Origin: Melioribacteraceae bacterium
GTDB taxonomy: Bacteria > Bacteroidota > Ignavibacteria > Ignavibacteriales > Melioribacteraceae
NCBI GenBank assembly: GCA_021647785.1
Contig: JAKIUC010000008.1
Location: forward strand, 1 to 64,000
DNA: 64,000 bases
Direction of reading: 5' to 3'
Shown here: in pieces, positions 1 through 64,000 of the stretch
Position numbering within the stretch: position 1 is the stretch's first letter
Layout: the number at the start of each line of letters is the position of its first letter
Notes under the pieces: model-generated
What the model was told of the DNA's origin: nothing
Databases searched by the model: none
What the model saw: only the letters and a program-made list of their open reading frames with translations
Position numbers and translations under genes: made by a program

Positions 1-96
1 CAAAAAGTGACAGATAAAACATGTCAAAATTTAATTAAAAAAGTATTCGTGAGAGAGGATGATTTCTGGAAAGAGGATGCAGAAATAATACCATAA
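1..96 (+). CDS. 3' end of an unidentified coding region cut by the window edge
   Basis: An open frame runs in from the left edge for 31 codons, ends in FWKEDAEIIP and stops at TAA (94-96). The composition (charged, soluble) looks coding, but it is too short to assign. The next gene's ATG (103) is only 6 bases further on and in the same frame. The fragment could therefore be a separate upstream gene, or less likely the front of the next protein cut off by a stop codon. No signal peptide is visible in it. Confidence 0.35.
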   Translation, partial: QKVTDKTCQNLIKKVFVREDDFWKEDAEIIP

Positions 97-102
97 ATCA
101 GT

Positions 103-1365
103 ATGGTGTCAAATGAAATGCACTATAATAGGAAAATTTATTGGATTAATGATACTTATAGCGATGATGAAATTCTTAAAGCTGATATGGATGGAGTAAA
201 CTTAAATATTTCTTCCATATATTCTTTTACAACCGATGGCAATACACTTTGGGGATTGGCAATTGATGTACCTAATAATAGATTATGGGTTACACGAAAC
301 GGTTCAAATTGTTTGAATAGCAGTATTGTACGAATGACACTTAGTGGAAGTAGTTATACAGAGATAGATGGAAATATTTGCAACCCTCATGATATAGAAT
401 ACTACAATAATAATATTTACTTTTTAATGGATGATGGTTTAATAAAAGCGGAGCCTGATGGAACTTCGCAAGTCTCTATCTCTGCATCAGTTTCTGCTGG
501 AAACGGAATATATTTAGCAATTGATGGATTGAACAATAAAGCATATTGGACACTTTCTAACGCAGTTGATAGGATAGATTTGGGTGGTACCGGAGAAACC
601 ACAATATTTAGCGGTGTTTCATCTTTGATGGGAATTGATACCGATTACAATAATCCAGCAGCACTTCCTGTTGAACTAACATCATTTACAGCAAATTTAA
701 TAAATAACACTATTGTGCTTAATTGGCAAACAGCAACAGAAGTAAATAATTACGGATTTGAAATAGAACGGGCTTCGTTCCAAAAAGATGGAACTACGCC
801 CGTCAGGACTGGCTTGGAAGATGGACCTATGCTTGTCATGACGGAATGGAAAACAATTGGATTTGTTGTAGGACACGGCAACAGCAACTCACCGAATGAT
901 TATTCATTTACTGACTTAGATATCTTGGTAGCTGAGCGGAGTCTCCGAATGGATGCCTATGGCAGAAGCTACCGCTTAAAGCAAATAGATACAGATGGTT
1001 CATTTGAATATTCTGATATTATAGAAGTAGAAATGGATTTACCAAGTCAATTTAATTTAGCTCAAAACTATCCAAACCCATTCAACCCAAGTACAGTAAT
1101 AAAATATACAATTCCCGTAGAAACACGCCGTGGCATGTTGCCTCATGTAACATTGAAAGTTTATGATATACTTGGAAGGGAAGTAGCAACACTTGTTAAT
1201 GAAGAACAGAGTGGAGGAAGCTACGAAGTTACATTCAATGCTTCTGCAAAAAGCATCCATTCGGAGATAAGTTCTGCTGTTGGCGGATTAACTTCAGGAA
1301 TATATTTTTATAAAATTACAAGTGGAGAATTTATCGATTCTAAAAAAATGATATTACTTAAATAA
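103..1365 (+). CDS. T9SS type A sorting-domain protein with YWTD-like propeller repeats
   Basis: A 420-residue protein. Residues about 1-185 contain repeats like the LDL-receptor class B/NHL propeller (KIYWIND, NRLWVT, KAYWTLSN). The second half holds the usual Ignavibacteria module (PVELTSFTA, then a fibronectin-like segment) and a C-terminal sorting domain: QNYPNPFNPST, VYDILGREVATL, SGIYFYKI and a lysine-rich end. Such proteins are normally exported by Sec, passed through T9SS and fixed to the surface. Oddly, no signal peptide precedes the propeller and no clear ribosome site precedes ATG 103, so the front may be missing or decayed. Several loops carry peptides encoded by palindromic DNA (see the repeat at 927). 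The family call is secure; whether it is expressed and exported is not. Confidence 0.75.
   Translation: MVSNEMHYNRKIYWINDTYSDDEILKADMDGVNLNISSIYSFTTDGNTLWGLAIDVPNNRLWVTRNGSNCLNSSIVRMTLSGSSYTEIDGNICNPHDIEYYNNNIYFLMDDGLIKAEPDGTSQVSISASVSAGNGIYLAIDGLNNKAYWTLSNAVDRIDLGGTGETTIFSGVSSLMGIDTDYNNPAALPVELTSFTANLINNTIVLNWQTATEVNNYGFEIERASFQKDGTTPVRTGLEDGPMLVMTEWKTIGFVVGHGNSNSPNDYSFTDLDILVAERSLRMDAYGRSYRLKQIDTDGSFEYSDIIEVEMDLPSQFNLAQNYPNPFNPSTVIKYTIPVETRRGMLPHVTLKVYDILGREVATLVNEEQSGGSYEVTFNASAKSIHSEISSAVGGLTSGIYFYKITSGEFIDSKKMILLK
927..973. repeat. REP-like palindrome inside a coding region
   Basis: Arms GGTAGCT (927-933) and AGCTACC (967-973) enclose a second perfect palindrome, CGGAGTCTCCG (937-947). 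The 14 bases TTGGTAGCTGAGCG (925-938) recur exactly in the intergenic hairpin at 26125-26138. In frame it encodes the extra peptide VAERSLRMDAYGR within the otherwise standard segment that ends in SYRLKQID. Confidence 0.65.
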
Positions 1366-1369
1366 ATTG

Positions 1370-1486
1370 ATTGAACTAAGAGCCAAAGGCTTAGGGGTAG
1401 AAACGGGAACCCGCTGCGGGATGTAGTGGATAGCCCACTCGAAGTCCCAAAGATTGAACTAAGATTTTAGAGAGTTGGATTGAACT
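1370..1486. repeat. Intergenic short direct repeats with a GC-rich hairpin
   Basis: ATTGAACTAAG occurs at 1370-1380 and 1453-1463, and its first eight bases again at 1479-1486. Between them lies the hairpin CCCGCTGCGGG (1410-1420) in an unusually GC-rich patch. It sits between two convergent genes and has no T-run, so it does not look like a standard terminator. Confidence 0.4.
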
Positions 1487-1522
1487 GAAAATTTAATTTA
1501 CTATCGAATCGTATATTTTGAA

Positions 1523-3673
1523 TCAAACAATTGCAGATACATTTCCGCTTTCTTTTACAAATAGACAGGATGATCTAGTTAACTCAGCAGTTTCATGCAT
1601 CATTTTGAAGGGGATATTATCTCCAATTCCCATAATATTAATATCGGCACGTGGTGCATTTTTTAGTGCGGTTTTATAATCACCAACAAGCACGTGAAAT
1701 TCCGACAGAGCAGGCAATCGAGTTTGGTCACTTAATCTATTCAAAAATTTATTTAACCTACCAACATCTTCTTTGCTATCTGCAACAGTTACTAAGTTTA
1801 TTTTACCATCCCAATTAAGTTGTAGTTGCAGAGCTATTAAAACGGTTAAATGCCAATTAGGCGATTTATCACGTAGCCAAATATTAACATCCTTCTGCAT
1901 TCCAAAAGCTACACGTGGGTGTTGTCGTAAAATTAAAACACTCAATTCATTTTTAGTTGCAATTTCAACCAGAGTGGAGATATTTATATCTTTTCGTGAA
2001 TCGGAGCCAATAGTTAAAAATAGAGTGTTTGGTCTAAAGGAACCACCGCGTAATGTTTGTATCACTATTTTTGCTCCGTGAATAAAATCGTGTTCTTCAA
2101 TAACTGTCGAGTTCACAAGAACATCTTCATCATAGATTGGTTTTAGTAATTCCTTTAAAGAGTTATCATGTATATCAATCTCTTTATCCTTAACTGAAAA
2201 GGCAAAAATTGAACCTGCGGGATATGTGACATTGCGAATAAATAATAATGGACCAGACCACTCTGCCGGATTTTCGATTGGGAGCAATATATCAGGCTTC
2301 CAAACTACTTGGTGTTTAGGGAATTTATTAGCAATGTGCGAAGCTCTCTCGGCAATTGCAAGGAACATTCCTCCACGGATATCACCCAAATTTGATTTTA
2401 ACCCTTGACGTGTTAAATAGATATAGATAGCAATAATTGTAAGTATAGCTATTAATCCAAAAATTGGATTAATTAAAAACATTATAAACATTGAACCAGT
2501 AAAACCAATAAGTGGTACAAATTTCGGAATTTTAAAAGTTGGTCTGAAGCTAATAAGATTCATGCTTTGCTGAATATAAACTACTAAATTCAATATTCCG
2601 TACGTTACCAAAAAGAACATTGTTATAAGTGTTGCAAGTGTATTAAAATCACCAAGCAGTAGAGGAATAAGAATTAGAAATGCAGTAAAAATAATAGCAT
2701 TTCTCGGCTCACCACTTTTCGATTTTTTAGTGAAAAATTTTGGAAATGGAATTGTATGATTTGCAGCAAGTGCCTCAATAATTCGCGGAGCACCAACCAT
2801 GCCTCCTAAAGCAGATGAAAATGTTGCAGCAAGAATACCGATTGTTACTAAAAACCCCCAACGTGCTTTCACAACCATAATCATTTGGTTAGCTCGTAAT
2901 TCCTCGGGAGTTGCAATAACAGATAACACATAAGCCAACCCGATATAGATTACCATTGTTACAAATATTGCTGCCATTGTTCCCTGAGGTATTGCTTTAC
3001 GTGGGTTTGCTAAATCGCCAGAGAGATTTGCTCCTGCCATAATTCCGGTTACTGCAGGAAAGAAGACAGCAAAGACCTGCCAAAAACTAGCATCCTCAAA
3101 TTTTCCAATTAAATCTATATTTGAAGTAAATTCAACAGGAGCTAAAAAGATTGAGACCAACGAAAGAAAGATTACAGCCATTATAAAATATTGGATTCTA
3201 ATAGCAAAGATTGTGCTTATATATGAGATTGATAGCAAAATAACCCACGTGGATATTGCTATAATTTCGGGGGAGTGCTGCGGAAAAATAAGTAACCAAC
3301 CTTCAGTAAACCCTGCTATATATAGAGCAGATGATAGTGCCTGCGAAATATAGAATGGAATACCAATACTTCCGCCTGCTTCTAAACCTAATGATTTTGA
3401 GATTATTGAGTATGCACCACCAACACCAATTTTTATATTTGTGGTCATTGATGACATTGAAAGCCCAGTAGCAATTGTAATAAATTTTGCAAGTAAAATT
3501 ATTAATATTGCTCCAAGTAGCCCTGCATTTCCAACCACCCAACCAAGACGCAAATACATTATTACACCAAGTATTGTAAGAACATCTGGTGTAAATACAC
3601 CTCCAAAAGCACTTAGCTTTCCATTTTGTTTATGCTTAAACTGAGCAAAAAATTTTGTAATAATATTTTTCAT
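1523..3673 (-). CDS. SLC12-like cation-chloride cotransporter (APC superfamily)
   Basis: A 716-residue membrane protein. Residues about 20-470 form roughly 12 hydrophobic helices of the amino-acid/cation-chloride cotransporter fold. The start, GGVFTPDVLTILGVIMYLRL, is typical of bacterial Na-K-Cl/K-Cl relatives, and the GGAYSIISKSLGLEAGG stretch fits helix 3. Residues about 480-716 form a soluble C-terminal domain like the regulatory tail of SLC12 proteins. It probably moves chloride with potassium and/or sodium; the ions cannot be read from the sequence. It is the second gene after the cNMP/STAS gene, 20 bases downstream on the same strand, which suggests co-transcription and possibly control of the transporter by that protein. 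Alternative: an amino-acid permease, less likely because of the long tail. Confidence 0.85.
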   Translation of the reverse strand: MKNIITKFFAQFKHKQNGKLSAFGGVFTPDVLTILGVIMYLRLGWVVGNAGLLGAILIILLAKFITIATGLSMSSMTTNIKIGVGGAYSIISKSLGLEAGGSIGIPFYISQALSSALYIAGFTEGWLLIFPQHSPEIIAISTWVILLSISYISTIFAIRIQYFIMAVIFLSLVSIFLAPVEFTSNIDLIGKFEDASFWQVFAVFFPAVTGIMAGANLSGDLANPRKAIPQGTMAAIFVTMVIYIGLAYVLSVIATPEELRANQMIMVVKARWGFLVTIGILAATFSSALGGMVGAPRIIEALAANHTIPFPKFFTKKSKSGEPRNAIIFTAFLILIPLLLGDFNTLATLITMFFLVTYGILNLVVYIQQSMNLISFRPTFKIPKFVPLIGFTGSMFIMFLINPIFGLIAILTIIAIYIYLTRQGLKSNLGDIRGGMFLAIAERASHIANKFPKHQVVWKPDILLPIENPAEWSGPLLFIRNVTYPAGSIFAFSVKDKEIDIHDNSLKELLKPIYDEDVLVNSTVIEEHDFIHGAKIVIQTLRGGSFRPNTLFLTIGSDSRKDINISTLVEIATKNELSVLILRQHPRVAFGMQKDVNIWLRDKSPNWHLTVLIALQLQLNWDGKINLVTVADSKEDVGRLNKFLNRLSDQTRLPALSEFHVLVGDYKTALKNAPRADINIMGIGDNIPFKMMHETAELTRSSCLFVKESGNVSAIV

Positions 3674-3693
3674 AAAAGAATTACTAATGAATA

Positions 3694-6375
3694 CTACTCA
3701 TTATAAAAGTGATGAAAAGATTCGTTAAGATTTTCTTCTAATGTAAATACTCTATCTAACCCCGAAAGGATAAAAGTTGTAGTAGTCATTTTTGAAAGTT
3801 CAACAATCACTTTCATTTCTCGATCGTTTCGTCTTAATTGTTTAAGAAATGAGACCATAACACCTAGAAAAGTTGAATCTAAAAAATCGGAATAAGAGAC
3901 ATCCAAAATTATTTTTTTACTATTTTCTTCAAATACGTCATTTAAAAATGTTTTAAACTGAATAGCCTTATCAGATGTGCATCTTACAAGATTAACAAGT
4001 ACTATCGAAATAAAATCGTATTTAAAATGCTGGAAATTTTTTGTTGTATCACGGTCAATGTTAAAACCAGCAGGAAGTTGTGGCGAAGTATCTTCTTTAA
4101 ACACATGTGTTGGTGCAGCTTCTACTTCCGGAGTTGAGAGATTTTTATTTTCGATATCTTTTCTCTCTTCATCTAATTTCCTCATCTCAACATTAACTTC
4201 ATCTTTATTGAAATCAATTTGATTTTTCTCTTGTGTATAATTTTCTTGCTGGGATATTTTTGATTTTAAAATATTTTTGCGTTCAATTATTAAATCTTTC
4301 TCTCTTTGCTCCAAAACTTCTGCTTCCTGCTGCAACATTTTTTCAGAATAGATTCGCTCTTTTTCAATTTCAGCTTCGCGAGCTGCAAGTTCTTTCTCTT
4401 TCTTTTCAAGAAGTGTCATTTGCATATGGAGAGTTTCAGAAGAAAGAGATTCCTTTCTTTCAAGATCCAAAGCTTTTTGCTTTAATGTTTTTTCCAATTC
4501 GTAAATATCTTGCTCTTTATTAATAGCAGAATCAAGTTCATCTTTTTTCTCTGCAAGTTCTTTTAATTTAATCTCTAATTCTCTCTCTGTATCAAACTTT
4601 TCCCGTTTAAACATTTCTTCTTTTTCACTCAATTCAGTTTCAAACTGAGAGAGTTTTTCATCGTTCGAGAGATTTTCATTTAGGTCATTCTGCTTCTTTT
4701 CAAGTTCCAAAAATCTATCTTCAAGCTCGCTTTTTTCACTCTCAAAGTTCTCTTTTTTCTTTTCAAATTCTGCTTTAGCATTTTCGAAATCTAATTGGCT
4801 CTGATTTAATTCAGACAAATTAAGCTCTTCAATTTTTAGTTCATCTTGCTTTGTTCTTAGTAGTTTTTCGGTCTCTTCCTTTTCTAATTCTAATTCACGT
4901 GCTCTTTCTTCAAGTTCTTGCTCAAACTTAGCTAATTTTTCTTCCTTCGATAAATTTTTACTAAGCTCCTCTTCCTTCTCTAAGAAAAATTGTTTCCGTT
5001 CCTCTTGTTCAATCCTAATCTTTTCTTTTTCGCTCTCTAAATCTTCAAGTTTGGAATTTAATTCTTGCTCAAGTTCAGTAAGAGATTCTTCCTTTTTTAT
5101 AACATCATTAAATTTATTTCGCTTCTCTTCTAATGCTTTTATTTTATCTTCAAACTCCGATTCCATCCTAATGCGTTCTTCATCAAAAATTTTCTCGCGT
5201 AGTTTTAACTTTTGTTCATAATTATCAAGTTCGGAAGCCTTAGTCGTTAAAGATTCCTCTTTCTTTATTGCATTCTCAATAGCAATTTTTTTATCTTCAA
5301 TCTCTTTGAACTTATCATTAAGTTCTTGCTCTTTCCGCTCAAGTTCAATCTTTGATGATTCATTCTTTTTAACAATTTCACGTTCTTTATCAAATTCTTT
5401 TAATCTATGATTTAATTCTACTTCCTTCTGAATTAATTCTTTCTCTTTCTCTAAAATTTCATCAACATATTTTGCCTGGGTAGATACTTCTTTAGCTTGC
5501 TTCATTAACTCAATCTCTTTTAAAGCCAATTCTTTTGCTTTCTCTATTGAGCTGCTTAATAGCAATTTATCTTCTTCAATTGCTTTTGCTTTCTTCTCTA
5601 AATCTTCCTCTTTCTCTTTTAATGCTTTTAATTCCCCTTTAAGAGTTTTTTCTGCAAAAGATTTCTCTTTCTCCAGCGATTCCTCATTTAATATAATTGA
5701 TTGCTCTTTTTTCTCTAACTCAGCAAGTTCATCTTTAAGCGTCTGCTCAGCAAACCTTTTTTCATTAGTAAGAGATTCCATTAGCGTATTAAGTTCATTC
5801 TCTTTTTTACTTAATTCATTGAATCTATTTTCAATCTCTTTCTCTGCTATTCCTTTTTTGTTAACTATCTCTGCTTGTATTCTATCATACTCTTTCTCCG
5901 AAATATCCTTGTTCAAATTCTCATCAATATTAATAAAATTAGGAATCTTCTTCTCTACTTTTTTCTCTTTACTCCTTTTGGATTTTAAGGGGAAGTGGAT
6001 ATTCTTTTTAAGATTATCAATAATATTCCAGTCTTTAACAATGAGATTATTTAACTCATCCATTGAAATTTGAACAATTTTTGCCTCAGATAAAACAACT
6101 GCTCTCGATTTTCTTGTAATTGAATAGTAGTGTTCATCATAGCCAAAAAAATCACCAGCGGATAAAACTATAGAACTTGAGCTATTCGGTTCCAACTCTT
6201 GATAACTAATAAGGTTTATTTCTCCTTCAAGAATTAAGAAAATACTTGTTGATGAATCGTTCTCGCGGAAGACTGTTTTCCCCTCAGAAAATATTAAGCT
6301 TTGGAGTTGAAGCTCATTTAAACTATGCTCACTAAACTGCGTTCCTCTAAATAATTGATTTTGGTGTAATAACAT
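3694..6375 (-). CDS. cNMP-binding / long coiled-coil / STAS domain protein
   Basis: An 893-residue protein from ATG 6375; an in-frame TTG four codons upstream is possible, but GGA lies about 7 bases before the ATG. Residues about 15-125 form a cyclic-nucleotide-binding-type beta roll (FSEGKTVFRENDSSTSIFLI, then LSAGDFFGYDE). Residues about 160-740 are almost unbroken charged coiled coil (E, K, L rich) with internal repeats such as FAEQTLKDELAELEKKE and FAEKTLKGELKALKEKE. Residues about 785-893 form a STAS domain (ILDVSYSDFLDSTFLGVMV); Ser834/Thr835 fill the place phosphorylated in anti-sigma antagonists. No membrane segment is seen. It is the first gene of a two-gene unit with the transporter. 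The role is unknown: a scaffold or long-range sensor is an inference. Confidence 0.8.
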   Translation of the reverse strand: MLLHQNQLFRGTQFSEHSLNELQLQSLIFSEGKTVFRENDSSTSIFLILEGEINLISYQELEPNSSSSIVLSAGDFFGYDEHYYSITRKSRAVVLSEAKIVQISMDELNNLIVKDWNIIDNLKKNIHFPLKSKRSKEKKVEKKIPNFINIDENLNKDISEKEYDRIQAEIVNKKGIAEKEIENRFNELSKKENELNTLMESLTNEKRFAEQTLKDELAELEKKEQSIILNEESLEKEKSFAEKTLKGELKALKEKEEDLEKKAKAIEEDKLLLSSSIEKAKELALKEIELMKQAKEVSTQAKYVDEILEKEKELIQKEVELNHRLKEFDKEREIVKKNESSKIELERKEQELNDKFKEIEDKKIAIENAIKKEESLTTKASELDNYEQKLKLREKIFDEERIRMESEFEDKIKALEEKRNKFNDVIKKEESLTELEQELNSKLEDLESEKEKIRIEQEERKQFFLEKEEELSKNLSKEEKLAKFEQELEERARELELEKEETEKLLRTKQDELKIEELNLSELNQSQLDFENAKAEFEKKKENFESEKSELEDRFLELEKKQNDLNENLSNDEKLSQFETELSEKEEMFKREKFDTERELEIKLKELAEKKDELDSAINKEQDIYELEKTLKQKALDLERKESLSSETLHMQMTLLEKKEKELAAREAEIEKERIYSEKMLQQEAEVLEQREKDLIIERKNILKSKISQQENYTQEKNQIDFNKDEVNVEMRKLDEERKDIENKNLSTPEVEAAPTHVFKEDTSPQLPAGFNIDRDTTKNFQHFKYDFISIVLVNLVRCTSDKAIQFKTFLNDVFEENSKKIILDVSYSDFLDSTFLGVMVSFLKQLRRNDREMKVIVELSKMTTTTFILSGLDRVFTLEENLNESFHHFYNE

Positions 6376-6736
6376 ACTAAATTCCAAAATTAGTTTAACG
6401 ATTTAATAAAAATAGTAAAATTGTAAATTCAAAAATAATGCTTTTTATTGAAATAATGAAAGTAATGATTAAAAGTTGTAGTTCAAAGGGATTTGCAGTA
6501 GTGCCTTTATTTTAATAACATAAAGGGCTTTTAGAAGAACACAATTAAGGTTAAAATCAAAATTCGTAATAGATAAGTGAAAAAATTATAATATATCAAA
6601 AAAAAGTATTATATTTACTATCAATATATAACGAGTTACTTTTATCTCTTTATTGTATATCAACATATATTAGAAATAAAATACTCAAAAATTATTGTTT
6701 ACAACTACATTGAAATTTTAACGGAAGAGGTAGTTT
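6376..6736. other. Divergent intergenic region: promoters for the STAS unit and the hydrogenase operon
   Basis: About 360 AT-rich bases between two divergently transcribed units, so promoters for both should lie here. No clean -35/-10 pair was resolved. TATCAA occurs three times as direct repeats (6594-6599, 6619-6624, 6658-6663) ahead of hydB; it could be an operator or chance in AT-rich DNA. No FNR-type palindrome was found. Confidence 0.4.
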
Positions 6737-7807
6737 ATGAGCAGTACCGATGTGAAATCAAGATTGGAATCATTCAATTGCTATTATTTTGATAAAGATG
6801 TAACACAAAAATTTATCTCTTTCTTAATGAAGAAGGGAGATGTAATTGCCCCTCATAAAACTGGTGAGCTTTCTTATAAATATGAAATAGTTAGTGATGC
6901 TACTGAAGTGGTACTCAATTATAGTAGAACAATCTTACCGTTGAAAAAAGCTTTTATGCCCCCACGCGAGACTTTAATAAATTTTAATATTAAGAATAAC
7001 CAATATACAAAACCACAGATTAGTACTGAGCCAAAGATATTTTTTGGTATTCACTCCTATGAGATGCAATCAATTAAACGGTTGGATTACTCTTTTATAA
7101 CAGGTCTGCCAGAATCAAATTATCTTACTCGCCGTGAAAACTGTAAGTTCATTGGAGTAGCTTATAAACCGGATGAGTGGCACTTTGCCGGCTCTGTTGG
7201 AATTGACATAAATGAGACTGATGGATTTTGTCTCTATTTTTATCCCGCTAAAAATGGTTACATAGTTTTTGAAATTACAGATGAAGGAAAAAATCTTTTA
7301 GATGAATTTGGTGAAGGGAGTGAAGTAACCGATGAATATCTTAAACTAAATGAAGATAAATTTCAAGCAAAAATTAAATTTCATCACAATAGAATTCCTG
7401 AAATATTTACACATGTATATAATTCAAAAGTATGGGAAGATGTAGCACAAAAATGTGTTGGCTGCGGAACATGTAATCTGCTATGCTCTACGTGCTATTG
7501 CTATGATGTACATGATGAAATTGAATTAGATGTCGAAAACGGGCAGCGAGACCGCTTTTGGGATGGTTGTATGTTAAATAAATTTGCCGAAGTTGCAGGC
7601 GGAGAGAATTTCCGCGATAATTTGGGCAGCCGCAATAGACATAGATTGTATAGAAAATTTAAATACATTACAAATCAATCGGATAAACTTCATTGTGTTG
7701 GCTGCGGCAGATGTTCACGCTATTGCCCGGCAAATATTAGTTTGGTAGAAATTGTGAATGATCTAATTGATGATTATACAAAACAGCAGCAAAAAGAGAT
7801 TCTATAG
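6737..7807 (+). CDS. hydB: Group 3b [NiFe] hydrogenase (sulfhydrogenase) beta subunit, iron-sulfur protein
   Basis: A 356-residue cytoplasmic electron-transfer subunit. Cysteines 240, 243, 246 and 250 (CVGCGTCNLLC, followed by TCYC) and 320, 323, 326 and 330 (CVGCGRCSRYC, followed by P) form two [4Fe-4S] sites, as in HydB and the related sulfite-reductase subunit AsrA. In the family it passes electrons between the small subunit and the flavoprotein HydG. The start is well supported by GGAAGAGG a few bases upstream of ATG 6737. It is the first gene of the run hydB-hydG-hydD-hydA-protease. The central GIHSYEMQS differs from the usual GVRACDLAA-type segment of the family. Confidence 0.92.
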   Translation: MSSTDVKSRLESFNCYYFDKDVTQKFISFLMKKGDVIAPHKTGELSYKYEIVSDATEVVLNYSRTILPLKKAFMPPRETLINFNIKNNQYTKPQISTEPKIFFGIHSYEMQSIKRLDYSFITGLPESNYLTRRENCKFIGVAYKPDEWHFAGSVGIDINETDGFCLYFYPAKNGYIVFEITDEGKNLLDEFGEGSEVTDEYLKLNEDKFQAKIKFHHNRIPEIFTHVYNSKVWEDVAQKCVGCGTCNLLCSTCYCYDVHDEIELDVENGQRDRFWDGCMLNKFAEVAGGENFRDNLGSRNRHRLYRKFKYITNQSDKLHCVGCGRCSRYCPANISLVEIVNDLIDDYTKQQQKEIL

Positions 7808-7822
7808 TATTGAGAGGAATAG

Positions 7823-8662
7823 ATGGAAAACTTAATTTTTGAGAAAAAGGATTTATACAACCCAATAATATCAACAATTACAAATGTTGAGCAGTTAACC
7901 GATACAGAAAAGAGATTTGAAATTGCTTTACCAGAGAACCAAATCTTAAATCATAAACCTGGTCAGTTTGTTCAAGTTTCAATTTTTGGTTTTGGCGAAG
8001 CTCCTATTTCAATAAGCTCATCCCCAACAAAATCACCTTTGTTTGATCTAACAGTACGTAATGCCGGAAGATTAACGGATAAAATGCACAGATTAACTGT
8101 CGGAAGTCAACTTGGGGTTAGAGGTCCATTTGGTAATGGTTTTGAGGTAAACAATTTTAAGGGAAAAGATATTTTATTTGTTTGTGGAGGAATAGGGTTA
8201 GCACCTACAAAATCTTTAATAGACTATGTTCTGGCAAATAGGAACGACTTTGGACGTGTGGTTATTTTGTATGGCACAAAGTCACCATCAGAAATTTTAT
8301 TTTCAGATGAAATTGAAAAGTGGAAAAAAGATAAGAGTGTTGAACTTGAAATTTCTATTGATAGACCAGATGAAAACTGGAAAGGAAAAGTTGGTGTAAT
8401 AACAACTCTAATTCCTCCATTAAAACTAGATGTAGCCAACACCATTGCAACTATTGTTGGACCGCCAGTAATGTACAAATTTGTGTTAATGGCATTAAAG
8501 GGGAAACGAGTTCCGGACGAAAATATCTATCTCTCTTTAGAAAGAAGAATGAAGTGCGGTGTGGGAAAATGTGGACACTGCCAAATTAATGATACTTATG
8601 TTTGCCAGGATGGTCCTGTATTTCATTACCCGCGTGTTAAAGAATTAAAGGAGGCAGTATGA
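7823..8662 (+). CDS. hydG: Group 3b hydrogenase gamma subunit, FAD/NAD(P)-binding reductase
   Basis: A 279-residue flavoprotein of the ferredoxin-NADP reductase fold. Residues about 15-105 are the FAD domain (GQFVQVS, then APISISS), about 110-225 the NAD(P) domain (LFVCGGIGLAPTKS), and Cys245, 250, 253 and 261 (CGVGKCGHC ... C) bind a [2Fe-2S] cluster as in dihydroorotate dehydrogenase B. It links H2 to NAD(P)H. Spacing to hydB is 15 bases; its TGA overlaps the ATG of hydD (ATGA), which suggests translational coupling. Confidence 0.92.
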   Translation: MENLIFEKKDLYNPIISTITNVEQLTDTEKRFEIALPENQILNHKPGQFVQVSIFGFGEAPISISSSPTKSPLFDLTVRNAGRLTDKMHRLTVGSQLGVRGPFGNGFEVNNFKGKDILFVCGGIGLAPTKSLIDYVLANRNDFGRVVILYGTKSPSEILFSDEIEKWKKDKSVELEISIDRPDENWKGKVGVITTLIPPLKLDVANTIATIVGPPVMYKFVLMALKGKRVPDENIYLSLERRMKCGVGKCGHCQINDTYVCQDGPVFHYPRVKELKEAV

Positions 8663-9393
8663 GTAAACCAAAAATTGCTTTTTTCGATTTTACAAGTTGT
8701 GAAGGTTGCCAATTAAATAAATTAAATTTAGAAAATGATTTATTAGACTTATTAGAATTAGTGGATATTGTAGAATTCCGGGAAGCTATGGATGATAAAG
8801 CTGATGAATATGATATTGCGTTTATTGAAGGAAGCATAAGTACACCAACCTGCATAACTCGCATTCATGATATAAGAAGAAGAACAAAAATTCTCGTTGC
8901 TTTGGGTGCATGTGCTGTGCAGGGTGGAATAAATGCTATTAAAAATCAGCATTCGGCTGACTGGGTAAAAGAAACAGTTTATGGAGAGGATAAATATTTG
9001 TTCCCTTCAATTCCGGTTCAACCAATAAGTGCAGTTGTAAAAGTAGATTATGAAGTGCGCGGATGCCCAATGAGTACACCTGAATTTTTACATGTTTTGA
9101 AATCATTAATCCTTAATAGAAAACCGGAAATATTTGACCATGCTGTTTGTGTTGAATGTAAGTTGAAAGAAAACGAGTGTGTACTTGATAAAGGAATGTT
9201 TTGCCTTGGTCCCATTACACGGGCAGGCTGCGATGCTATTTGCCCAACTTTCGGACAGTACTGCACTGGCTGCAGAGGAGTGGTTTCAAATATAAATAAA
9301 AACGGTGCTGTTGAAATGCTTAAGCAACATGGCTTCTCAACAAAAGAAGCATTAAATAGAATGAAAATGTTTTGCACACTTGAGCTAGAATAA
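8659..9393 (+). CDS. hydD: Group 3b [NiFe] hydrogenase delta (small) subunit
   Basis: A 244-residue small subunit of the F420-nonreducing/sulfhydrogenase type. The N-terminal TSCEGCQ, the later GACAVQGG and the RGCPMSTPE segment carry the cysteines of the proximal [4Fe-4S] cluster. Further cysteines towards the end (CVECKLKENEC, FCLGPITRAGC, CPTFGQYCTGCRG) would hold the medial and distal clusters. There is no twin-arginine signal, so it is cytoplasmic. It starts inside the stop codon of hydG and is followed 20 bases later by the large subunit. Confidence 0.93.
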   Translation: MSKPKIAFFDFTSCEGCQLNKLNLENDLLDLLELVDIVEFREAMDDKADEYDIAFIEGSISTPTCITRIHDIRRRTKILVALGACAVQGGINAIKNQHSADWVKETVYGEDKYLFPSIPVQPISAVVKVDYEVRGCPMSTPEFLHVLKSLILNRKPEIFDHAVCVECKLKENECVLDKGMFCLGPITRAGCDAICPTFGQYCTGCRGVVSNINKNGAVEMLKQHGFSTKEALNRMKMFCTLELE

Positions 9394-9413
9394 AATCTGT
9401 AAGTGGAGAAATT

Positions 9414-10718
9414 ATGCGTAAAAATTTAGATATCGATGTTCATCATTTAACAAGAGTTGAAGGACATGGAAATATTGTTGTGAATATGAAAGAGGGCGTT
9501 TTAGAGAAAGCACAGTTGGAGATTGTTGAAGCACCCCGTTTTTTTGAAGCAATTTTAAAAGGACGTAATTTTCATGAAGTAGCTATAATTACTTCAAGAA
9601 TTTGCGGAATTTGCTCATTGGGTCATCAATTAACTTCTTTAAAAGCTACCGAAGATGCACTGGGGCTTGACATAACCCGACAAACAGAATTATTGCGAAG
9701 AATACTTGTAGATGGTGCTACATTCCAGAGCAATACTTTACATTCACTTTTTTTGGCTGCACCCGATTATTTAGATGTCGGTTCGGTTTTTCCATTAATT
9801 AATACACATAAAGATGTTGTACTTGCAGCCTTAAGATTAAAAAGAATAGCAAATGAGATAGGTGAATTAATTAGCGGAAGAGCAGTTCATCCAATTGCAT
9901 GTGTTCCAGGAGGCTTCACTCAAATTCCATCAGCAAAAAACTTATTAGCACTTAAGAATAAACTTGTAAATGAAGCAATACCTGATGCAGAATTTATAGT
10001 TGATGTTATTGCATCGTTAGTAGAAAAAATTCCGGTATTTAGTAGAGAGACTGAATATATAAGTGTAAAAAGTGAGAAAGAATATGGCTTGTATGATGGT
10101 GATATTTATTCTTCAGATAGCGGAAGTTATAAGGTGAATCAATATCTTGAAATCACAAACGAATTTGTAGTTCCACATTCATCCGGCAAACATGCTAAAT
10201 TTAACCGAAGTTCATACATGGTTGGTGCTTTAGCACGCTTTAATAATAGCCATAATCAATTAAACCCTTTGGCAAAAGCTGCTGCCGAAAAACTTGGTTT
10301 GAAAGCACCAAATTATAATCCATATATGAATACTATTGCACAAGTTGTGGAGATAGCTCACTGTATTGCAAGTTCAATAGAGCTAATAGATACATTACTT
10401 GATGAAGGTCTTAAAAATGAAAAACCAAATCAAGAACCAACCAAGTATGGAAGGGGTTTTGGTTTAACCGAAGTTCCACGCGGAATTTTATTCCATGATT
10501 ATACTTACAATAAGCAGGGAAAAATTGAAAAAGTAAATTGCGTAATTCCGACCGGACAAAACCTTGCAAACATTGATGATGATATGAAAAAATTAGTTCC
10601 TGAAATAATAGAAGAAACTAAAGAACAAATAACACACAAGTTAGAGATGCTTGTACGTGCATACGACCCTTGTATTTCCTGCTCGGTACATGTGTTAAAT
10701 GTGGAGTTTATAGAATAA
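9414..10718 (+). CDS. hydA: Group 3b [NiFe] hydrogenase alpha (large, catalytic) subunit
   Basis: A 434-residue catalytic subunit. The L1 motif RICGICSLGH (Cys64, Cys67) and the L2 motif DPCISCSVH (Cys420, Cys423, His426) supply the four nickel ligands. After His426 a tail of eight residues (VLNVEFIE) remains; in this family such a tail is cut off by a dedicated protease once Ni and Fe are in place, and that protease is the next gene. The N-terminal TRVEGHGN is also standard. It makes or consumes H2 with NAD(P)(H) through hydB and hydG. No Tat signal partner is present. Subgroup 3b is inferred from the BGDA gene order. Confidence 0.95.
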   Translation: MRKNLDIDVHHLTRVEGHGNIVVNMKEGVLEKAQLEIVEAPRFFEAILKGRNFHEVAIITSRICGICSLGHQLTSLKATEDALGLDITRQTELLRRILVDGATFQSNTLHSLFLAAPDYLDVGSVFPLINTHKDVVLAALRLKRIANEIGELISGRAVHPIACVPGGFTQIPSAKNLLALKNKLVNEAIPDAEFIVDVIASLVEKIPVFSRETEYISVKSEKEYGLYDGDIYSSDSGSYKVNQYLEITNEFVVPHSSGKHAKFNRSSYMVGALARFNNSHNQLNPLAKAAAEKLGLKAPNYNPYMNTIAQVVEIAHCIASSIELIDTLLDEGLKNEKPNQEPTKYGRGFGLTEVPRGILFHDYTYNKQGKIEKVNCVIPTGQNLANIDDDMKKLVPEIIEETKEQITHKLEMLVRAYDPCISCSVHVLNVEFIE

Positions 10719-10719
10719 T

Positions 10720-11181
10720 ATGCTAAAAATAATTGGACTCGGAAATTCACTTAGGGGTGATGATGGTATTGGACCCGTAATAATTAATCAATTGGCTGAT
10801 TATAATTTCGCTGATAATGCTGATAATGTTATACTCATTAATGCAGAGTCAGATATTTTTATAATACTTGAGCATATTATTGAAGGGGAACCTATATTGA
10901 TTATTGATTGTGCAAAAATGGGTTTAACTCCAGGTTCCGTAAAGAAGTTTGAAATTAATAAAAAAACAATTTCAACTGTTGATAAGTTTATATCGTTGCA
11001 TGGTTTTGGATTTGGTGAAATTTATAATATGGCTTTAAAGATGGGGAGTGCTGCACCATGTAAAATAATTGGTGTTGAACCGAAATCAATAGAGTTTAAT
11101 TCTCCACTTTCAGATGAAGTTAGAAATTGCATTCCCCAAATAATTAATTTGGTAAACGAGGAGGTTTGTAGCTATGTCTAA
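10720..11181 (+). CDS. Hydrogenase maturation protease (HyaD/HycI family)
   Basis: A 153-residue nickel-dependent endopeptidase. GLGNSLRGDDGIGP (residues about 6-19) holds the metal-binding acidic residue, and IIDCAKMGLTPG and SLHGFGF match the family's second Asp and His positions. It should remove the C-terminal tail of HydA. It begins one base after the hydA stop and overlaps the receiver gene by 8 bases, so the whole set is probably one transcript. Confidence 0.9.
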   Translation: MLKIIGLGNSLRGDDGIGPVIINQLADYNFADNADNVILINAESDIFIILEHIIEGEPILIIDCAKMGLTPGSVKKFEINKKTISTVDKFISLHGFGFGEIYNMALKMGSAAPCKIIGVEPKSIEFNSPLSDEVRNCIPQIINLVNEEVCSYV

Positions 11182-11560
11182 AAAAATAATAATAATTGAT
11201 GATGATATTGATTTAGTTGAAGCAATGAGAATGATACTTGAAGGTGCAGGTTATGATGTAATTGATGCTCAAGATGGCACAATAGGATTTGATAGAATAC
11301 TAACAGAGAAACCCGACTTGGTTATTTTGGATGTGATGATGGGAACACAAGATGAAGGATTTCATGTTGCTTATCAAATTAGGAGCAACGAAAAAACATC
11401 AGATATTCCAATAATTATGCTTACTGCTGTTCAGCAAGAGACCGGATTTGTATTTGATAAAGATACGGATGAGGATTTTCTTCCGGTTAGTGAATTTGTA
11501 GAAAAACCAGTGAATCCGGAAAAATTGATTGAACTGGTAAAAATAAATTTAGGTCATTAA
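11174..11560 (+). CDS. Single-domain response regulator receiver protein
   Basis: 128 residues, a receiver domain only. Acidic pocket Asp10/Asp11 (IIDDDIDL), phospho-acceptor Asp53 (VILDVMMG), Thr in MLTAV and Lys in VEKPV are all present. There is no DNA-binding or enzymatic output domain, so it must act on a partner protein or pass on phosphate. Its start lies within the protease gene, and a histidine kinase follows 42 bases downstream. Partnership with that kinase and a link to hydrogenase use are inferred from position. Confidence 0.88.
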   Translation: MSKKIIIIDDDIDLVEAMRMILEGAGYDVIDAQDGTIGFDRILTEKPDLVILDVMMGTQDEGFHVAYQIRSNEKTSDIPIIMLTAVQQETGFVFDKDTDEDFLPVSEFVEKPVNPEKLIELVKINLGH

Positions 11561-11602
11561 GTTTAGTACTCTAATTAAATCATATTTGAAGGATATAATA
11601 AA

Positions 11603-12943
11603 TTGGATATAATGCTACTACTAGGTCGTTTTCCATTTTTGAATATTGACATTCTTCAATCACGTTTAGTTTGGTCTGTAAGGTTGCGCTGGTTAGCAAT
11701 AACAGTATTTTTACTTGCAACAATAACTGCACAAAATTTTTCTGATATTTCTTTAGATTTCAATAAAATCTGGTTAACATTAATTGCACTATTTACTCTA
11801 AATGTTACCTATTTTTTCATATTAAAATTTGTAAAACAATTCACATTTGCTGCAGAGCTTGCATTTCTTGTAATTCATATTTTACTTGATCTTTTTATTT
11901 TAACTATATTAATTCATCTCATTGGCGGAGTTGAAAACCCCATTTACCTCTTCTATATATTCCATGTTGTTTTAAGTAGTATTGTGTTACCTAAATGGCT
12001 GCCCTATATTATTTCAACTTTGGTTGTTATTCTATTTGGCGGATTGGTAACATTAGAATATCTGCAAATAATCCCCCATATTTGTATTGTTAATAGTAAT
12101 GTTCATAAAGTTTTTCTCTTTAATGGTTTAGTGTTATCAATCTTTACAATTACAGTTTATCTCACAACATACATTTGTGTTACATTTATGCGAATTTTTC
12201 GTAATAGTAAAATAGAAATTGATAATATGAACGAAAAATTACTTGCTGCAGAGAAGCAAAAAGATCAATTTTTTCAATATACTTCGCATGAATTAAAATC
12301 CCCAATTATTGCTGTTAAAACATTAATTGATAGCGTAGTAAAAAACTATTCTGAAGCAATAGAATCCAAACCACTTACTATACTAAAACGAGCATCAGCA
12401 CGTTCGGCTCAAATGTTGGATATTATTAAAGAACTAATAGATTTATCTCACAACAAATCCTTGATACCACGTGTATATAGTGATAAAGTTAAAGTAATTG
12501 AAGTTTTAATAAATGTTATTCAGAACCTACTCCCTATTGCAGAATCGAAAAATATTCAATTAGACCTAAATACCGACAACACAGATTATACAATTGTTGG
12601 AAAAGAGAGCGACTTTGAAAAAGTGTTTACTAATATTATTGAAAATGCAATTAGATATAGTAAAGATGGGGGAAAAGTAACTGTTTTATCAAGAGTAGCT
12701 AATGATAATAATCTGCAAATTGTAGTTGAAGATAATGGAATTGGAATTCCGAAAGAAGATTTAGAAAAAATATTTGACGAATTTTACCGCTCTAAGAATG
12801 CAAAACAAATTGTTAATTTTGGTACGGGATTAGGTTTAAGTCTAGTTAAACAGATAATTGATAATTACTCCGGCAATATTTCTGTAGAATCGGAAGTAAA
12901 TAAAGGAACAAAAATTAAAATTATCTTTCCTCTTTTAAATTGA
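11603..12943 (+). CDS. Membrane sensor histidine kinase
   Basis: 446 residues from a TTG start: GAAGGA (11588-11593) sits 9 bases before TTG 11603, a better fit than the ATG three codons later. About six hydrophobic helices fill residues 25-200 with little periplasmic sequence, like membrane-embedded sensors. Then come HisKA (His229 in TSHELKSPI) and HATPase (NIIENAIRYS, VEDNGIGIP, GTGLGLSLV). It is last in the hydrogenase run. The signal is unknown; redox or quinone state would be plausible but is not shown. Confidence 0.88.
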   Translation: MDIMLLLGRFPFLNIDILQSRLVWSVRLRWLAITVFLLATITAQNFSDISLDFNKIWLTLIALFTLNVTYFFILKFVKQFTFAAELAFLVIHILLDLFILTILIHLIGGVENPIYLFYIFHVVLSSIVLPKWLPYIISTLVVILFGGLVTLEYLQIIPHICIVNSNVHKVFLFNGLVLSIFTITVYLTTYICVTFMRIFRNSKIEIDNMNEKLLAAEKQKDQFFQYTSHELKSPIIAVKTLIDSVVKNYSEAIESKPLTILKRASARSAQMLDIIKELIDLSHNKSLIPRVYSDKVKVIEVLINVIQNLLPIAESKNIQLDLNTDNTDYTIVGKESDFEKVFTNIIENAIRYSKDGGKVTVLSRVANDNNLQIVVEDNGIGIPKEDLEKIFDEFYRSKNAKQIVNFGTGLGLSLVKQIIDNYSGNISVESEVNKGTKIKIIFPLLN

Positions 12944-12967
12944 ATTAAGAAATAAAAATTATAAAAT

Positions 12968-13432
12968 ATGAAAATAAGTGGAATTTTGGAAAATAGTGGG
13001 CTTACCTTATACCGCATAACCACAATGGAAGATGAGCCAGGTGCAGCAGGTTCTATATTTAAATTTTATGCTAAGCGTCATATAAATTTGGAATATATTA
13101 CCGAAGCAAGTACGACGCACAATTCCGCAGTAGTCTCAATTTGTGTTAAGGATGAGTTTGTACCGGAAATTGAAAAATTTATGATAGAAAATAAAGAAGC
13201 AATTGAATCATTAACAATTGATAAAACTTCAGGTATAAGCACAATTAGTATTTACGGTCCGCACTTTCGGGAAAAGCATTCCATTGCTGCAAGGTTTTGT
13301 ACCCTGCTTGGGGCAGCCAATGTAAATATTTTGGGAATATCAAGTAGCATTTCAAGTGTGTGCTGCGTAATAAAAACAGAGCAATTGGAAGATGCAAAAA
13401 ATGCAATTCTGAAAAGATTTGAACTGCCATAA
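12968..13432 (+). CDS. Tandem ACT-domain protein (aspartokinase-tail-like)
   Basis: 154 residues comprising two ACT-type modules: residues about 10-80 (ITTMEDEPGAAGSIFKFYA) and 85-150 (ISIYGPHFREKHSIAARFCT). The layout resembles the regulatory tail of aspartate kinase, without the kinase. ACT modules bind amino acids and control enzymes. It sits 25 bases after the histidine kinase and just before metG, so a link to aspartate-family amino acids or methionine is possible but inferred from position only. Confidence 0.7.
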   Translation: MKISGILENSGLTLYRITTMEDEPGAAGSIFKFYAKRHINLEYITEASTTHNSAVVSICVKDEFVPEIEKFMIENKEAIESLTIDKTSGISTISIYGPHFREKHSIAARFCTLLGAANVNILGISSSISSVCCVIKTEQLEDAKNAILKRFELP

Positions 13433-13490
13433 GCATTTTTTTTAAAATCAATTTTCAAAGAAATTTCGTATATTTACAGCTATTTAAAAA

Positions 13491-15554
13491 ATGGTTTTGA
13501 AATTGAATAAAGAAAAAATAATTGTAACTTCTGCACTTCCGTATGCTAACGGACCAATACATTTAGGACATTTAAGCGGTGCATATTTACCAGCAGATAT
13601 TTTTGTTAGATACAACCGATTAATAAATTCTGACATAATTTATGTTTGCGGTTCTGATGAACACGGAGTTCCGATAACCTTAACTGCCGATAAAGAAAAA
13701 CTTACTCCAAAAGATATTATTGATAGATACCACGAAAGTAACAAAGCTGCGTTCGAAAAATTTGGGATTAGTTTCGATATCTATTCTCGAACAAGCATTC
13801 CCACACATCACGAAACTGCTAAAGACTTCTTTAAAAGTTATTATAACCAAGATATTTTATCTGAAAAAAAATCGCTCCAATTTTATGATGAAAAAGCTGG
13901 AATGTTTTTACCTGATAGATATGTTGAGGGAACTTGCCCAAAGTGCGGATTTGAAGAAGCACGTAGTGACGAGTGTGAAAAGTGCGGTGCTTTATATGAT
14001 ACAAGTGAATTGCTAAACCCAAAGAGCAAAATCTCGGGGAGTACACCAGAACTGAAAGAGACCTCCCACTGGTACTTTCCACTTGGTAAATTCCAAGAAC
14101 GTCTTGAAAAGTATATGAAGGAAGCAAACGAGAAGTTCAACTGGAAAAGTAATGTGCTTCAATATTGCATTGGATGGTTCAAAGATGGTTTGAATGATAG
14201 AGCCGTAACCCGCGATTTAGATTGGGGAATTAAAGTTCCGCTCGATTCAGCTAAAGGGAAAGTGCTTTACGTTTGGTTTGAAGCTGTGCTTGGGTATATT
14301 TCTGCAACCAAAGAACTTTTTAAGCAGCGTGGCAATGAAGATGGATGGAGAGAATATTGGCAGGGTGAAAATACTCGGTACATAGCTTTTATTGGAAAGG
14401 ATAATATTGTATTTCATACAATAATTTTTCCTGCAATGTTAATGGCTTGGAATGATGGGAATAATGATAAATTTATTTTACCGGAGAATGTACCGGCAAA
14501 TGAATTTCTAAATTTTGAAGGAAAAAAGTTTTCTAAATCTCGTGGATGGGGAATTGATGTTGAGCAGTTTCTAAAGATTTTTCCAACAGATTCTTTACGG
14601 TATGCTTTGGCTTCAAACCTACCTGAAAATAAAGATACAGATTTTTATTGGAAAGAATTTCAAGCGAAAAACAATTCTGAATTAGCTGATATTCTTGGCA
14701 ATTTTGTTAATAGAACTTTCATTTTTGCTAAGAAACATTTTGATGAAAAAGTTCCGACAAGGGGAGAACTTAAAAAGATTGATATAGATATGCTTGCCCG
14801 AATTGCAGAAGCACCAATAAAAATAGGGAAGTTAATAGAGAGTTACAAAATAAGAGATGCAGTTTTTGAAATGATGTCTCTTGCACGTGCAGGTAATAAA
14901 TACTTCAACGATTCTGAGCCGTGGCTTAGTGTTAAGGAAAATAAAGAGAGAGCGGCAACAACAGTAAATATTTGTTTGCAAACAATTTCTACTTTGGCAG
15001 AAGTTTTCTCACCAGTAATTCCTTTTTCAGCCGAGAAGATATTTAAAATGTTGAATGTTAAAATTGCAGATTGGAATGAGAGCGGCAAGCGTGAGTTTGA
15101 AACTAATCATCAATTAAACAAATCTGAAATATTATTTAATAAAATTGAAGACAAAACTATTGAAATAGAAATTATGAAATGGAGTAACCCTGCAAGTTTA
15201 GAAGAGGAAGTGGAAGAAGAGAAAGTTCCGGAAATAACTTTTGACGACTTTTTGAAAGTAGATTTAAAAGTAGCTGAAATTATTTCTGCCGAGAAAGTAA
15301 AGAAGAGCAAAAAGTTATTAAAACTTCAAGTTAAGATTGGAAAATTTGAACGGCAAGTAGTTGCTGGTATTGCAGAGAGCTACGAACCGGAGGAACTTAT
15401 TGAAAAAAAAGTAATAATGGTTGCAAACTTAAAACCAGCAAAACTTTTTGGAATTGAATCGCAAGGAATGATACTTGCAATTGAAGATGAATCTGGAAAA
15501 TTAAATATTGTGGCGGTTAATGCCTCTCTTAATTCCGGATTGAAGGTTCGATAG
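13491..15554 (+). CDS. metG: Methionine--tRNA ligase
   Basis: 687 residues. The class I HIGH site is in NGPIHLGHL near residue 20; the zinc knuckles are CPKCG ... CEKCG (about 148-165); the second ATP motif is KFSKS (346-350, a common variant of KMSKS). The anticodon-binding helical domain follows, and the C-terminal about 100 residues (FLKVDLKVAEIISAEKVKKS) form the EMAP/Trbp111 tRNA-binding dimerisation domain of long MetRS forms. It charges initiator and elongator tRNA-Met. Confidence 0.97.
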   Translation: MVLKLNKEKIIVTSALPYANGPIHLGHLSGAYLPADIFVRYNRLINSDIIYVCGSDEHGVPITLTADKEKLTPKDIIDRYHESNKAAFEKFGISFDIYSRTSIPTHHETAKDFFKSYYNQDILSEKKSLQFYDEKAGMFLPDRYVEGTCPKCGFEEARSDECEKCGALYDTSELLNPKSKISGSTPELKETSHWYFPLGKFQERLEKYMKEANEKFNWKSNVLQYCIGWFKDGLNDRAVTRDLDWGIKVPLDSAKGKVLYVWFEAVLGYISATKELFKQRGNEDGWREYWQGENTRYIAFIGKDNIVFHTIIFPAMLMAWNDGNNDKFILPENVPANEFLNFEGKKFSKSRGWGIDVEQFLKIFPTDSLRYALASNLPENKDTDFYWKEFQAKNNSELADILGNFVNRTFIFAKKHFDEKVPTRGELKKIDIDMLARIAEAPIKIGKLIESYKIRDAVFEMMSLARAGNKYFNDSEPWLSVKENKERAATTVNICLQTISTLAEVFSPVIPFSAEKIFKMLNVKIADWNESGKREFETNHQLNKSEILFNKIEDKTIEIEIMKWSNPASLEEEVEEEKVPEITFDDFLKVDLKVAEIISAEKVKKSKKLLKLQVKIGKFERQVVAGIAESYEPEELIEKKVIMVANLKPAKLFGIESQGMILAIEDESGKLNIVAVNASLNSGLKVR

Positions 15555-15566
15555 GTATAACGGTAG

Positions 15567-16547
15567 ATGAGTATTAAAGAATTTGCTCCGCGAAATAAGA
15601 CAATCCAAATTGCAAAAGAGGATTCAGCAATATTTAGTAAAAGACTTATTAATTTAAATAGTAATATTTCTTTAGATAATTTGATTAATAAAACAATTAA
15701 TCAAGATATATTTAAGGCAATTGAATATTTGCCCAATAATTTTATTGACCTTCTCTTTATTGACCCGCCCTATAATATGAATAAGAAATTTGGCACTTCA
15801 AAATTTAAGGGAAGCTCAATTGAAAAATATACCGAATGGCTCAGTAACTTAATTTCTAAATTGAACAGATGTTTAAAACCAGCAGCATCAATCTATATTT
15901 GCGGCGATTGGAAATCTTCAACATCAATTCATCAAGTAATGGAAAAATACTTTATTGTAAGAAATAGAATTACTTGGGAACGTGAGAAAGGACGCGGAGC
16001 AAAAACTAATTGGAAAATGAACTCGGAAGATATTTGGTTTGGAACAAAATCGGATAATTATTTTTATAACGTAGATGCTGTTAAATTAAAAAGAAAAGTT
16101 ATTGCACCATATAGAACAAATAGCGGAAAGCCAAAAGATTGGGATGAAACAGAAAGCGGACAATTCCGTTTAACATATCCATCTAATTTATGGAATGATA
16201 TTTCAGTCCCATTTTGGTCGATGCCCGAGAACACAGAGCATCCAACACAAAAACCAGAAAAATTATTGGCAAAGTTAATTTTAGCCAGCAGTGTAGCTGG
16301 TGATATTGTATTTGATCCATTTCTTGGGTCTGGTACCACATCAGTAGTTGCAAAAAAATTAGAAAGAAAATATGTTGGTGTTGAGTTAGATAAAAACTAT
16401 GCCATTGTAGCAGAAAAAAGATTAGAAATGGTTGAAAAAAATAGAGCTATTCAAGGATACTCCGATGGAGTCTTTTGGGAAAGGAATAGTTTTAGTTTGC
16501 AGAAAAAAAAAATAGAAAGAGATTCTGATTTAAGATTTTTGTTTTAA
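15567..16547 (+). CDS. Site-specific DNA methyltransferase, probably N6-adenine, beta class
   Basis: 326 residues. Catalytic motif IV DPPYNM (66-71) precedes the AdoMet-binding FDPFLGSGTT (from 249), the order of beta-class amino methyltransferases; HPTQKP lies just before the latter. DPPY followed by N favours adenine over cytosine. The target-recognition region lies between, at about 110-215. It starts 12 bases after metG. No restriction endonuclease gene is near, so it is an orphan, more likely used for regulation or as a leftover of an R-M system. The specificity cannot be read by eye. Confidence 0.85.
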   Translation: MSIKEFAPRNKTIQIAKEDSAIFSKRLINLNSNISLDNLINKTINQDIFKAIEYLPNNFIDLLFIDPPYNMNKKFGTSKFKGSSIEKYTEWLSNLISKLNRCLKPAASIYICGDWKSSTSIHQVMEKYFIVRNRITWEREKGRGAKTNWKMNSEDIWFGTKSDNYFYNVDAVKLKRKVIAPYRTNSGKPKDWDETESGQFRLTYPSNLWNDISVPFWSMPENTEHPTQKPEKLLAKLILASSVAGDIVFDPFLGSGTTSVVAKKLERKYVGVELDKNYAIVAEKRLEMVEKNRAIQGYSDGVFWERNSFSLQKKKIERDSDLRFLF

Positions 16548-16624
16548 GTAACATCAGTCTTGATTCTAAAGATTACAATAAGTAAAATAAAAGTTTGAAT
16601 TTTAAAAATAATGGAGAAAAACTA

Positions 16625-18622
16625 ATGCGAGTAGGATTAAAACTCTTGATTACTGCACTTGTAACATTAATTATGCTATCGTGTGCACCAAAACATTCAG
16701 AAATAGTTTTAGCCGATTTTGACGGCAATTTAATTACACTTGGTGAATTTGAGAAAGCTTATGCAAAAAATGCTGGCGGAGTTGAAGCAGCAAAAGAAGA
16801 TTCGTTACAAGAGTATCAAAAATTCTTAGATTTATACGTTATATACAAAATGAAATTACGTGATGCTTTTGTACGTGATTATAAAAATGATGAAGATCTT
16901 ATTAATGAACTAAATGATTATAAAGAGAAAGTTGGAATATCATATATTGAGGAGAAGCAGATTGTTGTCCCTGGATTAAAAAGATTTTACGACCAACGTA
17001 GTGAGGAAGTTAGAGTAAGTCATGTAATGCTTAAAAAGCAGCCTAACCCAGAAGAAAGTTTAGAGAAGATTGAAGGAATTCTTGATAGTATTAAACAAGG
17101 TGCTTCTTTTGAAGATATGGTCATAAAATACTCAGAAGATAATTTTTCAAAAACTACTGGGGGTGATATTTATTGGTTTACTGCTGGTCAAATAGTTCCT
17201 GCATTTGAGTATGCTGCTTATGAAACTCCGGTTGGAGAGATATATCCAAAAATTGTTGAAACAAAATTTGGATATCATATTCTTAAAATTACTGATAAAG
17301 AAAAAAGACGTTACAAATTAAGAGCTAAGCACATTCTTGTAAAAGTTGAAGAAGTTAGAAGAAACGTAGCTGATGCCTTACCTGGAGAAAAACCTTTAGA
17401 TAAAATTACCAGAATTAGAGAGGAAATTGTTGCTGGAGCAGACTTTGATTCATTAGCCCGCAAGTATTCTGATGACCCTGGCTCTGGTGCTAAGGGTGGT
17501 GATTTAGGGTTTTTTGAAAGACGCCAGATGGTTAAACCATTTGACGAAGCCGTTTTTGATTTAGAAATTGGTGAGCTTTCAGAAATTGTTAAGTCTCGTT
17601 TTGGTTTTCATATCATTCAACTTGTTGAAGTTATGGAATATCCACCGTATGAAGATGAACTTGAAACAATTAGGGAAATGTATAAAAAATCAAGATATGA
17701 TTACGATTATGATAGATATGTGGAAAGTTTGAAATATGGATTTCAGTATAAACTAAATGATGATGTTATTGATATTATTTCTTCTGATAAAAATGGGATA
17801 ACCTTAACTCCGGAATATCGGAATGACAGTTTGTACAGCAGCAATAAAGATAAAGTTTTAATTACATTAAATAATGATTCCTATAACATTGCTGATTTAT
17901 TTACATATCTCGAAACTCAACCTAAGTATGAAAATAAAGAACTAAAAAAATCTTTGTTAACTAAAGGTGTTAAAGATTACAGTAAAAATATTCTGTTATC
18001 GAAAAAAGCTTTAGAGCTTGAAACAACAGATAGTGAGTTTGCCAGTTTAATGAATGATTATCAGAATGGTATTTATATTTTTAAACTTCAGGAAGATGAA
18101 ATTTGGAACAGGGTTCAAATTGATTCAGCAAAATTGAGAGAAAATTATAATAAATCGAAGAATGATTTTGTTGTTAAAGGTAAAGTGAACTTTAGTGAAA
18201 TTTATACAAAAGAAGAAGATAGCATTAATGTTTATTATCAAAAGCTACTTGATGGAAGTACTTTTGATACTCTTGCAAGTACTTACACAGAAAGAAATGG
18301 TTTTAAAGCCAAATCCGGATTACATGGTTTGAAGGATGCTGATGATAGCGAACTCTCTAAACGTGCATATTCTCTAAGTAATGATGGAGATTTCTCGGAA
18401 CCATTTGAAGTTGATGGTGGTTGGGCAATTGTAAAACGTAACAATAAAATTGCTGAAAGAATTAAAACATTTGAAGAGGCTTTGCCTGAACTTTCAAGTT
18501 CTTTCCAAGAGAGTGAAAGTAAAAGACTTGAAGATAAATATATAAATGGTCTTAAAGACTTTTATAATCCAGAATATAATTATGATGAATTAGAGAATGC
18601 TTATCAGCCAGAGGAAAAATAG
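16625..18622 (+). CDS. Parvulin-type peptidyl-prolyl isomerase lipoprotein (PpiC/SurA-like)
   Basis: 665 residues from ATG 16625, chosen over a TTG 30 bases upstream because GGAG lies about 10 bases before it and the protein then begins with a proper lipoprotein signal (LIMLSC, lipid Cys20). After an N-terminal chaperone segment come two clear PpiC domains (about 127-222, VRVSHVMLKK; about 232-340, RAKHILVKVEE with KYSDDPGSGAKGGDLGFF) and a degenerate third (about 516-613). It probably folds outer-membrane proteins in the periplasm. First of three consecutive chaperone-like genes. Confidence 0.88.
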   Translation: MRVGLKLLITALVTLIMLSCAPKHSEIVLADFDGNLITLGEFEKAYAKNAGGVEAAKEDSLQEYQKFLDLYVIYKMKLRDAFVRDYKNDEDLINELNDYKEKVGISYIEEKQIVVPGLKRFYDQRSEEVRVSHVMLKKQPNPEESLEKIEGILDSIKQGASFEDMVIKYSEDNFSKTTGGDIYWFTAGQIVPAFEYAAYETPVGEIYPKIVETKFGYHILKITDKEKRRYKLRAKHILVKVEEVRRNVADALPGEKPLDKITRIREEIVAGADFDSLARKYSDDPGSGAKGGDLGFFERRQMVKPFDEAVFDLEIGELSEIVKSRFGFHIIQLVEVMEYPPYEDELETIREMYKKSRYDYDYDRYVESLKYGFQYKLNDDVIDIISSDKNGITLTPEYRNDSLYSSNKDKVLITLNNDSYNIADLFTYLETQPKYENKELKKSLLTKGVKDYSKNILLSKKALELETTDSEFASLMNDYQNGIYIFKLQEDEIWNRVQIDSAKLRENYNKSKNDFVVKGKVNFSEIYTKEEDSINVYYQKLLDGSTFDTLASTYTERNGFKAKSGLHGLKDADDSELSKRAYSLSNDGDFSEPFEVDGGWAIVKRNNKIAERIKTFEEALPELSSSFQESESKRLEDKYINGLKDFYNPEYNYDELENAYQPEEK

Positions 18623-19415
18623 AGTTGCTATTTTAAGCCTACTCTTATTGCTTTTTATAAGTTGCAGCGAAAAAAAAGAAGCTAACTATGTTGCAAGAGT
18701 AGGTGATTCATTTCTTACTGAACAGATGATTAATGATGTTGTTAATGAAAATGTTGGGAATAAATTATTCCGTGAAGAGTATATTAGGAAATGGGTTGAG
18801 AAGAGAGTAATTTATTTATCTGCTATTGATAAAGGTGTTCTAAAAAATGAAAAATATTTAAAATTAATTGATGAAGCAAAAGTTGAGATTGCAAATGCAA
18901 TTCTTATTAAAGAGTTACTTAAAAAAAATAACAGAACTATTGTAAGTCAGGAATTAGAAGAATATTTTGTCAAGAATATTTCTGAATTTAAATTAGAAGC
19001 TGAGCGGTTCATATATAATCAAGTTAGCTTTAGTAACAAAAATGCTGCAAAAAAGTTTAGGCGAAAATTAGTTTCAACTAACTGGGAGCGGATGGTAGAG
19101 GAATTTTCTAATAATAAAGCTCTCTTATTTTCAGCACAAAATAATTTGGAATATATTTATAACATTTTTCCGATGAACATCAGAGTTGAATTGAGCAAGC
19201 TAAAGAAAAATGGTGTGAGCGGAGTAATTGAAACGTCTCAAAATATTTTCACTATTTTGCAATTATTGAAAAGTTATAAAAAAAATGATGTGCCAGAGTT
19301 TCATGAAATAGAGATGGATATTAGAGAAAAATATATTGCAAAAAATAGAAAAGAGATTTACAATAATTATATAAAACAACTTTATTCAGAATATGGTTCT
19401 GAAATTGAGAGGTAG
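18597..19415 (+). CDS. SurA-like lipoprotein with no clear isomerase domain
   Basis: 272 residues. The lipobox LLLFISC (Cys23) marks an exported lipoprotein. The segment VARVGDSFLTEQMINDVV resembles the start of SurA/PpiC chaperones, and the rest is helical and lysine-rich with a very weak parvulin-like part at about 140-220 that lacks the usual HIL and GGDLG signatures. It overlaps the upstream gene by 26 bases and is followed at once by another SurA-like gene, so it is likely a specialised chaperone partner. The function is inferred from neighbours. Confidence 0.65.
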   Translation: MLISQRKNRVAILSLLLLLFISCSEKKEANYVARVGDSFLTEQMINDVVNENVGNKLFREEYIRKWVEKRVIYLSAIDKGVLKNEKYLKLIDEAKVEIANAILIKELLKKNNRTIVSQELEEYFVKNISEFKLEAERFIYNQVSFSNKNAAKKFRRKLVSTNWERMVEEFSNNKALLFSAQNNLEYIYNIFPMNIRVELSKLKKNGVSGVIETSQNIFTILQLLKSYKKNDVPEFHEIEMDIREKYIAKNRKEIYNNYIKQLYSEYGSEIER

Positions 19416-19422
19416 AAATTAT

Positions 19423-20691
19423 ATGAAGAAAATATTATTCCTTCTTGTACTGATGTTTAATATTGCATTTGGGCAAGAGGTATTAGATGAAATTGTTGCT
19501 GTTGTTGATAACGAAATAATCCTTAAATCTGAATTTGATTTAAGATTAAACATTGAAGCAGCACAAAAGAAATTTGATCCGGAAAACCCTACTAACAAGC
19601 GTAGAGTTTTGGATGGAATGATTGCAGAAAAATTACTTTATGCTCAAGCAGAATTAGATACCATTGAAGTTACTGATGAAGAAATCTCTCAGCAGTTAGA
19701 TTATCAGATGAACTATTTTATTCAGCAGTATGGTTCTAAAGAGCGAGTTGAAGAGACATACGGAATGACTATTGAAAAAATTAAAAGAGAATTCCGAGAA
19801 GAGACTAAGAAAAACTTGATGGCTCAAAAAGTTCAGCAGCAAAAATTTGGACAAATAGAAGTAACACGTAGAGAAGTTTTTGAGTTTTACGATTCTTATA
19901 AAGATTCACTTGGCTTAATTCCTGAAAAATTCACACTTGGGCATATTTTCATTAATCCTAAAAAGAACACAAGTGTAAAGGATAAGGCAAGAAAATTAGC
20001 CGAATCCCTGTTAGACTCACTTAGGCATGGGGCTGATTTTGCTCAGCTTGCTACAAAGTATTCTGATGATCCGGGAAGTAAAACACAAGGCGGCGATTTA
20101 GGGAGTGTGCAGCGTGGTGTTTTTTATCCGGAATTTGAATCTGCTGCATTTGCTTTAGAGGAGAAAGAAATATCGGGTGTAGTTGAATCTCCAGTTGGAT
20201 TTCATATTATCCAATTACTTGAAAGGAAGGGAAATCAAATCCATACAAGACATATTTTGATAATGATTAAAAGTGATGATGAATCTGACCTGAAGGCAAT
20301 TGAATTTTTAACGGAGATAAAAGATAGTATCCGTAAAGGGTTTGAAACATTTGAGTATTATGCGAAGAAATATAGTGATGACAAAGAGACCGCAAAATTT
20401 AGTGGTAAATTAGGTACAATGGAAGCAGGGCAGTTAGATAAACAATTGCTATCAACTGTTTACGGTATGGAGGAAGGAGAAATATCCCCTCCTAAAAAAC
20501 TTAATACCGACCAAAAGAATTATGGATATCATATTGTGAAATTGTATAGAAGAATTCCGGAACATGTTGCAAATATTGAAGATGATTTTGAGGATATTGA
20601 ACGCCTTGCTCAATTTAGGAAGCGTGAGTTACTTTACAAAGAGTGGGTTGAAGAATTAAAATCGCATATCTATTGGGAAATTAAAATTTAG
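19423..20691 (+). CDS. surA: SurA-like periplasmic chaperone / peptidyl-prolyl isomerase
   Basis: 422 residues from ATG 19423, chosen over an upstream in-frame ATG because GAGAGG lies before it and it gives a clean signal peptide (MKKILFLLVLMFNIAFGQ). Order: SurA N-terminal chaperone domain (DEIVAVVDNEIILKSEFDLR, about 20-165), PpiC domain 1 (about 169-265, with KYSDDPGSKTQGGDLG) and PpiC domain 2 (about 272-380), as in E. coli SurA. It guides unfolded outer-membrane barrels across the periplasm. Third chaperone gene in the row. Confidence 0.88.
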   Translation: MKKILFLLVLMFNIAFGQEVLDEIVAVVDNEIILKSEFDLRLNIEAAQKKFDPENPTNKRRVLDGMIAEKLLYAQAELDTIEVTDEEISQQLDYQMNYFIQQYGSKERVEETYGMTIEKIKREFREETKKNLMAQKVQQQKFGQIEVTRREVFEFYDSYKDSLGLIPEKFTLGHIFINPKKNTSVKDKARKLAESLLDSLRHGADFAQLATKYSDDPGSKTQGGDLGSVQRGVFYPEFESAAFALEEKEISGVVESPVGFHIIQLLERKGNQIHTRHILIMIKSDDESDLKAIEFLTEIKDSIRKGFETFEYYAKKYSDDKETAKFSGKLGTMEAGQLDKQLLSTVYGMEEGEISPPKKLNTDQKNYGYHIVKLYRRIPEHVANIEDDFEDIERLAQFRKRELLYKEWVEELKSHIYWEIKI

Positions 20692-20698
20692 GTGAAAT

Positions 20699-21691
20699 TT
20701 GAGTTTAAGTGAAAAGAATATTGACGATGTTAAATTAGTTGAAAAACTTAGTGAATCTGTTGTGAAAATTAAAAGTGAAATTCATAAAGTTATTGTTGGG
20801 CAAGATAAAATAATTGAAAATTTATTAGTATCACTCTTTGCCGGTGGGCATACGCTTCTAGTTGGTGTTCCCGGTTTAGCAAAAACCTTATTGATAAAGA
20901 CTGTTGCAGATGTTTTGGATCTCGATTTTAGCAGAATCCAATTTACCCCTGATTTAATGCCTGGTGATATTACTGGAACAGAAATTATTGAAGAAGATCA
21001 GATTACAAAGAAGAGAGGGTTTAAATTTATACGTGGTCCAATTTTTGCAAATATTGTTTTAGCCGATGAAATTAATAGAACACCCCCTAAAACACAAGCT
21101 GCACTACTTGAAGCAATGCAGGAACACAATGTAACAGCAATGGGGAACACGTATAAACTGGATGAACCATTTTTTGTGCTTGCCACACAAAACCCAATAG
21201 AGCAGGAAGGAACTTACCCACTTCCTGAAGCACAGTTAGATAGATTCATGTTTAACCTTTGGCTAGAGTACCCAACTTATCAGGAAGAGATTGAAGTAGT
21301 TAAATCGACTACTACTGATGTAGTTCCGCAATTGGAAAAAGTTGTTACTAAAGCTGAACTATGCGAATTTCAAAAACTTGTAAAAAGGGTTCCCGTTGCA
21401 GATAATGTTATTGAATATGCTATTAAAAAAGTAATAGAAACACGACCAGAGACGACAGATAATCCGAAACTTAGAGACTGGATAAGCTGGGGAGCTGGTC
21501 CTCGAGCATCGCAATATTTAATTATAGCTGCTAAAACAAAAGCAATAATGGAAGGACGCTACACACCAAGCATTGATGATGTTCGGGATTCCCTAATTCC
21601 AGTTTTACGGCATAGAATTATTCCAAACTTTAATGCAGAAGCTGATGGAATTTCTTCTTTAGATATTATTAATAATTTGATGAATGATTAA
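20699..21691 (+). CDS. MoxR-family AAA+ ATPase
   Basis: 330 residues from TTG 20699, with AGGTG just upstream. Walker A GVPGLAKT (56-63), Walker B VLADEINR (Asp123, Glu124), the sensor region LATQNPIEQEGTYPLPEAQL and the C-terminal lid are all standard for MoxR, a chaperone-like ATPase often paired with von Willebrand-domain proteins. No such partner is here; instead it lies between a SurA-like gene and an M23 lipoprotein with an 8-base overlap, which suggests a role in envelope assembly in this operon. Confidence 0.93.
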   Translation: MSLSEKNIDDVKLVEKLSESVVKIKSEIHKVIVGQDKIIENLLVSLFAGGHTLLVGVPGLAKTLLIKTVADVLDLDFSRIQFTPDLMPGDITGTEIIEEDQITKKRGFKFIRGPIFANIVLADEINRTPPKTQAALLEAMQEHNVTAMGNTYKLDEPFFVLATQNPIEQEGTYPLPEAQLDRFMFNLWLEYPTYQEEIEVVKSTTTDVVPQLEKVVTKAELCEFQKLVKRVPVADNVIEYAIKKVIETRPETTDNPKLRDWISWGAGPRASQYLIIAAKTKAIMEGRYTPSIDDVRDSLIPVLRHRIIPNFNAEADGISSLDIINNLMND

Positions 21692-22961
21692 TGCTGCTAT
21701 GAATTCTTATTGCACCAAACATTTATTGATAGTTCTACTATTAACTTTCCCAATATTATTCTCTTGTTCAAATAAAACTGAATCTGAAAGTGAAAAGGAA
21801 AAAATTGAAATTCCAATGCCAAATATATATGGGCTTTTTACAGATACGTTAAAAGTCTTTGAGGGTGTTGTTAAAAAGAATGAAACTTTAACCGATATTT
21901 TATTACCTCACAATATATCCTACAAAACAATCTCAAAAATTGCAGAGATTGCAAAAGAGAAATTTAATGTTCGCAAAATAAATAGTGGAAAGAAGTATAA
22001 AATATATTCACAAATAGATTCGGTAGAAACGGTTCACTATTTTGTTTATGAAAGTAGTCCAGTAAATTTTGCTATTATCAACTTTACCGATTCAGTAATT
22101 ACAATTAGTACAGGTGCTAAAGAGATTGAGTTAAGAGAGAGAACAGCATCTGGAATTATTACTAATTCACTCTATATGACTCTTAAAAATCAAAAAATAA
22201 GCGACCTCTTAGCACTAAAAATGGCAGAAGTATATGCCTGGCAAATTGATTTTTACCACGTTCAAGAGGGAGATAATTTTAAAGTTATTTTTGAAGAAAA
22301 ATTTATAGATGGCGAATTTGTTGGGGTTGGTGATATTAAGTCAGCCTATTTTCAGCATCGTAAAAATAATTTTTATGCTTTTTACTATGAACAAAATGGA
22401 GATGGAGAGTATTTTGACGAAGAGGGTAATAGTCTTAGAAAAGCATTTTTGAAATCGCCACTAAAGTTTGGACGAATGACATCAAGCTTTAGCAGACGTC
22501 GCTTTCATCCGGTACTTCATAAGTTTAAGGCTCATCTCGGAACAGATTATGCTGCACCCTCCGGAACTCCAATTCATGCAACTGGGGATGGAGTTGTTAT
22601 TGAAGCAAGGTACAAACGCAGCAACGGAAATTATGTTAAAATTAGACATAATGGTACATTCATGACACAGTATTTGCACATGTCAAAAATTGCGAATGGG
22701 ATACGCACTGGCGTTGCAGTAAAGCAAGATCAGGTTATTGGATTTGTTGGTATGACTGGCTTGGCTACTGGTCCTCATGTTTGTTATAGGTTCTGGAAAA
22801 ATGGGGAACAAGTAAATCACAGAAGAGAGAAAGTAAAATCATCAAACCCAATTGCAAAGGAAAACAGTATTAAATATCAGATTTATATCGATTCTGTTAA
22901 AACCATTCTTGATTCCATAGCTTTTGCTCAGCAGGGTGCTACCATTACTTCAAAAAATTAA
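21684..22961 (+). CDS. M23 (LytM) peptidase-domain lipoprotein
   Basis: 425 residues. The signal ends in the lipobox ILFSC (Cys28); ATG 21699 is an alternative start. Residues about 55-240 form an OapA/LysM-like region (KKNETLTDILLPHNISYKTI) typical of cell-wall hydrolases. The M23 core lies at about 265-385: His284/Asp288 (HLGTD), His332 (YLHMS) and His365 (GPHVCYRF) fit the zinc site, so it should be an active peptidoglycan endopeptidase. It overlaps the moxR stop by 8 bases. Confidence 0.9.
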   Translation: MINAAMNSYCTKHLLIVLLLTFPILFSCSNKTESESEKEKIEIPMPNIYGLFTDTLKVFEGVVKKNETLTDILLPHNISYKTISKIAEIAKEKFNVRKINSGKKYKIYSQIDSVETVHYFVYESSPVNFAIINFTDSVITISTGAKEIELRERTASGIITNSLYMTLKNQKISDLLALKMAEVYAWQIDFYHVQEGDNFKVIFEEKFIDGEFVGVGDIKSAYFQHRKNNFYAFYYEQNGDGEYFDEEGNSLRKAFLKSPLKFGRMTSSFSRRRFHPVLHKFKAHLGTDYAAPSGTPIHATGDGVVIEARYKRSNGNYVKIRHNGTFMTQYLHMSKIANGIRTGVAVKQDQVIGFVGMTGLATGPHVCYRFWKNGEQVNHRREKVKSSNPIAKENSIKYQIYIDSVKTILDSIAFAQQGATITSKN

Positions 22962-23037
22962 AATGCAAACAAATGAATATATTTAAAAATATTTTAATAC
23001 ATTATATTGCATTGATAAAAAAATAATTATTCGAATA

Positions 23038-24693
23038 TTGAAACAGAGTAGAGAAAATAGTTTTCATCAGGTTCAAAAGAAATTAATGATTGCACCATTA
23101 CAATTATTAGCAGGGCTACTTATAATTGCTGGCGTTTTTGCACTTCTCTTTGAAATTAAATATTTTGCTGATTTTTCACTTGAAATCTATCTTGGCAGAT
23201 TAGTTGCAACTCTCATAGGATTTATTGTCCTTTTTCTTACTTATTTTGAATTTGGGAAAAAGCACCCTGTTTTTCTTATTCACACATTATTAGTAACAAT
23301 AATTCTCTCATTTACTTCAATAATTCTTAAAGTACCTGAATCTATTTTCATCAATTCTCAATTGTTATCTCTATTGATATTTACATCTGCACTATTTTTA
23401 AGTTGGGATATTAAAAACCAGATTATAGTTGCAATCTATTATAATCTCTTATTTGCAATCTCAATATTATTAAATAATGAAACCATTTATTTTCTTCCAA
23501 ACTTTTTTGCAGCTTTTATATTTGTTATTTTCGTTAGTTTGCTTAGTGTTATGGCAGCCGCTCTTAATTATAGATTACGAAGTGAAGCAGTAGAGAAATC
23601 GATTGAAGCTCAGAACTATTTAGAAAATGCGATTGAAGGGATATTTAAAATATCTGTAAATGGAAACTTTCTCTCTGCTAACCCGGCAATTGCTAATATT
23701 TTAAAATTTAGTTCAAAAGAAAAATTAATAGAAAACATTACATTTGAAGAATTATTTAGTGATAAGAAAGATTATAAAAATTTTATGTCGGAAGTATTGG
23801 ATAAAAATAGAGTTTATGATTTCGAGGTTTCTTTCAAAGATTATTTTAAGGAGGAGACATTTGTAATTCTAAATGCAAGAGCAATATTAAACAACCAGGA
23901 TGAAATAGTTTCAATAGAAGGAAGTCTTTTTGATATTACAGAGAGGGTGTTAGCCCAAGAAAAAATAAAAGAGTATAACCTTGAGTTAGAGAAATTGAAT
24001 AAGAGCAAAGATAAATTCTTCTCAATAGTTGCACACGATTTAATGTCTCCATTTACATCATTACTTGGTTATTCCGAAATTTTACATAACGAATCGGAAG
24101 ATTTGAGTAAAGAAGAAGTAAAAGAATTTTCCGGAGATATTCATAATGTGGCTGCCAAAGCTCATAATTTATTAGAAAATCTTCTGAGTTGGTCAAGCAT
24201 TCAAACAAATAGAACTCACTTTTATCCAAATAAATTTATTGTTTATCCCATTGTTGAAGATGTACTTCAATTAAGTAAAGGGAATGCCGACCAAAAGGGA
24301 ATTACGCTGCAAAATAATATTCCAAATAATTTTTCGATGGTTGCAGATATAAATATGGTAAATGCTGTTTTTAGAAATTTAGTTGCAAATTCTGTGAAGT
24401 TCACAAATTCTGGTGGTACCATTAGTGTTGGAATAAGTGAGAACGAGTATTTTAATGAATTTTATGTTGAAGATACTGGTATTGGAATTTCAGATATTGA
24501 CAAAGAGAAATTATTCAAAATTGATGTACACCATTCTGAAATTGGTACAAATAGTGAAAAAGGAACAGGGCTTGGTCTAATACTTTGTGCTGAATTTGTG
24601 GAAAAACACTTAGGTACTATTTACGTTGAAAGTAAAATCGGTAAAGGAAGTAAATTCATTTTCACCATAAGTAAGAATTTTGAAGGTGCATAG
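23038..24693 (+). CDS. Membrane PAS-domain sensor histidine kinase
   Basis: 551 residues from TTG 23038; no strong ribosome site is seen. About six hydrophobic helices at 15-180, a PAS domain at about 195-310 (ENAIEGIFKISVNGNFLSAN, ending FDITER), HisKA with His333 (VAHDLMSPF), then HATPase (NLVANSVKFT, VEDTGIGIS, GTGLGLIL). No receiver gene is adjacent, so its partner is unknown. It lies 76 bases after the M23 gene and 38 bases before tRNA-Glu. Confidence 0.87.
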   Translation: MKQSRENSFHQVQKKLMIAPLQLLAGLLIIAGVFALLFEIKYFADFSLEIYLGRLVATLIGFIVLFLTYFEFGKKHPVFLIHTLLVTIILSFTSIILKVPESIFINSQLLSLLIFTSALFLSWDIKNQIIVAIYYNLLFAISILLNNETIYFLPNFFAAFIFVIFVSLLSVMAAALNYRLRSEAVEKSIEAQNYLENAIEGIFKISVNGNFLSANPAIANILKFSSKEKLIENITFEELFSDKKDYKNFMSEVLDKNRVYDFEVSFKDYFKEETFVILNARAILNNQDEIVSIEGSLFDITERVLAQEKIKEYNLELEKLNKSKDKFFSIVAHDLMSPFTSLLGYSEILHNESEDLSKEEVKEFSGDIHNVAAKAHNLLENLLSWSSIQTNRTHFYPNKFIVYPIVEDVLQLSKGNADQKGITLQNNIPNNFSMVADINMVNAVFRNLVANSVKFTNSGGTISVGISENEYFNEFYVEDTGIGISDIDKEKLFKIDVHHSEIGTNSEKGTGLGLILCAEFVEKHLGTIYVESKIGKGSKFIFTISKNFEGA

Positions 24694-24731
24694 TTTCTCC
24701 GTTTGTTGTAAGTTTGTTCTCTAATAATTTT

Positions 24732-24804
24732 GGCGCGTTCGTCTAGTGGTTTAGGACGCTGGCCTCTCACGCCGGTAACACGGGTTCGAATCCCGTACGC
24801 GCTA
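24732..24804 (+). tRNA. tRNA-Glu (anticodon CTC)
   Basis: 73 bases folding as a cloverleaf: acceptor GGCGCGT pairs with ACGCGCT (one G-T at the end), anticodon loop CTCTCAC with anticodon CTC, T-loop GGTTCGAATCC, discriminator A. No CCA is encoded. The D loop has one T more than is common. A Fic gene remnant begins 40 bases after its 3' end. Confidence 0.95.
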
Positions 24805-24844
24805 CTACTTCAAAAAGAAGGGATTGAAACACAATCTTATTTAA

Positions 24845-25024
24845 TTATCTTCAAGTATAATACCTACAGTTTATCGTGATGATTATTTACTTGCATTAAA
24901 AAAAACAACTAACCAAAAAGATACGAGGGCATATATAGAAATGCTATCAAAAGCTCATAGATTTAGCTCTAAACTGGATTGTGGAATAAAAATAATTAGA
25001 AAGCAGTTTAATAAAAATACTTAG
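24845..25024 (+). pseudogene. Remnant of the C-terminal end of a Fic-family protein
   Basis: The frame from 24845 reads SIIPTVYRDDYLLALKKTTN, then RAYIEMLSKAHRFSSKLD, and stops at TAG 25024. This matches the characteristic tail of larger Fic-domain (AMPylase-type) proteins (IPTVYRDDYLxALR ... AQRF). A stop codon precedes it directly and no Fic core motif (HPFxxGNGR) exists upstream, so it is a fragment without function. Its position right behind tRNA-Glu suggests a leftover of an element once inserted there. Confidence 0.6.
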
Positions 25025-25185
25025 AACCCGAATTGCTGTTTGTTTTGCAAGTGGTTATTTTAGTTCATAGTTTTTTTGCAATCAATTACTAAATAATTAA
25101 TTACAACATAAAAATAAACCAATAGGTTCTTGAACTACTAACTTATCCCGAATCTTATTAATAGCTCAAACGAACTTTAAATAGT
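25025..25185. other. Intergenic, AT-rich, no gene seen
   Basis: Together with the Fic fragment this makes about 380 bases without an intact gene between tRNA-Glu and the DUF1207 gene. Nothing else recognisable was found; a promoter for the next gene should lie here but was not resolved. Confidence 0.4.
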
Positions 25186-26052
25186 ATGATAAAATTTCCC
25201 ATTATTCTTCTCTCCTTTCTATTTCTTTTTTCGCAAATCAGTTTTGCCCAAAAAAATAAATATGAACTATTTCCTGACGGACAAAATTTTATGCCGTTAA
25301 AGGCATCTCATCAAGAAGCTCGTTTAGGAATTCTTTATTATCCGGAGAATGGATTTCTAAAAGTTGATATAGGAAATTCATCCGATTTATTTGCAATTAA
25401 TTTTAGCGATAATGATAAACTTACACTTGCAATCGATTTTATGGCTTATGCACTTTCAATAAATTATGCAGGCAGAAGATTACAGATTTCAGTTCTCGAT
25501 GGATTTTTTGGAGGACACGCTGCATATCGTTTAAGTTTTGAAAATAGAAATATACTTATGCGATTTAGAATAATTCATAACAGTGCCCATTTTGTTGATG
25601 GACTTTGGGATACTGGAGCAAACGACTGGATTGGAGAAGATAAACCAATTCCATTTACTCAAGATTTTGGTGAAATTACAGTTGCTGATGAACATATTCT
25701 AAATTTTGGTGTCTTAAAATATTACGGAAGTGCTGCCTATGCTGCTTTGGTAAGACCAGCAGAGTTACAGAAATGGTTTTTTAATGCCGGAATTGAAATC
25801 AGTTCAGATAAAATATTTGGGAGTGTTTTACAAAAGCCAGTGAATCTTTTCTTTGCATCGCATAATGTTTTTGCTGGTAAACCAGAATATAAACTGAGTA
25901 CAAATAATATACTTGGAGTAAAATTTGGTGAATGGTACGGAAAAGGATTGGTTCTCTATCTTTCGTACTATTACGGAAATCATAAATTTAATGAATACTA
26001 TTTCAAGCGTGTTAGTCAATTTGGAATTGGTTTTAATGTTGACTTCTTTTAA
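25186..26052 (+). CDS. DUF1207-like outer-membrane protein
   Basis: 288 residues. The signal peptide ends near ISFAQ. The body matches DUF1207: FMPLKASHQEARLGILYY, IIHNSAHFVDGLWD, and a run of alternating beta strands to a final aromatic residue (GIGFNVDFF), typical of an outer-membrane barrel. The family has no known function. It stands alone, with the convergent SGNH pair downstream. Confidence 0.75.
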   Translation: MIKFPIILLSFLFLFSQISFAQKNKYELFPDGQNFMPLKASHQEARLGILYYPENGFLKVDIGNSSDLFAINFSDNDKLTLAIDFMAYALSINYAGRRLQISVLDGFFGGHAAYRLSFENRNILMRFRIIHNSAHFVDGLWDTGANDWIGEDKPIPFTQDFGEITVADEHILNFGVLKYYGSAAYAALVRPAELQKWFFNAGIEISSDKIFGSVLQKPVNLFFASHNVFAGKPEYKLSTNNILGVKFGEWYGKGLVLYLSYYYGNHKFNEYYFKRVSQFGIGFNVDFF

Positions 26053-26067
26053 TCCAAAAAGGTTGCA

Positions 26068-26151
26068 GAACGAATCTGAATTGGAAACAGAAGGAATCCG
26101 AATTGGAAACAGAAGGAATCCGAATTGGTAGCTGAGCGAAGCCGAAGCTAC
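26068..26151. repeat. 22-base tandem repeat followed by a REP-like hairpin
   Basis: A 22-base unit (GGAAACAGAAGGAATCCGAATT) occurs as two exact copies (26083-26104, 26105-26126) after a partial degenerate copy (26068-26082). It runs directly into the hairpin GTAGCT ... AGCTAC (26128-26133 with 26146-26151). The first bases of the hairpin, TTGGTAGCTGAGCG, are identical to 925-938. It fills the gap between convergent genes. Confidence 0.8.
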
Positions 26152-26618
26152 AGACTCCATAAAATCCAGAAAACAATAATCAAATTTGGAATAAGTTTAA
26201 TCACATATTGATTAATTCCTTTACTTTTCATTTTTCGTAAAAACCTATCCCACCATAAGAAATCTGGACCAATATGATTTAAGCCCTTACCCATTGCACG
26301 GGCTACAAAAAAATCGTGAGCAACCGAGCGTATTCCTACAGCAAGTAAAATCATTTGAAATGCAAAAAGGAAGTTCTCTGTAATAAAATAAATAAGTACT
26401 GCAAATATTATTTTAACTAATGCTTTTTCAAGACTATCGTACCAATGCCAATCTAATTCATGTTTAATGAAATCATCTTCAATCTCTTTGAATTTATCAG
26501 CACCAAGTTTTTCCCGCATCAGCTTTGTTTCTAAGGCAAACGCTCCATCGTGGCTTCCTTCAAAGTAGTAGTATAAAATCCAAAATAGAATTGATGATAA
26601 GAATAAATGAAATTCCAT
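26148..26618 (-). CDS. Small integral membrane protein, unknown
   Basis: 156 residues, not assigned to a family. Hydrophobic segments at about 2-18, 66-95 and 138-156; a charged stretch (KLMREKLGADKFKEIEDDFI) after the first; and the motif SVAHDFFVARAMGKGLNHIG. Its ATG shares one base with the stop of the upstream SGNH gene (TAATG), so it is translated from the same message and may act with that enzyme at the membrane. Confidence 0.6.
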   Translation of the reverse strand: MEFHLFLSSILFWILYYYFEGSHDGAFALETKLMREKLGADKFKEIEDDFIKHELDWHWYDSLEKALVKIIFAVLIYFITENFLFAFQMILLAVGIRSVAHDFFVARAMGKGLNHIGPDFLWWDRFLRKMKSKGINQYVIKLIPNLIIVFWILWSL

Positions 26619-27898
26619 TACTCTATCCTATGTTTATTGATGATTCCTGAATACTCACTTTGAAGATGTTCTAATATTCTGCCGGCAATTATTTTATTAG
26701 CAATGGGGGAGTAGTGCCTCGTCATAAAGAGTCTTTCAAATCCATTTGTTTCCCCCCATTCATTTAGTGATGTGTAGGGTTCAACAAAACTATATTGCAA
26801 TTTAAGGGTCGAGAATAAATCGTCATAAATAAATTTCTGATTGTAAAATATATCGAGAAAACTTTGAGTAATAAAATCGAAATCATTCAGTACTGGTAAG
26901 TGGAGAGGGATGAAAATTCCATTTTCACTCTCCACATTTTTACTAAACTTTTCAATAATTTTATAAGTTACTTGATAACTTTCGCTGCTCGAATTATAAT
27001 AATAAATTTCAGCAAGTATTTGGGAAATAGCTGAAGAAAAAAAAGAGATTGATTTGCTTAAGTACAAAGGATTTGGAATGTAGTTCTCTTTATTATAAAA
27101 CCCTTCAAAATTAGAAAAATCCCAATCATCAAAATGTTCAATGATATCAACGGTTTTGTTGATATCCGGAATCGGATTTTTTATTAGTTGCAATTTATTT
27201 CCGCTAATAACAAACCGAGGTTTAGAATATGGAATAGCCGTTGTGTAATAATAGAAAGGTCGCACAAGATTAATATGCCTTTTAACATTTTCAAACTGAA
27301 CTCCAAGTATTACAATATCAGGCTGGAACTTTTCTTTTATCAATTCCCATCGCAATAGTGATTGGTCAATTCCATACCCACTAACAGCAAAGTTAAGTAC
27401 CTCTGCATCAATGTTATTTTTAGATAATAATAACTCTAAATAATTCCCAACAGTATTTTGGAATTTCACTTCATCACCGTGCAAATAGGAGTCGCCGAAG
27501 ATTGCAATTCGTAATCCCTTTTTCTGCGAGTAGTCAGCTAAAATATCATTACTTCTAATTGCATCTTCGTTGTAAATGTAAAACCCATTATTCCCGTTGT
27601 AAATTGGGCTTGGCGACCACCCAAGTATGCTGTCTGGAATTAACCTAACATTGAAGTAGCTACGCTTCAATTTACTTTCAGCATAATATTGCAAAAGTGA
27701 ATCGGGAACTTTGCGGTCTATAAGGTTATCAATTTTCTTTTTAGTCTCTTTTATTGGTAGCTTATATGGCTTAAGCTGGACGTGGTTAAAACTCATGTTC
27801 CCATCTAAATCTTGCTTAACTAAAATGTTAAAAGTTATCTCAGTTAAAATAAAAAAGATAAGCAAAGTAGAGAGAAGCAAAAGAAACTTTTTTTTCAT
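26618..27898 (-). CDS. Membrane-anchored SGNH/GDSL-type hydrolase
   Basis: 426 residues with one N-terminal anchor (about 3-22). Block I is IAIFGDSYLHGDEV (Ser nucleophile), then NFAVSGYGIDQ (Gly block) and ILGVQFENVKRH (where Asn is usual). Near the end, TRHYSPIANKIIAGRIL may supply the catalytic His. SGNH proteins of this form deacylate or acylate extracellular glycans. It forms a two-gene unit with a small membrane protein. The substrate is unknown. Confidence 0.75.
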   Translation of the reverse strand: MKKKFLLLLSTLLIFFILTEITFNILVKQDLDGNMSFNHVQLKPYKLPIKETKKKIDNLIDRKVPDSLLQYYAESKLKRSYFNVRLIPDSILGWSPSPIYNGNNGFYIYNEDAIRSNDILADYSQKKGLRIAIFGDSYLHGDEVKFQNTVGNYLELLLSKNNIDAEVLNFAVSGYGIDQSLLRWELIKEKFQPDIVILGVQFENVKRHINLVRPFYYYTTAIPYSKPRFVISGNKLQLIKNPIPDINKTVDIIEHFDDWDFSNFEGFYNKENYIPNPLYLSKSISFFSSAISQILAEIYYYNSSSESYQVTYKIIEKFSKNVESENGIFIPLHLPVLNDFDFITQSFLDIFYNQKFIYDDLFSTLKLQYSFVEPYTSLNEWGETNGFERLFMTRHYSPIANKIIAGRILEHLQSEYSGIINKHRIE

Positions 27899-27999
27899 AT
27901 TTGTTAGGAAGTATCTTCTTCAAAATGAGATTGAAAAATTTACTATTTTGCATTGTTTGTAAAATTATTAAATAACTATCATAAAGATAAATAATTGTA

Positions 28000-28944
28000 T
28001 TGGAAAATTTAGTTAGAAAAAGGATTGTAAATATTGGTAAAATTGGAATAGGTCTCGGACTTCTGATTTTTCTAATCTACTATATTGACCCAACAACAAT
28101 AAAAGAAACATTTCTAAAAGCAAATAGATTTTATTTCTTCATCGCATTTCTATTGCTGCCTCTCAATTTATTTCTGCAATACTATAAATGGAAAGTTTTA
28201 AGTTCAAAGTATTTCGGTATAAAGGATAGCGGGAAAATATGGTTATCACTTTTTTACGGAATTAGCGGAGGTATATTTACCCCAATGAAATCGGGAGAAT
28301 ATTTTGCTCGCTCACTTCCATACAATAATGTTAAAGTATTAGATGTAATTCTAACAACATTGGTCGATAAGTTAATTCCAATATTTTTTGTTATTATTAT
28401 TGGAGGTGCTTTCTTTATAATCTATTTAGAAGGTTTAATTGGGTTCTCAATATTTGTAACATCAGTATTGATTGTACTTAGTAGTTTATTAGTTTATTTC
28501 CTGCTCCATTTGTTATTTGGAAGGAGCAAAACATCAATAAAATTAAGGGGTTGGCTGCAATCAAAAAAAATATTTGCAAAGGTACTTGACCGAATTTCTT
28601 TTCTGAAAGATATGGATAGGAGAACTCTTGTAAAACTTGTTGCTGCTTCATTCTTTTATCATATTACATTTACAACACAAATGGCTTTGCTGCTCTCTGC
28701 TTTTAGTGGGGAGTTTAATTTTATACTATTTTTCTTTGCAGCTAATTTAATAATATTTACACAGATTGTAATTCCTCCAATAGCTTTTGGTGAAGTGGGA
28801 GTAAGGGAAGGAGCATCTGTTTATTTTTTACAAAATCTTGGGTTTGTTGGGGCAGTTGGGTTTAATGCTGCAATAAGTCTCTTTTTTATCAATTTACTTT
28901 TACCATCTGTTGTTGGTTTTTTACTATTATTGAAAAGGAGTTAA
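28000..28944 (+). CDS. UPF0104/LPG-synthase-TM-like membrane protein (putative flippase)
   Basis: 314 residues from TTG 28000, about eight hydrophobic helices. The conserved block IPPIAFGEVGVREGASVYFL near residue 270 is the signature of the YbhN/MprF transmembrane family, linked to flipping or synthesis of lipids. The helix SGGIFTPMKSGEYFARSLP also fits. It is followed one base later by a GT2 gene, the first of a glycan/lipid run to 33055. Confidence 0.82.
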   Translation: MENLVRKRIVNIGKIGIGLGLLIFLIYYIDPTTIKETFLKANRFYFFIAFLLLPLNLFLQYYKWKVLSSKYFGIKDSGKIWLSLFYGISGGIFTPMKSGEYFARSLPYNNVKVLDVILTTLVDKLIPIFFVIIIGGAFFIIYLEGLIGFSIFVTSVLIVLSSLLVYFLLHLLFGRSKTSIKLRGWLQSKKIFAKVLDRISFLKDMDRRTLVKLVAASFFYHITFTTQMALLLSAFSGEFNFILFFFAANLIIFTQIVIPPIAFGEVGVREGASVYFLQNLGFVGAVGFNAAISLFFINLLLPSVVGFLLLLKRS

Positions 28945-28945
28945 C

Positions 28946-30079
28946 ATGGCTGATAATTTATCAATTATTTTTATCGGATTACTCGCTTTCTATTTTGTTT
29001 TTATTCGCAATATCAGAATTGGGCTAACAAAACTTGGATACTATAAAACCCAAGCCCAGCATGATGAATTCGTTTCTGTTATAATTCCATTCAGAAATGA
29101 GAGTAAAAAAATTATTGAAAACTTAAAAAGTCTTGAGTCACAAAATTATCACATGGAAAAATATGAAGTAATATATGTGGATGATTTCTCGGAAGACGAT
29201 TCGTTGGAAAAATTGCGAAGGGAAATATCACAAAGCAATATCAATGTCTATCCTATGAGTGAGAGCAATTTGCAAAAGGCTCACAAAAAGCAAGCAATTG
29301 AATTTGGCATTTCAAAAGCAAAGGGAAGTCTCATCCTCTTTACTGATGCAGATTGTACAAACTCGCCAAATTGGATTTCTACAATGATAGCGGGGTTCGA
29401 GGAAAATACAGCATTAATATCGGGACCAGTTGCATTCAAAAAATCGGATAATTTGTTTGCGAAACTGCAAGCACTAGAGTTTGCAGGGCTTATACTCTCT
29501 GGTGCCGGATTGATTGGTAACAGAACTCCAATTATTGCAAGCTCTGCAAATCTTGCGTTTCGGAAATCTGTGTTTGATGAAGTTGGCGGCTACAAAGGTT
29601 TAATGAACTTATCCTCTGGCGATGATGAACTACTGATGCAGAAGATTGCACATAAAACAAATTACGATATTAAATTCTGCTTGGATAAGGATGCCCTTGT
29701 TATTACTGACCCAAATAAAAGTGTTGCTCAATTTAATCAGCAAAGAAAGCGGTGGGCAAGCAAAGGTTTTTATTACGAGAATAAATCTATAGTTCTACAG
29801 CTTGTTTTAATATTTCTTTTTTATGTCGGTTTATTAATACAACCTCTGCTCGGTCTGTTTTTTGATGTTCGATTTATAATATTGTTCATTGGTTCATTTT
29901 TCGTTAAAATTATTGTTGAATATTCGGTTTTGCAGAGAGGTGTTGGGGTTGTGTTAGAGAAAATTTCTATTCCATTATTTTTGCTAGCTGAAATATTACA
30001 CATACCTTATATAGTGTACTCAGCAATATCTGGAGCTTTAGGAAATTTTAAATGGAAAGATAGGGAGTTGAAACGATGA
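28946..30079 (+). CDS. Membrane glycosyltransferase family 2
   Basis: 377 residues. One hydrophobic segment at the start, then the GT-A domain: VSVIIPFRNESKKI, YVDDFSEDDS, FTDADCTNSPNW (metal-binding DAD), GDDELLMQKIA and QQRKRWASKG, the last typical of processive synthases. Three further helices end the protein (about 285-345). It probably adds a sugar to a lipid carrier or surface glycan. It is the paralogue of the GT2 at 31012. Confidence 0.88.
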   Translation: MADNLSIIFIGLLAFYFVFIRNIRIGLTKLGYYKTQAQHDEFVSVIIPFRNESKKIIENLKSLESQNYHMEKYEVIYVDDFSEDDSLEKLRREISQSNINVYPMSESNLQKAHKKQAIEFGISKAKGSLILFTDADCTNSPNWISTMIAGFEENTALISGPVAFKKSDNLFAKLQALEFAGLILSGAGLIGNRTPIIASSANLAFRKSVFDEVGGYKGLMNLSSGDDELLMQKIAHKTNYDIKFCLDKDALVITDPNKSVAQFNQQRKRWASKGFYYENKSIVLQLVLIFLFYVGLLIQPLLGLFFDVRFIILFIGSFFVKIIVEYSVLQRGVGVVLEKISIPLFLLAEILHIPYIVYSAISGALGNFKWKDRELKR

Positions 30080-30115
30080 GACATTCATCCCGCAAGCGGG
30101 ACACAAGAGAATGTC
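30080..30115. repeat. Nested palindrome directly after a stop codon
   Basis: Outer arms GACATTC (30080-30086) and GAATGTC (30109-30115); inner hairpin TCCCGC-AA-GCGGGA (30088-30101). It begins at the base after the GT2 stop. The following TGTCTGTGAGA recurs at about 53172 and, inverted, near 62648, so it belongs to a dispersed family. Confidence 0.65.
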
Positions 30116-30269
30116 TGTGAGAAAAAGATGCAAAATAGATTCTCCCCCGAAGGGGTAAACTGTATAAAAGTATGACGGAATGCGGTGCATTGAGTTTATC
30201 GAAATGACAGACTTTATAAAATATAAAAAGATGAAAAGGATTGGTGTAAGATAACAGAATATGAGTAAG

Positions 30270-30304
30270 AAAGCCTAACTTCTATGGGGCTTTAACTTTT
30301 TTTC
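30270..30304 (+). terminator. Probable intrinsic terminator after the GT2 gene
   Basis: AAAGCC (30270-30275) pairs with GGCTTT (30288-30293); after AAC comes a run of seven T (30297-30303). The stem is short, so termination may be partial. Confidence 0.45.
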
Positions 30305-30385
30305 TAATACAAAAATATTGAGTTAAAAATAAAGATTTGAATGAAGCAGAAGTTGGGCTTTTGGCGATTATAACCTTGAAAAAAA

Positions 30386-31024
30386 ATGACGATGAAAGCA
30401 AAATATGTTCCACCAAAAATAATACGTAAAATATTTCCAAAAACAATTTGGGAATCTGGAGTAGATAAAATTCTATTCACTTTTGATGATGGACCAAATC
30501 TGGAAACGACACAAATAATATTAGATAAATTAGACGAACATTCTATCAAATCAATCTTTTTTTGTGTTGGCGAAAATGTTGAGAGGTATCCAAATTTAGC
30601 AATGCAAATTATTGAAGAAGGACATTTAATTGGAAACCACACACACACGCATAAAAATATTAATTTCTTCAGCAAAAATGCTAATGACAATATAGTCCTG
30701 TGTTCCCAAGCTATTGAGCAAGTTAGTGATAGTAAGCCTAAATATTTTAGACCCCCGCACGGCAGAGTAGGATTAATAACAGAAAAACTTATGAAACAAA
30801 ACGAACTAAAAAATGTAATGTGGACGCTCTTAACTTATGATTATAAAAATGATATTAATATTGTTAAATTTGCAGTTGATAAATATTTAAAGGAGAATTC
30901 TATTATAGTGCTTCACGATAGTAAAAGATCAAAACATATTATTGCAGAATCTATTGATTTTATTGTTGATAGAATTAAATCAAAGGGCTATAAAATTGGA
31001 GAACCTTCAGAATGTTTGAAATAA
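30386..31024 (+). CDS. NodB-type polysaccharide deacetylase
   Basis: 212 residues. The deacetylase motifs are present in order: TFDDGPNLE (Asp pair), GNHTHTHKN (metal-binding His pair), YFRPPHGRVG and IIVLHDS. No signal peptide is seen, so it acts in the cytoplasm or at the inner face of the membrane, or an upstream start was missed. It removes acetyl groups from N-acetyl sugars. The next GT2 gene starts 13 bases before its stop, so the two are coupled, probably in building a deacetylated glycan or glycolipid. Confidence 0.9.
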   Translation: MTMKAKYVPPKIIRKIFPKTIWESGVDKILFTFDDGPNLETTQIILDKLDEHSIKSIFFCVGENVERYPNLAMQIIEEGHLIGNHTHTHKNINFFSKNANDNIVLCSQAIEQVSDSKPKYFRPPHGRVGLITEKLMKQNELKNVMWTLLTYDYKNDINIVKFAVDKYLKENSIIVLHDSKRSKHIIAESIDFIVDRIKSKGYKIGEPSECLK

Positions 31025-32109
31025 TTTTTCTGATTCTATTATCGGTCTATTTTATATTTATTGCTACATTAATTGTTGGTGCATCTAAAACATTTCCAAA
31101 ACTTAAAGAGGAAGACTTGCCAACAGTTTCAATAATTGTTGCTGCCCGAAATGAAGAAGATAATATTCTTGATTGTATTAAATCACTCGATAAACTTGAA
31201 TATCCGGAAGGTAAAATAGAAATAATTTTGGCTGATGATAATTCAACAGATGCAACGGGAAAAATTATTGATGAGTTTATTGCAGAGAAACCAAAGTTTA
31301 AAAAGATAATTCCCCAAAAGCAAAAAGGGGAGTTGAAGGGTAAAACACTTGCTATTGCTAACGCAATTGAATCTGTAAAGAATGAAATTATTTTAACCAC
31401 AGATGCCGACTGTGTGGTATCTCCTAAATGGGCGAAAACCATAGCTTCATATTACATTGATGATAAGGTGGCAATTGTAAATGGAATGACAAATCAATTT
31501 GTGATTGATAATTTTTCCGCAATGCAGTCGGTCGATTTCATTCTTCTGCTCTCCGCTGCAAGTGGTACAATAAATATTGGCAAACCAATGAGCTGTATTG
31601 GAAACAATATGTCTTACAGAAAATCTGCTTACGATGAAGTTGGGGGTTATGAAAATCTCAAGTTTTCAGTTACAGAAGATTTCAGATTATTGATTGCGAT
31701 TAATAATTTGAAAAAATATAAAATTATCTATCCGGTTGATAAGGATGCTTTAGTTACATCGAAAGCCTGTAAAAGTGTGAAGGAGCTTTATCATCAAAAG
31801 AAGCGATGGTCAGTAGGTGGTTTAGATAGTGAACCTGCTGGTGCTGTTTTAATCTCAGTCTCTTTTCTTACTAATTTGATGATGTTTCTATCTATTATCT
31901 TTTTCTCAAAAGCAATTATTTCCCTAATGGCATTTAAACTAATAATAGATTACTTTTTTATTTTTCCAGTTCATCAGAAATTAGGATTAAAATTGAAGTG
32001 GATACATTTTCTTTTGTTTGAATTATATTATTCCTTATATGTAGTTATGATGCCTATAATTCTTATTTTTTCACGAAAAGTTTATTGGAAGGAGAGAGAG
32101 TTTGTTTAA
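31012..32109 (+). CDS. Membrane glycosyltransferase family 2
   Basis: 365 residues with the same plan as the GT2 at 28946: N-terminal helix, VSIIVAARNEEDNIL, LADDNSTDAT, TTDADCVVSPKW, VTEDFRLLIAI (acid-rich acceptor motif) and HQKKRWSVGG, then two or three C-terminal helices. It overlaps the deacetylase gene at its start and the M50 protease gene by 8 bases at its end, so it is the middle of a tightly coupled unit. Confidence 0.88.
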   Translation: MFEIIFLILLSVYFIFIATLIVGASKTFPKLKEEDLPTVSIIVAARNEEDNILDCIKSLDKLEYPEGKIEIILADDNSTDATGKIIDEFIAEKPKFKKIIPQKQKGELKGKTLAIANAIESVKNEIILTTDADCVVSPKWAKTIASYYIDDKVAIVNGMTNQFVIDNFSAMQSVDFILLLSAASGTINIGKPMSCIGNNMSYRKSAYDEVGGYENLKFSVTEDFRLLIAINNLKKYKIIYPVDKDALVTSKACKSVKELYHQKKRWSVGGLDSEPAGAVLISVSFLTNLMMFLSIIFFSKAIISLMAFKLIIDYFFIFPVHQKLGLKLKWIHFLLFELYYSLYVVMMPIILIFSRKVYWKEREFV

Positions 32110-33055
32110 TAAAAAGCATTCGCCACTTATTCATATCGGATTATTCCTAATAACCATTGCTACAACTCTTGTTGCAGGAACCGAGTGGATAACTGGTAAA
32201 CCAGGACCACACAATTTTTTTGATCTATCAATTGCACTTCCATATTCTTTTTCGGTTATGTTTATAATTGGAGTTCACGAGTTTGGTCACTACTTTGCAG
32301 CACGCTACCACAAGGTGGATGTAACACTTCCTTATTTTATCCCTTTTCCACCTTTGGCTGGTTTTCTAAATTTTGGAACTATGGGGGCAGTTATCAAAAC
32401 TCGTTCAGTTGTGGTTTCCAACAAAGCTATGTTCGATATTGGAGTTGCAGGACCAATTGCCGGATTTTTTGCAGCACTTGTTGTCCTAATTTTCGGATAT
32501 TCTAATTTACCTGAACCACAATATATTCTCTCAATTCATCCCGATTATTTTTCGCCTGGGTACGGAAAGGATGTAATTAGTTTACATTTCGGAAGTTCAA
32601 TTATTTTTGAAATATTCAACACAGTTTTTAATACTCCAACTAATTTTATTCCACCAATGACGGAGATTTACCACTACCCATATTTAACTGCCGGATGGCT
32701 TGGCTTATTTATTACTGCAATGAATATGATTCCGGTAGGTCAGTTGGATGGAGGGCATATTGTTTATAGTATGTTTAATGTAAAAAAACATGAAGCTATT
32801 GCATCAATCTCGATGGTTATTATGATATTACTTGGAGTTTTTGGGGCACTTGATACTTTCCTTGAACTTGGGTTTAACTTTGGCTGGACGGGCTGGCTTT
32901 TCTGGGCACTAATTCTAAATTTTATGATTAAAGTGAAACACCCTCCTGTTATAAATTTTCAGCCGTTAGATTCAAACCGAATGCTGCTTGGGTATTTTAG
33001 TCTCTTTATTTTAATTATAACTTTTTCTCCATCACCGTTTATTATTTCGTTTTAG
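32102..33055 (+). CDS. Site-2 protease family (M50) intramembrane metalloprotease
   Basis: 317 residues from TTG 32102, which overlaps the end of the GT2 gene. HEFGHYFAARYH gives the zinc-binding HExxH in a membrane helix, and NMIPVGQLDGGH gives the third ligand (LDG motif). The conserved PYFIPFPPLAG after the active site also fits. These enzymes cut membrane-bound regulators or signal remnants. There is no PDZ domain, as in the compact EGY-like branch. Its stop lies two bases from that of the convergent chemoreceptor. Confidence 0.9.
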   Translation: MFNKKHSPLIHIGLFLITIATTLVAGTEWITGKPGPHNFFDLSIALPYSFSVMFIIGVHEFGHYFAARYHKVDVTLPYFIPFPPLAGFLNFGTMGAVIKTRSVVVSNKAMFDIGVAGPIAGFFAALVVLIFGYSNLPEPQYILSIHPDYFSPGYGKDVISLHFGSSIIFEIFNTVFNTPTNFIPPMTEIYHYPYLTAGWLGLFITAMNMIPVGQLDGGHIVYSMFNVKKHEAIASISMVIMILLGVFGALDTFLELGFNFGWTGWLFWALILNFMIKVKHPPVINFQPLDSNRMLLGYFSLFILIITFSPSPFIISF

Positions 33056-33057
33056 AA

Positions 33058-34905
33058 TTAAGCTATCATTTCAACATTATTATCTAACTTAAATTTTGTT
33101 GTTAGTTTAAGTAAATCTTCAGTTCGCTCTATTAAATCTTCTGTAGCTTTGGCAACTTGCTCTATTCCCATAGCAGCCTCTTGTGAAACTGTATTAATTG
33201 CATTTACATTAATTCCAATATCTTCAGCAACAGATGTTTGCTCTAAACTTGATGCTGCAACTTCTTCTATTTTAGTTGCTGCTTTTCCAGTTGTTCTTAA
33301 TATCCCATTCAGTGCGTCTGCAACTTTATCGGTAGAAAGCATACCATCGGCAACAGCATTTTCTGCATCTTTCATCGATTCATTCGCATTCTTTGCTTCT
33401 ACCTGAATACCTTTTATTGTCTCGGCAATCTCTTTTGTTGCTTTAGTTGTCCTCTCTGCTAACTTTCTAACTTCATCAGCTACAACTGCAAACCCTCTTC
33501 CTTGCTCTCCAGCTCTTGCAGCTTCAATTGCGGCGTTAAGGGCTAATAAATTTGTTTGGTCTGCAATGTCATCAATTACTTGAATAATTTCACCAATCTG
33601 ATTTGATTTATTTGCCAACGATGATATAGCACTACTAACAGTTGATGCAGATGAAGCAATTTTATCCATTCCCTTTTTGCTTTCGTTAATTTTAATTACA
33701 CTTTCATCAGCTTCTTTACCAGCCTCATTTGCAAAAGTTGCTGCTTCATTTGCACTTTGGGATGTACTTTGTATTGTTGATGTCATTTGATCTACGGCAT
33801 TTGCAATTTCGGAGGATTGAGAACTTTGCTCCTGTGCACCTGCCGACATCTCCCCAGTACTTGCAGAAATTTCCGTGCTTGCACTTACAGTAGCTTCAAC
33901 CGAATTCGCTATTCTTTCAATAATATCATGTACTGTTTTTACAGCTTTATTGAATCCCTCAAATAGATCATATATTTCACCTTTATCTCTTTCAGATTTA
34001 ATTGAAACAGTTAAATCTCCGTTGGAGAATTTGCTCATTGCTTGAAGAATAGTATTAACACTCCGTTCTAAATATTGATATTCTTTATCTAACATCTCCT
34101 TTGTTTTCACAAATTCTTCCGATGCCCGCTCTGCTTCTGCTAAATTATTTGTACTTTGCCCAATATCGATAGCTAACTTATTAATTGCTTCACGAAGTTC
34201 TCCAATTTCATTTCTCGAGTTTATTTTCATCCTTATTGAATAATCTCCATTAGCAATTTTAGTAACGCTACTAACAGTTTCAAATAGAGGTTCTGAAATT
34301 TCTTTTGATATCCGATATCCGATAAAGAGTACTATAAAAAAAGAACCAAAAACAAGATAGAATATAGAATTAATCAGTGTTGTTACTTTTGATTTCGCCG
34401 ATATTTCATATTTAGATACTGCTCTATTCATATTCTTTAATAGTGAAATATTATTTTTTTCAATATAATTTAGTGCAGAATAAAATTGACTACTTTCGAT
34501 AGGGCTGTTTAGAATTATTTTTATTTTCTTTTGGAAGGTACTCCAATCGCTTTTTACAATACGTAAAGCCTTAATTACTTCTGGGTCTTCTGCTGCTGGA
34601 ATGCTCTCTTCTTCGTCACCTTCAATTAATATGTTTAATGATTTATCGAAAAGGGCAGCAGTTTTTTCTAAAGATTTGATATAAGCATTTTTGCGTTGAT
34701 CAGTAATTGAGTTTATTGCAAAAACTTCTTTACTCATTTTTTGCGAAAGCATTCTTTGCCTTCCAGCAATATTTATTACTTTTGAATCATTTTTTTGATT
34801 TTCAAGAGTTATCCATGTGTAAATTGCAGAGAAAAGAAACAATCCAAAAATGACTAAAATTTGCAAAAAAATCTTGTAACGAATTTGATAAAGTTTTTCA
34901 AACAT
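33058..34905 (-). CDS. Methyl-accepting chemotaxis protein with PilJ-type sensor
   Basis: 615 residues. First helix about 12-32, a PilJ/NarX-like helical sensor ([17 protein letters not shown], about 42-58), second helix about 170-195, HAMP (about 190-245), a second HAMP-like module (about 265-335), then the signalling hairpin with the tip [19 protein letters not shown] and [16 protein letters not shown]. PilJ-type sensors are known from nitrate/nitrite kinases and twitching motility. No che genes are near, so it feeds a distant pathway. Confidence 0.93.
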
Positions 34906-35056
34906 AATGATTCTCCATTACTATCAATATTTTGTTATATGTATATCGGAAGTATGTTCGAAAATAATTTCGGAAAGTTAAGTCTGATTTTACAATCGGT
35001 TTTAATTCGGTCTTTGCAATAATCACTTAAGCAGACAATTGTTTAATCGAAACTTA

Positions 35057-35104
35057 TTGGGATAAATAAATCCCTTGATAAAGTATAGTGTAATTAAATA
35101 ATTT
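35057..35104 (+). promoter_or_regulatory. Promoter-like block, copy 1
   Basis: TTGGGATAAATAAATC (35057-35072), then TTGATA (35075-35080) and, 18 bases on, TAATTT (35099-35104). The first 16 bases are identical to 36756-36771, and the TTGAyA with its spacing also matches. It lies about 60-100 bases before the first Asp-box gene. Confidence 0.5.
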
Positions 35105-35161
35105 ATATGCAAAGTTTTGAAAAAAATGTTTTTTTACTATTAAAATTTATGAGGCTAAATA

Positions 35162-36745
35162 ATGTGGAAAACTATATTTTTAATTCTATTACTAAGTCAA
35201 ACAATTTATGCACAGCTATATCCAATTACGTACAAAATAAAGGGAGAAAGGTCTAACAAAATTTCTGATATTACTCCAGCAAGTAATTCTATACTAAATA
35301 TTATTGCAAATGATGATTTAATAATTCTTGGAACTAATAGGGGTTTAAGTTTATCGGAAGATAATGGAGAAAATTGGAATAACTACTATCAAACAGAACC
35401 GTTTGGAGGTGATGGAACAACTGCAATTGGTTATGATAATGGAGTTATCTGGACAACAACCGGAAGAACAACAGAAGTTGAAGGTGGGGCATTACTGCCA
35501 GAAGGAACAGGAATAAAATACTCTACAGATAATGGTTCTACGTGGGCATCAATTCCTCAACCCGTTGATGAACTTGGCGATTCTTCAATTGTTTATGGAA
35601 TAAATACACTCCGTGCGTTACCAATTACCACTACAATTAGTAACATCACTTACGATATCTCATTTACAAAAAATACAATTTGGATTACATCATTTGCAGG
35701 AGGATTGCGGAAATCTTCTGATAAGGGTAAGACTTGGGAAAGAGTAGTACTGCCTCCTGATACACTTAATTCTATAAGCCCAAATGATACTCTCAATTTT
35801 GCATTGCAGCCAGTTGCAGGAGCATTTGGTCCAGAAAGTTGGCTTAATCATCGTGTTTTTTCTGTGCTTGGTGTTGATGATTCTACTCTTTATGTTGGAA
35901 CTGCTGGAGGGATAAATAAATCGACTGATAATGGAGTTAGTTGGCAAAAATTTTCACATCAGAACCAAGTAAATCCAATTAGTGGAAATTTTGTTGTTGG
36001 ATTAGGAAAGAATGAAGCAGATAATTCCATCTGGGCTGCAACTTGGAAGGCTGCGGATGCTCATGAATTCTGGGGTGTAAGTCATTCATCAGATGGTGGT
36101 GAAAATTGGGAAGTAACTTTACTGGATGAAAAAGCTCACAATTTTGGTTTTAAATATCTTCCTAATGGTGAGTCGCATATTTTTGTTCCAACTGATAGGG
36201 GAATGTTCCGTTCAAAAGATAATGGTGCTGCTTGGATAGAGCCTAATGAAATAAAGGATTCTAATACTAATGTTTCAATTACAACAACTATTTTTTATTC
36301 AGCAGCTTCAAACAAACTAAGTGCAACCGAGTACAATATTTGGGTTGGCTCAAATAACGGATTGGCAAGGCTAACTGAAACCGATGGTTTTTGGGAAGGG
36401 GATTGGAAAGTTTACATTGCACCAACAGATGTTAAAGATGAAATCTCTCCAACTCAAAATCAATTTAAATTGGAACAAAATTATCCAAATCCTTTTAATC
36501 CAAGCACAGTAATAAAATATTCAATTCCATCGGTTCAAACTCCCCTCTTGGGAGGGGTTGGGTTAGTAACATTAAAAATTTATGATATACTTGGACGTGA
36601 AGTAGCAACCCTTGTTAATAAAAATCAAAAAGCTGGAAATTATGAAGTGGTTTTTATTGCTTCTAATTTAACAAGCGGAGTTTATTATTACAGATTACAA
36701 AGTGGAAGTATGGTTGTAACTAAAAAACTTTTACTTTTGAAGTAG
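35162..36745 (+). CDS. T9SS-sorted Asp-box (BNR/sortilin-like) propeller protein
   Basis: 527 residues. The signal peptide ends near IYAQ. At least six Asp-box turns (SEDNGENW, STDNGSTW, SSDKGKTW, STDNGVSW, SSDGGENW, SKDNGAAW) build a beta propeller as in sialidases and sortilin; no sialidase Arg triad is obvious, so binding rather than catalysis is likely. The C-terminal about 90 residues are a T9SS sorting domain (QNYPNPFNPST, YDILGREVATL, SGVYYYRL). It is a close paralogue of the protein at 37760, which differs mainly at its C-terminus. A palindrome at 36542 adds TPLLGGVG to the sorting domain. Confidence 0.85.
   Translation: MWKTIFLILLLSQTIYAQLYPITYKIKGERSNKISDITPASNSILNIIANDDLIILGTNRGLSLSEDNGENWNNYYQTEPFGGDGTTAIGYDNGVIWTTTGRTTEVEGGALLPEGTGIKYSTDNGSTWASIPQPVDELGDSSIVYGINTLRALPITTTISNITYDISFTKNTIWITSFAGGLRKSSDKGKTWERVVLPPDTLNSISPNDTLNFALQPVAGAFGPESWLNHRVFSVLGVDDSTLYVGTAGGINKSTDNGVSWQKFSHQNQVNPISGNFVVGLGKNEADNSIWAATWKAADAHEFWGVSHSSDGGENWEVTLLDEKAHNFGFKYLPNGESHIFVPTDRGMFRSKDNGAAWIEPNEIKDSNTNVSITTTIFYSAASNKLSATEYNIWVGSNNGLARLTETDGFWEGDWKVYIAPTDVKDEISPTQNQFKLEQNYPNPFNPSTVIKYSIPSVQTPLLGGVGLVTLKIYDILGREVATLVNKNQKAGNYEVVFIASNLTSGVYYYRLQSGSMVVTKKLLLLK
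36542..36557. repeat. Palindrome inserted in a T9SS sorting domain
   Basis: CCCCTC (36542-36547) pairs with GAGGGG (36552-36557). It encodes part of the extra peptide TPLLGGVG between IPSVQ and VTLKIYDILG. The gene at 103 has an unrelated extra peptide (RRGMLPH) at the same place in the domain. Confidence 0.6.
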
Positions 36746-36755
36746 TGATACTAAG

Positions 36756-36837
36756 TTGGGATAAATAAATCACTTGACAATAGAATATCATCTATTTAAC
36801 TTTTGCCCTATTAAAACAAAGGAAATACTTTATAGAA
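36756..36837 (+). promoter_or_regulatory. Promoter-like block, copy 2
   Basis: TTGGGATAAATAAATC (36756-36771), TTGACA (36774-36779), TTAACTT (36796-36802) and GGAAATACTTTATAGAA (36821-36837). The last three elements recur in order with nearly the same spacing before PorU (47813-47875). It lies about 150 bases before the lipoprotein gene that opens a four-gene T9SS-related run. Confidence 0.55.
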
Positions 36838-36986
36838 TAATTGCTACCGTAATTCGTAAAAATTTATTTATTGTTTAATAATTTGCACAGAGCGATTTTT
36901 TTTATAGGATATTTCTTGTTTTTATATCTAATTCACCTAAAAATCCTTCTGTAACTTTTAAAATTTCAAAATAAACGAGAAAACAA

Positions 36987-37763
36987 ATGAGAAAACTATT
37001 TTTTATTCTTCTTCTATCTCTACTTTTTTTTGGGTGTGACGGAGTAGATGATTCCATTGTTGACCCTAATGATGGCGAGTTTAGCGTAGCAGATATTACT
37101 GCCCCTACCTCTCTAAAGTATTCTGGGGGTAATACTAAACTTAATACTTCAATCACTTTTACAGATTCTAAATCAATTATTAGAGCTTGGATCAAACTTG
37201 CTTCACAAGATGGGACTGTTGTTGTAACATATCAAAAAGATATGGAGAAATCATCAGAGAATAAATATTCAACATCAGTTGCAATGGATACTTTGATGCC
37301 AAGTTTAACTTACACAATTGATTATTTTTATCAGACAGAACTTCAAGAGAAGAAAAAAATTGCTTCTCACAACTTTGTGTATGATAATATGCAGAACAAT
37401 ATTGCCCCAGTAATTTCAAACCCGCTGTTTTACTATATTGATGAAGACCCTATGTTGCGTGATACTCTCGAAAATAATAAGGAATTTATTTTTTCAATTG
37501 ATGTTGATGATGCAAATGGGCTTAGTGATATTGATTCTGTTTATACTTATTTCTATTCCCCAAACAATCCCTCTGCACTTCTATTTATTCTGTATGATAA
37601 TGGTGATGATAAAAATGGTGATGAAACTGCTGGTGATGGAATATACTCTGGGAAAAATATTTTTGCTCAAGGTACTGAAGGTAATAGAAAATTTGAATTT
37701 TTAGCTCGCGATAGAGCAGGTCTATTAAGTAATACAATTACTCATAATGTGGTGGTGAAATGA
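36987..37763 (+). CDS. Lipoprotein with Ig-like fold, unknown role
   Basis: 258 residues. Lipobox LLFFGC (Cys17). The rest is beta-rich with two Ig/cadherin-like halves; the second carries DENGDETAGDGIYSG-like text (seen: NGDETAGDGIYSG, then AQGTEGNRKFEFLARDRAG), common in surface proteins of this lineage. It lies between two paralogous Asp-box genes and overlaps the second by 4 bases, so it is probably a surface partner of that protein. Confidence 0.65.
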   Translation: MRKLFFILLLSLLFFGCDGVDDSIVDPNDGEFSVADITAPTSLKYSGGNTKLNTSITFTDSKSIIRAWIKLASQDGTVVVTYQKDMEKSSENKYSTSVAMDTLMPSLTYTIDYFYQTELQEKKKIASHNFVYDNMQNNIAPVISNPLFYYIDEDPMLRDTLENNKEFIFSIDVDDANGLSDIDSVYTYFYSPNNPSALLFILYDNGDDKNGDETAGDGIYSGKNIFAQGTEGNRKFEFLARDRAGLLSNTITHNVVVK

Positions 37764-39322
37764 TTAAACTAATATTAATATTGCTGGCTATAAATTCGGC
37801 TTTATTTGGACAATATTCGCCAAATAGTTATCAACTTGGAGAGAAAAAATTATCGAAAATTAGTGCTTTAACTCCTGCAAGTAATTCAGTTTTAGATATT
37901 ATTGCAAATGATGATTTAATAATTCTTGGAACTTCGCGAGGTTTAAGTTTATCGGAAGATAATGGTGAGAATTGGGATAACTTTTATGAAAAAGAACCTT
38001 TTGGAAGTGATGGCTCTGTAGCTATTGGGTATGATAATGGAGTTATTTGGGTAACAACAGCAGGAACAATTGAAGTTGAAGGTGAATTATTATCTGAAGG
38101 AACTGGAATAAAATACTCTACTGATAAAGGCTTAACGTGGACATCTATTCCTCAACCAGTGGATGACCCTGGCGATTCATCAATTGTTTACGGAATAAAT
38201 ACACTTCGAGCTTTACCAGTTACTACTACTATTAAAAACATCTCCTACGATATAGCTTTTACAAAAAACACAATTTGGATATCGTCATTTGCTGGTGGTT
38301 TGCGTAAATCTTCTGATATGGGCGCAACTTGGGAAAGAGTAGTACTGCCGCCTGATACACTTGATTCTATTAGTCCAAACGATACTCTCAATTTTGCATT
38401 GCAGCCAGTTGCAGGAGCATTTGGTACAGATAACTGGCTTAACCACCGTGTTTTTTCTGTGCTTGGTGTTGATGATTCTACACTCTATGTTGGCACTGCA
38501 GGGGGGATAAATAAATCGACAGATAATGGTATTTCATGGAGAAAGTTCAACCATAAAAACCAAACAAATCCTATTAGTGGAAATTTTGTTGTGGGATTAG
38601 GACTGAACGAAGCAGATAATTCCATCTGGGCTGCAACTTGGAAAGCCGAAGATTTAGATGAGTTTTGGGGTGTAAGCCATTCCTCTGATGGAGGTGAAAA
38701 TTGGGAAGTAACTTTGCCTGAAGCGAAAGCTTATAAATTTGGATTTAAATATTTCAATTCTTCTGATTTTCACGTTTTGGTTCCAGCTGATAAAGGGATA
38801 TTCCGAAGTAGCAATAATGGTGGAACTTGGGTACAGCCAACTACAATAAGGGATTCATATACAAATATTCCAATAGCTACTAATATTTTTTATGCAACTG
38901 CAGCAAAAAAATTGAATGCAACTGATTATCATATTTGGGTTGGTTCAAATAATGGATTAGCGAGGTTAAGTGAAACCAATGGCTTTTGGGAAGGGGATTG
39001 GAAAGTCTATCTTGCTTCAACTGAAGTAAAATTAGATGAGACTTATGCTTTCCCAAATCCATTTTCGCCAGCACAGGAATTGGTGAAAATAAAATATAGT
39101 CTAAGTGAAGATGCAAAAGTTACAATTAGAATAATGAACTTTAGTATGCAGCTTGTTCGAGTATTAATCCAAAATGCTCAAAGAGGAACAGGCGAACTAT
39201 TCGAGTTTTGGGATGGTAAAAATGAATTAGGCAATGTTGTTACAAATGGTGTCTATTTTTATCGTATCGATTCAGATGCAATTAGTGAACCTCTTTTTGG
39301 TAAAATAATGGTGATGAAATGA
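37760..39322 (+). CDS. Asp-box propeller protein with FlgD-like C-terminal domain
   Basis: 520 residues. The signal peptide ends near LFGQ. It is nearly collinear with the protein at 35162 through the propeller (about 30-415): the same Asp boxes and long shared stretches such as LQPVAGAFG and NHRVFSVLGVDDSTLYVGTA. The C-terminus differs: here FPNPFSPAQELVKIKYSLS, FWDGKNELGNVV and NGVYFYRI form the FlgD Ig-like type of sorting domain. A duplication followed by exchange of the C-terminal module is inferred. It overlaps the lipoprotein gene upstream and the PorV/PorQ-like gene downstream by 4 bases each. Confidence 0.85.
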   Translation: MIKLILILLAINSALFGQYSPNSYQLGEKKLSKISALTPASNSVLDIIANDDLIILGTSRGLSLSEDNGENWDNFYEKEPFGSDGSVAIGYDNGVIWVTTAGTIEVEGELLSEGTGIKYSTDKGLTWTSIPQPVDDPGDSSIVYGINTLRALPVTTTIKNISYDIAFTKNTIWISSFAGGLRKSSDMGATWERVVLPPDTLDSISPNDTLNFALQPVAGAFGTDNWLNHRVFSVLGVDDSTLYVGTAGGINKSTDNGISWRKFNHKNQTNPISGNFVVGLGLNEADNSIWAATWKAEDLDEFWGVSHSSDGGENWEVTLPEAKAYKFGFKYFNSSDFHVLVPADKGIFRSSNNGGTWVQPTTIRDSYTNIPIATNIFYATAAKKLNATDYHIWVGSNNGLARLSETNGFWEGDWKVYLASTEVKLDETYAFPNPFSPAQELVKIKYSLSEDAKVTIRIMNFSMQLVRVLIQNAQRGTGELFEFWDGKNELGNVVTNGVYFYRIDSDAISEPLFGKIMVMK

Positions 39323-40329
39323 TGAATAAAAAAATAAACTTAATTGTAGTTCTGTTACTATTATCTTCTGTTGCGCTTGCTCAATCAGATCAGTACAGCA
39401 AAATATCAAGTATGCCAGGAGCCTTCTCCCGTATGGGGTTTGGAGCAAGAGGTATGGGAATGGGGAATGCAATGTCGGCAGTTATAACTGGTAACAAAGT
39501 AGCTTACTATAATCCGGCACTATCTGTTTTCCAAGAGGGGAATTCGTTTCAAACATCTTATTCATTTCTATCTCTTGATAGAAATTTGAACTTTCTTACT
39601 TTTACAAGAAAATTTGAATTAGGTAAAAAAAATAGTGAAGGTGAATTTATTAATAAACCTCGTATTGCAGGTGTAAGTGCTGGTATTATCAATGCAAGTG
39701 TTGATAATTTTTCTCAAAGAGATAATCAAGGAAATATTACAGGTGAATTATCTCCATACGAAAATCAATTTTTTGTTGGGCTTGCAAATCAATTTTCAGA
39801 GAAATTCACAATAGGTTTTACAGCAAAATTCTACTACTCTAAATTGTACGATGAAATTAAAACAAATACATTTGGAATTGATATTGGCGCAATCTACCGT
39901 GCCAATGAACAGTTAACGATAGCTACAATGGTTGTCGATTTACTTAGCAAATATGAATGGGATACAACACCAGTCTATGGGCAAGAGGGTTTTACAATAG
40001 ACGATAAATTCCCTTTGCTTATTAGGGTTGGGGCTTCTTATAAACTTGATGACCCAAATTTGATAGTTGCAGTTGAGTTTGAAAACAGTGATGCTGGTAC
40101 AAACTATCTTCGCTTTGGAGTTGAGTATGAAATCTATAAAGGTCTCCTGCTTCGTGGTGGGTTAGATAAATTTGATATAAGTAATACTGCTGTACCATCT
40201 CGACCATCCCTTGGGTTTTCATATTTCCAAGAGATTAGCAGTTTGGTTTTCGGTATTAATTATGCTTTTGTACTTGAACCTTATTCAGCTTTTGATCAGC
40301 ATATTATAGGAATAGATGTTAACTTTTAA
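39319..40329 (+). CDS. PorV/PorQ-family outer-membrane protein
   Basis: 336 residues. Signal peptide ending in ALAQ; then SRMGFGARGMGMGNAMSA and VAYYNPAL, the start of the UPF0164/PorV-PorQ barrel family (FadL-like), with alternating beta strands to the C-terminal DVNF. PorV and PorQ help T9SS cargo reach the surface. The ATGA overlap with the Asp-box gene suggests that it serves that cargo specifically. Confidence 0.82.
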   Translation: MMNKKINLIVVLLLLSSVALAQSDQYSKISSMPGAFSRMGFGARGMGMGNAMSAVITGNKVAYYNPALSVFQEGNSFQTSYSFLSLDRNLNFLTFTRKFELGKKNSEGEFINKPRIAGVSAGIINASVDNFSQRDNQGNITGELSPYENQFFVGLANQFSEKFTIGFTAKFYYSKLYDEIKTNTFGIDIGAIYRANEQLTIATMVVDLLSKYEWDTTPVYGQEGFTIDDKFPLLIRVGASYKLDDPNLIVAVEFENSDAGTNYLRFGVEYEIYKGLLLRGGLDKFDISNTAVPSRPSLGFSYFQEISSLVFGINYAFVLEPYSAFDQHIIGIDVNF

Positions 40330-40446
40330 GTTAGAAATTTAAAAGATGAGTATAAAACAAAAAATTGGATACGAAGTCACAAAAGAGCAGAAAAATAAAA
40401 ATCTTTTGTCTCTTCGTGACTTTGTGGCAAGGATAAATGTAAACAG

Positions 40447-41346
40447 ATGAAAAAAATATTTTTGATTATTTTGGTTAGTACTGCAACTCTATTTGCTCAA
40501 AGTGCTGGCAATAGTGGGGTATCATTTTTAAAAAATGGATTTGGAGCACGCAACATTGCAATGAGCGATTTGGGTGTTGTTGGTGTTACCGATTTAACAG
40601 CACTAAATTATAATCCTGCATTGCTCTCTAAGTATAAAGCCCCTCAAGTAATGTTAACCCACAATCAATCAATTCAGGATATGACTACGCAATTGGTTGG
40701 TGCCAGTTTTAGTCTTTGGGGAATCCCTTTTGCTGTGGGTGTTAATAATACATCAATCAATGATATTGAAGTTAGAACGCAGCCTGGTGAGCCGCAGTCT
40801 CTCTTTAATGCACATTATATGTTCGGTTCTCTCTCAACTGGTTTTGAAATATTTCAAAATTTATCTCTCGGTATAACAACAAAATTTATATACGAAAATT
40901 TGTTCTCCGATGAAGCTGAAGGGTGGGCTTTCGACTTTGGATTGAGTTATAGTGATATAGTAGATGGCTTGGATTTAGGTGCATCAATTAAAAATATTGG
41001 CTCTCTATCAGAGTTAAGGAATGAAGCAACAATACTACCTACAGATTTACGTGTTGGGCTTTCTTACGGATTTACGGCAAATTCAATTAACTCAGAAGTA
41101 ATACTAATTGGTGGTGTTCAAAAGTATAGCGAAACCGATGATACCCATATCCATACTGGCGGAGAAGTCTTTTATGATAATATAATAGCTGTTCGCTTTG
41201 GTTATATGACTGGATATGAATCGAAAGGTTTTACTACTGGCTTAGGTCTTTATTGGGAAGGACTTAATTTCGATTATGCTTTTACTCCTTATTCACGGGG
41301 ACTTGGAAGTGCTCATACAATTTCTTTGATGTATTCATTTAATTAA
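40447..41346 (+). CDS. PorV/PorQ-family outer-membrane protein, second copy
   Basis: 299 residues. Signal peptide ending in LFAQ; FLKNGFGARNIAMSDLGVV and LNYNPALL are the family's N-terminal signature; the barrel strands end in ISLMYSFN. It is shorter than its neighbour and only distantly alike. The 117-base gap before it carries a CTTCGTGACTTTGTGG-type repeat and no clear promoter, so co-transcription with the upstream set is likely. Confidence 0.8.
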   Translation: MKKIFLIILVSTATLFAQSAGNSGVSFLKNGFGARNIAMSDLGVVGVTDLTALNYNPALLSKYKAPQVMLTHNQSIQDMTTQLVGASFSLWGIPFAVGVNNTSINDIEVRTQPGEPQSLFNAHYMFGSLSTGFEIFQNLSLGITTKFIYENLFSDEAEGWAFDFGLSYSDIVDGLDLGASIKNIGSLSELRNEATILPTDLRVGLSYGFTANSINSEVILIGGVQKYSETDDTHIHTGGEVFYDNIIAVRFGYMTGYESKGFTTGLGLYWEGLNFDYAFTPYSRGLGSAHTISLMYSFN

Positions 41347-41377
41347 TACCAAATAAGAAGCAAAATTACAAATTATA

Positions 41378-42346
41378 ATGTCAAACATTGAAATAATTAA
41401 ATACACCAAAGAGTGGGAAGAGAAGTGGGATAAATTTGTTCATGAATCGAACAACGGAACTCTCTTCCATTTACAGAAGTTTTTTGATTATCACTCTCCC
41501 AATAAATTTACTTTTAATCATTTACTATTTTTAGAGAAAGGTGAAATAGTTGCACTACTTCCAGGCTCTATGATTGGAGATAAATTTGAATCACCAATAG
41601 GGGCAAGCTATGGCTCGATTGTAACTAAAGATATCAAATTTGAAAAAGCTCTTGAAATTGTTGCGACTATAATTGAATATGCAAAAGCAAATGGAATTAC
41701 AGAATTGGAATTGACTGCCGCACCTGTAGTTTACGAAGATAAGCCAAACCAGAATCTCGATTTTGCTATGCTATGGCTGGGCTTCAGTTATTCGCTCCAT
41801 TATATTTCCAGTGCAATAAAGTTAGATAAAGAAGTTGATATAATATCACGTTTTCAACCAACTGTTCGCAGAAACATTCGGAAGACATTTCGTAACTCAG
41901 ATATTAGAGTTGAAATAAATGAACGGTATGACGAATTCTATCCAATATTATTAAAGAACAAAGCCCGCCATAGTGTTAAGCCAACTCACACTTTGGAAGA
42001 ACTAATTAAGTTAAAAGAACTTTTGCCCAACCACTTAAAACTATTTATGGTTTATTATAAAGATACGCCTATTGCTGGTTCGTTGATGTTCTTTGTTAAT
42101 AAAACATGTGCACTCTGCTTTTATAATATGTTGGATTTTGACTACGAACATCTGAAACCTATCCACAGAATAATGTATGAAGTGGTAAAATATTCAACTG
42201 ATAATGGATATAGCTATGTAGATATTGGAGTTTCGCAAGATACAAAGGCAGATAACCCAATGACCCCAAGTATGGGTTTGATTGATTTCAAAGAGAAGTT
42301 TGATGCAAAGACGGTAATGAGAAATACGTTAAGTATTAAGCTATAA
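41378..42346 (+). CDS. FemAB-like/GNAT-fold acyltransferase
   Basis: 322 residues, two GNAT-like halves. Motifs: NNGTLFHLQKFFDYH near the start, SPIGASYGSIV, and in the second half RKTFRNSDIRVEINERYDEF, PIAGSLMFFVNKTCALCFYN and YVDIGVSQDTKAD. This plan is that of FemAB-related and exopolysaccharide-linked acetyl/aminoacyl transferases. No signal peptide. It sits 4 bases before a GT4 gene, so it may modify a glycan or its amino-sugar precursor. Confidence 0.75.
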   Translation: MSNIEIIKYTKEWEEKWDKFVHESNNGTLFHLQKFFDYHSPNKFTFNHLLFLEKGEIVALLPGSMIGDKFESPIGASYGSIVTKDIKFEKALEIVATIIEYAKANGITELELTAAPVVYEDKPNQNLDFAMLWLGFSYSLHYISSAIKLDKEVDIISRFQPTVRRNIRKTFRNSDIRVEINERYDEFYPILLKNKARHSVKPTHTLEELIKLKELLPNHLKLFMVYYKDTPIAGSLMFFVNKTCALCFYNMLDFDYEHLKPIHRIMYEVVKYSTDNGYSYVDIGVSQDTKADNPMTPSMGLIDFKEKFDAKTVMRNTLSIKL

Positions 42347-42350
42347 CATT

Positions 42351-43472
42351 ATGAGGATTAAAAAATCAATAACAATCTCATTTCTCGGCAATGCAAATTA
42401 TGATACTCGTGTTACAAATCTCACAAACTCACTTAAAGAAAAAGGCATCTTTGTTAAGGTAATATCTTTTGATTGGACAACTCCTAATTTCCAGTCGGTT
42501 ACTGGGGATACTGCAATATTCAAGTTGGTAAAAAAGAAAAATTCACTTCCTTATTATTTTAAATTTCTAATTACTCTTTTTAGAGAATTGCTTAAAACAA
42601 ATTCTTCAATCTATATTGCCGAAGATATTTACACTCTTCCAATTGTTACTTTTATTGCAAAATTACGAAGAGCAAAACTATACTATAATAGCAGAGAGTT
42701 CTACGCTTTTCTTGCTGGACTTAGAAGTAAACCTAAAACACAGTCTGTCATTCGGATGTTGGAAAAATTCTTTATCAAAAAAGTTGATGCTGTTCTCGTT
42801 ACTGGGGAAGGGGATGCAGAGTTTTTACAAAATTATTATGGAATTAAAAATACTGTTGTAATCAGAAATTTGCCAGTGAGCCAGAAAGCAACTGAACCAA
42901 TAGATTTTCATAAGACGTTAAATATTCCAACAGCTAACAGAATACTTCTTTATCAAGGAGTAATTTTGGAGGGAAGGGGGTTTGAACCACTTATGAAAGC
43001 AATGACGAAAGTTGAGAATTGTAATTTGATTGTACTTGGTACTGGTGTGTTTAAAACAAAATATGAAAAACTTGCTATTGAATTAGGAATAGAAAAACGT
43101 CTCCATTTCCTTGGCAACATTGAGCAGAGTGAATTGATTAACTACACTGCTGGTGCGGATATTGGAGTATCGTTAATAGAAAACATCAGTAAAAGTTATT
43201 ACTACGCTTTGCCCAATAAATTATTTGAATATATAATGGCAAAAATACCTGTATTAGTAAGTGATTTGCCACAGATGAAAAAAATTGTGTGCGACTATAA
43301 TGTTGGAAGATTTGCAACATTAGAAAATAAAAAAGATTTAGAAAATGTTCTTTCTGAAATGATAGCTGATAAAGATAAAATAGAAATCTATAAAAGAAAT
43401 GCGGTTGAAGCCTCACAAGAACTAAACTGGCAGATGGAATTTGAAAAAGTAAAACACCTATTCATTGTATAG
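42351..43472 (+). CDS. Glycosyltransferase family 4-like
   Basis: 373 residues, GT-B fold. N-domain: SFLGNANYDTRVTNLTNSL; C-domain: LLYQGVILEGRGFEPLMKAM, LHFLGNIEQSELINYTAGAD and the donor-binding LPNKLFEYIMAKIPVLVSD with the family's Glu. No membrane segment. It probably builds a surface polysaccharide with the acyltransferase encoded just upstream. Confidence 0.88.
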   Translation: MRIKKSITISFLGNANYDTRVTNLTNSLKEKGIFVKVISFDWTTPNFQSVTGDTAIFKLVKKKNSLPYYFKFLITLFRELLKTNSSIYIAEDIYTLPIVTFIAKLRRAKLYYNSREFYAFLAGLRSKPKTQSVIRMLEKFFIKKVDAVLVTGEGDAEFLQNYYGIKNTVVIRNLPVSQKATEPIDFHKTLNIPTANRILLYQGVILEGRGFEPLMKAMTKVENCNLIVLGTGVFKTKYEKLAIELGIEKRLHFLGNIEQSELINYTAGADIGVSLIENISKSYYYALPNKLFEYIMAKIPVLVSDLPQMKKIVCDYNVGRFATLENKKDLENVLSEMIADKDKIEIYKRNAVEASQELNWQMEFEKVKHLFIV

Positions 43473-43516
43473 AGAGATAAAATTATCTATATTTTCGTTC
43501 TTAATTTTGAAAAGTT

Positions 43517-43611
<95 letters not shown>

Positions 43612-43808
43612 TTATTATTTGCAATATCAATCAACTTATAATTATTGTATTTCAAATTATATAAAGTAAAATTAAGCGATATCCAATGGTAATTGAGGTG
43701 CAGATTTCTACTGTGTTCACGAAGTATTGTATCCTAAATCGCTGTTTTCTAAAAATGTCTCTTGTAATTTTGAGAGAAAATATCTATTTTTAAATTCGTA
43801 TTTTTTGA

Positions 43809-43881
43809 GGGCGGATAGCTCAGTTGGTAGAGCAATGGACTGAAAATCCATGTGTCGGCGGTTCAATTCCGTCTCCGCCCA
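43809..43881 (+). tRNA. tRNA-Phe (anticodon GAA)
   Basis: 73 bases: acceptor GGGCGGA pairs with TCCGCCC, anticodon loop CTGAAAA with GAA, T-loop GGTTCAATTCC, discriminator A, no encoded CCA. A strong terminator follows 9 bases later. Confidence 0.96.
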
Positions 43882-43889
43882 CAAAAAGT

Positions 43890-43918
43890 AACCCCGCAAA
43901 CCAAAGCGGGGTTTTTTT
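43890..43918 (+). terminator. Intrinsic terminator after tRNA-Phe
   Basis: AACCCCGC (43890-43897) pairs perfectly with GCGGGGTT (43906-43913); the T-run reaches 43918. Confidence 0.9.
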
Positions 43919-44083
43919 GTTTTAAATGGTGTGCTTACGAAACCAAAAATATCTTCAGCAAAATGGAAAGCTCACTTGTATCACTACTAAGACAAAGAGG
44001 AAATCAAAAGCATTAAAGTTCCTATCCAGTTTTAAATCTGATTAAAAAGGGAATCTTACCCAAAACATTCCTCTCTATAATCT
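43919..44083. other. Intergenic between tRNA-Phe and lptG, nothing recognised
   Basis: The 611 bases between the GT4 and lptG stops hold only the SRP RNA, tRNA-Phe and its terminator. This last part contains short open codons but no recognisable gene or hairpin. Confidence 0.4.
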
Positions 44084-45166
44084 TCATTTTTGTGCTCGTG
44101 CAATATTTAAAATAGCTGCAAAGAAGAATATAATATTTGCAAGCCATCCGGTGAGGATAGGGGACATAACTCCATTTTTTCCGAAGGCTTGACTAATACT
44201 CATAAATACTAAATATGTAAAAGTGATTACAAGATTAATCCCGAACTGCAATGCCAGCCCACCTTTCCTCTTATTTGTAGAGAGAGGTAAACCAAAAAGA
44301 ACTGTAATAATTGAGGCAAATGCAAATGCAATTCTGGAGTGATATTCAATCTGAATACGTTTTGGGTTATTTCCGGCAACGAGCATCTCTTTTGATAGAA
44401 CATCAAGTTCAGTTAAGGTCATCTCTTCATTTTTAATCTGCTTATTAATTACATCCTTTGGGAGAAAATGGAGATTATCAATTTCTAACTCTTTAAATAT
44501 TTGCTGAGTTTCGGTTAAGTCAGTAAAATCTCTTTTAACACCATTAATCAAAATCCAATTGCCTGAAGTTGTATCATACTTCATTTTTTTTGCATCAATT
44601 CTGCTTAGCATTTTTGAAATATCATTTGGATTAAAATCTTGAATGCTAACAATTCTTGCTTGGTCGTTAGCTACGTTGTACGAGGCAATTGTTACAATTC
44701 TTGTTTTGCTATCCTGAAAGAAAATATTGTTACCACTGCGGATTGTACCCCAATCCATATAGTTTCGTTCAATACTTACTTTTACTTTATTAGCAAGTGG
44801 AGATATGTAGCCGCCAAAATAGATTGAGAAGAGTGAAATAAAAACCGTTGTTAAAATAAATGGTGCCATATATCTATAGAGACTCATGCCGCTTGCTTTT
44901 AATGCTGTTACTTCATTTAAATCGGAGAGTTTTCCAGTAACAAAAAGTGCCGCAAGTAATACAGAAATTGGGGTCATGTAGCGAATCATTTGCGGAAGAA
45001 AGGCAGCATAATACTTTAGAATTATTTCAAAAGGAACATCGAAATCTATAAATTCATCAATGTGTTCCATTAAATCAACAATAATAAAAATTGCAACAAA
45101 TGTTAGCAGTGCAAATAGAATTGTTTGCAGGAATTGTTTTATCAGATATCTATCAATTATCAGCAT
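44084..45166 (-). CDS. lptG: LptG-type LPS export ABC permease (YjgP/YjgQ family)
   Basis: 360 residues. Three helices at the N-terminal end (DRYLIKQFLQTILFALLTFV, PISVLLAALFVTGKLSDLNE), a periplasmic beta-jellyroll domain at about 125-260, and three helices at the end (IAFAFASIITVLFGLPLST). The loop EVTALKASGMSLYRY is the coupling helix that meets the ATPase LptB. With LptF it lifts lipopolysaccharide out of the inner membrane. It follows lptF with a 2-base gap. Confidence 0.9.
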   Translation of the reverse strand: MLIIDRYLIKQFLQTILFALLTFVAIFIIVDLMEHIDEFIDFDVPFEIILKYYAAFLPQMIRYMTPISVLLAALFVTGKLSDLNEVTALKASGMSLYRYMAPFILTTVFISLFSIYFGGYISPLANKVKVSIERNYMDWGTIRSGNNIFFQDSKTRIVTIASYNVANDQARIVSIQDFNPNDISKMLSRIDAKKMKYDTTSGNWILINGVKRDFTDLTETQQIFKELEIDNLHFLPKDVINKQIKNEEMTLTELDVLSKEMLVAGNNPKRIQIEYHSRIAFAFASIITVLFGLPLSTNKRKGGLALQFGINLVITFTYLVFMSISQAFGKNGVMSPILTGWLANIIFFFAAILNIARAQK

Positions 45167-45168
45167 AT

Positions 45169-46548
45169 TTATCCATTTTTTTGACTATGCTCAATTACCG
45201 CAGCAGCTTTAAATCTTTTAGGAACTAATTTTGTGAAAAATTCAAAGTTAAGTGTTACTCTCTCTTTTGCACTCTTTATTGTTAAATAAAGCCCTAAAAC
45301 TAAGAGTACAACATTTGCACTCCACATCCCCCAAAACGGCGAGAGAATTCCACGATCTGCCAACTTCTCACCGCTCATCAGAAATGCCCAGTATATTAAA
45401 AAGAAAATTAAACTAATTCCGGCAGCCATACCAAAGCCGCCCTTTCGAGTCATAGTACCCAAGGGAGCTCCTACCAAAATAAATAAAATACATGCAATAG
45501 GAATAGAATACTTTTTATTTATTTCTACCAAATATTTATTAGTTCTGCTATAGTTGCTGCGCAATCGGCTATTGCTGGATCGGATGCTGCCTCTTGCAGT
45601 TTTAATTTTATCTCCAACTCTCATATAGATAAATTTTGCTGTTTTTCTGTAACTTGCATTTCGCGAAGGATTAGGATTAGGTAAAAAATATGTTGTCAAT
45701 TTTTCATCCTTCTCCGATTGATATCTCTCTCGGATAATATTTAAACTATCAACTATTGCACGCATTGCAGCAGCACCAAGCTCTCTATCACCACGGTGTA
45801 AATTTTTTCCATCAGTAGGGTTAAAAGAAAACATATCAGCATTCATTACAATTTTGTGGCGTTCAAAAATTAGTTTTCTGTAAGTTTTGTAGTCATAATT
45901 ATTTGATGTATGAATCTCGCCATCATATAAATCCAATACTAAATTAGCTTGGTTTTTTGAAAAATATAATTCTCCTCGTTTTGCTGTAACAACACTAATA
46001 TTTTTTGGGTCCGATCTGTCATAAATTGTTAAATCCAAAAGTTCATTTGTTTTCCTATTAATATTTCTTGCTAGAATAGATTTTCCCGGAATTTCTTGAG
46101 AGAAGACTCCAGGCACAAGTGAAAGAGTTGGTTTTTTGCGAGTAATATCATCACGTAAAATACGAGCTGCGTGGTTTGCATCGGGATAAACATGATTGTT
46201 AAATAGAATTAAAAAGCCTGCTATAATAATGCTACCAACAATTGGAGGAATTAACATTTTATATAAACTCATTCCGGAAGCTTTTAAAACAGCAATTTCA
46301 TTGTTCTGTGCTAATGTACCAAATGCCATTAATGTAGAGATTAAAACAGACATTGGAACAACAAGAATAAGCATCCAAGCAAGGTTATAAGTAACTAATT
46401 GAATTATTACCCAAGTACTTAAACCTTTCCCAATTAGCTTATCTGCAAACTTCATAAAAAATTGAAGTAAGAAAACTGACATCAAAGTGAAAGCTGAAAA
46501 TATGAATGGTCCTGTATGAGCTTTTAATATATATTTGTAAATTATCAC
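45169..46548 (-). CDS. lptF: LptF-type LPS export ABC permease (YjgP/YjgQ family)
   Basis: 459 residues from a GTG start (46548). Same plan as LptG: N-terminal helices with NNEIAVLKASGMSLYKM, a larger periplasmic part at about 125-340 with a basic insert (KTARGSIRSSNSRLRSNYSR), then YSIPIACILFILVGAPLGTM and two more helices. It is longer than the usual ~360-residue LptF because of that insert. The first of two coupled genes; no lptB in the window. Confidence 0.88.
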   Translation of the reverse strand: MIIYKYILKAHTGPFIFSAFTLMSVFLLQFFMKFADKLIGKGLSTWVIIQLVTYNLAWMLILVVPMSVLISTLMAFGTLAQNNEIAVLKASGMSLYKMLIPPIVGSIIIAGFLILFNNHVYPDANHAARILRDDITRKKPTLSLVPGVFSQEIPGKSILARNINRKTNELLDLTIYDRSDPKNISVVTAKRGELYFSKNQANLVLDLYDGEIHTSNNYDYKTYRKLIFERHKIVMNADMFSFNPTDGKNLHRGDRELGAAAMRAIVDSLNIIRERYQSEKDEKLTTYFLPNPNPSRNASYRKTAKFIYMRVGDKIKTARGSIRSSNSRLRSNYSRTNKYLVEINKKYSIPIACILFILVGAPLGTMTRKGGFGMAAGISLIFFLIYWAFLMSGEKLADRGILSPFWGMWSANVVLLVLGLYLTIKSAKERVTLNFEFFTKLVPKRFKAAAVIEHSQKNG

Positions 46549-46763
46549 AAATGCTCTGCTTTAGAATTTTGAATAAAAAATTGACTTATAAAAATAGTAA
46601 AACTGTGCTATAAATTGGAGTTAATTAACAATGGGTTACATTTTATTTTGTTCTACGGATAAAATAAAAGGCAGCCGCAATGTTCTTCATTTTTATATCA
46701 GAGATAAAATTCAATTTCTTTATATTTGAAGAACGAAAAATATTTTATTATACTGAGGAAAAG

Positions 46764-47747
46764 ATGAGTGATATCAAGCTATTAAATGAGATGAAAGAGA
46801 AAGCAAAACTAAGAAAACGCATAATTGTTTTGCCGGAATCGCATGATGAACGAGTATTAAAGGCTGCTGAAATTTTAACAAAAGAAAATATTACTGAAGT
46901 TATTACAATTGGGAATGAAGAAAAAATTAAAAGTGCTGCGTCAAATATTGGAGTTGATTTAAGTGGTATTAAAATAGTTGACCCGCAAACTTCCAATTTA
47001 GCTAATGGGTTTGCTGAGACATTTTACAATGCAAGAAAGCACAAGGGAGTTACTCTTGAAGATGCCAAAGAGATTATGAAAAGGGATTTATTCTTTGGTG
47101 CTATGATGGTAAGGGAAGGGGAAGCTGATGGTTCTGTTGCCGGCTCTACTGCACCAACTGGGGATGTACTAAAAGCAGCATTTCAATGTGTAGGTATGCC
47201 AAAAGAAATTTCAATTGTTTCAAGTTTGTTCTTAATGATTTTTCATGATAAGACCTACAGTTACGCCGATTGTGCGGTAGTTCCAAATCCGGATGCAGCA
47301 CAGTTGGCTGATATTGCAATTTCAACTGCGGATAATCATAAAAAATTGACTAATGAAGAACCAAATGTTGCAATGCTCTCTTTTTCAACTATGGGTAGTG
47401 CAAAGCATGAAGATACAGAGAAAGTAATTGAAGCTACAAAAATTGCAAAAGAGAAACGTCCAGATTTAAATATTGATGGTGAGATGCAATTTGATACTGC
47501 TACCATTGAATCAATAGGAAAGAAAAAAGCTCCTGAAAGTAAAGTAGCGGGTAGGGCAAATGTTTTAGTATTTCCTACTTTGGATGCTGGAAACATTGGT
47601 TACAAAATTGCTCAACGTCTTGGTGGGGCAGAGGCTGTAGGTCCTGTTGTGCAAGGGTTGAAGAAACCACTATTCGATTTAAGCCGCGGCTGCAGTGTTG
47701 ATGATATTGTGAACACAACTATTATTGCATCTTTAATGGCTGATTAA
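46764..47747 (+). CDS. pta: Phosphate acetyltransferase
   Basis: 327 residues from ATG 46764, chosen over an in-frame ATG 84 bases upstream because GAGGAAAAG precedes it and the length then fits the single-domain Pta family. Signatures: IIVLPESHDERVLKAAE, ADGSVAGSTAPTGDVLKAA, LSFSTMGSAKHEDTEKV and FPTLDAGNIGYKIAQRLGGA. It converts acetyl-CoA and phosphate to acetyl phosphate. The gene stands alone, divergent from lptFG; no ackA is adjacent. Confidence 0.95.
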   Translation: MSDIKLLNEMKEKAKLRKRIIVLPESHDERVLKAAEILTKENITEVITIGNEEKIKSAASNIGVDLSGIKIVDPQTSNLANGFAETFYNARKHKGVTLEDAKEIMKRDLFFGAMMVREGEADGSVAGSTAPTGDVLKAAFQCVGMPKEISIVSSLFLMIFHDKTYSYADCAVVPNPDAAQLADIAISTADNHKKLTNEEPNVAMLSFSTMGSAKHEDTEKVIEATKIAKEKRPDLNIDGEMQFDTATIESIGKKKAPESKVAGRANVLVFPTLDAGNIGYKIAQRLGGAEAVGPVVQGLKKPLFDLSRGCSVDDIVNTTIIASLMAD

Positions 47748-47812
47748 GTTAGAATGAATTACTTTATTTTGACAATTATAATATGGTGATAAATTTATGA
47801 CTATTATTTGAC

Positions 47813-47875
47813 TTGACAAAGTGATATCAAAGTAATTAACTTCTACTTCAAAATTACGGGAAATATTATATAGAA
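47813..47875 (+). promoter_or_regulatory. Promoter-like block, copy 3 (upstream of porU)
   Basis: TTGACA (47813-47818), 17 bases, TTAACTT (47836-47842), then GGAAATATTATATAGAA (47859-47875). Copy 2 (36774-36837) has the same three elements with spacings differing by 1-2 bases. Confidence 0.5.
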
Positions 47876-47944
47876 CGCTTTTTACTATTATTAATTATCA
47901 ATTAACGAAAAATATTAAATATTATTCTTCAATTTGGAGTTAAA

Positions 47945-50900
47945 GTGAAAAGCAAATTATTTATAATTGTTTCCCTTTTCTTGTTTTTAAACCTATTTGC
48001 CAATAGTGATGTTCGCATACTTTCATCAAGTAAGACGAGCATTACTTTTGAGTACACACCAGAGTATTCCGAAACTGTAAAGATTGATATTGAGGGTAAA
48101 GAATATTTGGATATACCCTTTAAATCTGAAGTTGGGTATTCAGATAAATTCATTAATCAAATTTTCCTTAAATATAGAAATATTTCAATTGGTGTTCCAT
48201 CAGAATTTGGAAACACGTTGCAGATAATTTCTACTCAACATTCTGTAATTAAGGGGAAAATTGCTCCGCTAATGGGGAATAAAAAAACATCGACTTCTGA
48301 AATTAAAGATGCCGAGAGAAATTTCAAAAATAAAGAGTTAGTTAGGTTTGGCGATTTTGGTTATTCGAGAGATTTTCCTTTGCAGGATATTTTAATCTCA
48401 CCAATTCAGTATGATGTAGAGACTGATGAAATTAAACTTTATAATAAAATTGTTATTCGTGTTAATTTTGGAATTGCAACCTCAAAAGTTTCAACTATAA
48501 AGGATGACTTATTAAAAGGTGTTGTTCTTAATTTTGATGTAGCAAAAAATTGGGGCAAAGAGAGACGCACACTTGATAAGAGTAGTCCTAAATCTTTAAT
48601 GACTAAAGGTACATGGTACAGATTTGAAGCAAGTGAAGAAGGCATCTATAAAATTTCAAGAAGTGAGTTAGCCTCACTTGGTATTGATGCAGCTACAGTA
48701 AACCCTAAAACAATTAAAATTTTTAGTAATGGTGGTTTTGCACTAAATGAAAAAATACCTTCCGAAACTCCGTATGGTTTAATAGAGAATGCAATATATG
48801 TTGCAGGGGAGGAGGATGGCTCGTTTGGTGAAAATGATTATATACTTTTTTATGGAAGAGGTACAGATTTTTGGGAATACAATTCAACCAATAAAATTGG
48901 TAGATATCATAATCCGTTTTCGCATAAAAATTATTACTGGATTTCGTTTGGTGGTGCAAATGGAAAAAGAATGGAAGTGAAAAATAGTACTTCCGAAGAT
49001 TCGCAATTAACACAAACAACTACAGTTGCATTCAAGTTTTTAGATGAAGATAAAATAAATATTGGTAGATCTGGTAGAGATTTTTGGGGGGATGATTTCT
49101 ATACAAGGACAAATTCTCGTACTTATCTTAATACATTAGATGGGCGTGATAGTTCTTATCCAATTAAATATTCTTATCGTTTTGCAGTTGCATCTTCACC
49201 CTCTTTAACTCTATATGTTTCCGAAAATGGAACAACAATAAGTACAAAAACAATGACTGGTCTTGGTGGAACTGAATATGCATGGGGTAGATATTTTACT
49301 GGGAAGTCGGAGTTTAATAATCCTTTAACAGAGAATAGGAGTGTGTTAAAATTTAATGTTCCAATTTCATCACCAGAATCGAAAGCATATTTAGATTATT
49401 ATGAAATTGAGTATGTGAGAGATTTTAAAGTAACCAATAATGAACTATTATTTTTTGCAAATGATACAAATAGAGTAGTTGAATATAAACTAAGTAATTT
49501 TTCAAATAGTAATATTAAAGTATTTGATGTAACAAACTTTAGTGATGTAAAGGAAGTAACATCTCTAATAATTAGTGGTGGCGAACTTAGTTTCTCTATC
49601 ATTGAAAATTCATCATTCTCAAAATATATAGCAGTAGCTAATGATAAGTATAAACCAATTTCAGAGATTACAAAATTTGAATTTCCAGAGAGCATAGTTG
49701 CAGGAGAAGGTGCTGAGTATATTATTATTACAGATAAAAAATTTACTGAACAAGCAAATAGATTAGCTGAATACCGGCAAAATGAATCTCCCCGAAAACT
49801 TTCTACCAAAGTTGTTTTTGTAGATGATATTTTTAATGAATTTTCAAATGGAATGATGGACCCAACTGCTATAAGAAATTTCTTAAAGTATGGATACGAT
49901 AATTGGAATATAAAACCATTTTATGTTCTTTTGTTTGGAGATGGTGATTATGATTATTTTAACGTTGAAGAAGGGGATGATATAAACTTTGTTCCAACAT
50001 ACCAATCAAAAGAATCACTTAATACCCTTGCATCATATCCGATGGATGATTATTACGGGCGTATTTCCGGGAATGATGAAAAAGCGGATCTCGCAATAGG
50101 TAGATTAAATATTCAGACAGAGAGTGATGCAGAAAATGTTGTGAATAAAATAATTGCGTATGAAGTAACCGATAATGGTTTGTGGAAAAATCTGGTTACT
50201 TTTGTTGCTGATGATGGTCTTACTACAGAAGGGAACGATTATAACCTTCATACCGGACAATCTGAAAGATTAGCAAGGGTGCGTATTCCTGGTTATATGG
50301 AAGTGAATAAACTCTATCTTGCAGCATATCCTACAGTAATTACCGGATTTGGAAGACGTAAGCCTGATGTAAATCAAGCAATTATTACAGCTATAAATCA
50401 AGGTACACTTATTGTAAATTATATTGGGCATGGCAATCCGGATGTATGGGCACATGAAAGTGTTTTTGAACGTACCTCTACAATTCCGAGTTTGAAAAAC
50501 GATAAATACTTTTTCCTTACTGCTGCAACATGCGATTTTGGATTATACGATGACCCTACAGTACAAAGTTCTACAGAGGAGTTAATGTTGGCTGTTGATA
50601 GAGGAATGATAGGTGGCTTTACTGCTGCACGTGTTGTTTACGCTAATGCTAATGATGCTATTAATCATCAATTCTATTCACACTTGTTAAGTGAGTCTTT
50701 AGAGGAGATGTCAACTAATACAGTAGGTAAAGCGTTTTATTTAACAAAGCGTTCTAAAACTTCTACAAATGATGAAAAGTTTCATCTCTTCGGTGATCCG
50801 GCAATTAGTCTAAATATTCCTAAAACTCCAGTTACAATTGAAAAAGTGAATAATGAAAATCTGGTATCGGAAATTCAGCTAAAAGCTCTAAGCAAAGTTT

Positions 50901-51889
50901 CAATTGAAGGAGTAATTAGAAACTACGACAACACTATTAACACTTCGTATAATGGTGAAGCAGTTATTACTGTTTATGATTCTGATAGAATTAAACCTTT
51001 GCCCGAATTAGGAGCCTCTGGTCACATGGTAGTGCCTGGTGGAGTAATTTTTAGAGGAAGAGCTACAGTCTCTAATGGAAATTTCAAAACTAACTTTACA
51101 GTTCCGCAAGATATTTCGTACGAAAATAGAAATGGTAAGATAACTGCATACATTAATGATGAAGAGAGTGATGGTATTGGTTATACAAAAAATATCACTA
51201 TTGGTGGAACAGATTCAACAGTTGTAAATGATGGAAATGGACCTGATATATATATTGCATTTGATAATGGTGAATCTTCGAGTGCAACTCTTGTTAACGA
51301 AGATTTTACAATAGTTCTAAACTTAGAGGATGAAACCGGATTAAATACAACTGGCTCTGGTATTGGTCATAAACTTAAAGGTGTTATTAATGATAACACC
51401 ACACAAGAAATAGATTTTACAAATCACTTTGTTGGTGATCTTGATGCCGAAGGAAAGAGCGGAGAAGTGAATTATAAAATTACAGATTTCGAATTGGGTG
51501 AGCATAAAATAGAGGTAACAGCTTGGGATGTTTTTAATAACCCTTCGCAACAAATTAGTTATTTTACTGTTGTAAATTCTGCCGATGTTGTATTAAAGGA
51601 TGTTGTAAATTATCCGAATCCTTTTAGTGCAAATACAACATTTATATTTCAGCACAATATTACAGATCAAATAGATGTTAAAATTAAAATATATACAATT
51701 TCTGGAAGGTTAATAAAAAATATTGAAGAATTTAACATAACAGATAAATATGTAAAAATTGGCTGGGATGGTAGAGACGAAGATGGTTCTCAAATTGCAA
51801 GTGGAACCTATTTATATAAAGTAATTATAAAATCAGTTGATGGAACTAATAAGCAAAATGTGCTTGGTAAGTTATCCATCATACACTAA
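47945..51889 (+). CDS. porU: T9SS sortase-like C25 peptidase PorU
   Basis: 1314 residues from GTG 47945. Signal peptide near LFLNLFANS. Residues up to about 600 form a beta-rich prodomain; about 605-960 is the gingipain-like C25 peptidase with catalytic His829 (NYIGHGNPDVW) and Cys863 (TAATCDFGLYDD). Ig-like domains follow, and the end is a sorting-type domain (NYPNPFSANTTF, WDGRDEDGSQIASGTYLYKV). In T9SS, PorU removes the cargo C-terminal signal and attaches the protein to the surface. PorV, its outer-membrane holder, is the next gene, which supports the call strongly. Confidence 0.93.
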   Translation: MKSKLFIIVSLFLFLNLFANSDVRILSSSKTSITFEYTPEYSETVKIDIEGKEYLDIPFKSEVGYSDKFINQIFLKYRNISIGVPSEFGNTLQIISTQHSVIKGKIAPLMGNKKTSTSEIKDAERNFKNKELVRFGDFGYSRDFPLQDILISPIQYDVETDEIKLYNKIVIRVNFGIATSKVSTIKDDLLKGVVLNFDVAKNWGKERRTLDKSSPKSLMTKGTWYRFEASEEGIYKISRSELASLGIDAATVNPKTIKIFSNGGFALNEKIPSETPYGLIENAIYVAGEEDGSFGENDYILFYGRGTDFWEYNSTNKIGRYHNPFSHKNYYWISFGGANGKRMEVKNSTSEDSQLTQTTTVAFKFLDEDKINIGRSGRDFWGDDFYTRTNSRTYLNTLDGRDSSYPIKYSYRFAVASSPSLTLYVSENGTTISTKTMTGLGGTEYAWGRYFTGKSEFNNPLTENRSVLKFNVPISSPESKAYLDYYEIEYVRDFKVTNNELLFFANDTNRVVEYKLSNFSNSNIKVFDVTNFSDVKEVTSLIISGGELSFSIIENSSFSKYIAVANDKYKPISEITKFEFPESIVAGEGAEYIIITDKKFTEQANRLAEYRQNESPRKLSTKVVFVDDIFNEFSNGMMDPTAIRNFLKYGYDNWNIKPFYVLLFGDGDYDYFNVEEGDDINFVPTYQSKESLNTLASYPMDDYYGRISGNDEKADLAIGRLNIQTESDAENVVNKIIAYEVTDNGLWKNLVTFVADDGLTTEGNDYNLHTGQSERLARVRIPGYMEVNKLYLAAYPTVITGFGRRKPDVNQAIITAINQGTLIVNYIGHGNPDVWAHESVFERTSTIPSLKNDKYFFLTAATCDFGLYDDPTVQSSTEELMLAVDRGMIGGFTAARVVYANANDAINHQFYSHLLSESLEEMSTNTVGKAFYLTKRSKTSTNDEKFHLFGDPAISLNIPKTPVTIEKVNNENLVSEIQLKALSKVSIEGVIRNYDNTINTSYNGEAVITVYDSDRIKPLPELGASGHMVVPGGVIFRGRATVSNGNFKTNFTVPQDISYENRNGKITAYINDEESDGIGYTKNITIGGTDSTVVNDGNGPDIYIAFDNGESSSATLVNEDFTIVLNLEDETGLNTTGSGIGHKLKGVINDNTTQEIDFTNHFVGDLDAEGKSGEVNYKITDFELGEHKIEVTAWDVFNNPSQQISYFTVVNSADVVLKDVVNYPNPFSANTTFIFQHNITDQIDVKIKIYTISGRLIKNIEEFNITDKYVKIGWDGRDEDGSQIASGTYLYKVIIKSVDGTNKQNVLGKLSIIH

Positions 51890-51931
51890 AAAATATAACA
51901 AAGTAAATTCATTTATGGAGGAAATTTACAA

Positions 51932-53050
51932 ATGAAGCGAATATTTATTTTCATGTCGGTATTAGCATTGATGTTAGGCTACGTTAACAAAATAAATGCA
52001 CAGGGTGAAGCAGCAGTACCTTTTCTACTTCTTGCACCCGATTCAAGATACGCTGGTTTGGGTGAGTCTGGAACCGGACTTGCAGATAACTCATCTGCAA
52101 TATTCTGGAACCCTGCTGGTATAGCCTTCCAATCTGGTTCGGAAGTTGGTATTACACATGCCAATTGGTTACCACAATTCGGGTTAGATTTAACCTACGA
52201 CTATGTAACATACCGTCAATATATTGAAGCAATTGATGGAAGTATTACAGCAAGTTTAACATATATGAACTATGGTGAGTTTCAGAGAACCGGTTCAAGT
52301 GGACCTGAAGTGATTGGTACTTTTAACTCATTTGATATTGGTGCCACCATTGGTTATGCAACTAAATTATCTGAAGATTGGGGAGTAGGAATGAATTTCA
52401 GATTCATCTATTCTAATCTATCGGATGTACCAACAGAGAATGAAGTTGGCTCTGGTGTTGCGTCAACTGTAAGTTTTGATATTGCTGGGATGTGGCGTCC
52501 TCAAGACTTTCTTGGCGGTGATTTTAGCCTTGGTCTTAATATTAGCAATATTGGACCCGCTATTTCATATATCGATCAGGCACAGGCTGATCCGTTACCA
52601 ACAAATACTCGTCTTGGTTTTGCTTATAGAGTTATGCAGGATGAATATAATTCTCTAACACTCCTTGGCGATGTGAGCAAACTTCTTGTTAACCGTAAGT
52701 CCTCAGTTTTGGATGGTGATACTACAACTTCTGTTGTTAAGGTATCAAATGATTTTATGAAGAGTCTTGAGTTCTCTGCTGGTGCTGAGTATTGGTACGG
52801 AATTCCTGAAGATTTTATGTTTGCAGTTAGAGCAGGTTATTTTTATGAAGACCCAGATTTTGGAAATAGAAATTTTATGACTTTTGGGGCTGGCATCAGA
52901 TATGATATTTACGGATTTGATTTCAGTTATATCTCAACAGTTGGTTCTGATAGCGAAAATCATCCTCTTGATGGAACTCTGAGGTTCTCTTTAATAATTG
53001 GTTGGGATAGTGTTCCCGAGAAAACATTTGGGTTACCCCGAGGAATTTAG
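51932..53050 (+). CDS. porV: T9SS outer-membrane protein PorV
   Basis: 372 residues. GGAGG (51917-51921) sits about 10 bases before ATG 51932. Signal peptide ending in INAQ; then PFLLLAPDSRYAGLGESGTG and NSSAIFWNPAGIAF, the PorV signature, with barrel strands throughout and an end in FGLPRGI. PorV carries cargo to the attachment complex and holds PorU. It follows porU by 42 bases. Confidence 0.93.
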   Translation: MKRIFIFMSVLALMLGYVNKINAQGEAAVPFLLLAPDSRYAGLGESGTGLADNSSAIFWNPAGIAFQSGSEVGITHANWLPQFGLDLTYDYVTYRQYIEAIDGSITASLTYMNYGEFQRTGSSGPEVIGTFNSFDIGATIGYATKLSEDWGVGMNFRFIYSNLSDVPTENEVGSGVASTVSFDIAGMWRPQDFLGGDFSLGLNISNIGPAISYIDQAQADPLPTNTRLGFAYRVMQDEYNSLTLLGDVSKLLVNRKSSVLDGDTTTSVVKVSNDFMKSLEFSAGAEYWYGIPEDFMFAVRAGYFYEDPDFGNRNFMTFGAGIRYDIYGFDFSYISTVGSDSENHPLDGTLRFSLIIGWDSVPEKTFGLPRGI

Positions 53051-53107
53051 CAAAAATGAAACATTCATAGAGTGTAAATTACACATATGGGTGATTATCG
53101 AACAGAT

Positions 53108-53146
53108 GTCATTCCCGTTCCGCTCTTTTTGCGGGAAGGGGATGAC
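53108..53146. repeat. Imperfect palindrome (hairpin)
   Basis: GTCATTCCCGTTCCGC pairs imperfectly with GCGGGAAGGGGATGAC around a T-rich loop. Related GTCAT/ATGAC-GGAAT text occurs near 838 and 30173. Confidence 0.6.
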
Positions 53147-53245
53147 AATGACACCCTGGAATTATAAACAGATGTCTGTGAGACTCCTTCGGAGAAACAT
53201 TCATGACTCTTCGAGCCAAGCTAGGAGATGATTATAAAAAACAGT

Positions 53246-53342
53246 TGTAGAACGAAAGTCCTTCCTGTCCCTTGTGGATTTCGTTTTTATCTAATAGCAA
53301 GATCGAATTCCCATAGGGACAGGCAAGGAGATTCGCTCTACA
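53246..53342. repeat. Long imperfect inverted repeat, 28-base arms
   Basis: The arm 53246-53273 (TGTAGAACGAAAGTCC...) is complementary to 53315-53342 (...GGAGATTCGCTCTACA) with a few mismatches; the loop is about 41 bases. Size and shape fit a small non-autonomous palindromic element; no target duplication was identified. Confidence 0.6.
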
Positions 53343-53405
53343 AATTATTCTGCAAAAGACCCCGCAAAAAGAGCGGGGCAGGACGGAACAGGTAAACATA
53401 TAAAA

Positions 53406-53497
53406 AACCTTCAAGGTTTATGAAATAAACAAGTTAGCAAAACTAATAAATTGAATATGTAACATTAGCAGTATTAAGTTATAAAACCTTGAAGGTT
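53406..53497. repeat. 14-base inverted repeat pair
   Basis: AACCTTCAAGGTTT (53406-53419) and its exact reverse complement AAACCTTGAAGGTT (53484-53497), 64 bases apart. Each arm is itself nearly palindromic. It ends about 70 bases before the M6-like gene. Confidence 0.75.
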
Positions 53498-53565
53498 AGG
53501 TCGAAAAATTATAAATATATGAAAGAAAAGAAGATGAATAACTATGAAACTAAAATTATAAACAC

Positions 53566-56500
53566 ATGAAAAAAAAATATTTATTATTGATTGTTTTTCT
53601 ATTTGGATTGGACAGCATAACTGCCCAATCTTTTGTAGGTAAGCTAAACCAAAATCCAACTACAGATTATAAAATATATTCAGAAAATGATACTTTAAGA
53701 ATTCTTGCAGTAATGTCAGATTTCCAAGTAGATATTGATGATGCAACATTTGGTGATGGCAAATTTGGAACTATATATTCGCAAGATTATGGCAATAATA
53801 TTCTTGACCCGCTGCCTCACGATAAAGCATATTTTGAAAATCATTTAACATTTGTTCAAAATTATTTTGCAAAAGTTTCCGATGGTAAATTGAATATCTC
53901 CTTTACAGTATTGGATGATATTTTAACTGTTTCCAAAACAATGAGAAACTATACTCCCTCTTTGGAAAATTTAGATGACCACACTCCACTTGGAGAGTAT
54001 GTTGAAGAAGTTTGGCAGCTTGCCGATAAACAATATCCGAATATTGATTTTTCTCAGTACGATCTATTTTTTGTACTCCATGCCGGAGTTGGAAAGGATA
54101 TTTCGCTCCCCGGTAGTCTTGGTAATGAAAGAGATTTGCCATCAGTATATTTAAATCATAAATCATTGCAGAGTATTTTTGGGTCTAATTTTGATGGCTT
54201 CCCTGTTAATGGTGGAAATTTCAAAATTACAAATAGTGCAATTTTACCCGAAACTGAATCTCGCGAAATTGGTGGATTTAGTGGAATACAACTTATTGAA
54301 TTAACAATTAATGGTTTAATTGCTGCAACAGTAGGGAGCTATCTTGGATTGCCCGATTTATATAACACAGAGACTGGACGAAGTGCTATTGGTCGTTTCG
54401 GTTTAATGGATGGACAATCGATATTTACTTATCAAGGCATTGCTCCTCCTGAGCCATCAGCTTGGGAAAAAATGTTTCTCGGTTGGGTTACTCCAACAGA
54501 AATTTCAATTGGCGATGCAAGATTAAATTTGGTTAATAGATATGTTGCAAACCTTGGCGATACATCATTAATTAAAATTCCTATTAACGCAACAGAATAT
54601 TATTTGATTGAGAACAGAAAGCGTGATGCTCGTAAAGATGGCTCTACTGTTACATATATTAGTAACGGACTCACTTTTACAGAAACATTTGAACGAGACT
54701 ATGCAAATTATATTTACTACAATGTTGATACACTTAAAGGCGTAATTGTTGATGTTGATGAATTTGATTGGGTATTGCCTGGTGGTGATAGAAACTCTAA
54801 GATTGAAACATTTGAGGACCTTGGCTTAATTATCTGGCACATTGATGAAAGAATAATTGAAGATAATTATGCAAGCAATACAATAAATAACGATAGATAC
54901 ACACGTGGTGTGGCTATTGTTGAGGCAGATGGAATCCGTGATATTGGTGAAACATTTAAAACAATATTTGGTGAAACAGTTGTTGGTGAAGGTACAAAGG
55001 AAGATACTTGGTATAAAAAAAATCCGGCAGATTATTACGAAAACAAATTTTCTGCTGATACAAAACCAAAAGCAGAAGCGAATACAAAAGCTAATAGTTT
55101 AATTACACTAACTAACTTTTCTGAAATCTCAAACAGAATGTCGTTCAATTTATTGTATGGATCTGAGAATATTGATTTGATTGGGAATGTTACTCTTCCA
55201 ATTGGAGATGTTAGATTTCATTGGCTTAGTGCTGTAAATGATGGTAATGTTTCATATTTGCTTGCTTCAAATGGTAATAAAACTTATTTATTAAATTCAA
55301 ATGGTAATATTTCAGATTCAATTAGTTTTGAAAACAAAAGGAAACCAGCAATATTTGGATATAATAATTTTATAAATCTATTTTCAGTTTCATACAACAA
55401 ATTGCAACTTACTCAGTTTACAACAAGTGGAAAGGATACTATTTCTATTTCTGATAATTCAATAATGTTTACAACTTCACCAATTATTTATTCGGTTTCT
55501 AACGATTTAGTAGAAATACTAATTGGTACTTTGGATGGAAGAATCAACAAGTATTCTGTTAATGTTGGAACTACAAAATCAATTCAACTTATAGAATCGA
55601 TAGAAATCTTTCCGTCTCTATCTGTTGATGAAATTGCAGTTAATGAAAATGATTATGCGGCAATTTCAATCAAACATTTTTGGAGTAGTGAATTATCAGG
55701 TGGCTCAATAGGGCTATCTAAAATACCACAAAATATTTCAGTAACACGGGGTAAAGATGGAAAGCTAAAATCTGTGGTTCAGTTAGCTGAAAATAACTTT
55801 GCTACTATTGTTGGTGAAAATGTTGCATATCATATTCTTAATAATCCAAATCCTACTTCAGTTTCAAGAATTGAAGTTTTTGTTCCTGATGAATTTATTC
55901 CTAAAAAGTCTGATTATATTTATGATTCACTTAATCCTGAATTTATTTTGGCTGATATCAAAAAGGACGGAGAAAATTATATCATTAAGAATGAAGTGAA
56001 TTATTTAAATTCATTCAATCAAACTGGTTCGATGGCTGAAAATTTTCCTTTCCAAGATGAATTTTACAGCACATTTTATTCATCACCACTCTCTGTAGAT
56101 TTAAATAACGATGATGCAGCGGATATTATTTCATTTACAACAAATGGAAAAATTATTGCTGTTGATGGAATTACTGGAAAAATGATAGATGGATTTCCAA
56201 TTTCGAGTGGTGGTAAAGTTGCAACTGTTCCTGTTGTTTTCACACAAAATGGGAGAACATCACTTGCAGTAATTACAGAAAATAATCAGTTCATGAGTTG
56301 GAACATAAGCAAATTTGATGGCAAGCAATTCTGGACAGAAGAGAATGGCAATGCAAGTAATACTTCATCAGTAACAGCAGCAAGTTCAAGCGAAAAAATA
56401 GCAGATTTCTTTCCGCAATCGAAAGCATATAATTGGCCAAATCCAGTTTATTATGGAGTAACAAACATACGCTATTTTGTTTCGGAAGATTCAAAAGCAG

Positions 56501-56691
56501 AAGTAACAATATTTGACCTTGCTGGTGATTTAGTTGCAAAACTTAGTGGCAACGGCATTGGCGGATTTGATAACGAAATTGTTTGGAATGTGAATAACAT
56601 CCAGAGTGGGGTTTACTTTGCTCATTTGCAAGTAACTTCAACCTCTGGCAAAACTGATAGAAAAATTATTAAAATTGCTGTTATTAAATAA
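53566..56691 (+). CDS. M6-peptidase-like T9SS surface protein with lost zinc motif
   Basis: 1041 residues. Signal peptide ending near ITAQ. Residues about 40-520 follow the M6 (immune inhibitor A) plan: FVLHAGVGKD, LGLPDLYNTETG, GRFGLMDGQ, PSAWEKMFLGWVTP, YYLIENRKRD and LIIWHIDERII. Where active members have HEFGH before LGLPDLY, this protein has ATVGS (254-258), so none of the zinc ligands remains. A PQQ/FG-GAP-like propeller part follows, and a T9SS sorting domain ends it (NWPNPVYYGVTNI, SGVYFAHLQ). Likely a non-enzymatic surface protein. It sits in the PorUV neighbourhood. Confidence 0.85.
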   Translation: MKKKYLLLIVFLFGLDSITAQSFVGKLNQNPTTDYKIYSENDTLRILAVMSDFQVDIDDATFGDGKFGTIYSQDYGNNILDPLPHDKAYFENHLTFVQNYFAKVSDGKLNISFTVLDDILTVSKTMRNYTPSLENLDDHTPLGEYVEEVWQLADKQYPNIDFSQYDLFFVLHAGVGKDISLPGSLGNERDLPSVYLNHKSLQSIFGSNFDGFPVNGGNFKITNSAILPETESREIGGFSGIQLIELTINGLIAATVGSYLGLPDLYNTETGRSAIGRFGLMDGQSIFTYQGIAPPEPSAWEKMFLGWVTPTEISIGDARLNLVNRYVANLGDTSLIKIPINATEYYLIENRKRDARKDGSTVTYISNGLTFTETFERDYANYIYYNVDTLKGVIVDVDEFDWVLPGGDRNSKIETFEDLGLIIWHIDERIIEDNYASNTINNDRYTRGVAIVEADGIRDIGETFKTIFGETVVGEGTKEDTWYKKNPADYYENKFSADTKPKAEANTKANSLITLTNFSEISNRMSFNLLYGSENIDLIGNVTLPIGDVRFHWLSAVNDGNVSYLLASNGNKTYLLNSNGNISDSISFENKRKPAIFGYNNFINLFSVSYNKLQLTQFTTSGKDTISISDNSIMFTTSPIIYSVSNDLVEILIGTLDGRINKYSVNVGTTKSIQLIESIEIFPSLSVDEIAVNENDYAAISIKHFWSSELSGGSIGLSKIPQNISVTRGKDGKLKSVVQLAENNFATIVGENVAYHILNNPNPTSVSRIEVFVPDEFIPKKSDYIYDSLNPEFILADIKKDGENYIIKNEVNYLNSFNQTGSMAENFPFQDEFYSTFYSSPLSVDLNNDDAADIISFTTNGKIIAVDGITGKMIDGFPISSGGKVATVPVVFTQNGRTSLAVITENNQFMSWNISKFDGKQFWTEENGNASNTSSVTAASSSEKIADFFPQSKAYNWPNPVYYGVTNIRYFVSEDSKAEVTIFDLAGDLVAKLSGNGIGGFDNEIVWNVNNIQSGVYFAHLQVTSTSGKTDRKIIKIAVIK

Positions 56692-57276
56692 ATGGGTAAA
56701 GCAATTAGTAATAACATACAACTTTTGAATTCTATTGTTTCGTTAATTGACACTTCTCGAAATAGAGTTGCCGTTTCTGTAAATTCAGAACTTACACTTT
56801 TATATTGGAATATTGGGAAACAAATAAATGAAAGAGCGGATTATGGAAAGCAGATTCTATTTAGTTTGAGTACACAACTAACTGAGCTTGGAACTGAGTT
56901 TGCTTTTCTTGCAAGACAAAAAAGAATTATTAAAGAAGATGAAGATTTCTATATTGACTTGCTTTTTTATCATAGAGAATTAAAATGTTTGATTGCAGTT
57001 GATTTGAAACTTGATAAATATAAGGCTTCATATATAGGGAAAATGAAACTCTATTTGAGATGGTTAGAGAAAAATGAAATCCGTGAATGTGAAAGCGAAC
57101 CAATTGGTTTAATACTATGTAGTGAAAAATTGCCCGAGCAAATAAATTACTTAATACTCGATACCAATAAACAAATAAAAGTTGCACAGTATTTAACTAA
57201 ACTACCACAAAAACAATTGCTTGCAGAGAAGTTAAGTGAGGCAATAATTTTAGCAAAAAACAGATTAAGAGGATGA
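56692..57276 (+). CDS. Shortened DUF1016 (YhcG/PDDEXK) nuclease-like protein
   Basis: 194 residues; full members have about 330-350. Residues 8-60 match the N-terminal DUF1016 domain (LLYWNIGKQINERADYGKQI, LSTQL), then the sequence jumps to the C-terminal nuclease part (LGTEFAFLARQKR, DFYIDLLFYHRELKC, VDLKLDKYKASYIGKMKLYL). About 140 middle residues are absent, in frame. The nuclease Asp and the D-L-K motif (usually E-L-K) are kept. The ATG directly follows the previous stop. It may be a decayed mobile-element gene. Confidence 0.65.
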   Translation: MGKAISNNIQLLNSIVSLIDTSRNRVAVSVNSELTLLYWNIGKQINERADYGKQILFSLSTQLTELGTEFAFLARQKRIIKEDEDFYIDLLFYHRELKCLIAVDLKLDKYKASYIGKMKLYLRWLEKNEIRECESEPIGLILCSEKLPEQINYLILDTNKQIKVAQYLTKLPQKQLLAEKLSEAIILAKNRLRG

Positions 57277-57321
57277 TCCCTTTATCAACTATCCAGAACC
57301 AAATGCCGAGTATCTATTAAA

Positions 57322-60300
57322 ATGAAAATAAAAAAATATATTCTATTACTACTATTTACAACAACAGTTTTTGCACAATACAATCAATTTGAAGCTGAGT
57401 ATGACTGGTACACAATTGAAGGGAAAAACATTTATGTTCACTATCATGAAGGTGCTGAGCGAACTGCAAAAGTAATTGCAAAAATTGCTGATGAAGTTTG
57501 GGAGCCAATTACCTCTCTTTATGGGTACGAACCAGAAAAAGTTCACTATGTAATTAAAGATAAAGATGATTACTCAAACGGAGCAACATATTTTTTTGAT
57601 AACAAAATTGAAATATGGGCTTCAGCATTAGACTACGATTTACGTGGAACTCACAACTGGTTACGAAATGTAATTGCACATGAGTTTGCACACATGGTGC
57701 AAATTCAAGCAGGAATGAAGTGGGGTCGTTCAATACCAGCTTTCTATTTACAATATTTAGGTTACGAGGATACACGCCGTCCAGATATACTCTATGGGTA
57801 TCCCGATAAAATTATTTCATACCCTATTGCAAGCATCAATATTCCTGCTTGGTTTGCCGAGGGGTCTGCACAGTATATGCGTAAAGAGTTTGGGTACGAA
57901 AATTGGGATTCGCACCGCGATATGATTTTGCGTAGTTATGTATTAGATGACAACATGCTTACCTGGAATCAGATGGGTGTCTTTGGGAAAACAAGTCTTG
58001 GTAACGAGTCTGTCTATAATTCTGGTTTTGCTTTAACTCTCTATATAGCACAGCAATATGGTGAAGATAAACTTCGTCTTATCACTCAAAAACTTGGCAA
58101 GCTAACTAACTTTACTATTGATGCAGCTTTTGAAGATGTACTTGGTAAAGATGGAAATGAAATATACGATGAATGGAAAGCCTATTTAACCGAAAGTTAT
58201 AATGAAAGAATTAAAGATGTTAAAAATAATCTAATTGATGGGAAACTGATACAGAAGGATGGATTCGGAAATTTTTATCCAATTTATTCAAAGGATGGTT
58301 CTAAGTTCTATTTTATTTCTAATCAAGGGAAAGATTATTTTGGAAAATCTTCTCTCTATGAATTCGATTTAGCTACAAATAAAAAGAAAAAAATAATTGG
58401 AAGTGTCCGCTCAACAGTTTCACTTACTAATGATGGTAAAAAAATAATTTTTGCAAAATTGAGTGATGATAATCCCGAGTGGGCAAAAATTCATGATATT
58501 TTTGTGTATGATATTGAAGAGGAAGAAGATGTACGTTTAACATTTGGATTACGGGCAAATAATCCGAATCTTTCGCATGATGGAAAGAAAATTACATTCG
58601 TTTTTCAGAAGGATGGTACAACTAATTTAGGCACTATCGATGTTGATGGAAAGAACTTTAAGCGACTAACTTTTTTTGAAGAGGGTGAGCAAATCTACAA
58701 TCCCAAATTCTCTAACGATGATTCGCACATTATTTTTGATTACTCAATTAAGGAAGGGCGTGATATTGCAAGGGTTGATGTGGACGGTTCAAATTTCAAA
58801 TTCTTAGTGGAAACAAAAAATGACGAACGAAATGCCATATACGATAATGATGGAAATTTAATATATGCATCAAACGAAACTGGTATTTTTAACCTTTACA
58901 AAATAGATAAAACAACAAATAAGCGTAGCAGAATATCTAACGTACTTGGCGGTACGTTTATGCCCACTATAGATAGTAGTGGAAATATTATCTATGCTGG
59001 TTATAATTCAAGCGGGTATCAAATTTACAAATTAGATGCTGAAGAGCAAGTTAATGTTGATGATACAAAAAAATATATCTGGATGAGTAACCCTCCACTT
59101 GGTAAAGATAAGCCTAATGGTGATATAAATAATTTTAATTTAAATAAATTAGTAAATTATGACGATACGAAAGTAGAATATGAAACTAAACCATATTCGG
59201 GCTTTTTCTCTAAAATGACATTTTTCCCATTTATCCGATTTGATAATTATACACTAACAGATGACCCATTAGATATTTTGAAACCTGGTGTCTATTTTAC
59301 TTCAAACGATTATCTAAATAGATATTCAATTTTTGGTGCTGCTTCAATAAACAAACGATTAGAACGAGATATTTATCTGTCGTTAGAATATCGTGATAAA
59401 CTCCCACTCCTTTATGGCATTGGGCTTAAACCACAAGTTACACTCGAACTTTATAGTGTAAGCCGAAAAGCAGATGTTGATTTGTATTTTGGAAGGTATG
59501 AAGACTCAACTGGTGTTAATTATGATAATATTGTTCCCACAGATGTTACCTATAATTTATTTGAAGTTGACTTAGCCTTTAAGCATAGAGTATTTGCTAA
59601 GGGGAATAATATAGAACTCCGCTTTATATATAGTGATTATGTAGCTGCTCTTGGTAGTTTTCCTTTGCCGAATAATGGCGGTTTGTATCCTTCAACAAGA
59701 GACACATATTTTATTGGAAGGAATATCCAACTTACATATTGGCATAAAAGTCTTGAATCTCATAAGGATGCTGATATAAATCCTATGGGAAGGGAAGTAA
59801 CATTCCAGCTAAATTATGAAAATAATGATTATAATGATGAAGGTGAATATACTATTGTAGATGGAGTGTTAGTTCCGCAATACAACGATTATAATTTTGT
59901 AAGAGCCGAAATGGATTGGAGAGAGTATATTTCAATTAACAAATATGGACATACAATAAATGGAAGAGTGAAAGCTGGTTCAATTATTGGTGCTGAACTT
60001 CCAACTTTCTTTGATTATTATGTAGGCGGATTAGTGGGAATGAAAGGATATCCCTTCTATTCAATAGGTGGTAACCAAGCATATTGGATGCACCTTTCAT
60101 ACAGATTTCCACTCTACAGAAATATTGATGGAAGACTTGGACCATGGTATTTAGATAAAATATTTATGTCGGTTTATGCAGATATTGGTGATGCGTGGAA
60201 TGGCAATTTTGCGGGAATAAATAAAGCAAAAAAAGCTATGGGTGTAGAAGTTCGTTTAAAGATGAGTTCATTCTATCTCTTCCCAACGGCAATATTTGCA

Positions 60301-60411
60301 AATGTTGCATACGGGTTCGATAAATTTAGCACTAAAATTCGTGGTGAAGATATTTTATATGGTAAGGACTTCATCTTCTATGCTGGAATTCTGTTTGATT
60401 TTTCTTTTTAG
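57322..60411 (+). CDS. Secreted metallopeptidase / beta-propeller / outer-membrane barrel fusion
   Basis: 1029 residues. Signal peptide ending TVFAQ. Residues about 25-290 are a gluzincin-like peptidase domain with zinc site HEFAH (120-124) and the likely third ligand Glu180 (WFAEGSAQY). Residues about 300-590 contain TolB/PD40-type propeller repeats (PIYSKDGSKFYFISN, PNLSHDGKKITFVF, PKFSNDDSHIIFDY). Residues about 630-1029 look like an Omp85/BamA-type barrel ending (YVGGLVGMKGYPFYSIGGNQ, final LFDFSF). It would be anchored in the outer membrane with its peptidase facing the periplasm or surface. Downstream of the porUV region. Confidence 0.82.
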   Translation: MKIKKYILLLLFTTTVFAQYNQFEAEYDWYTIEGKNIYVHYHEGAERTAKVIAKIADEVWEPITSLYGYEPEKVHYVIKDKDDYSNGATYFFDNKIEIWASALDYDLRGTHNWLRNVIAHEFAHMVQIQAGMKWGRSIPAFYLQYLGYEDTRRPDILYGYPDKIISYPIASINIPAWFAEGSAQYMRKEFGYENWDSHRDMILRSYVLDDNMLTWNQMGVFGKTSLGNESVYNSGFALTLYIAQQYGEDKLRLITQKLGKLTNFTIDAAFEDVLGKDGNEIYDEWKAYLTESYNERIKDVKNNLIDGKLIQKDGFGNFYPIYSKDGSKFYFISNQGKDYFGKSSLYEFDLATNKKKKIIGSVRSTVSLTNDGKKIIFAKLSDDNPEWAKIHDIFVYDIEEEEDVRLTFGLRANNPNLSHDGKKITFVFQKDGTTNLGTIDVDGKNFKRLTFFEEGEQIYNPKFSNDDSHIIFDYSIKEGRDIARVDVDGSNFKFLVETKNDERNAIYDNDGNLIYASNETGIFNLYKIDKTTNKRSRISNVLGGTFMPTIDSSGNIIYAGYNSSGYQIYKLDAEEQVNVDDTKKYIWMSNPPLGKDKPNGDINNFNLNKLVNYDDTKVEYETKPYSGFFSKMTFFPFIRFDNYTLTDDPLDILKPGVYFTSNDYLNRYSIFGAASINKRLERDIYLSLEYRDKLPLLYGIGLKPQVTLELYSVSRKADVDLYFGRYEDSTGVNYDNIVPTDVTYNLFEVDLAFKHRVFAKGNNIELRFIYSDYVAALGSFPLPNNGGLYPSTRDTYFIGRNIQLTYWHKSLESHKDADINPMGREVTFQLNYENNDYNDEGEYTIVDGVLVPQYNDYNFVRAEMDWREYISINKYGHTINGRVKAGSIIGAELPTFFDYYVGGLVGMKGYPFYSIGGNQAYWMHLSYRFPLYRNIDGRLGPWYLDKIFMSVYADIGDAWNGNFAGINKAKKAMGVEVRLKMSSFYLFPTAIFANVAYGFDKFSTKIRGEDILYGKDFIFYAGILFDFSF

Positions 60412-60530
60412 TTAAAATAGATATATTTGTTCTAAGTAGCGTAGATTACTCTGCAATCTGCGAAAACAGGAAATAATGAATAAATATTTTAAAGTGTAAA
60501 ATAGATAAAAAAATAAATCAGAAAAACAAA

Positions 60531-61394
60531 ATGAAAAAAACAATATTTATAATACTCATCTTTGCAGTTTCAATTTTTGCTCAAGAGAGTAAATTAAAAC
60601 TAAGTGGAAATATTTCACAAGATTTATTAATTAGTTCAAATAATTATCAATTTGATGATAGTGAATCTAATATAGTATTTAAAAAACGCTCGCCGATGCT
60701 TGCTGCCGGAATGTCGGTTGTACTCCCTGGTGCTGGACAGTTTTACAATGAAGACTACTGGAAGACTGCAATTTTCGTTGCTATCGAAGTTGCTGCAATT
60801 GCTGCTGCTATTATCTATTATAATAAGGGTGAAGACCAAGTTGCAAGCTACGAAGCATTTGCAGATTCTGAAGCTGGATGGAATGTAGATAAATATGCTA
60901 ATTGGACTGTTGATAATGCAAATAGATTAAACTCGCAAATCCCAGAAGGTGCCCCTGTTTTAGATATATTTGATAATGATGGGAATGTAATTTGGAGTAG
61001 ATTAAATAATTTGGAGAGAACCATAAGCGGCTACTACTCTCATCTGCTTCCTGCTTATGGCGACCAGCAGTATTACGAGTTAATAGGGAAGTACCAGCAG
61101 TTTAATCCGGGTTGGAATGATTTTAATTATGATGATGCTTATAATTATGGAGACCCGCTAACTCCAACATTTTTGTGGTACGCTGATGAACGTGGTAAAG
61201 CTAATAGCTACTACGACTATTCAAGTCTCGCTGTTAAAGTTTTAATTACTAATCATATTATCAGTGCTGTTGAGGCAGCATTGGCAGCAAATAGTTACAA
61301 TAAAAGTTTTAAAGCAGAAGTGAAGGTGCAAACAAATTCAATTGGGTACAACCGAATTTTCTATCCTGAATTGAGTATGAGTTATCGGTTTTAG
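60531..61394 (+). CDS. DUF5683-like membrane protein
   Basis: 287 residues. A signal peptide ending SIFAQ, then SPMLAAGMSVVLPGAGQFYN and YWKTAIFVAIEVAAIAAAI, the double-hydrophobic signature of DUF5683. The rest is soluble with a long Tyr/Asn-rich part and a final hydrophobic stretch (LAVKVLITNHIISAVEAALA) and strand end (ELSMSYRF). The function is unknown. Its stop lies 2 bases from that of the convergent toxin gene. Confidence 0.7.
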   Translation: MKKTIFIILIFAVSIFAQESKLKLSGNISQDLLISSNNYQFDDSESNIVFKKRSPMLAAGMSVVLPGAGQFYNEDYWKTAIFVAIEVAAIAAAIIYYNKGEDQVASYEAFADSEAGWNVDKYANWTVDNANRLNSQIPEGAPVLDIFDNDGNVIWSRLNNLERTISGYYSHLLPAYGDQQYYELIGKYQQFNPGWNDFNYDDAYNYGDPLTPTFLWYADERGKANSYYDYSSLAVKVLITNHIISAVEAALAANSYNKSFKAEVKVQTNSIGYNRIFYPELSMSYRF

Positions 61395-61396
61395 AG

Positions 61397-61783
61397 TTAC
61401 CAAATTCGTTTTATTTGATAATTATCAAAAGTTTTGTCAATTCCAACTATGGGTAAATTTTCCACAAATGCTTGGGAAATTATTATTCTATCAAAAGGGT
61501 CTCTGTGATGAAGAGGGAGTTTTTCAAGTTTAAACAAATGGTTAAGCTTTAAATCTAAAATTTGAATATTATTTCCTAAAATATGTTCATCAACAAAATT
61601 CTGAAGAGGTACATTTAGGTTTAATTTTTGCAATCTAATTTTTATTGCTAATTCCCAAATACTTACAATACTAAAAAAAATATTGTTGTTTGAATTAAGG
61701 TAAAGTTGTTTAACATTTTCACTTAATTTTGTTGTATCTCCAACACTCCACAAAAGAGTGTGTGTATCAAATAAATAATTCAT
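61397..61783 (-). CDS. PIN-domain ribonuclease toxin (VapC family)
   Basis: 128 residues from ATG 61783, chosen over an upstream start inside the antitoxin gene because it begins exactly at the PIN domain. The acidic pocket is present: Asp in LFDTHTLLW, Glu in SIWELAIK, Asp in HHRDPFDRI and Asp in VGIDKTFDNY. It should cleave RNA when freed from its antitoxin, encoded 4 bases upstream. Confidence 0.9.
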   Translation of the reverse strand: MNYLFDTHTLLWSVGDTTKLSENVKQLYLNSNNNIFFSIVSIWELAIKIRLQKLNLNVPLQNFVDEHILGNNIQILDLKLNHLFKLEKLPLHHRDPFDRIIISQAFVENLPIVGIDKTFDNYQIKRIW

Positions 61784-61787
61784 ATAA

Positions 61788-62015
61788 TTAAGACATATAC
61801 TCTTTAAAATCATCAATAGAAGATTCAAAATCATCTGCAATTTCAATTAAACCGGCTGCTGTTCCAAGTTTGCGTTCTGGTTTGGGATAATCCAATTGAA
61901 TAAGTTTAGCAACAGGCTTATTTCCCTTTGCTATTATTACTTCTTCTCCTTCAATTACTTTTTTAATTAGTTTTGATAAGTTAGTTTTTGCTTCGTGAAT
62001 ATTTACCTGATACAT
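61788..62015 (-). CDS. Phd/YefM-type antitoxin
   Basis: 75 residues. MYQVNIHEAKTNLSKLIKKV is the DNA-binding Phd fold start, followed by EEVIIAKGNKPVAKLIQL; the acidic tail (ADDFESSIDDFKEYM) would wrap the toxin. AGAGAAG lies before the ATG. It forms a classic antitoxin-toxin operon with the PIN gene and probably represses its own promoter. Confidence 0.9.
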   Translation of the reverse strand: MYQVNIHEAKTNLSKLIKKVIEGEEVIIAKGNKPVAKLIQLDYPKPERKLGTAAGLIEIADDFESSIDDFKEYMS

Positions 62016-62209
62016 CTTCTTCTCTGTTAGTTAGTCATATACTTAGCTAAGTTAAGAAAATATTAAAAATATTCAAAGGAAATAATTATTTTTTTATTAA
62101 TTTTTAGTTTTAACCCAGAATCATTTCAAAACAATTCCGTAGGAGTGATATGTTTATAAAATACTAGGGGTAGAAAAATCCACCATTATATGCATGGATT
62201 TTATCCGCT

Positions 62210-62431
62210 TCGGTTTTTACCTTTTCGCCCAATGTTCATATACCCGAAATACTGTTTGTAAATTTCGTAAATTGGTTTGTATGCATCTAACTCCTCCAAT
62301 TTATTGAATTCTGCTCTCTTTCAAGAGCTCCTTCTATTTCTCTTATTCTATACTTCTTGAACTACTTTCCATTTAAAATCGTCACTATAATTCTGTGGTC
62401 AGCCTCTATAACTTACTCGTTTGCTCTTCAT
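62210..62431 (-). pseudogene. Degenerate IS3-type OrfA transposase remnant
   Basis: Read on the minus strand from ATG 62431: MKSKRVSYRG, a stop, then NYSDDFKWKVVQEV, a stop, and after frame changes REIEGALERE and LEELDAYKPIYEIYKQYFGY. The YSDDFKWKVVQEV text is typical of the helix-turn-helix start of IS3-family OrfA in Bacteroidota. Stops and shifts show it is dead. No terminal repeats were found. Confidence 0.5.
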
Positions 62432-62565
62432 ACTTTGTCCTTGTTTTAGTTGACTATTTATCCATTTTTTTGTGTCAATCTTTTTTTAGGACGGTACAAC
62501 TTCAGAAAGTAAAGTATTAGGGATTATATGACGAATCGGTATATATACTTAGAGCGAGTTAATCG

Positions 62566-62602
62566 ATTAGGCATCCCTAAAACTTTCGGGATGCCTAATT
62601 TT
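62566..62602 (+). terminator. Perfect 12-base stem hairpin, terminator-like
   Basis: ATTAGGCATCCC (62566-62577) pairs perfectly with GGGATGCCTAAT (62588-62599), loop of 10 bases, followed by only four T on the plus strand. No plus-strand gene ends here, so it may instead be a remnant element end or a terminator for the minus-strand lipoprotein gene. Confidence 0.4.
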
Positions 62603-62721
62603 GATGGTAAAAGGGGAAATATACACAACCCAAATTGTCTGTTAGAGTCTCACAGACGAAAACCACTTCATTGACGGTATATTTTAAGTAGAATGAGATG
62701 TGAATCATGTTTCATCCAATT

Positions 62722-63204
62722 TTACATACTCTTTTCTGACTTGTTATTGGGCTTCTTGAATTGTTTGAAAAAGAAATCATTTTTTATTGAATCCATATCA
62801 AAGAATAGTTTATTTAATCTATCCTGATTTTTTCGAAATCTTTCAATAAAAAAATTATTATTATAAAAATCATATTGTAGTAATGAGTCTTGAAAAAAGA
62901 TATTATCAAAAAAAGGGTCTTGCGAGAAAATATATCTTTTATTGAATTTAACTTTAAAATCATTAAAGATACTATCTCCTATAGTTGTATCCCCCTCTAT
63001 GTTAGAGTAATAATAAGAATAAGTAGAATCGTATTTAATTAAATTTCCATCTTCATCATATTCTTTGTTTACTACAATGTTTGTTTTTGGTTGCACATAC
63101 TTTATACTGTCAGTTACTAATTCTGTAGTTTTGTCTTTGTTTTGCCCATTGCAAGCCGTAAAAGTTAAAAGAATCATAAAAGTAAATAATAACGCTTTTC
63201 TCAT
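62722..63204 (-). CDS. Small lipoprotein, unknown
   Basis: 160 residues. Lipobox LTFTAC (Cys18). The mature part is rich in Asp, Asn, Phe and Tyr (NKEYDEDGNLIKYDSTYSYY), with repeated aromatic FF pairs towards the end. No family recognised. A strong Shine-Dalgarno GGAGG precedes the ATG, unlike most genes here. It lies downstream of hsp20 but behind a terminator. Confidence 0.65.
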   Translation of the reverse strand: MRKALLFTFMILLTFTACNGQNKDKTTELVTDSIKYVQPKTNIVVNKEYDEDGNLIKYDSTYSYYYSNIEGDTTIGDSIFNDFKVKFNKRYIFSQDPFFDNIFFQDSLLQYDFYNNNFFIERFRKNQDRLNKLFFDMDSIKNDFFFKQFKKPNNKSEKSM

Positions 63205-63240
63205 TTTTAACCTCCTTGTTTAGTATAAAATATGAAATTC

Positions 63241-63272
63241 AAAAAAAGCAACGGATAAATATCCGTTGCTTT
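63241..63272 (-). terminator. Intrinsic terminator of hsp20
   Basis: On the minus strand, AAAGCAACGGAT pairs perfectly with ATCCGTTGCTTT around ATTT (63245-63272), followed by a run of seven T (down to 63241). It begins 13 bases after the hsp20 stop and lies before the lipoprotein start. Confidence 0.92.
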
Positions 63273-63284
63273 AACAATAATTTG

Positions 63285-63722
63285 TTAAGATATAGCTATC
63301 CTTTTGGCTGGTTTTGGTTTAGCCTCTTCCTTTTTAGGAATAACAATATTCAAAATACCTTTGTCGTATTTTGCTTTAATCTTTTCCCTTTCTACAATGC
63401 CAGGAAGTGTAAATGAACGTGAAAAAGATTGATAACTAAACTCTCTTCTTGTTAACCTTTCATCATCTTCATTTTTGCTCTCAGTCTTTTTCTCTGACGA
63501 AATAGTTAATACGTCATTATTAAGTTCAATATTAAAATCACCCTTTTCAAAACCAGGTGCAGCAACTTCCACTGTAAAATCATCCTTGCTTTCTTTTACA
63601 TTTACAGATGGCAAAGTTGTATCTGTATTTGAGAAGTTTCTATTTGACCAATTCCAAATATCTGTATCAAAAAAACGATCAAAAATACTTGGAAACTGAT
63701 TTGAATATTTTACTAAATCCAT
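63285..63722 (-). CDS. Hsp20/alpha-crystallin small heat-shock protein
   Basis: 145 residues. After an N-terminal part (DRFFDTDIWNWSNRNF) comes the alpha-crystallin domain at about 35-130 (VNVKESKDDFTVEVAAPGFE, ISSEKKTE, FSRSFTLPGIVEREKIKAKY, GILNIVIPKKEE) and the C-terminal I-x-I type motif (RIAIS) used for oligomer assembly. It holds unfolding proteins under stress. AGGAGG lies 6 bases before the ATG, the strongest ribosome site in the window, which fits high expression. Confidence 0.95.
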   Translation of the reverse strand: MDLVKYSNQFPSIFDRFFDTDIWNWSNRNFSNTDTTLPSVNVKESKDDFTVEVAAPGFEKGDFNIELNNDVLTISSEKKTESKNEDDERLTRREFSYQSFSRSFTLPGIVEREKIKAKYDKGILNIVIPKKEEAKPKPAKRIAIS

Positions 63723-64000
63723 GATGTTCCTCCTTTTTTTTTTAGTTTCAAAATAGTTTTATAATCTCGAGATTCACTTATACAAAAACAAACTTTATGC
63801 CAATTAGAATATATGATTATTTGACAATGTATGAGTCATATTGACTAATTTACTTAAATTGTTATAGCAATAATTGTCAAGAATATTTGTAAATATGCCA
63901 TATAAATAGTCAAAATTGCAAAGTCGAGTAGGATAACTAAAATTATATTTCATTATTCTTTTTATACCGAAACACTTTCCTTTCAATTTTGGTTTTGATT
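63723..64000. other. Upstream region of hsp20, promoter expected
   Basis: AT-rich. TTGACAAT (63821-63828) and its exact inverse ATTGTCAA (63873-63880) form an inverted repeat 44 bases apart, possibly an operator or two opposed -35 boxes. No CIRCE element (TTAGCACTC-N9-GAGTGCTAA) is present. No gene is supported up to the window edge. Confidence 0.4.

Follow-up and report, generated by a model that had tools for sequence, protein, structure and literature searches.

Proteins of the RsbR type are built from an N-terminal sensor, a helical linker and a C-terminal STAS domain. In the cyclic-nucleotide-binding domains of PKA and CRP the ligand is held by an FGE...R cassette, whose arginine contacts the phosphate and whose glutamate contacts the ribose. 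RsbV and SpoIIAA are given as single-domain proteins in the review PMC8256260, where Ser58 of SpoIIAA is discussed.

Here we surveyed and analyzed a gene of Melioribacteraceae bacterium (GCA_021647785.1) which lies in a window of 64,000 nucleotides (contig JAKIUC010000008.1, positions 1 to 64,000) and encodes a protein of 893 aa with a cNMP-binding-type (CNB) domain, a coiled coil and a STAS domain. The protein is like RsbR in its order of sensor, helical linker and STAS, but a CNB domain replaces the RsbR sensors, the linkers of its family reach about 2,224 residues and the STAS domain is nearer to RsbV than to RsbS. It is like RsbV and SpoIIAA in STAS sequence, predicted fold and phospho-acceptor loop, and SpoIIE-type phosphatases near some relatives and RsbW-like kinases in the genome are further likenesses to partner switching of their kind; unlike in RsbV and SpoIIAA, the STAS domain shares its chain with a rod and a CNB domain, and its gene has no kinase gene next to it. 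The STAS fold is common to the SulP/SLC26 transporters as well, whereas the present protein is without a membrane domain and its fold matches to them are weaker. The neighbouring gene product shares with prokaryotic cation-chloride cotransporters (CCCs) the permease and both C-terminal domains. No description of CNB-rod-STAS proteins was found in the literature searched, which lay mostly outside subscription journals, and this does not show novelty.

Domain anatomy of the rod protein

The gene occupies 3694..6375 on the minus strand, as given by its open reading frame and by Pfam. The start is ATG at 6375; if translation began instead at the TTG in frame at 6387, the protein would have 897 aa. 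An earlier note on this DNA had proposed a cNMP-type domain, a long coil and a STAS domain in one protein and had suggested a Pfam search for the two end domains; both were found above the curated cut-offs, PF00027 at residues 29-114 (E 1e-8) and PF01740 at residues 805-885 (E 4.9e-9), and with the predicted folds they bear out this unusual domain set. The sole further Pfam match at E <=1 was STAS_2, covering the STAS region, and the interval from CNB to STAS had no Pfam match at that threshold. An anti-phage defence reading was dropped, as PADLOC profiles gave zero matches at E <=0.01.

The CNB domain covers residues 1-126 (5998..6375, minus strand) according to Pfam, alignment, AlphaFold2 and Foldseek. 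The AlphaFold2 model of residues 1-200 has a CNB fold (mean pLDDT 73), with low confidence at residues 127-157 and then a helix at residues 160-199 which runs up to the end of the modelled piece, and its nearest folds in Foldseek are GlxR and M. tuberculosis CRP; the cNMP-type N-terminus proposed earlier is thus upheld by Pfam, AlphaFold2 and Foldseek together. The beta-roll fold is therefore present, while the canonical cassette of Arg and Glu is incomplete by loss of the Glu. The phosphate-site Arg88 is invariant in all 14 aligned CNB domains, and the Glu of the FGE motif is replaced in every one of them, by Tyr in nine and by Gln in five, the present protein having Tyr79; the CNB domain of G158, which belongs to a second family and was read apart from the 14, has His at this position. 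With Tyr or Gln in place of the ribose-binding Glu throughout the alignment, control of the protein by a nucleotide is no more than a candidate reading. One class III cyclase was found in the window genome, and every one of the order's 164 genomes had a match to a CNB profile at E <=1e-6; the weaker matches may be ordinary CRP-type proteins.

The coiled-coil rod was placed by periodicity and AlphaFold2 at residues ~158-740 (4156..5904, minus strand), with approximate boundaries. Residues 151-763 consist to 49% of Glu, Lys, Gln and Arg, with two Pro and two Gly and a 501-residue stretch free of both. The hydrophobic periodicity of this linker is 3.49 and its power 2.28, whereas 500 shuffled versions averaged 0.73 and reached 1.78 at most. 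Read in windows of 84 residues, the heptads are clear to about residue 600 and weaker beyond, so the near-continuous coil of about 580 residues that had been claimed stands as a periodic coil, above all 500 shuffles, and its length is an upper estimate with an unproven C-terminal end.

Linker length was taken by a fixed cut, removing 150 N-terminal and 130 C-terminal residues, which leaves 613 residues in the window protein and about 2,224 in that of G006. In the shortest members (G042 and the second gene of G041) about 30-40 residues lie between the matched domains; across the CNB-STAS family the shortest linkers have a few tens of residues and the longest about 2,224. At the rise per residue of a helix, the longest would measure about 330 nm if fully helical. 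The giant members of G005, G006 and G008 have a periodicity of 3.50 with autocorrelation at multiples of 28 residues, and the window's group has a weaker repeat near 31 residues.

The STAS domain, of anti-sigma-antagonist type by Pfam, profile, fold and tree, covers residues 781-893 (3697..4035, minus strand). Residues 740-893 were modelled by AlphaFold2 with a STAS fold (mean pLDDT 80, the first 16 residues mostly <50). The residues Ser834 and Thr835, earlier claimed as a phosphorylatable-type site, are present in the loop D833-S834-T835 (3871..3879, minus strand), a predicted phospho-acceptor loop by sequence and alignment. This loop aligns with the DSS loop of SpoIIAA, and it is by alignment that Ser58 is placed here. 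D-S-T was found in 16 of 16 aligned STAS domains; with seven more that were read, 21 of 23 have DST and two have DSS.

STAS type, relatives and partner-switch genes

Judged by profile and predicted fold, the nearest relatives of the window STAS are anti-sigma-factor antagonists and not SulP. The best profile matches among solved structures were TM1081, TM1442, SpoIIAA and then RsbV, with an E-value of 7e-16 for TM1081 against 0.0064 for RsbS. Foldseek on the STAS model put TM1442, RsfB and SpoIIAA first and prestin and SulP STAS weaker (best E 1e-6 for anti-sigma antagonists against 3e-4 for SLC26/SulP STAS), and the top NCBIfam match was anti-sigma factor antagonist (TIGR00377) with 37.8 bits against a cut-off of 53.45. 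Since this score lies below the cut-off, the domain is called a variant and not a standard member; with 893 aa, a CNB domain and a coil, the protein is also not single-domain as RsbV/SpoIIAA-type antagonists are. No anion-transporter membrane domain was found in it by Pfam, so it is no SulP fusion. The analogy with SulP STAS domains regulating anion transporters, drawn in the earlier note, did not hold up, and the SulP/anion-transporter identity was set aside on the profile, fold and NCBIfam ranking. Two solo proteins, 3t6o in the profile list and 4xs5 in the fold list, are titled 'Sulfate transporter/antisigma-factor antagonist STAS'.

A whole-protein scan of the genome contigs gave no relative, and a STAS-only alignment then found relatives. 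Among the 79 genomes of the window's family, at least 17 have a verified full CNB-linker-STAS protein (G000, G001, G002, G004, G005, G006, G008, G011, G031, G034, G036, G041, G042, G043, G051, G053 and G070). This count includes the giants at L045, L046 and L048, whose CNB was missed by local HMM searches and found by Pfam, and leaves out G003 and G032, whose copies are cut by contig ends, and G035, whose related STAS protein has no CNB and a Pro-rich, non-coil linker. In the second family at least one of 80 genomes searched has a verified CNB-STAS gene (G158); in G147 the gene is apparently split in two ORFs and was excluded from the count.

Many forks of the STAS tree (36 rows, midpoint root) are open, some of its branches are long and its solo rows were chosen by hand; the reading here is confined to its named branches. 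Its 23 family rows, comprising 19 CC-labelled STAS (with G035 and the split G147) and four short CNB-STAS, form one group (99/96) together with eight solo STAS from partner-switch loci, the C37 STAS of the window genome included. Five of six other STAS of this genome fall outside the group, and the sixth (L218) was left out of the tree. The window's subfamily appears as a 10-row group with support 100/99.

The partner-switch operon runs in the order histidine kinase, NtrC-type regulator, STAS and receiver-SpoIIE. At C37 of the window genome it is found with a solo STAS, and of the kinase the end alone lies inside the stretch read. At L093 of G158, in the second family, the CNB-coil-STAS gene itself stands in this order, between the STAS and the receiver-SpoIIE genes. 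Kinase, regulator and receiver-SpoIIE genes come after the CNB-coil-STAS gene in G031. They are found in G035 too, where they come after the STAS relative, two solo STAS and one opposite gene. A solo STAS adjoins short CNB-STAS genes in G041 and G034, and a SpoIIE phosphatase adjoins those of G042 and the second one of G041. Altogether STAS or SpoIIE genes adjoin or cluster at seven of 21 loci (L042, L048, L093, L105, L106, L107 and L109), which span six genera and two families; by class these are all four short CNB-STAS genes, two of 16 long-linker genes (L048 and L093), and G035. The SpoIIE genes at L107 and L109 were identified by Pfam, and no further neighbours came up when the loci were searched again with local SpoIIE, RsbW-like and STAS profiles.

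The stretches read in the window's subfamily (10 genomes) hold zero STAS, SpoIIE or RsbW-like genes, and the placement of this subfamily in partner switching is thus founded on the STAS tree and the motif. Beside the window gene there is no GHKL kinase or SpoIIE gene; elsewhere the genome has five PF13581 kinases above the cut-off (RsbW-like) and 13 SpoIIE matches, among them one fragment of 43 aa; its STAS total is eight.

We consider it somewhat better than an even chance that an RsbV-like partner-switching STAS is presented here on a rod with an N-terminal CNB. This candidate mechanism is drawn from the domains, the predicted folds, the D-S-T/S motif and the grouping with operon STAS. It draws as well on the genes for phosphatases or STAS proteins close to some relatives, and on those for kinases and phosphatases which the genome carries at other places. 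It is weakened because the verified CNB-STAS genes come to just that count of at least 17 in 79 family genomes, and because STAS or SpoIIE genes adjoin or cluster with just two of the 16 long-linker genes. The phosphorylation, dimerisation, ligand, partners and output of the rod protein are what we infer. The CNB would serve as a sensor, or as a docking and dimerisation module, and the long coiled coil would join it to the RsbV/SpoIIAA-type STAS. Ser834 (or Thr835) would be phosphorylated by an RsbW-type GHKL serine kinase and dephosphorylated by a SpoIIE-type phosphatase, both presumably among those encoded in this genome, and the STAS domain would bind one partner or another according to its phosphorylation state. 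The coil would keep the switch well apart from the CNB, much like the sensor and linker helix in RsbR.

The adjacent cation-chloride cotransporter

A 20-base gap (3674..3693, minus strand) separates the stop of the STAS gene from the start codon of a co-directional gene at 1523..3673 on the minus strand. Its 716-aa product was identified by Pfam (PF00324, PF21554 and PF21555, being the permease and both prokaryotic CCC C-terminal domains), and the SLC12-like transporter described earlier at this distance is accordingly confirmed as a prokaryotic CCC. No terminator-like site lies inside the gap (such sites number 5 in all against 2.8, sd 1.7), so the rod gene and the CCC gene are possibly co-transcribed in the window genome. 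Promoter claims were dropped since promoter-like sites were not enriched (20 against 21.2 in shuffles). One 10-of-12 promoter match lies at 3728-3700 on the minus strand, just ahead of the CCC.

The close spacing would suit a rod protein which docks on the C-terminal domain of the neighbouring CCC and gates this transporter by CNB ligand or STAS phosphorylation, an explanation which we hold to be unlikely. In its favour, the CCC is the sole recurrent functional neighbour in the window's subfamily, where it is adjoining or one gene off in five of 10 genomes: it adjoins the rod gene in the window genome, G003, G053 and G051, and in G043 an aldehyde dehydrogenase lies between. The linked pairs are co-directional and come from three genera, and every subfamily genome with a CCC of >=60% identity, five in number, has the linkage. 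Against it, the gaps are wider in G003, G053 and G051 (48, 131 and 292 bases), and the other five subfamily genomes retain the rod gene with no CCC of >60% identity at E <=1e-20 (G001, G002, G004, G011 and G070, with completeness of 99, 100, 94, 81 and 91). A distant CCC of 32% identity is present in G004.

In G001 and G002 the flanks correspond to their orthologues in G003, yet the CCC between them is missing; their flank matches the gene behind the G003 CCC, for a secreted carboxypeptidase-type protein, at 66 and 68% identity over the full length. The window's own flanking protein matches this carboxypeptidase-type flank over its C-terminal part alone. In genomes without a subfamily gene, 12 close-CCC loci (L054-L065), several of them ending at contig ends, have zero CNB or STAS neighbours, the upstream side being visible at 10 of the 12; among the genomes behind these loci, G005, G006, G008 and G031 carry a long-linker gene elsewhere and G034 carries a short one. 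The rod gene has enolase and glutamine synthetase genes close by in G011, G051 and G070, and in G062 these two genes accompany the CCC without the rod gene (these calls are by Pfam for six of eight genes and by similarity for two). Gating of the CCC is further opposed by the STAS domain, which is not of SulP type, and by the CCC tree, where a modestly supported branch (68/93) has the linked CCCs all to one side; from these sequences they are compatible with a single origin.

Taken over all loci, the order of the two genes is kept in the window and at four of 21 other loci (three adjoining, one with a gene between), so some homologues do neighbour the transporter, and its conservation is partial, the CCC being unlinked or a close CCC absent elsewhere. 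The coupling to the transporter proposed in the earlier note comes out weak, with half of the 10 subfamily genomes linked and the other half, of which three are drafts 81-94% complete, without a close CCC. The link of rod gene and CCC is most likely inherited gene order, and a STAS gene with an adjacent transporter need not mean transporter regulation.

Other readings and a second CNB family

The great length of the linkers raises the alternative of a structural scaffold, a rod-former organising the cytoplasm or cell pole in which CNB and STAS are docking modules and not switches. We find this quite improbable: the giant linkers with their near-exact 3.50 periodicity and 28-residue autocorrelation, the coil matches of L046 and the lost ribose-site Glu speak for it, but the D-S-T/S loop is retained in 23 of 23, and near-linkerless relatives exist which adjoin STAS or SpoIIE genes. 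The matches of the L046 coil are weak and below cut-off, to coil families including the crescentin rod, and coils are expected to give such weak similarity even where the proteins are unrelated. A stressosome-like particle of CNB-STAS subunits and solo STAS (as RsbS equivalents) with sensor arms outward is very improbable, for although the sensor-helix-STAS architecture and the adjoining solo STAS genes at L042, L093, L105 and L106 would agree with an RsbR-like shell, the STAS profile is far nearer to the RsbV/SpoIIAA type than to RsbS and no solo STAS adjoins the window gene.

Long ORFs bearing a CNB without STAS were also scanned by Pfam (n=16). HATPase_c ends 15 of them, 14 of these with GAF, and the remaining one (L095) has CNB alone. 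No HisKA was found at E <=0.001 in the 15 HATPase_c proteins, and in 13 of 13 aligned ones the phospho-acceptor His, at what we take to be the H-box position, is replaced by Q, S, N or E. The CNB-linker-GAF-HATPase_c protein at C43 of the window's own genome is like the rod protein in its related CNB (FFG motif) and variable linker; the output of this type is a kinase-like ATPase domain without the acceptor His, whereas the rod protein ends in STAS. The two kinds of protein might pair through the shared CNB and rod architecture, with rod length fixing how far away the His-less kinase phosphorylates the serine of the STAS domain, which we regard as quite unlikely; since no CNB-GAF-HATPase gene lies next to STAS genes in the 15 loci examined, the kinase link is offered as a hypothesis.

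If this pairing were true, it would be a new kind of scaffolded partner switch, and the His-less CNB-GAF-HATPase proteins, if general, would be candidate serine kinases for this order. If the RsbV-like partner-switching STAS on a rod is the right reading, partner switching would extend to proteins that carry the phosphoswitch on the tip of a rod, the length of which has ranged in evolution from almost nothing to about 330 nm if fully helical, and a direct test of the role of rod length in signalling would become possible.

Surroundings of the rod gene

The presence of the cation-chloride cotransporter (CCC) gene was compared between orthologous flanks within a single genus, where loci L034 and L037 differ from L035 in whether they carry it (missing in G001 and G002, found in G003), and this difference resembles a clean gain or loss of the entire transporter gene. 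A further neighbour encodes a protein of about 290–300 aa (L041:11508-12380, with homologues in L034, L037 and L043), whose gene adjoins the rod gene or sits two genes off in four genomes; the L041 copy, which was scanned, gave no Pfam match at E up to 0.001. In the window, a sulfhydrogenase-type NiFe hydrogenase operon (6737-11181, + strand; NCBIfam) diverges from the rod gene and carries the beta, gamma, delta and alpha subunits along with a maturation protease. The top NCBIfam matches of the subunits were below their cut-offs, and the superfamily match of the protease was above its own.

Giant rods and a rod of CNB type

Four giant relatives of the rod protein (L045, L046, L047 and L048; 1,769-2,504 aa) have a linker periodicity of almost exactly 3.50, and autocorrelation at 28 residues was found in the linkers of L045-L047. 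The 1,412-aa protein at L095:540-4778 has an N-terminal cNMP-binding-type (CNB) domain as its sole Pfam match and is a CNB-rod with no known output domain.

CNB proteins with an ATPase domain

CNB-linker-GAF-HATPase_c proteins are encoded in the own genome (L003:322-2244, G000:C43; next gene a MiaA-type IPP transferase) and at L090, L092, L096-L104 and L108. Their ATPase domain looks intact, HisKA was matched in none of the 15 HATPase_c-bearing CNB proteins scanned (Pfam, E up to 0.001), and the position expected for the phospho-acceptor histidine is Q, S, N or E in all 13 aligned proteins. It is possible that they form a His-less kinase family, and these kinases may perhaps be serine kinases.
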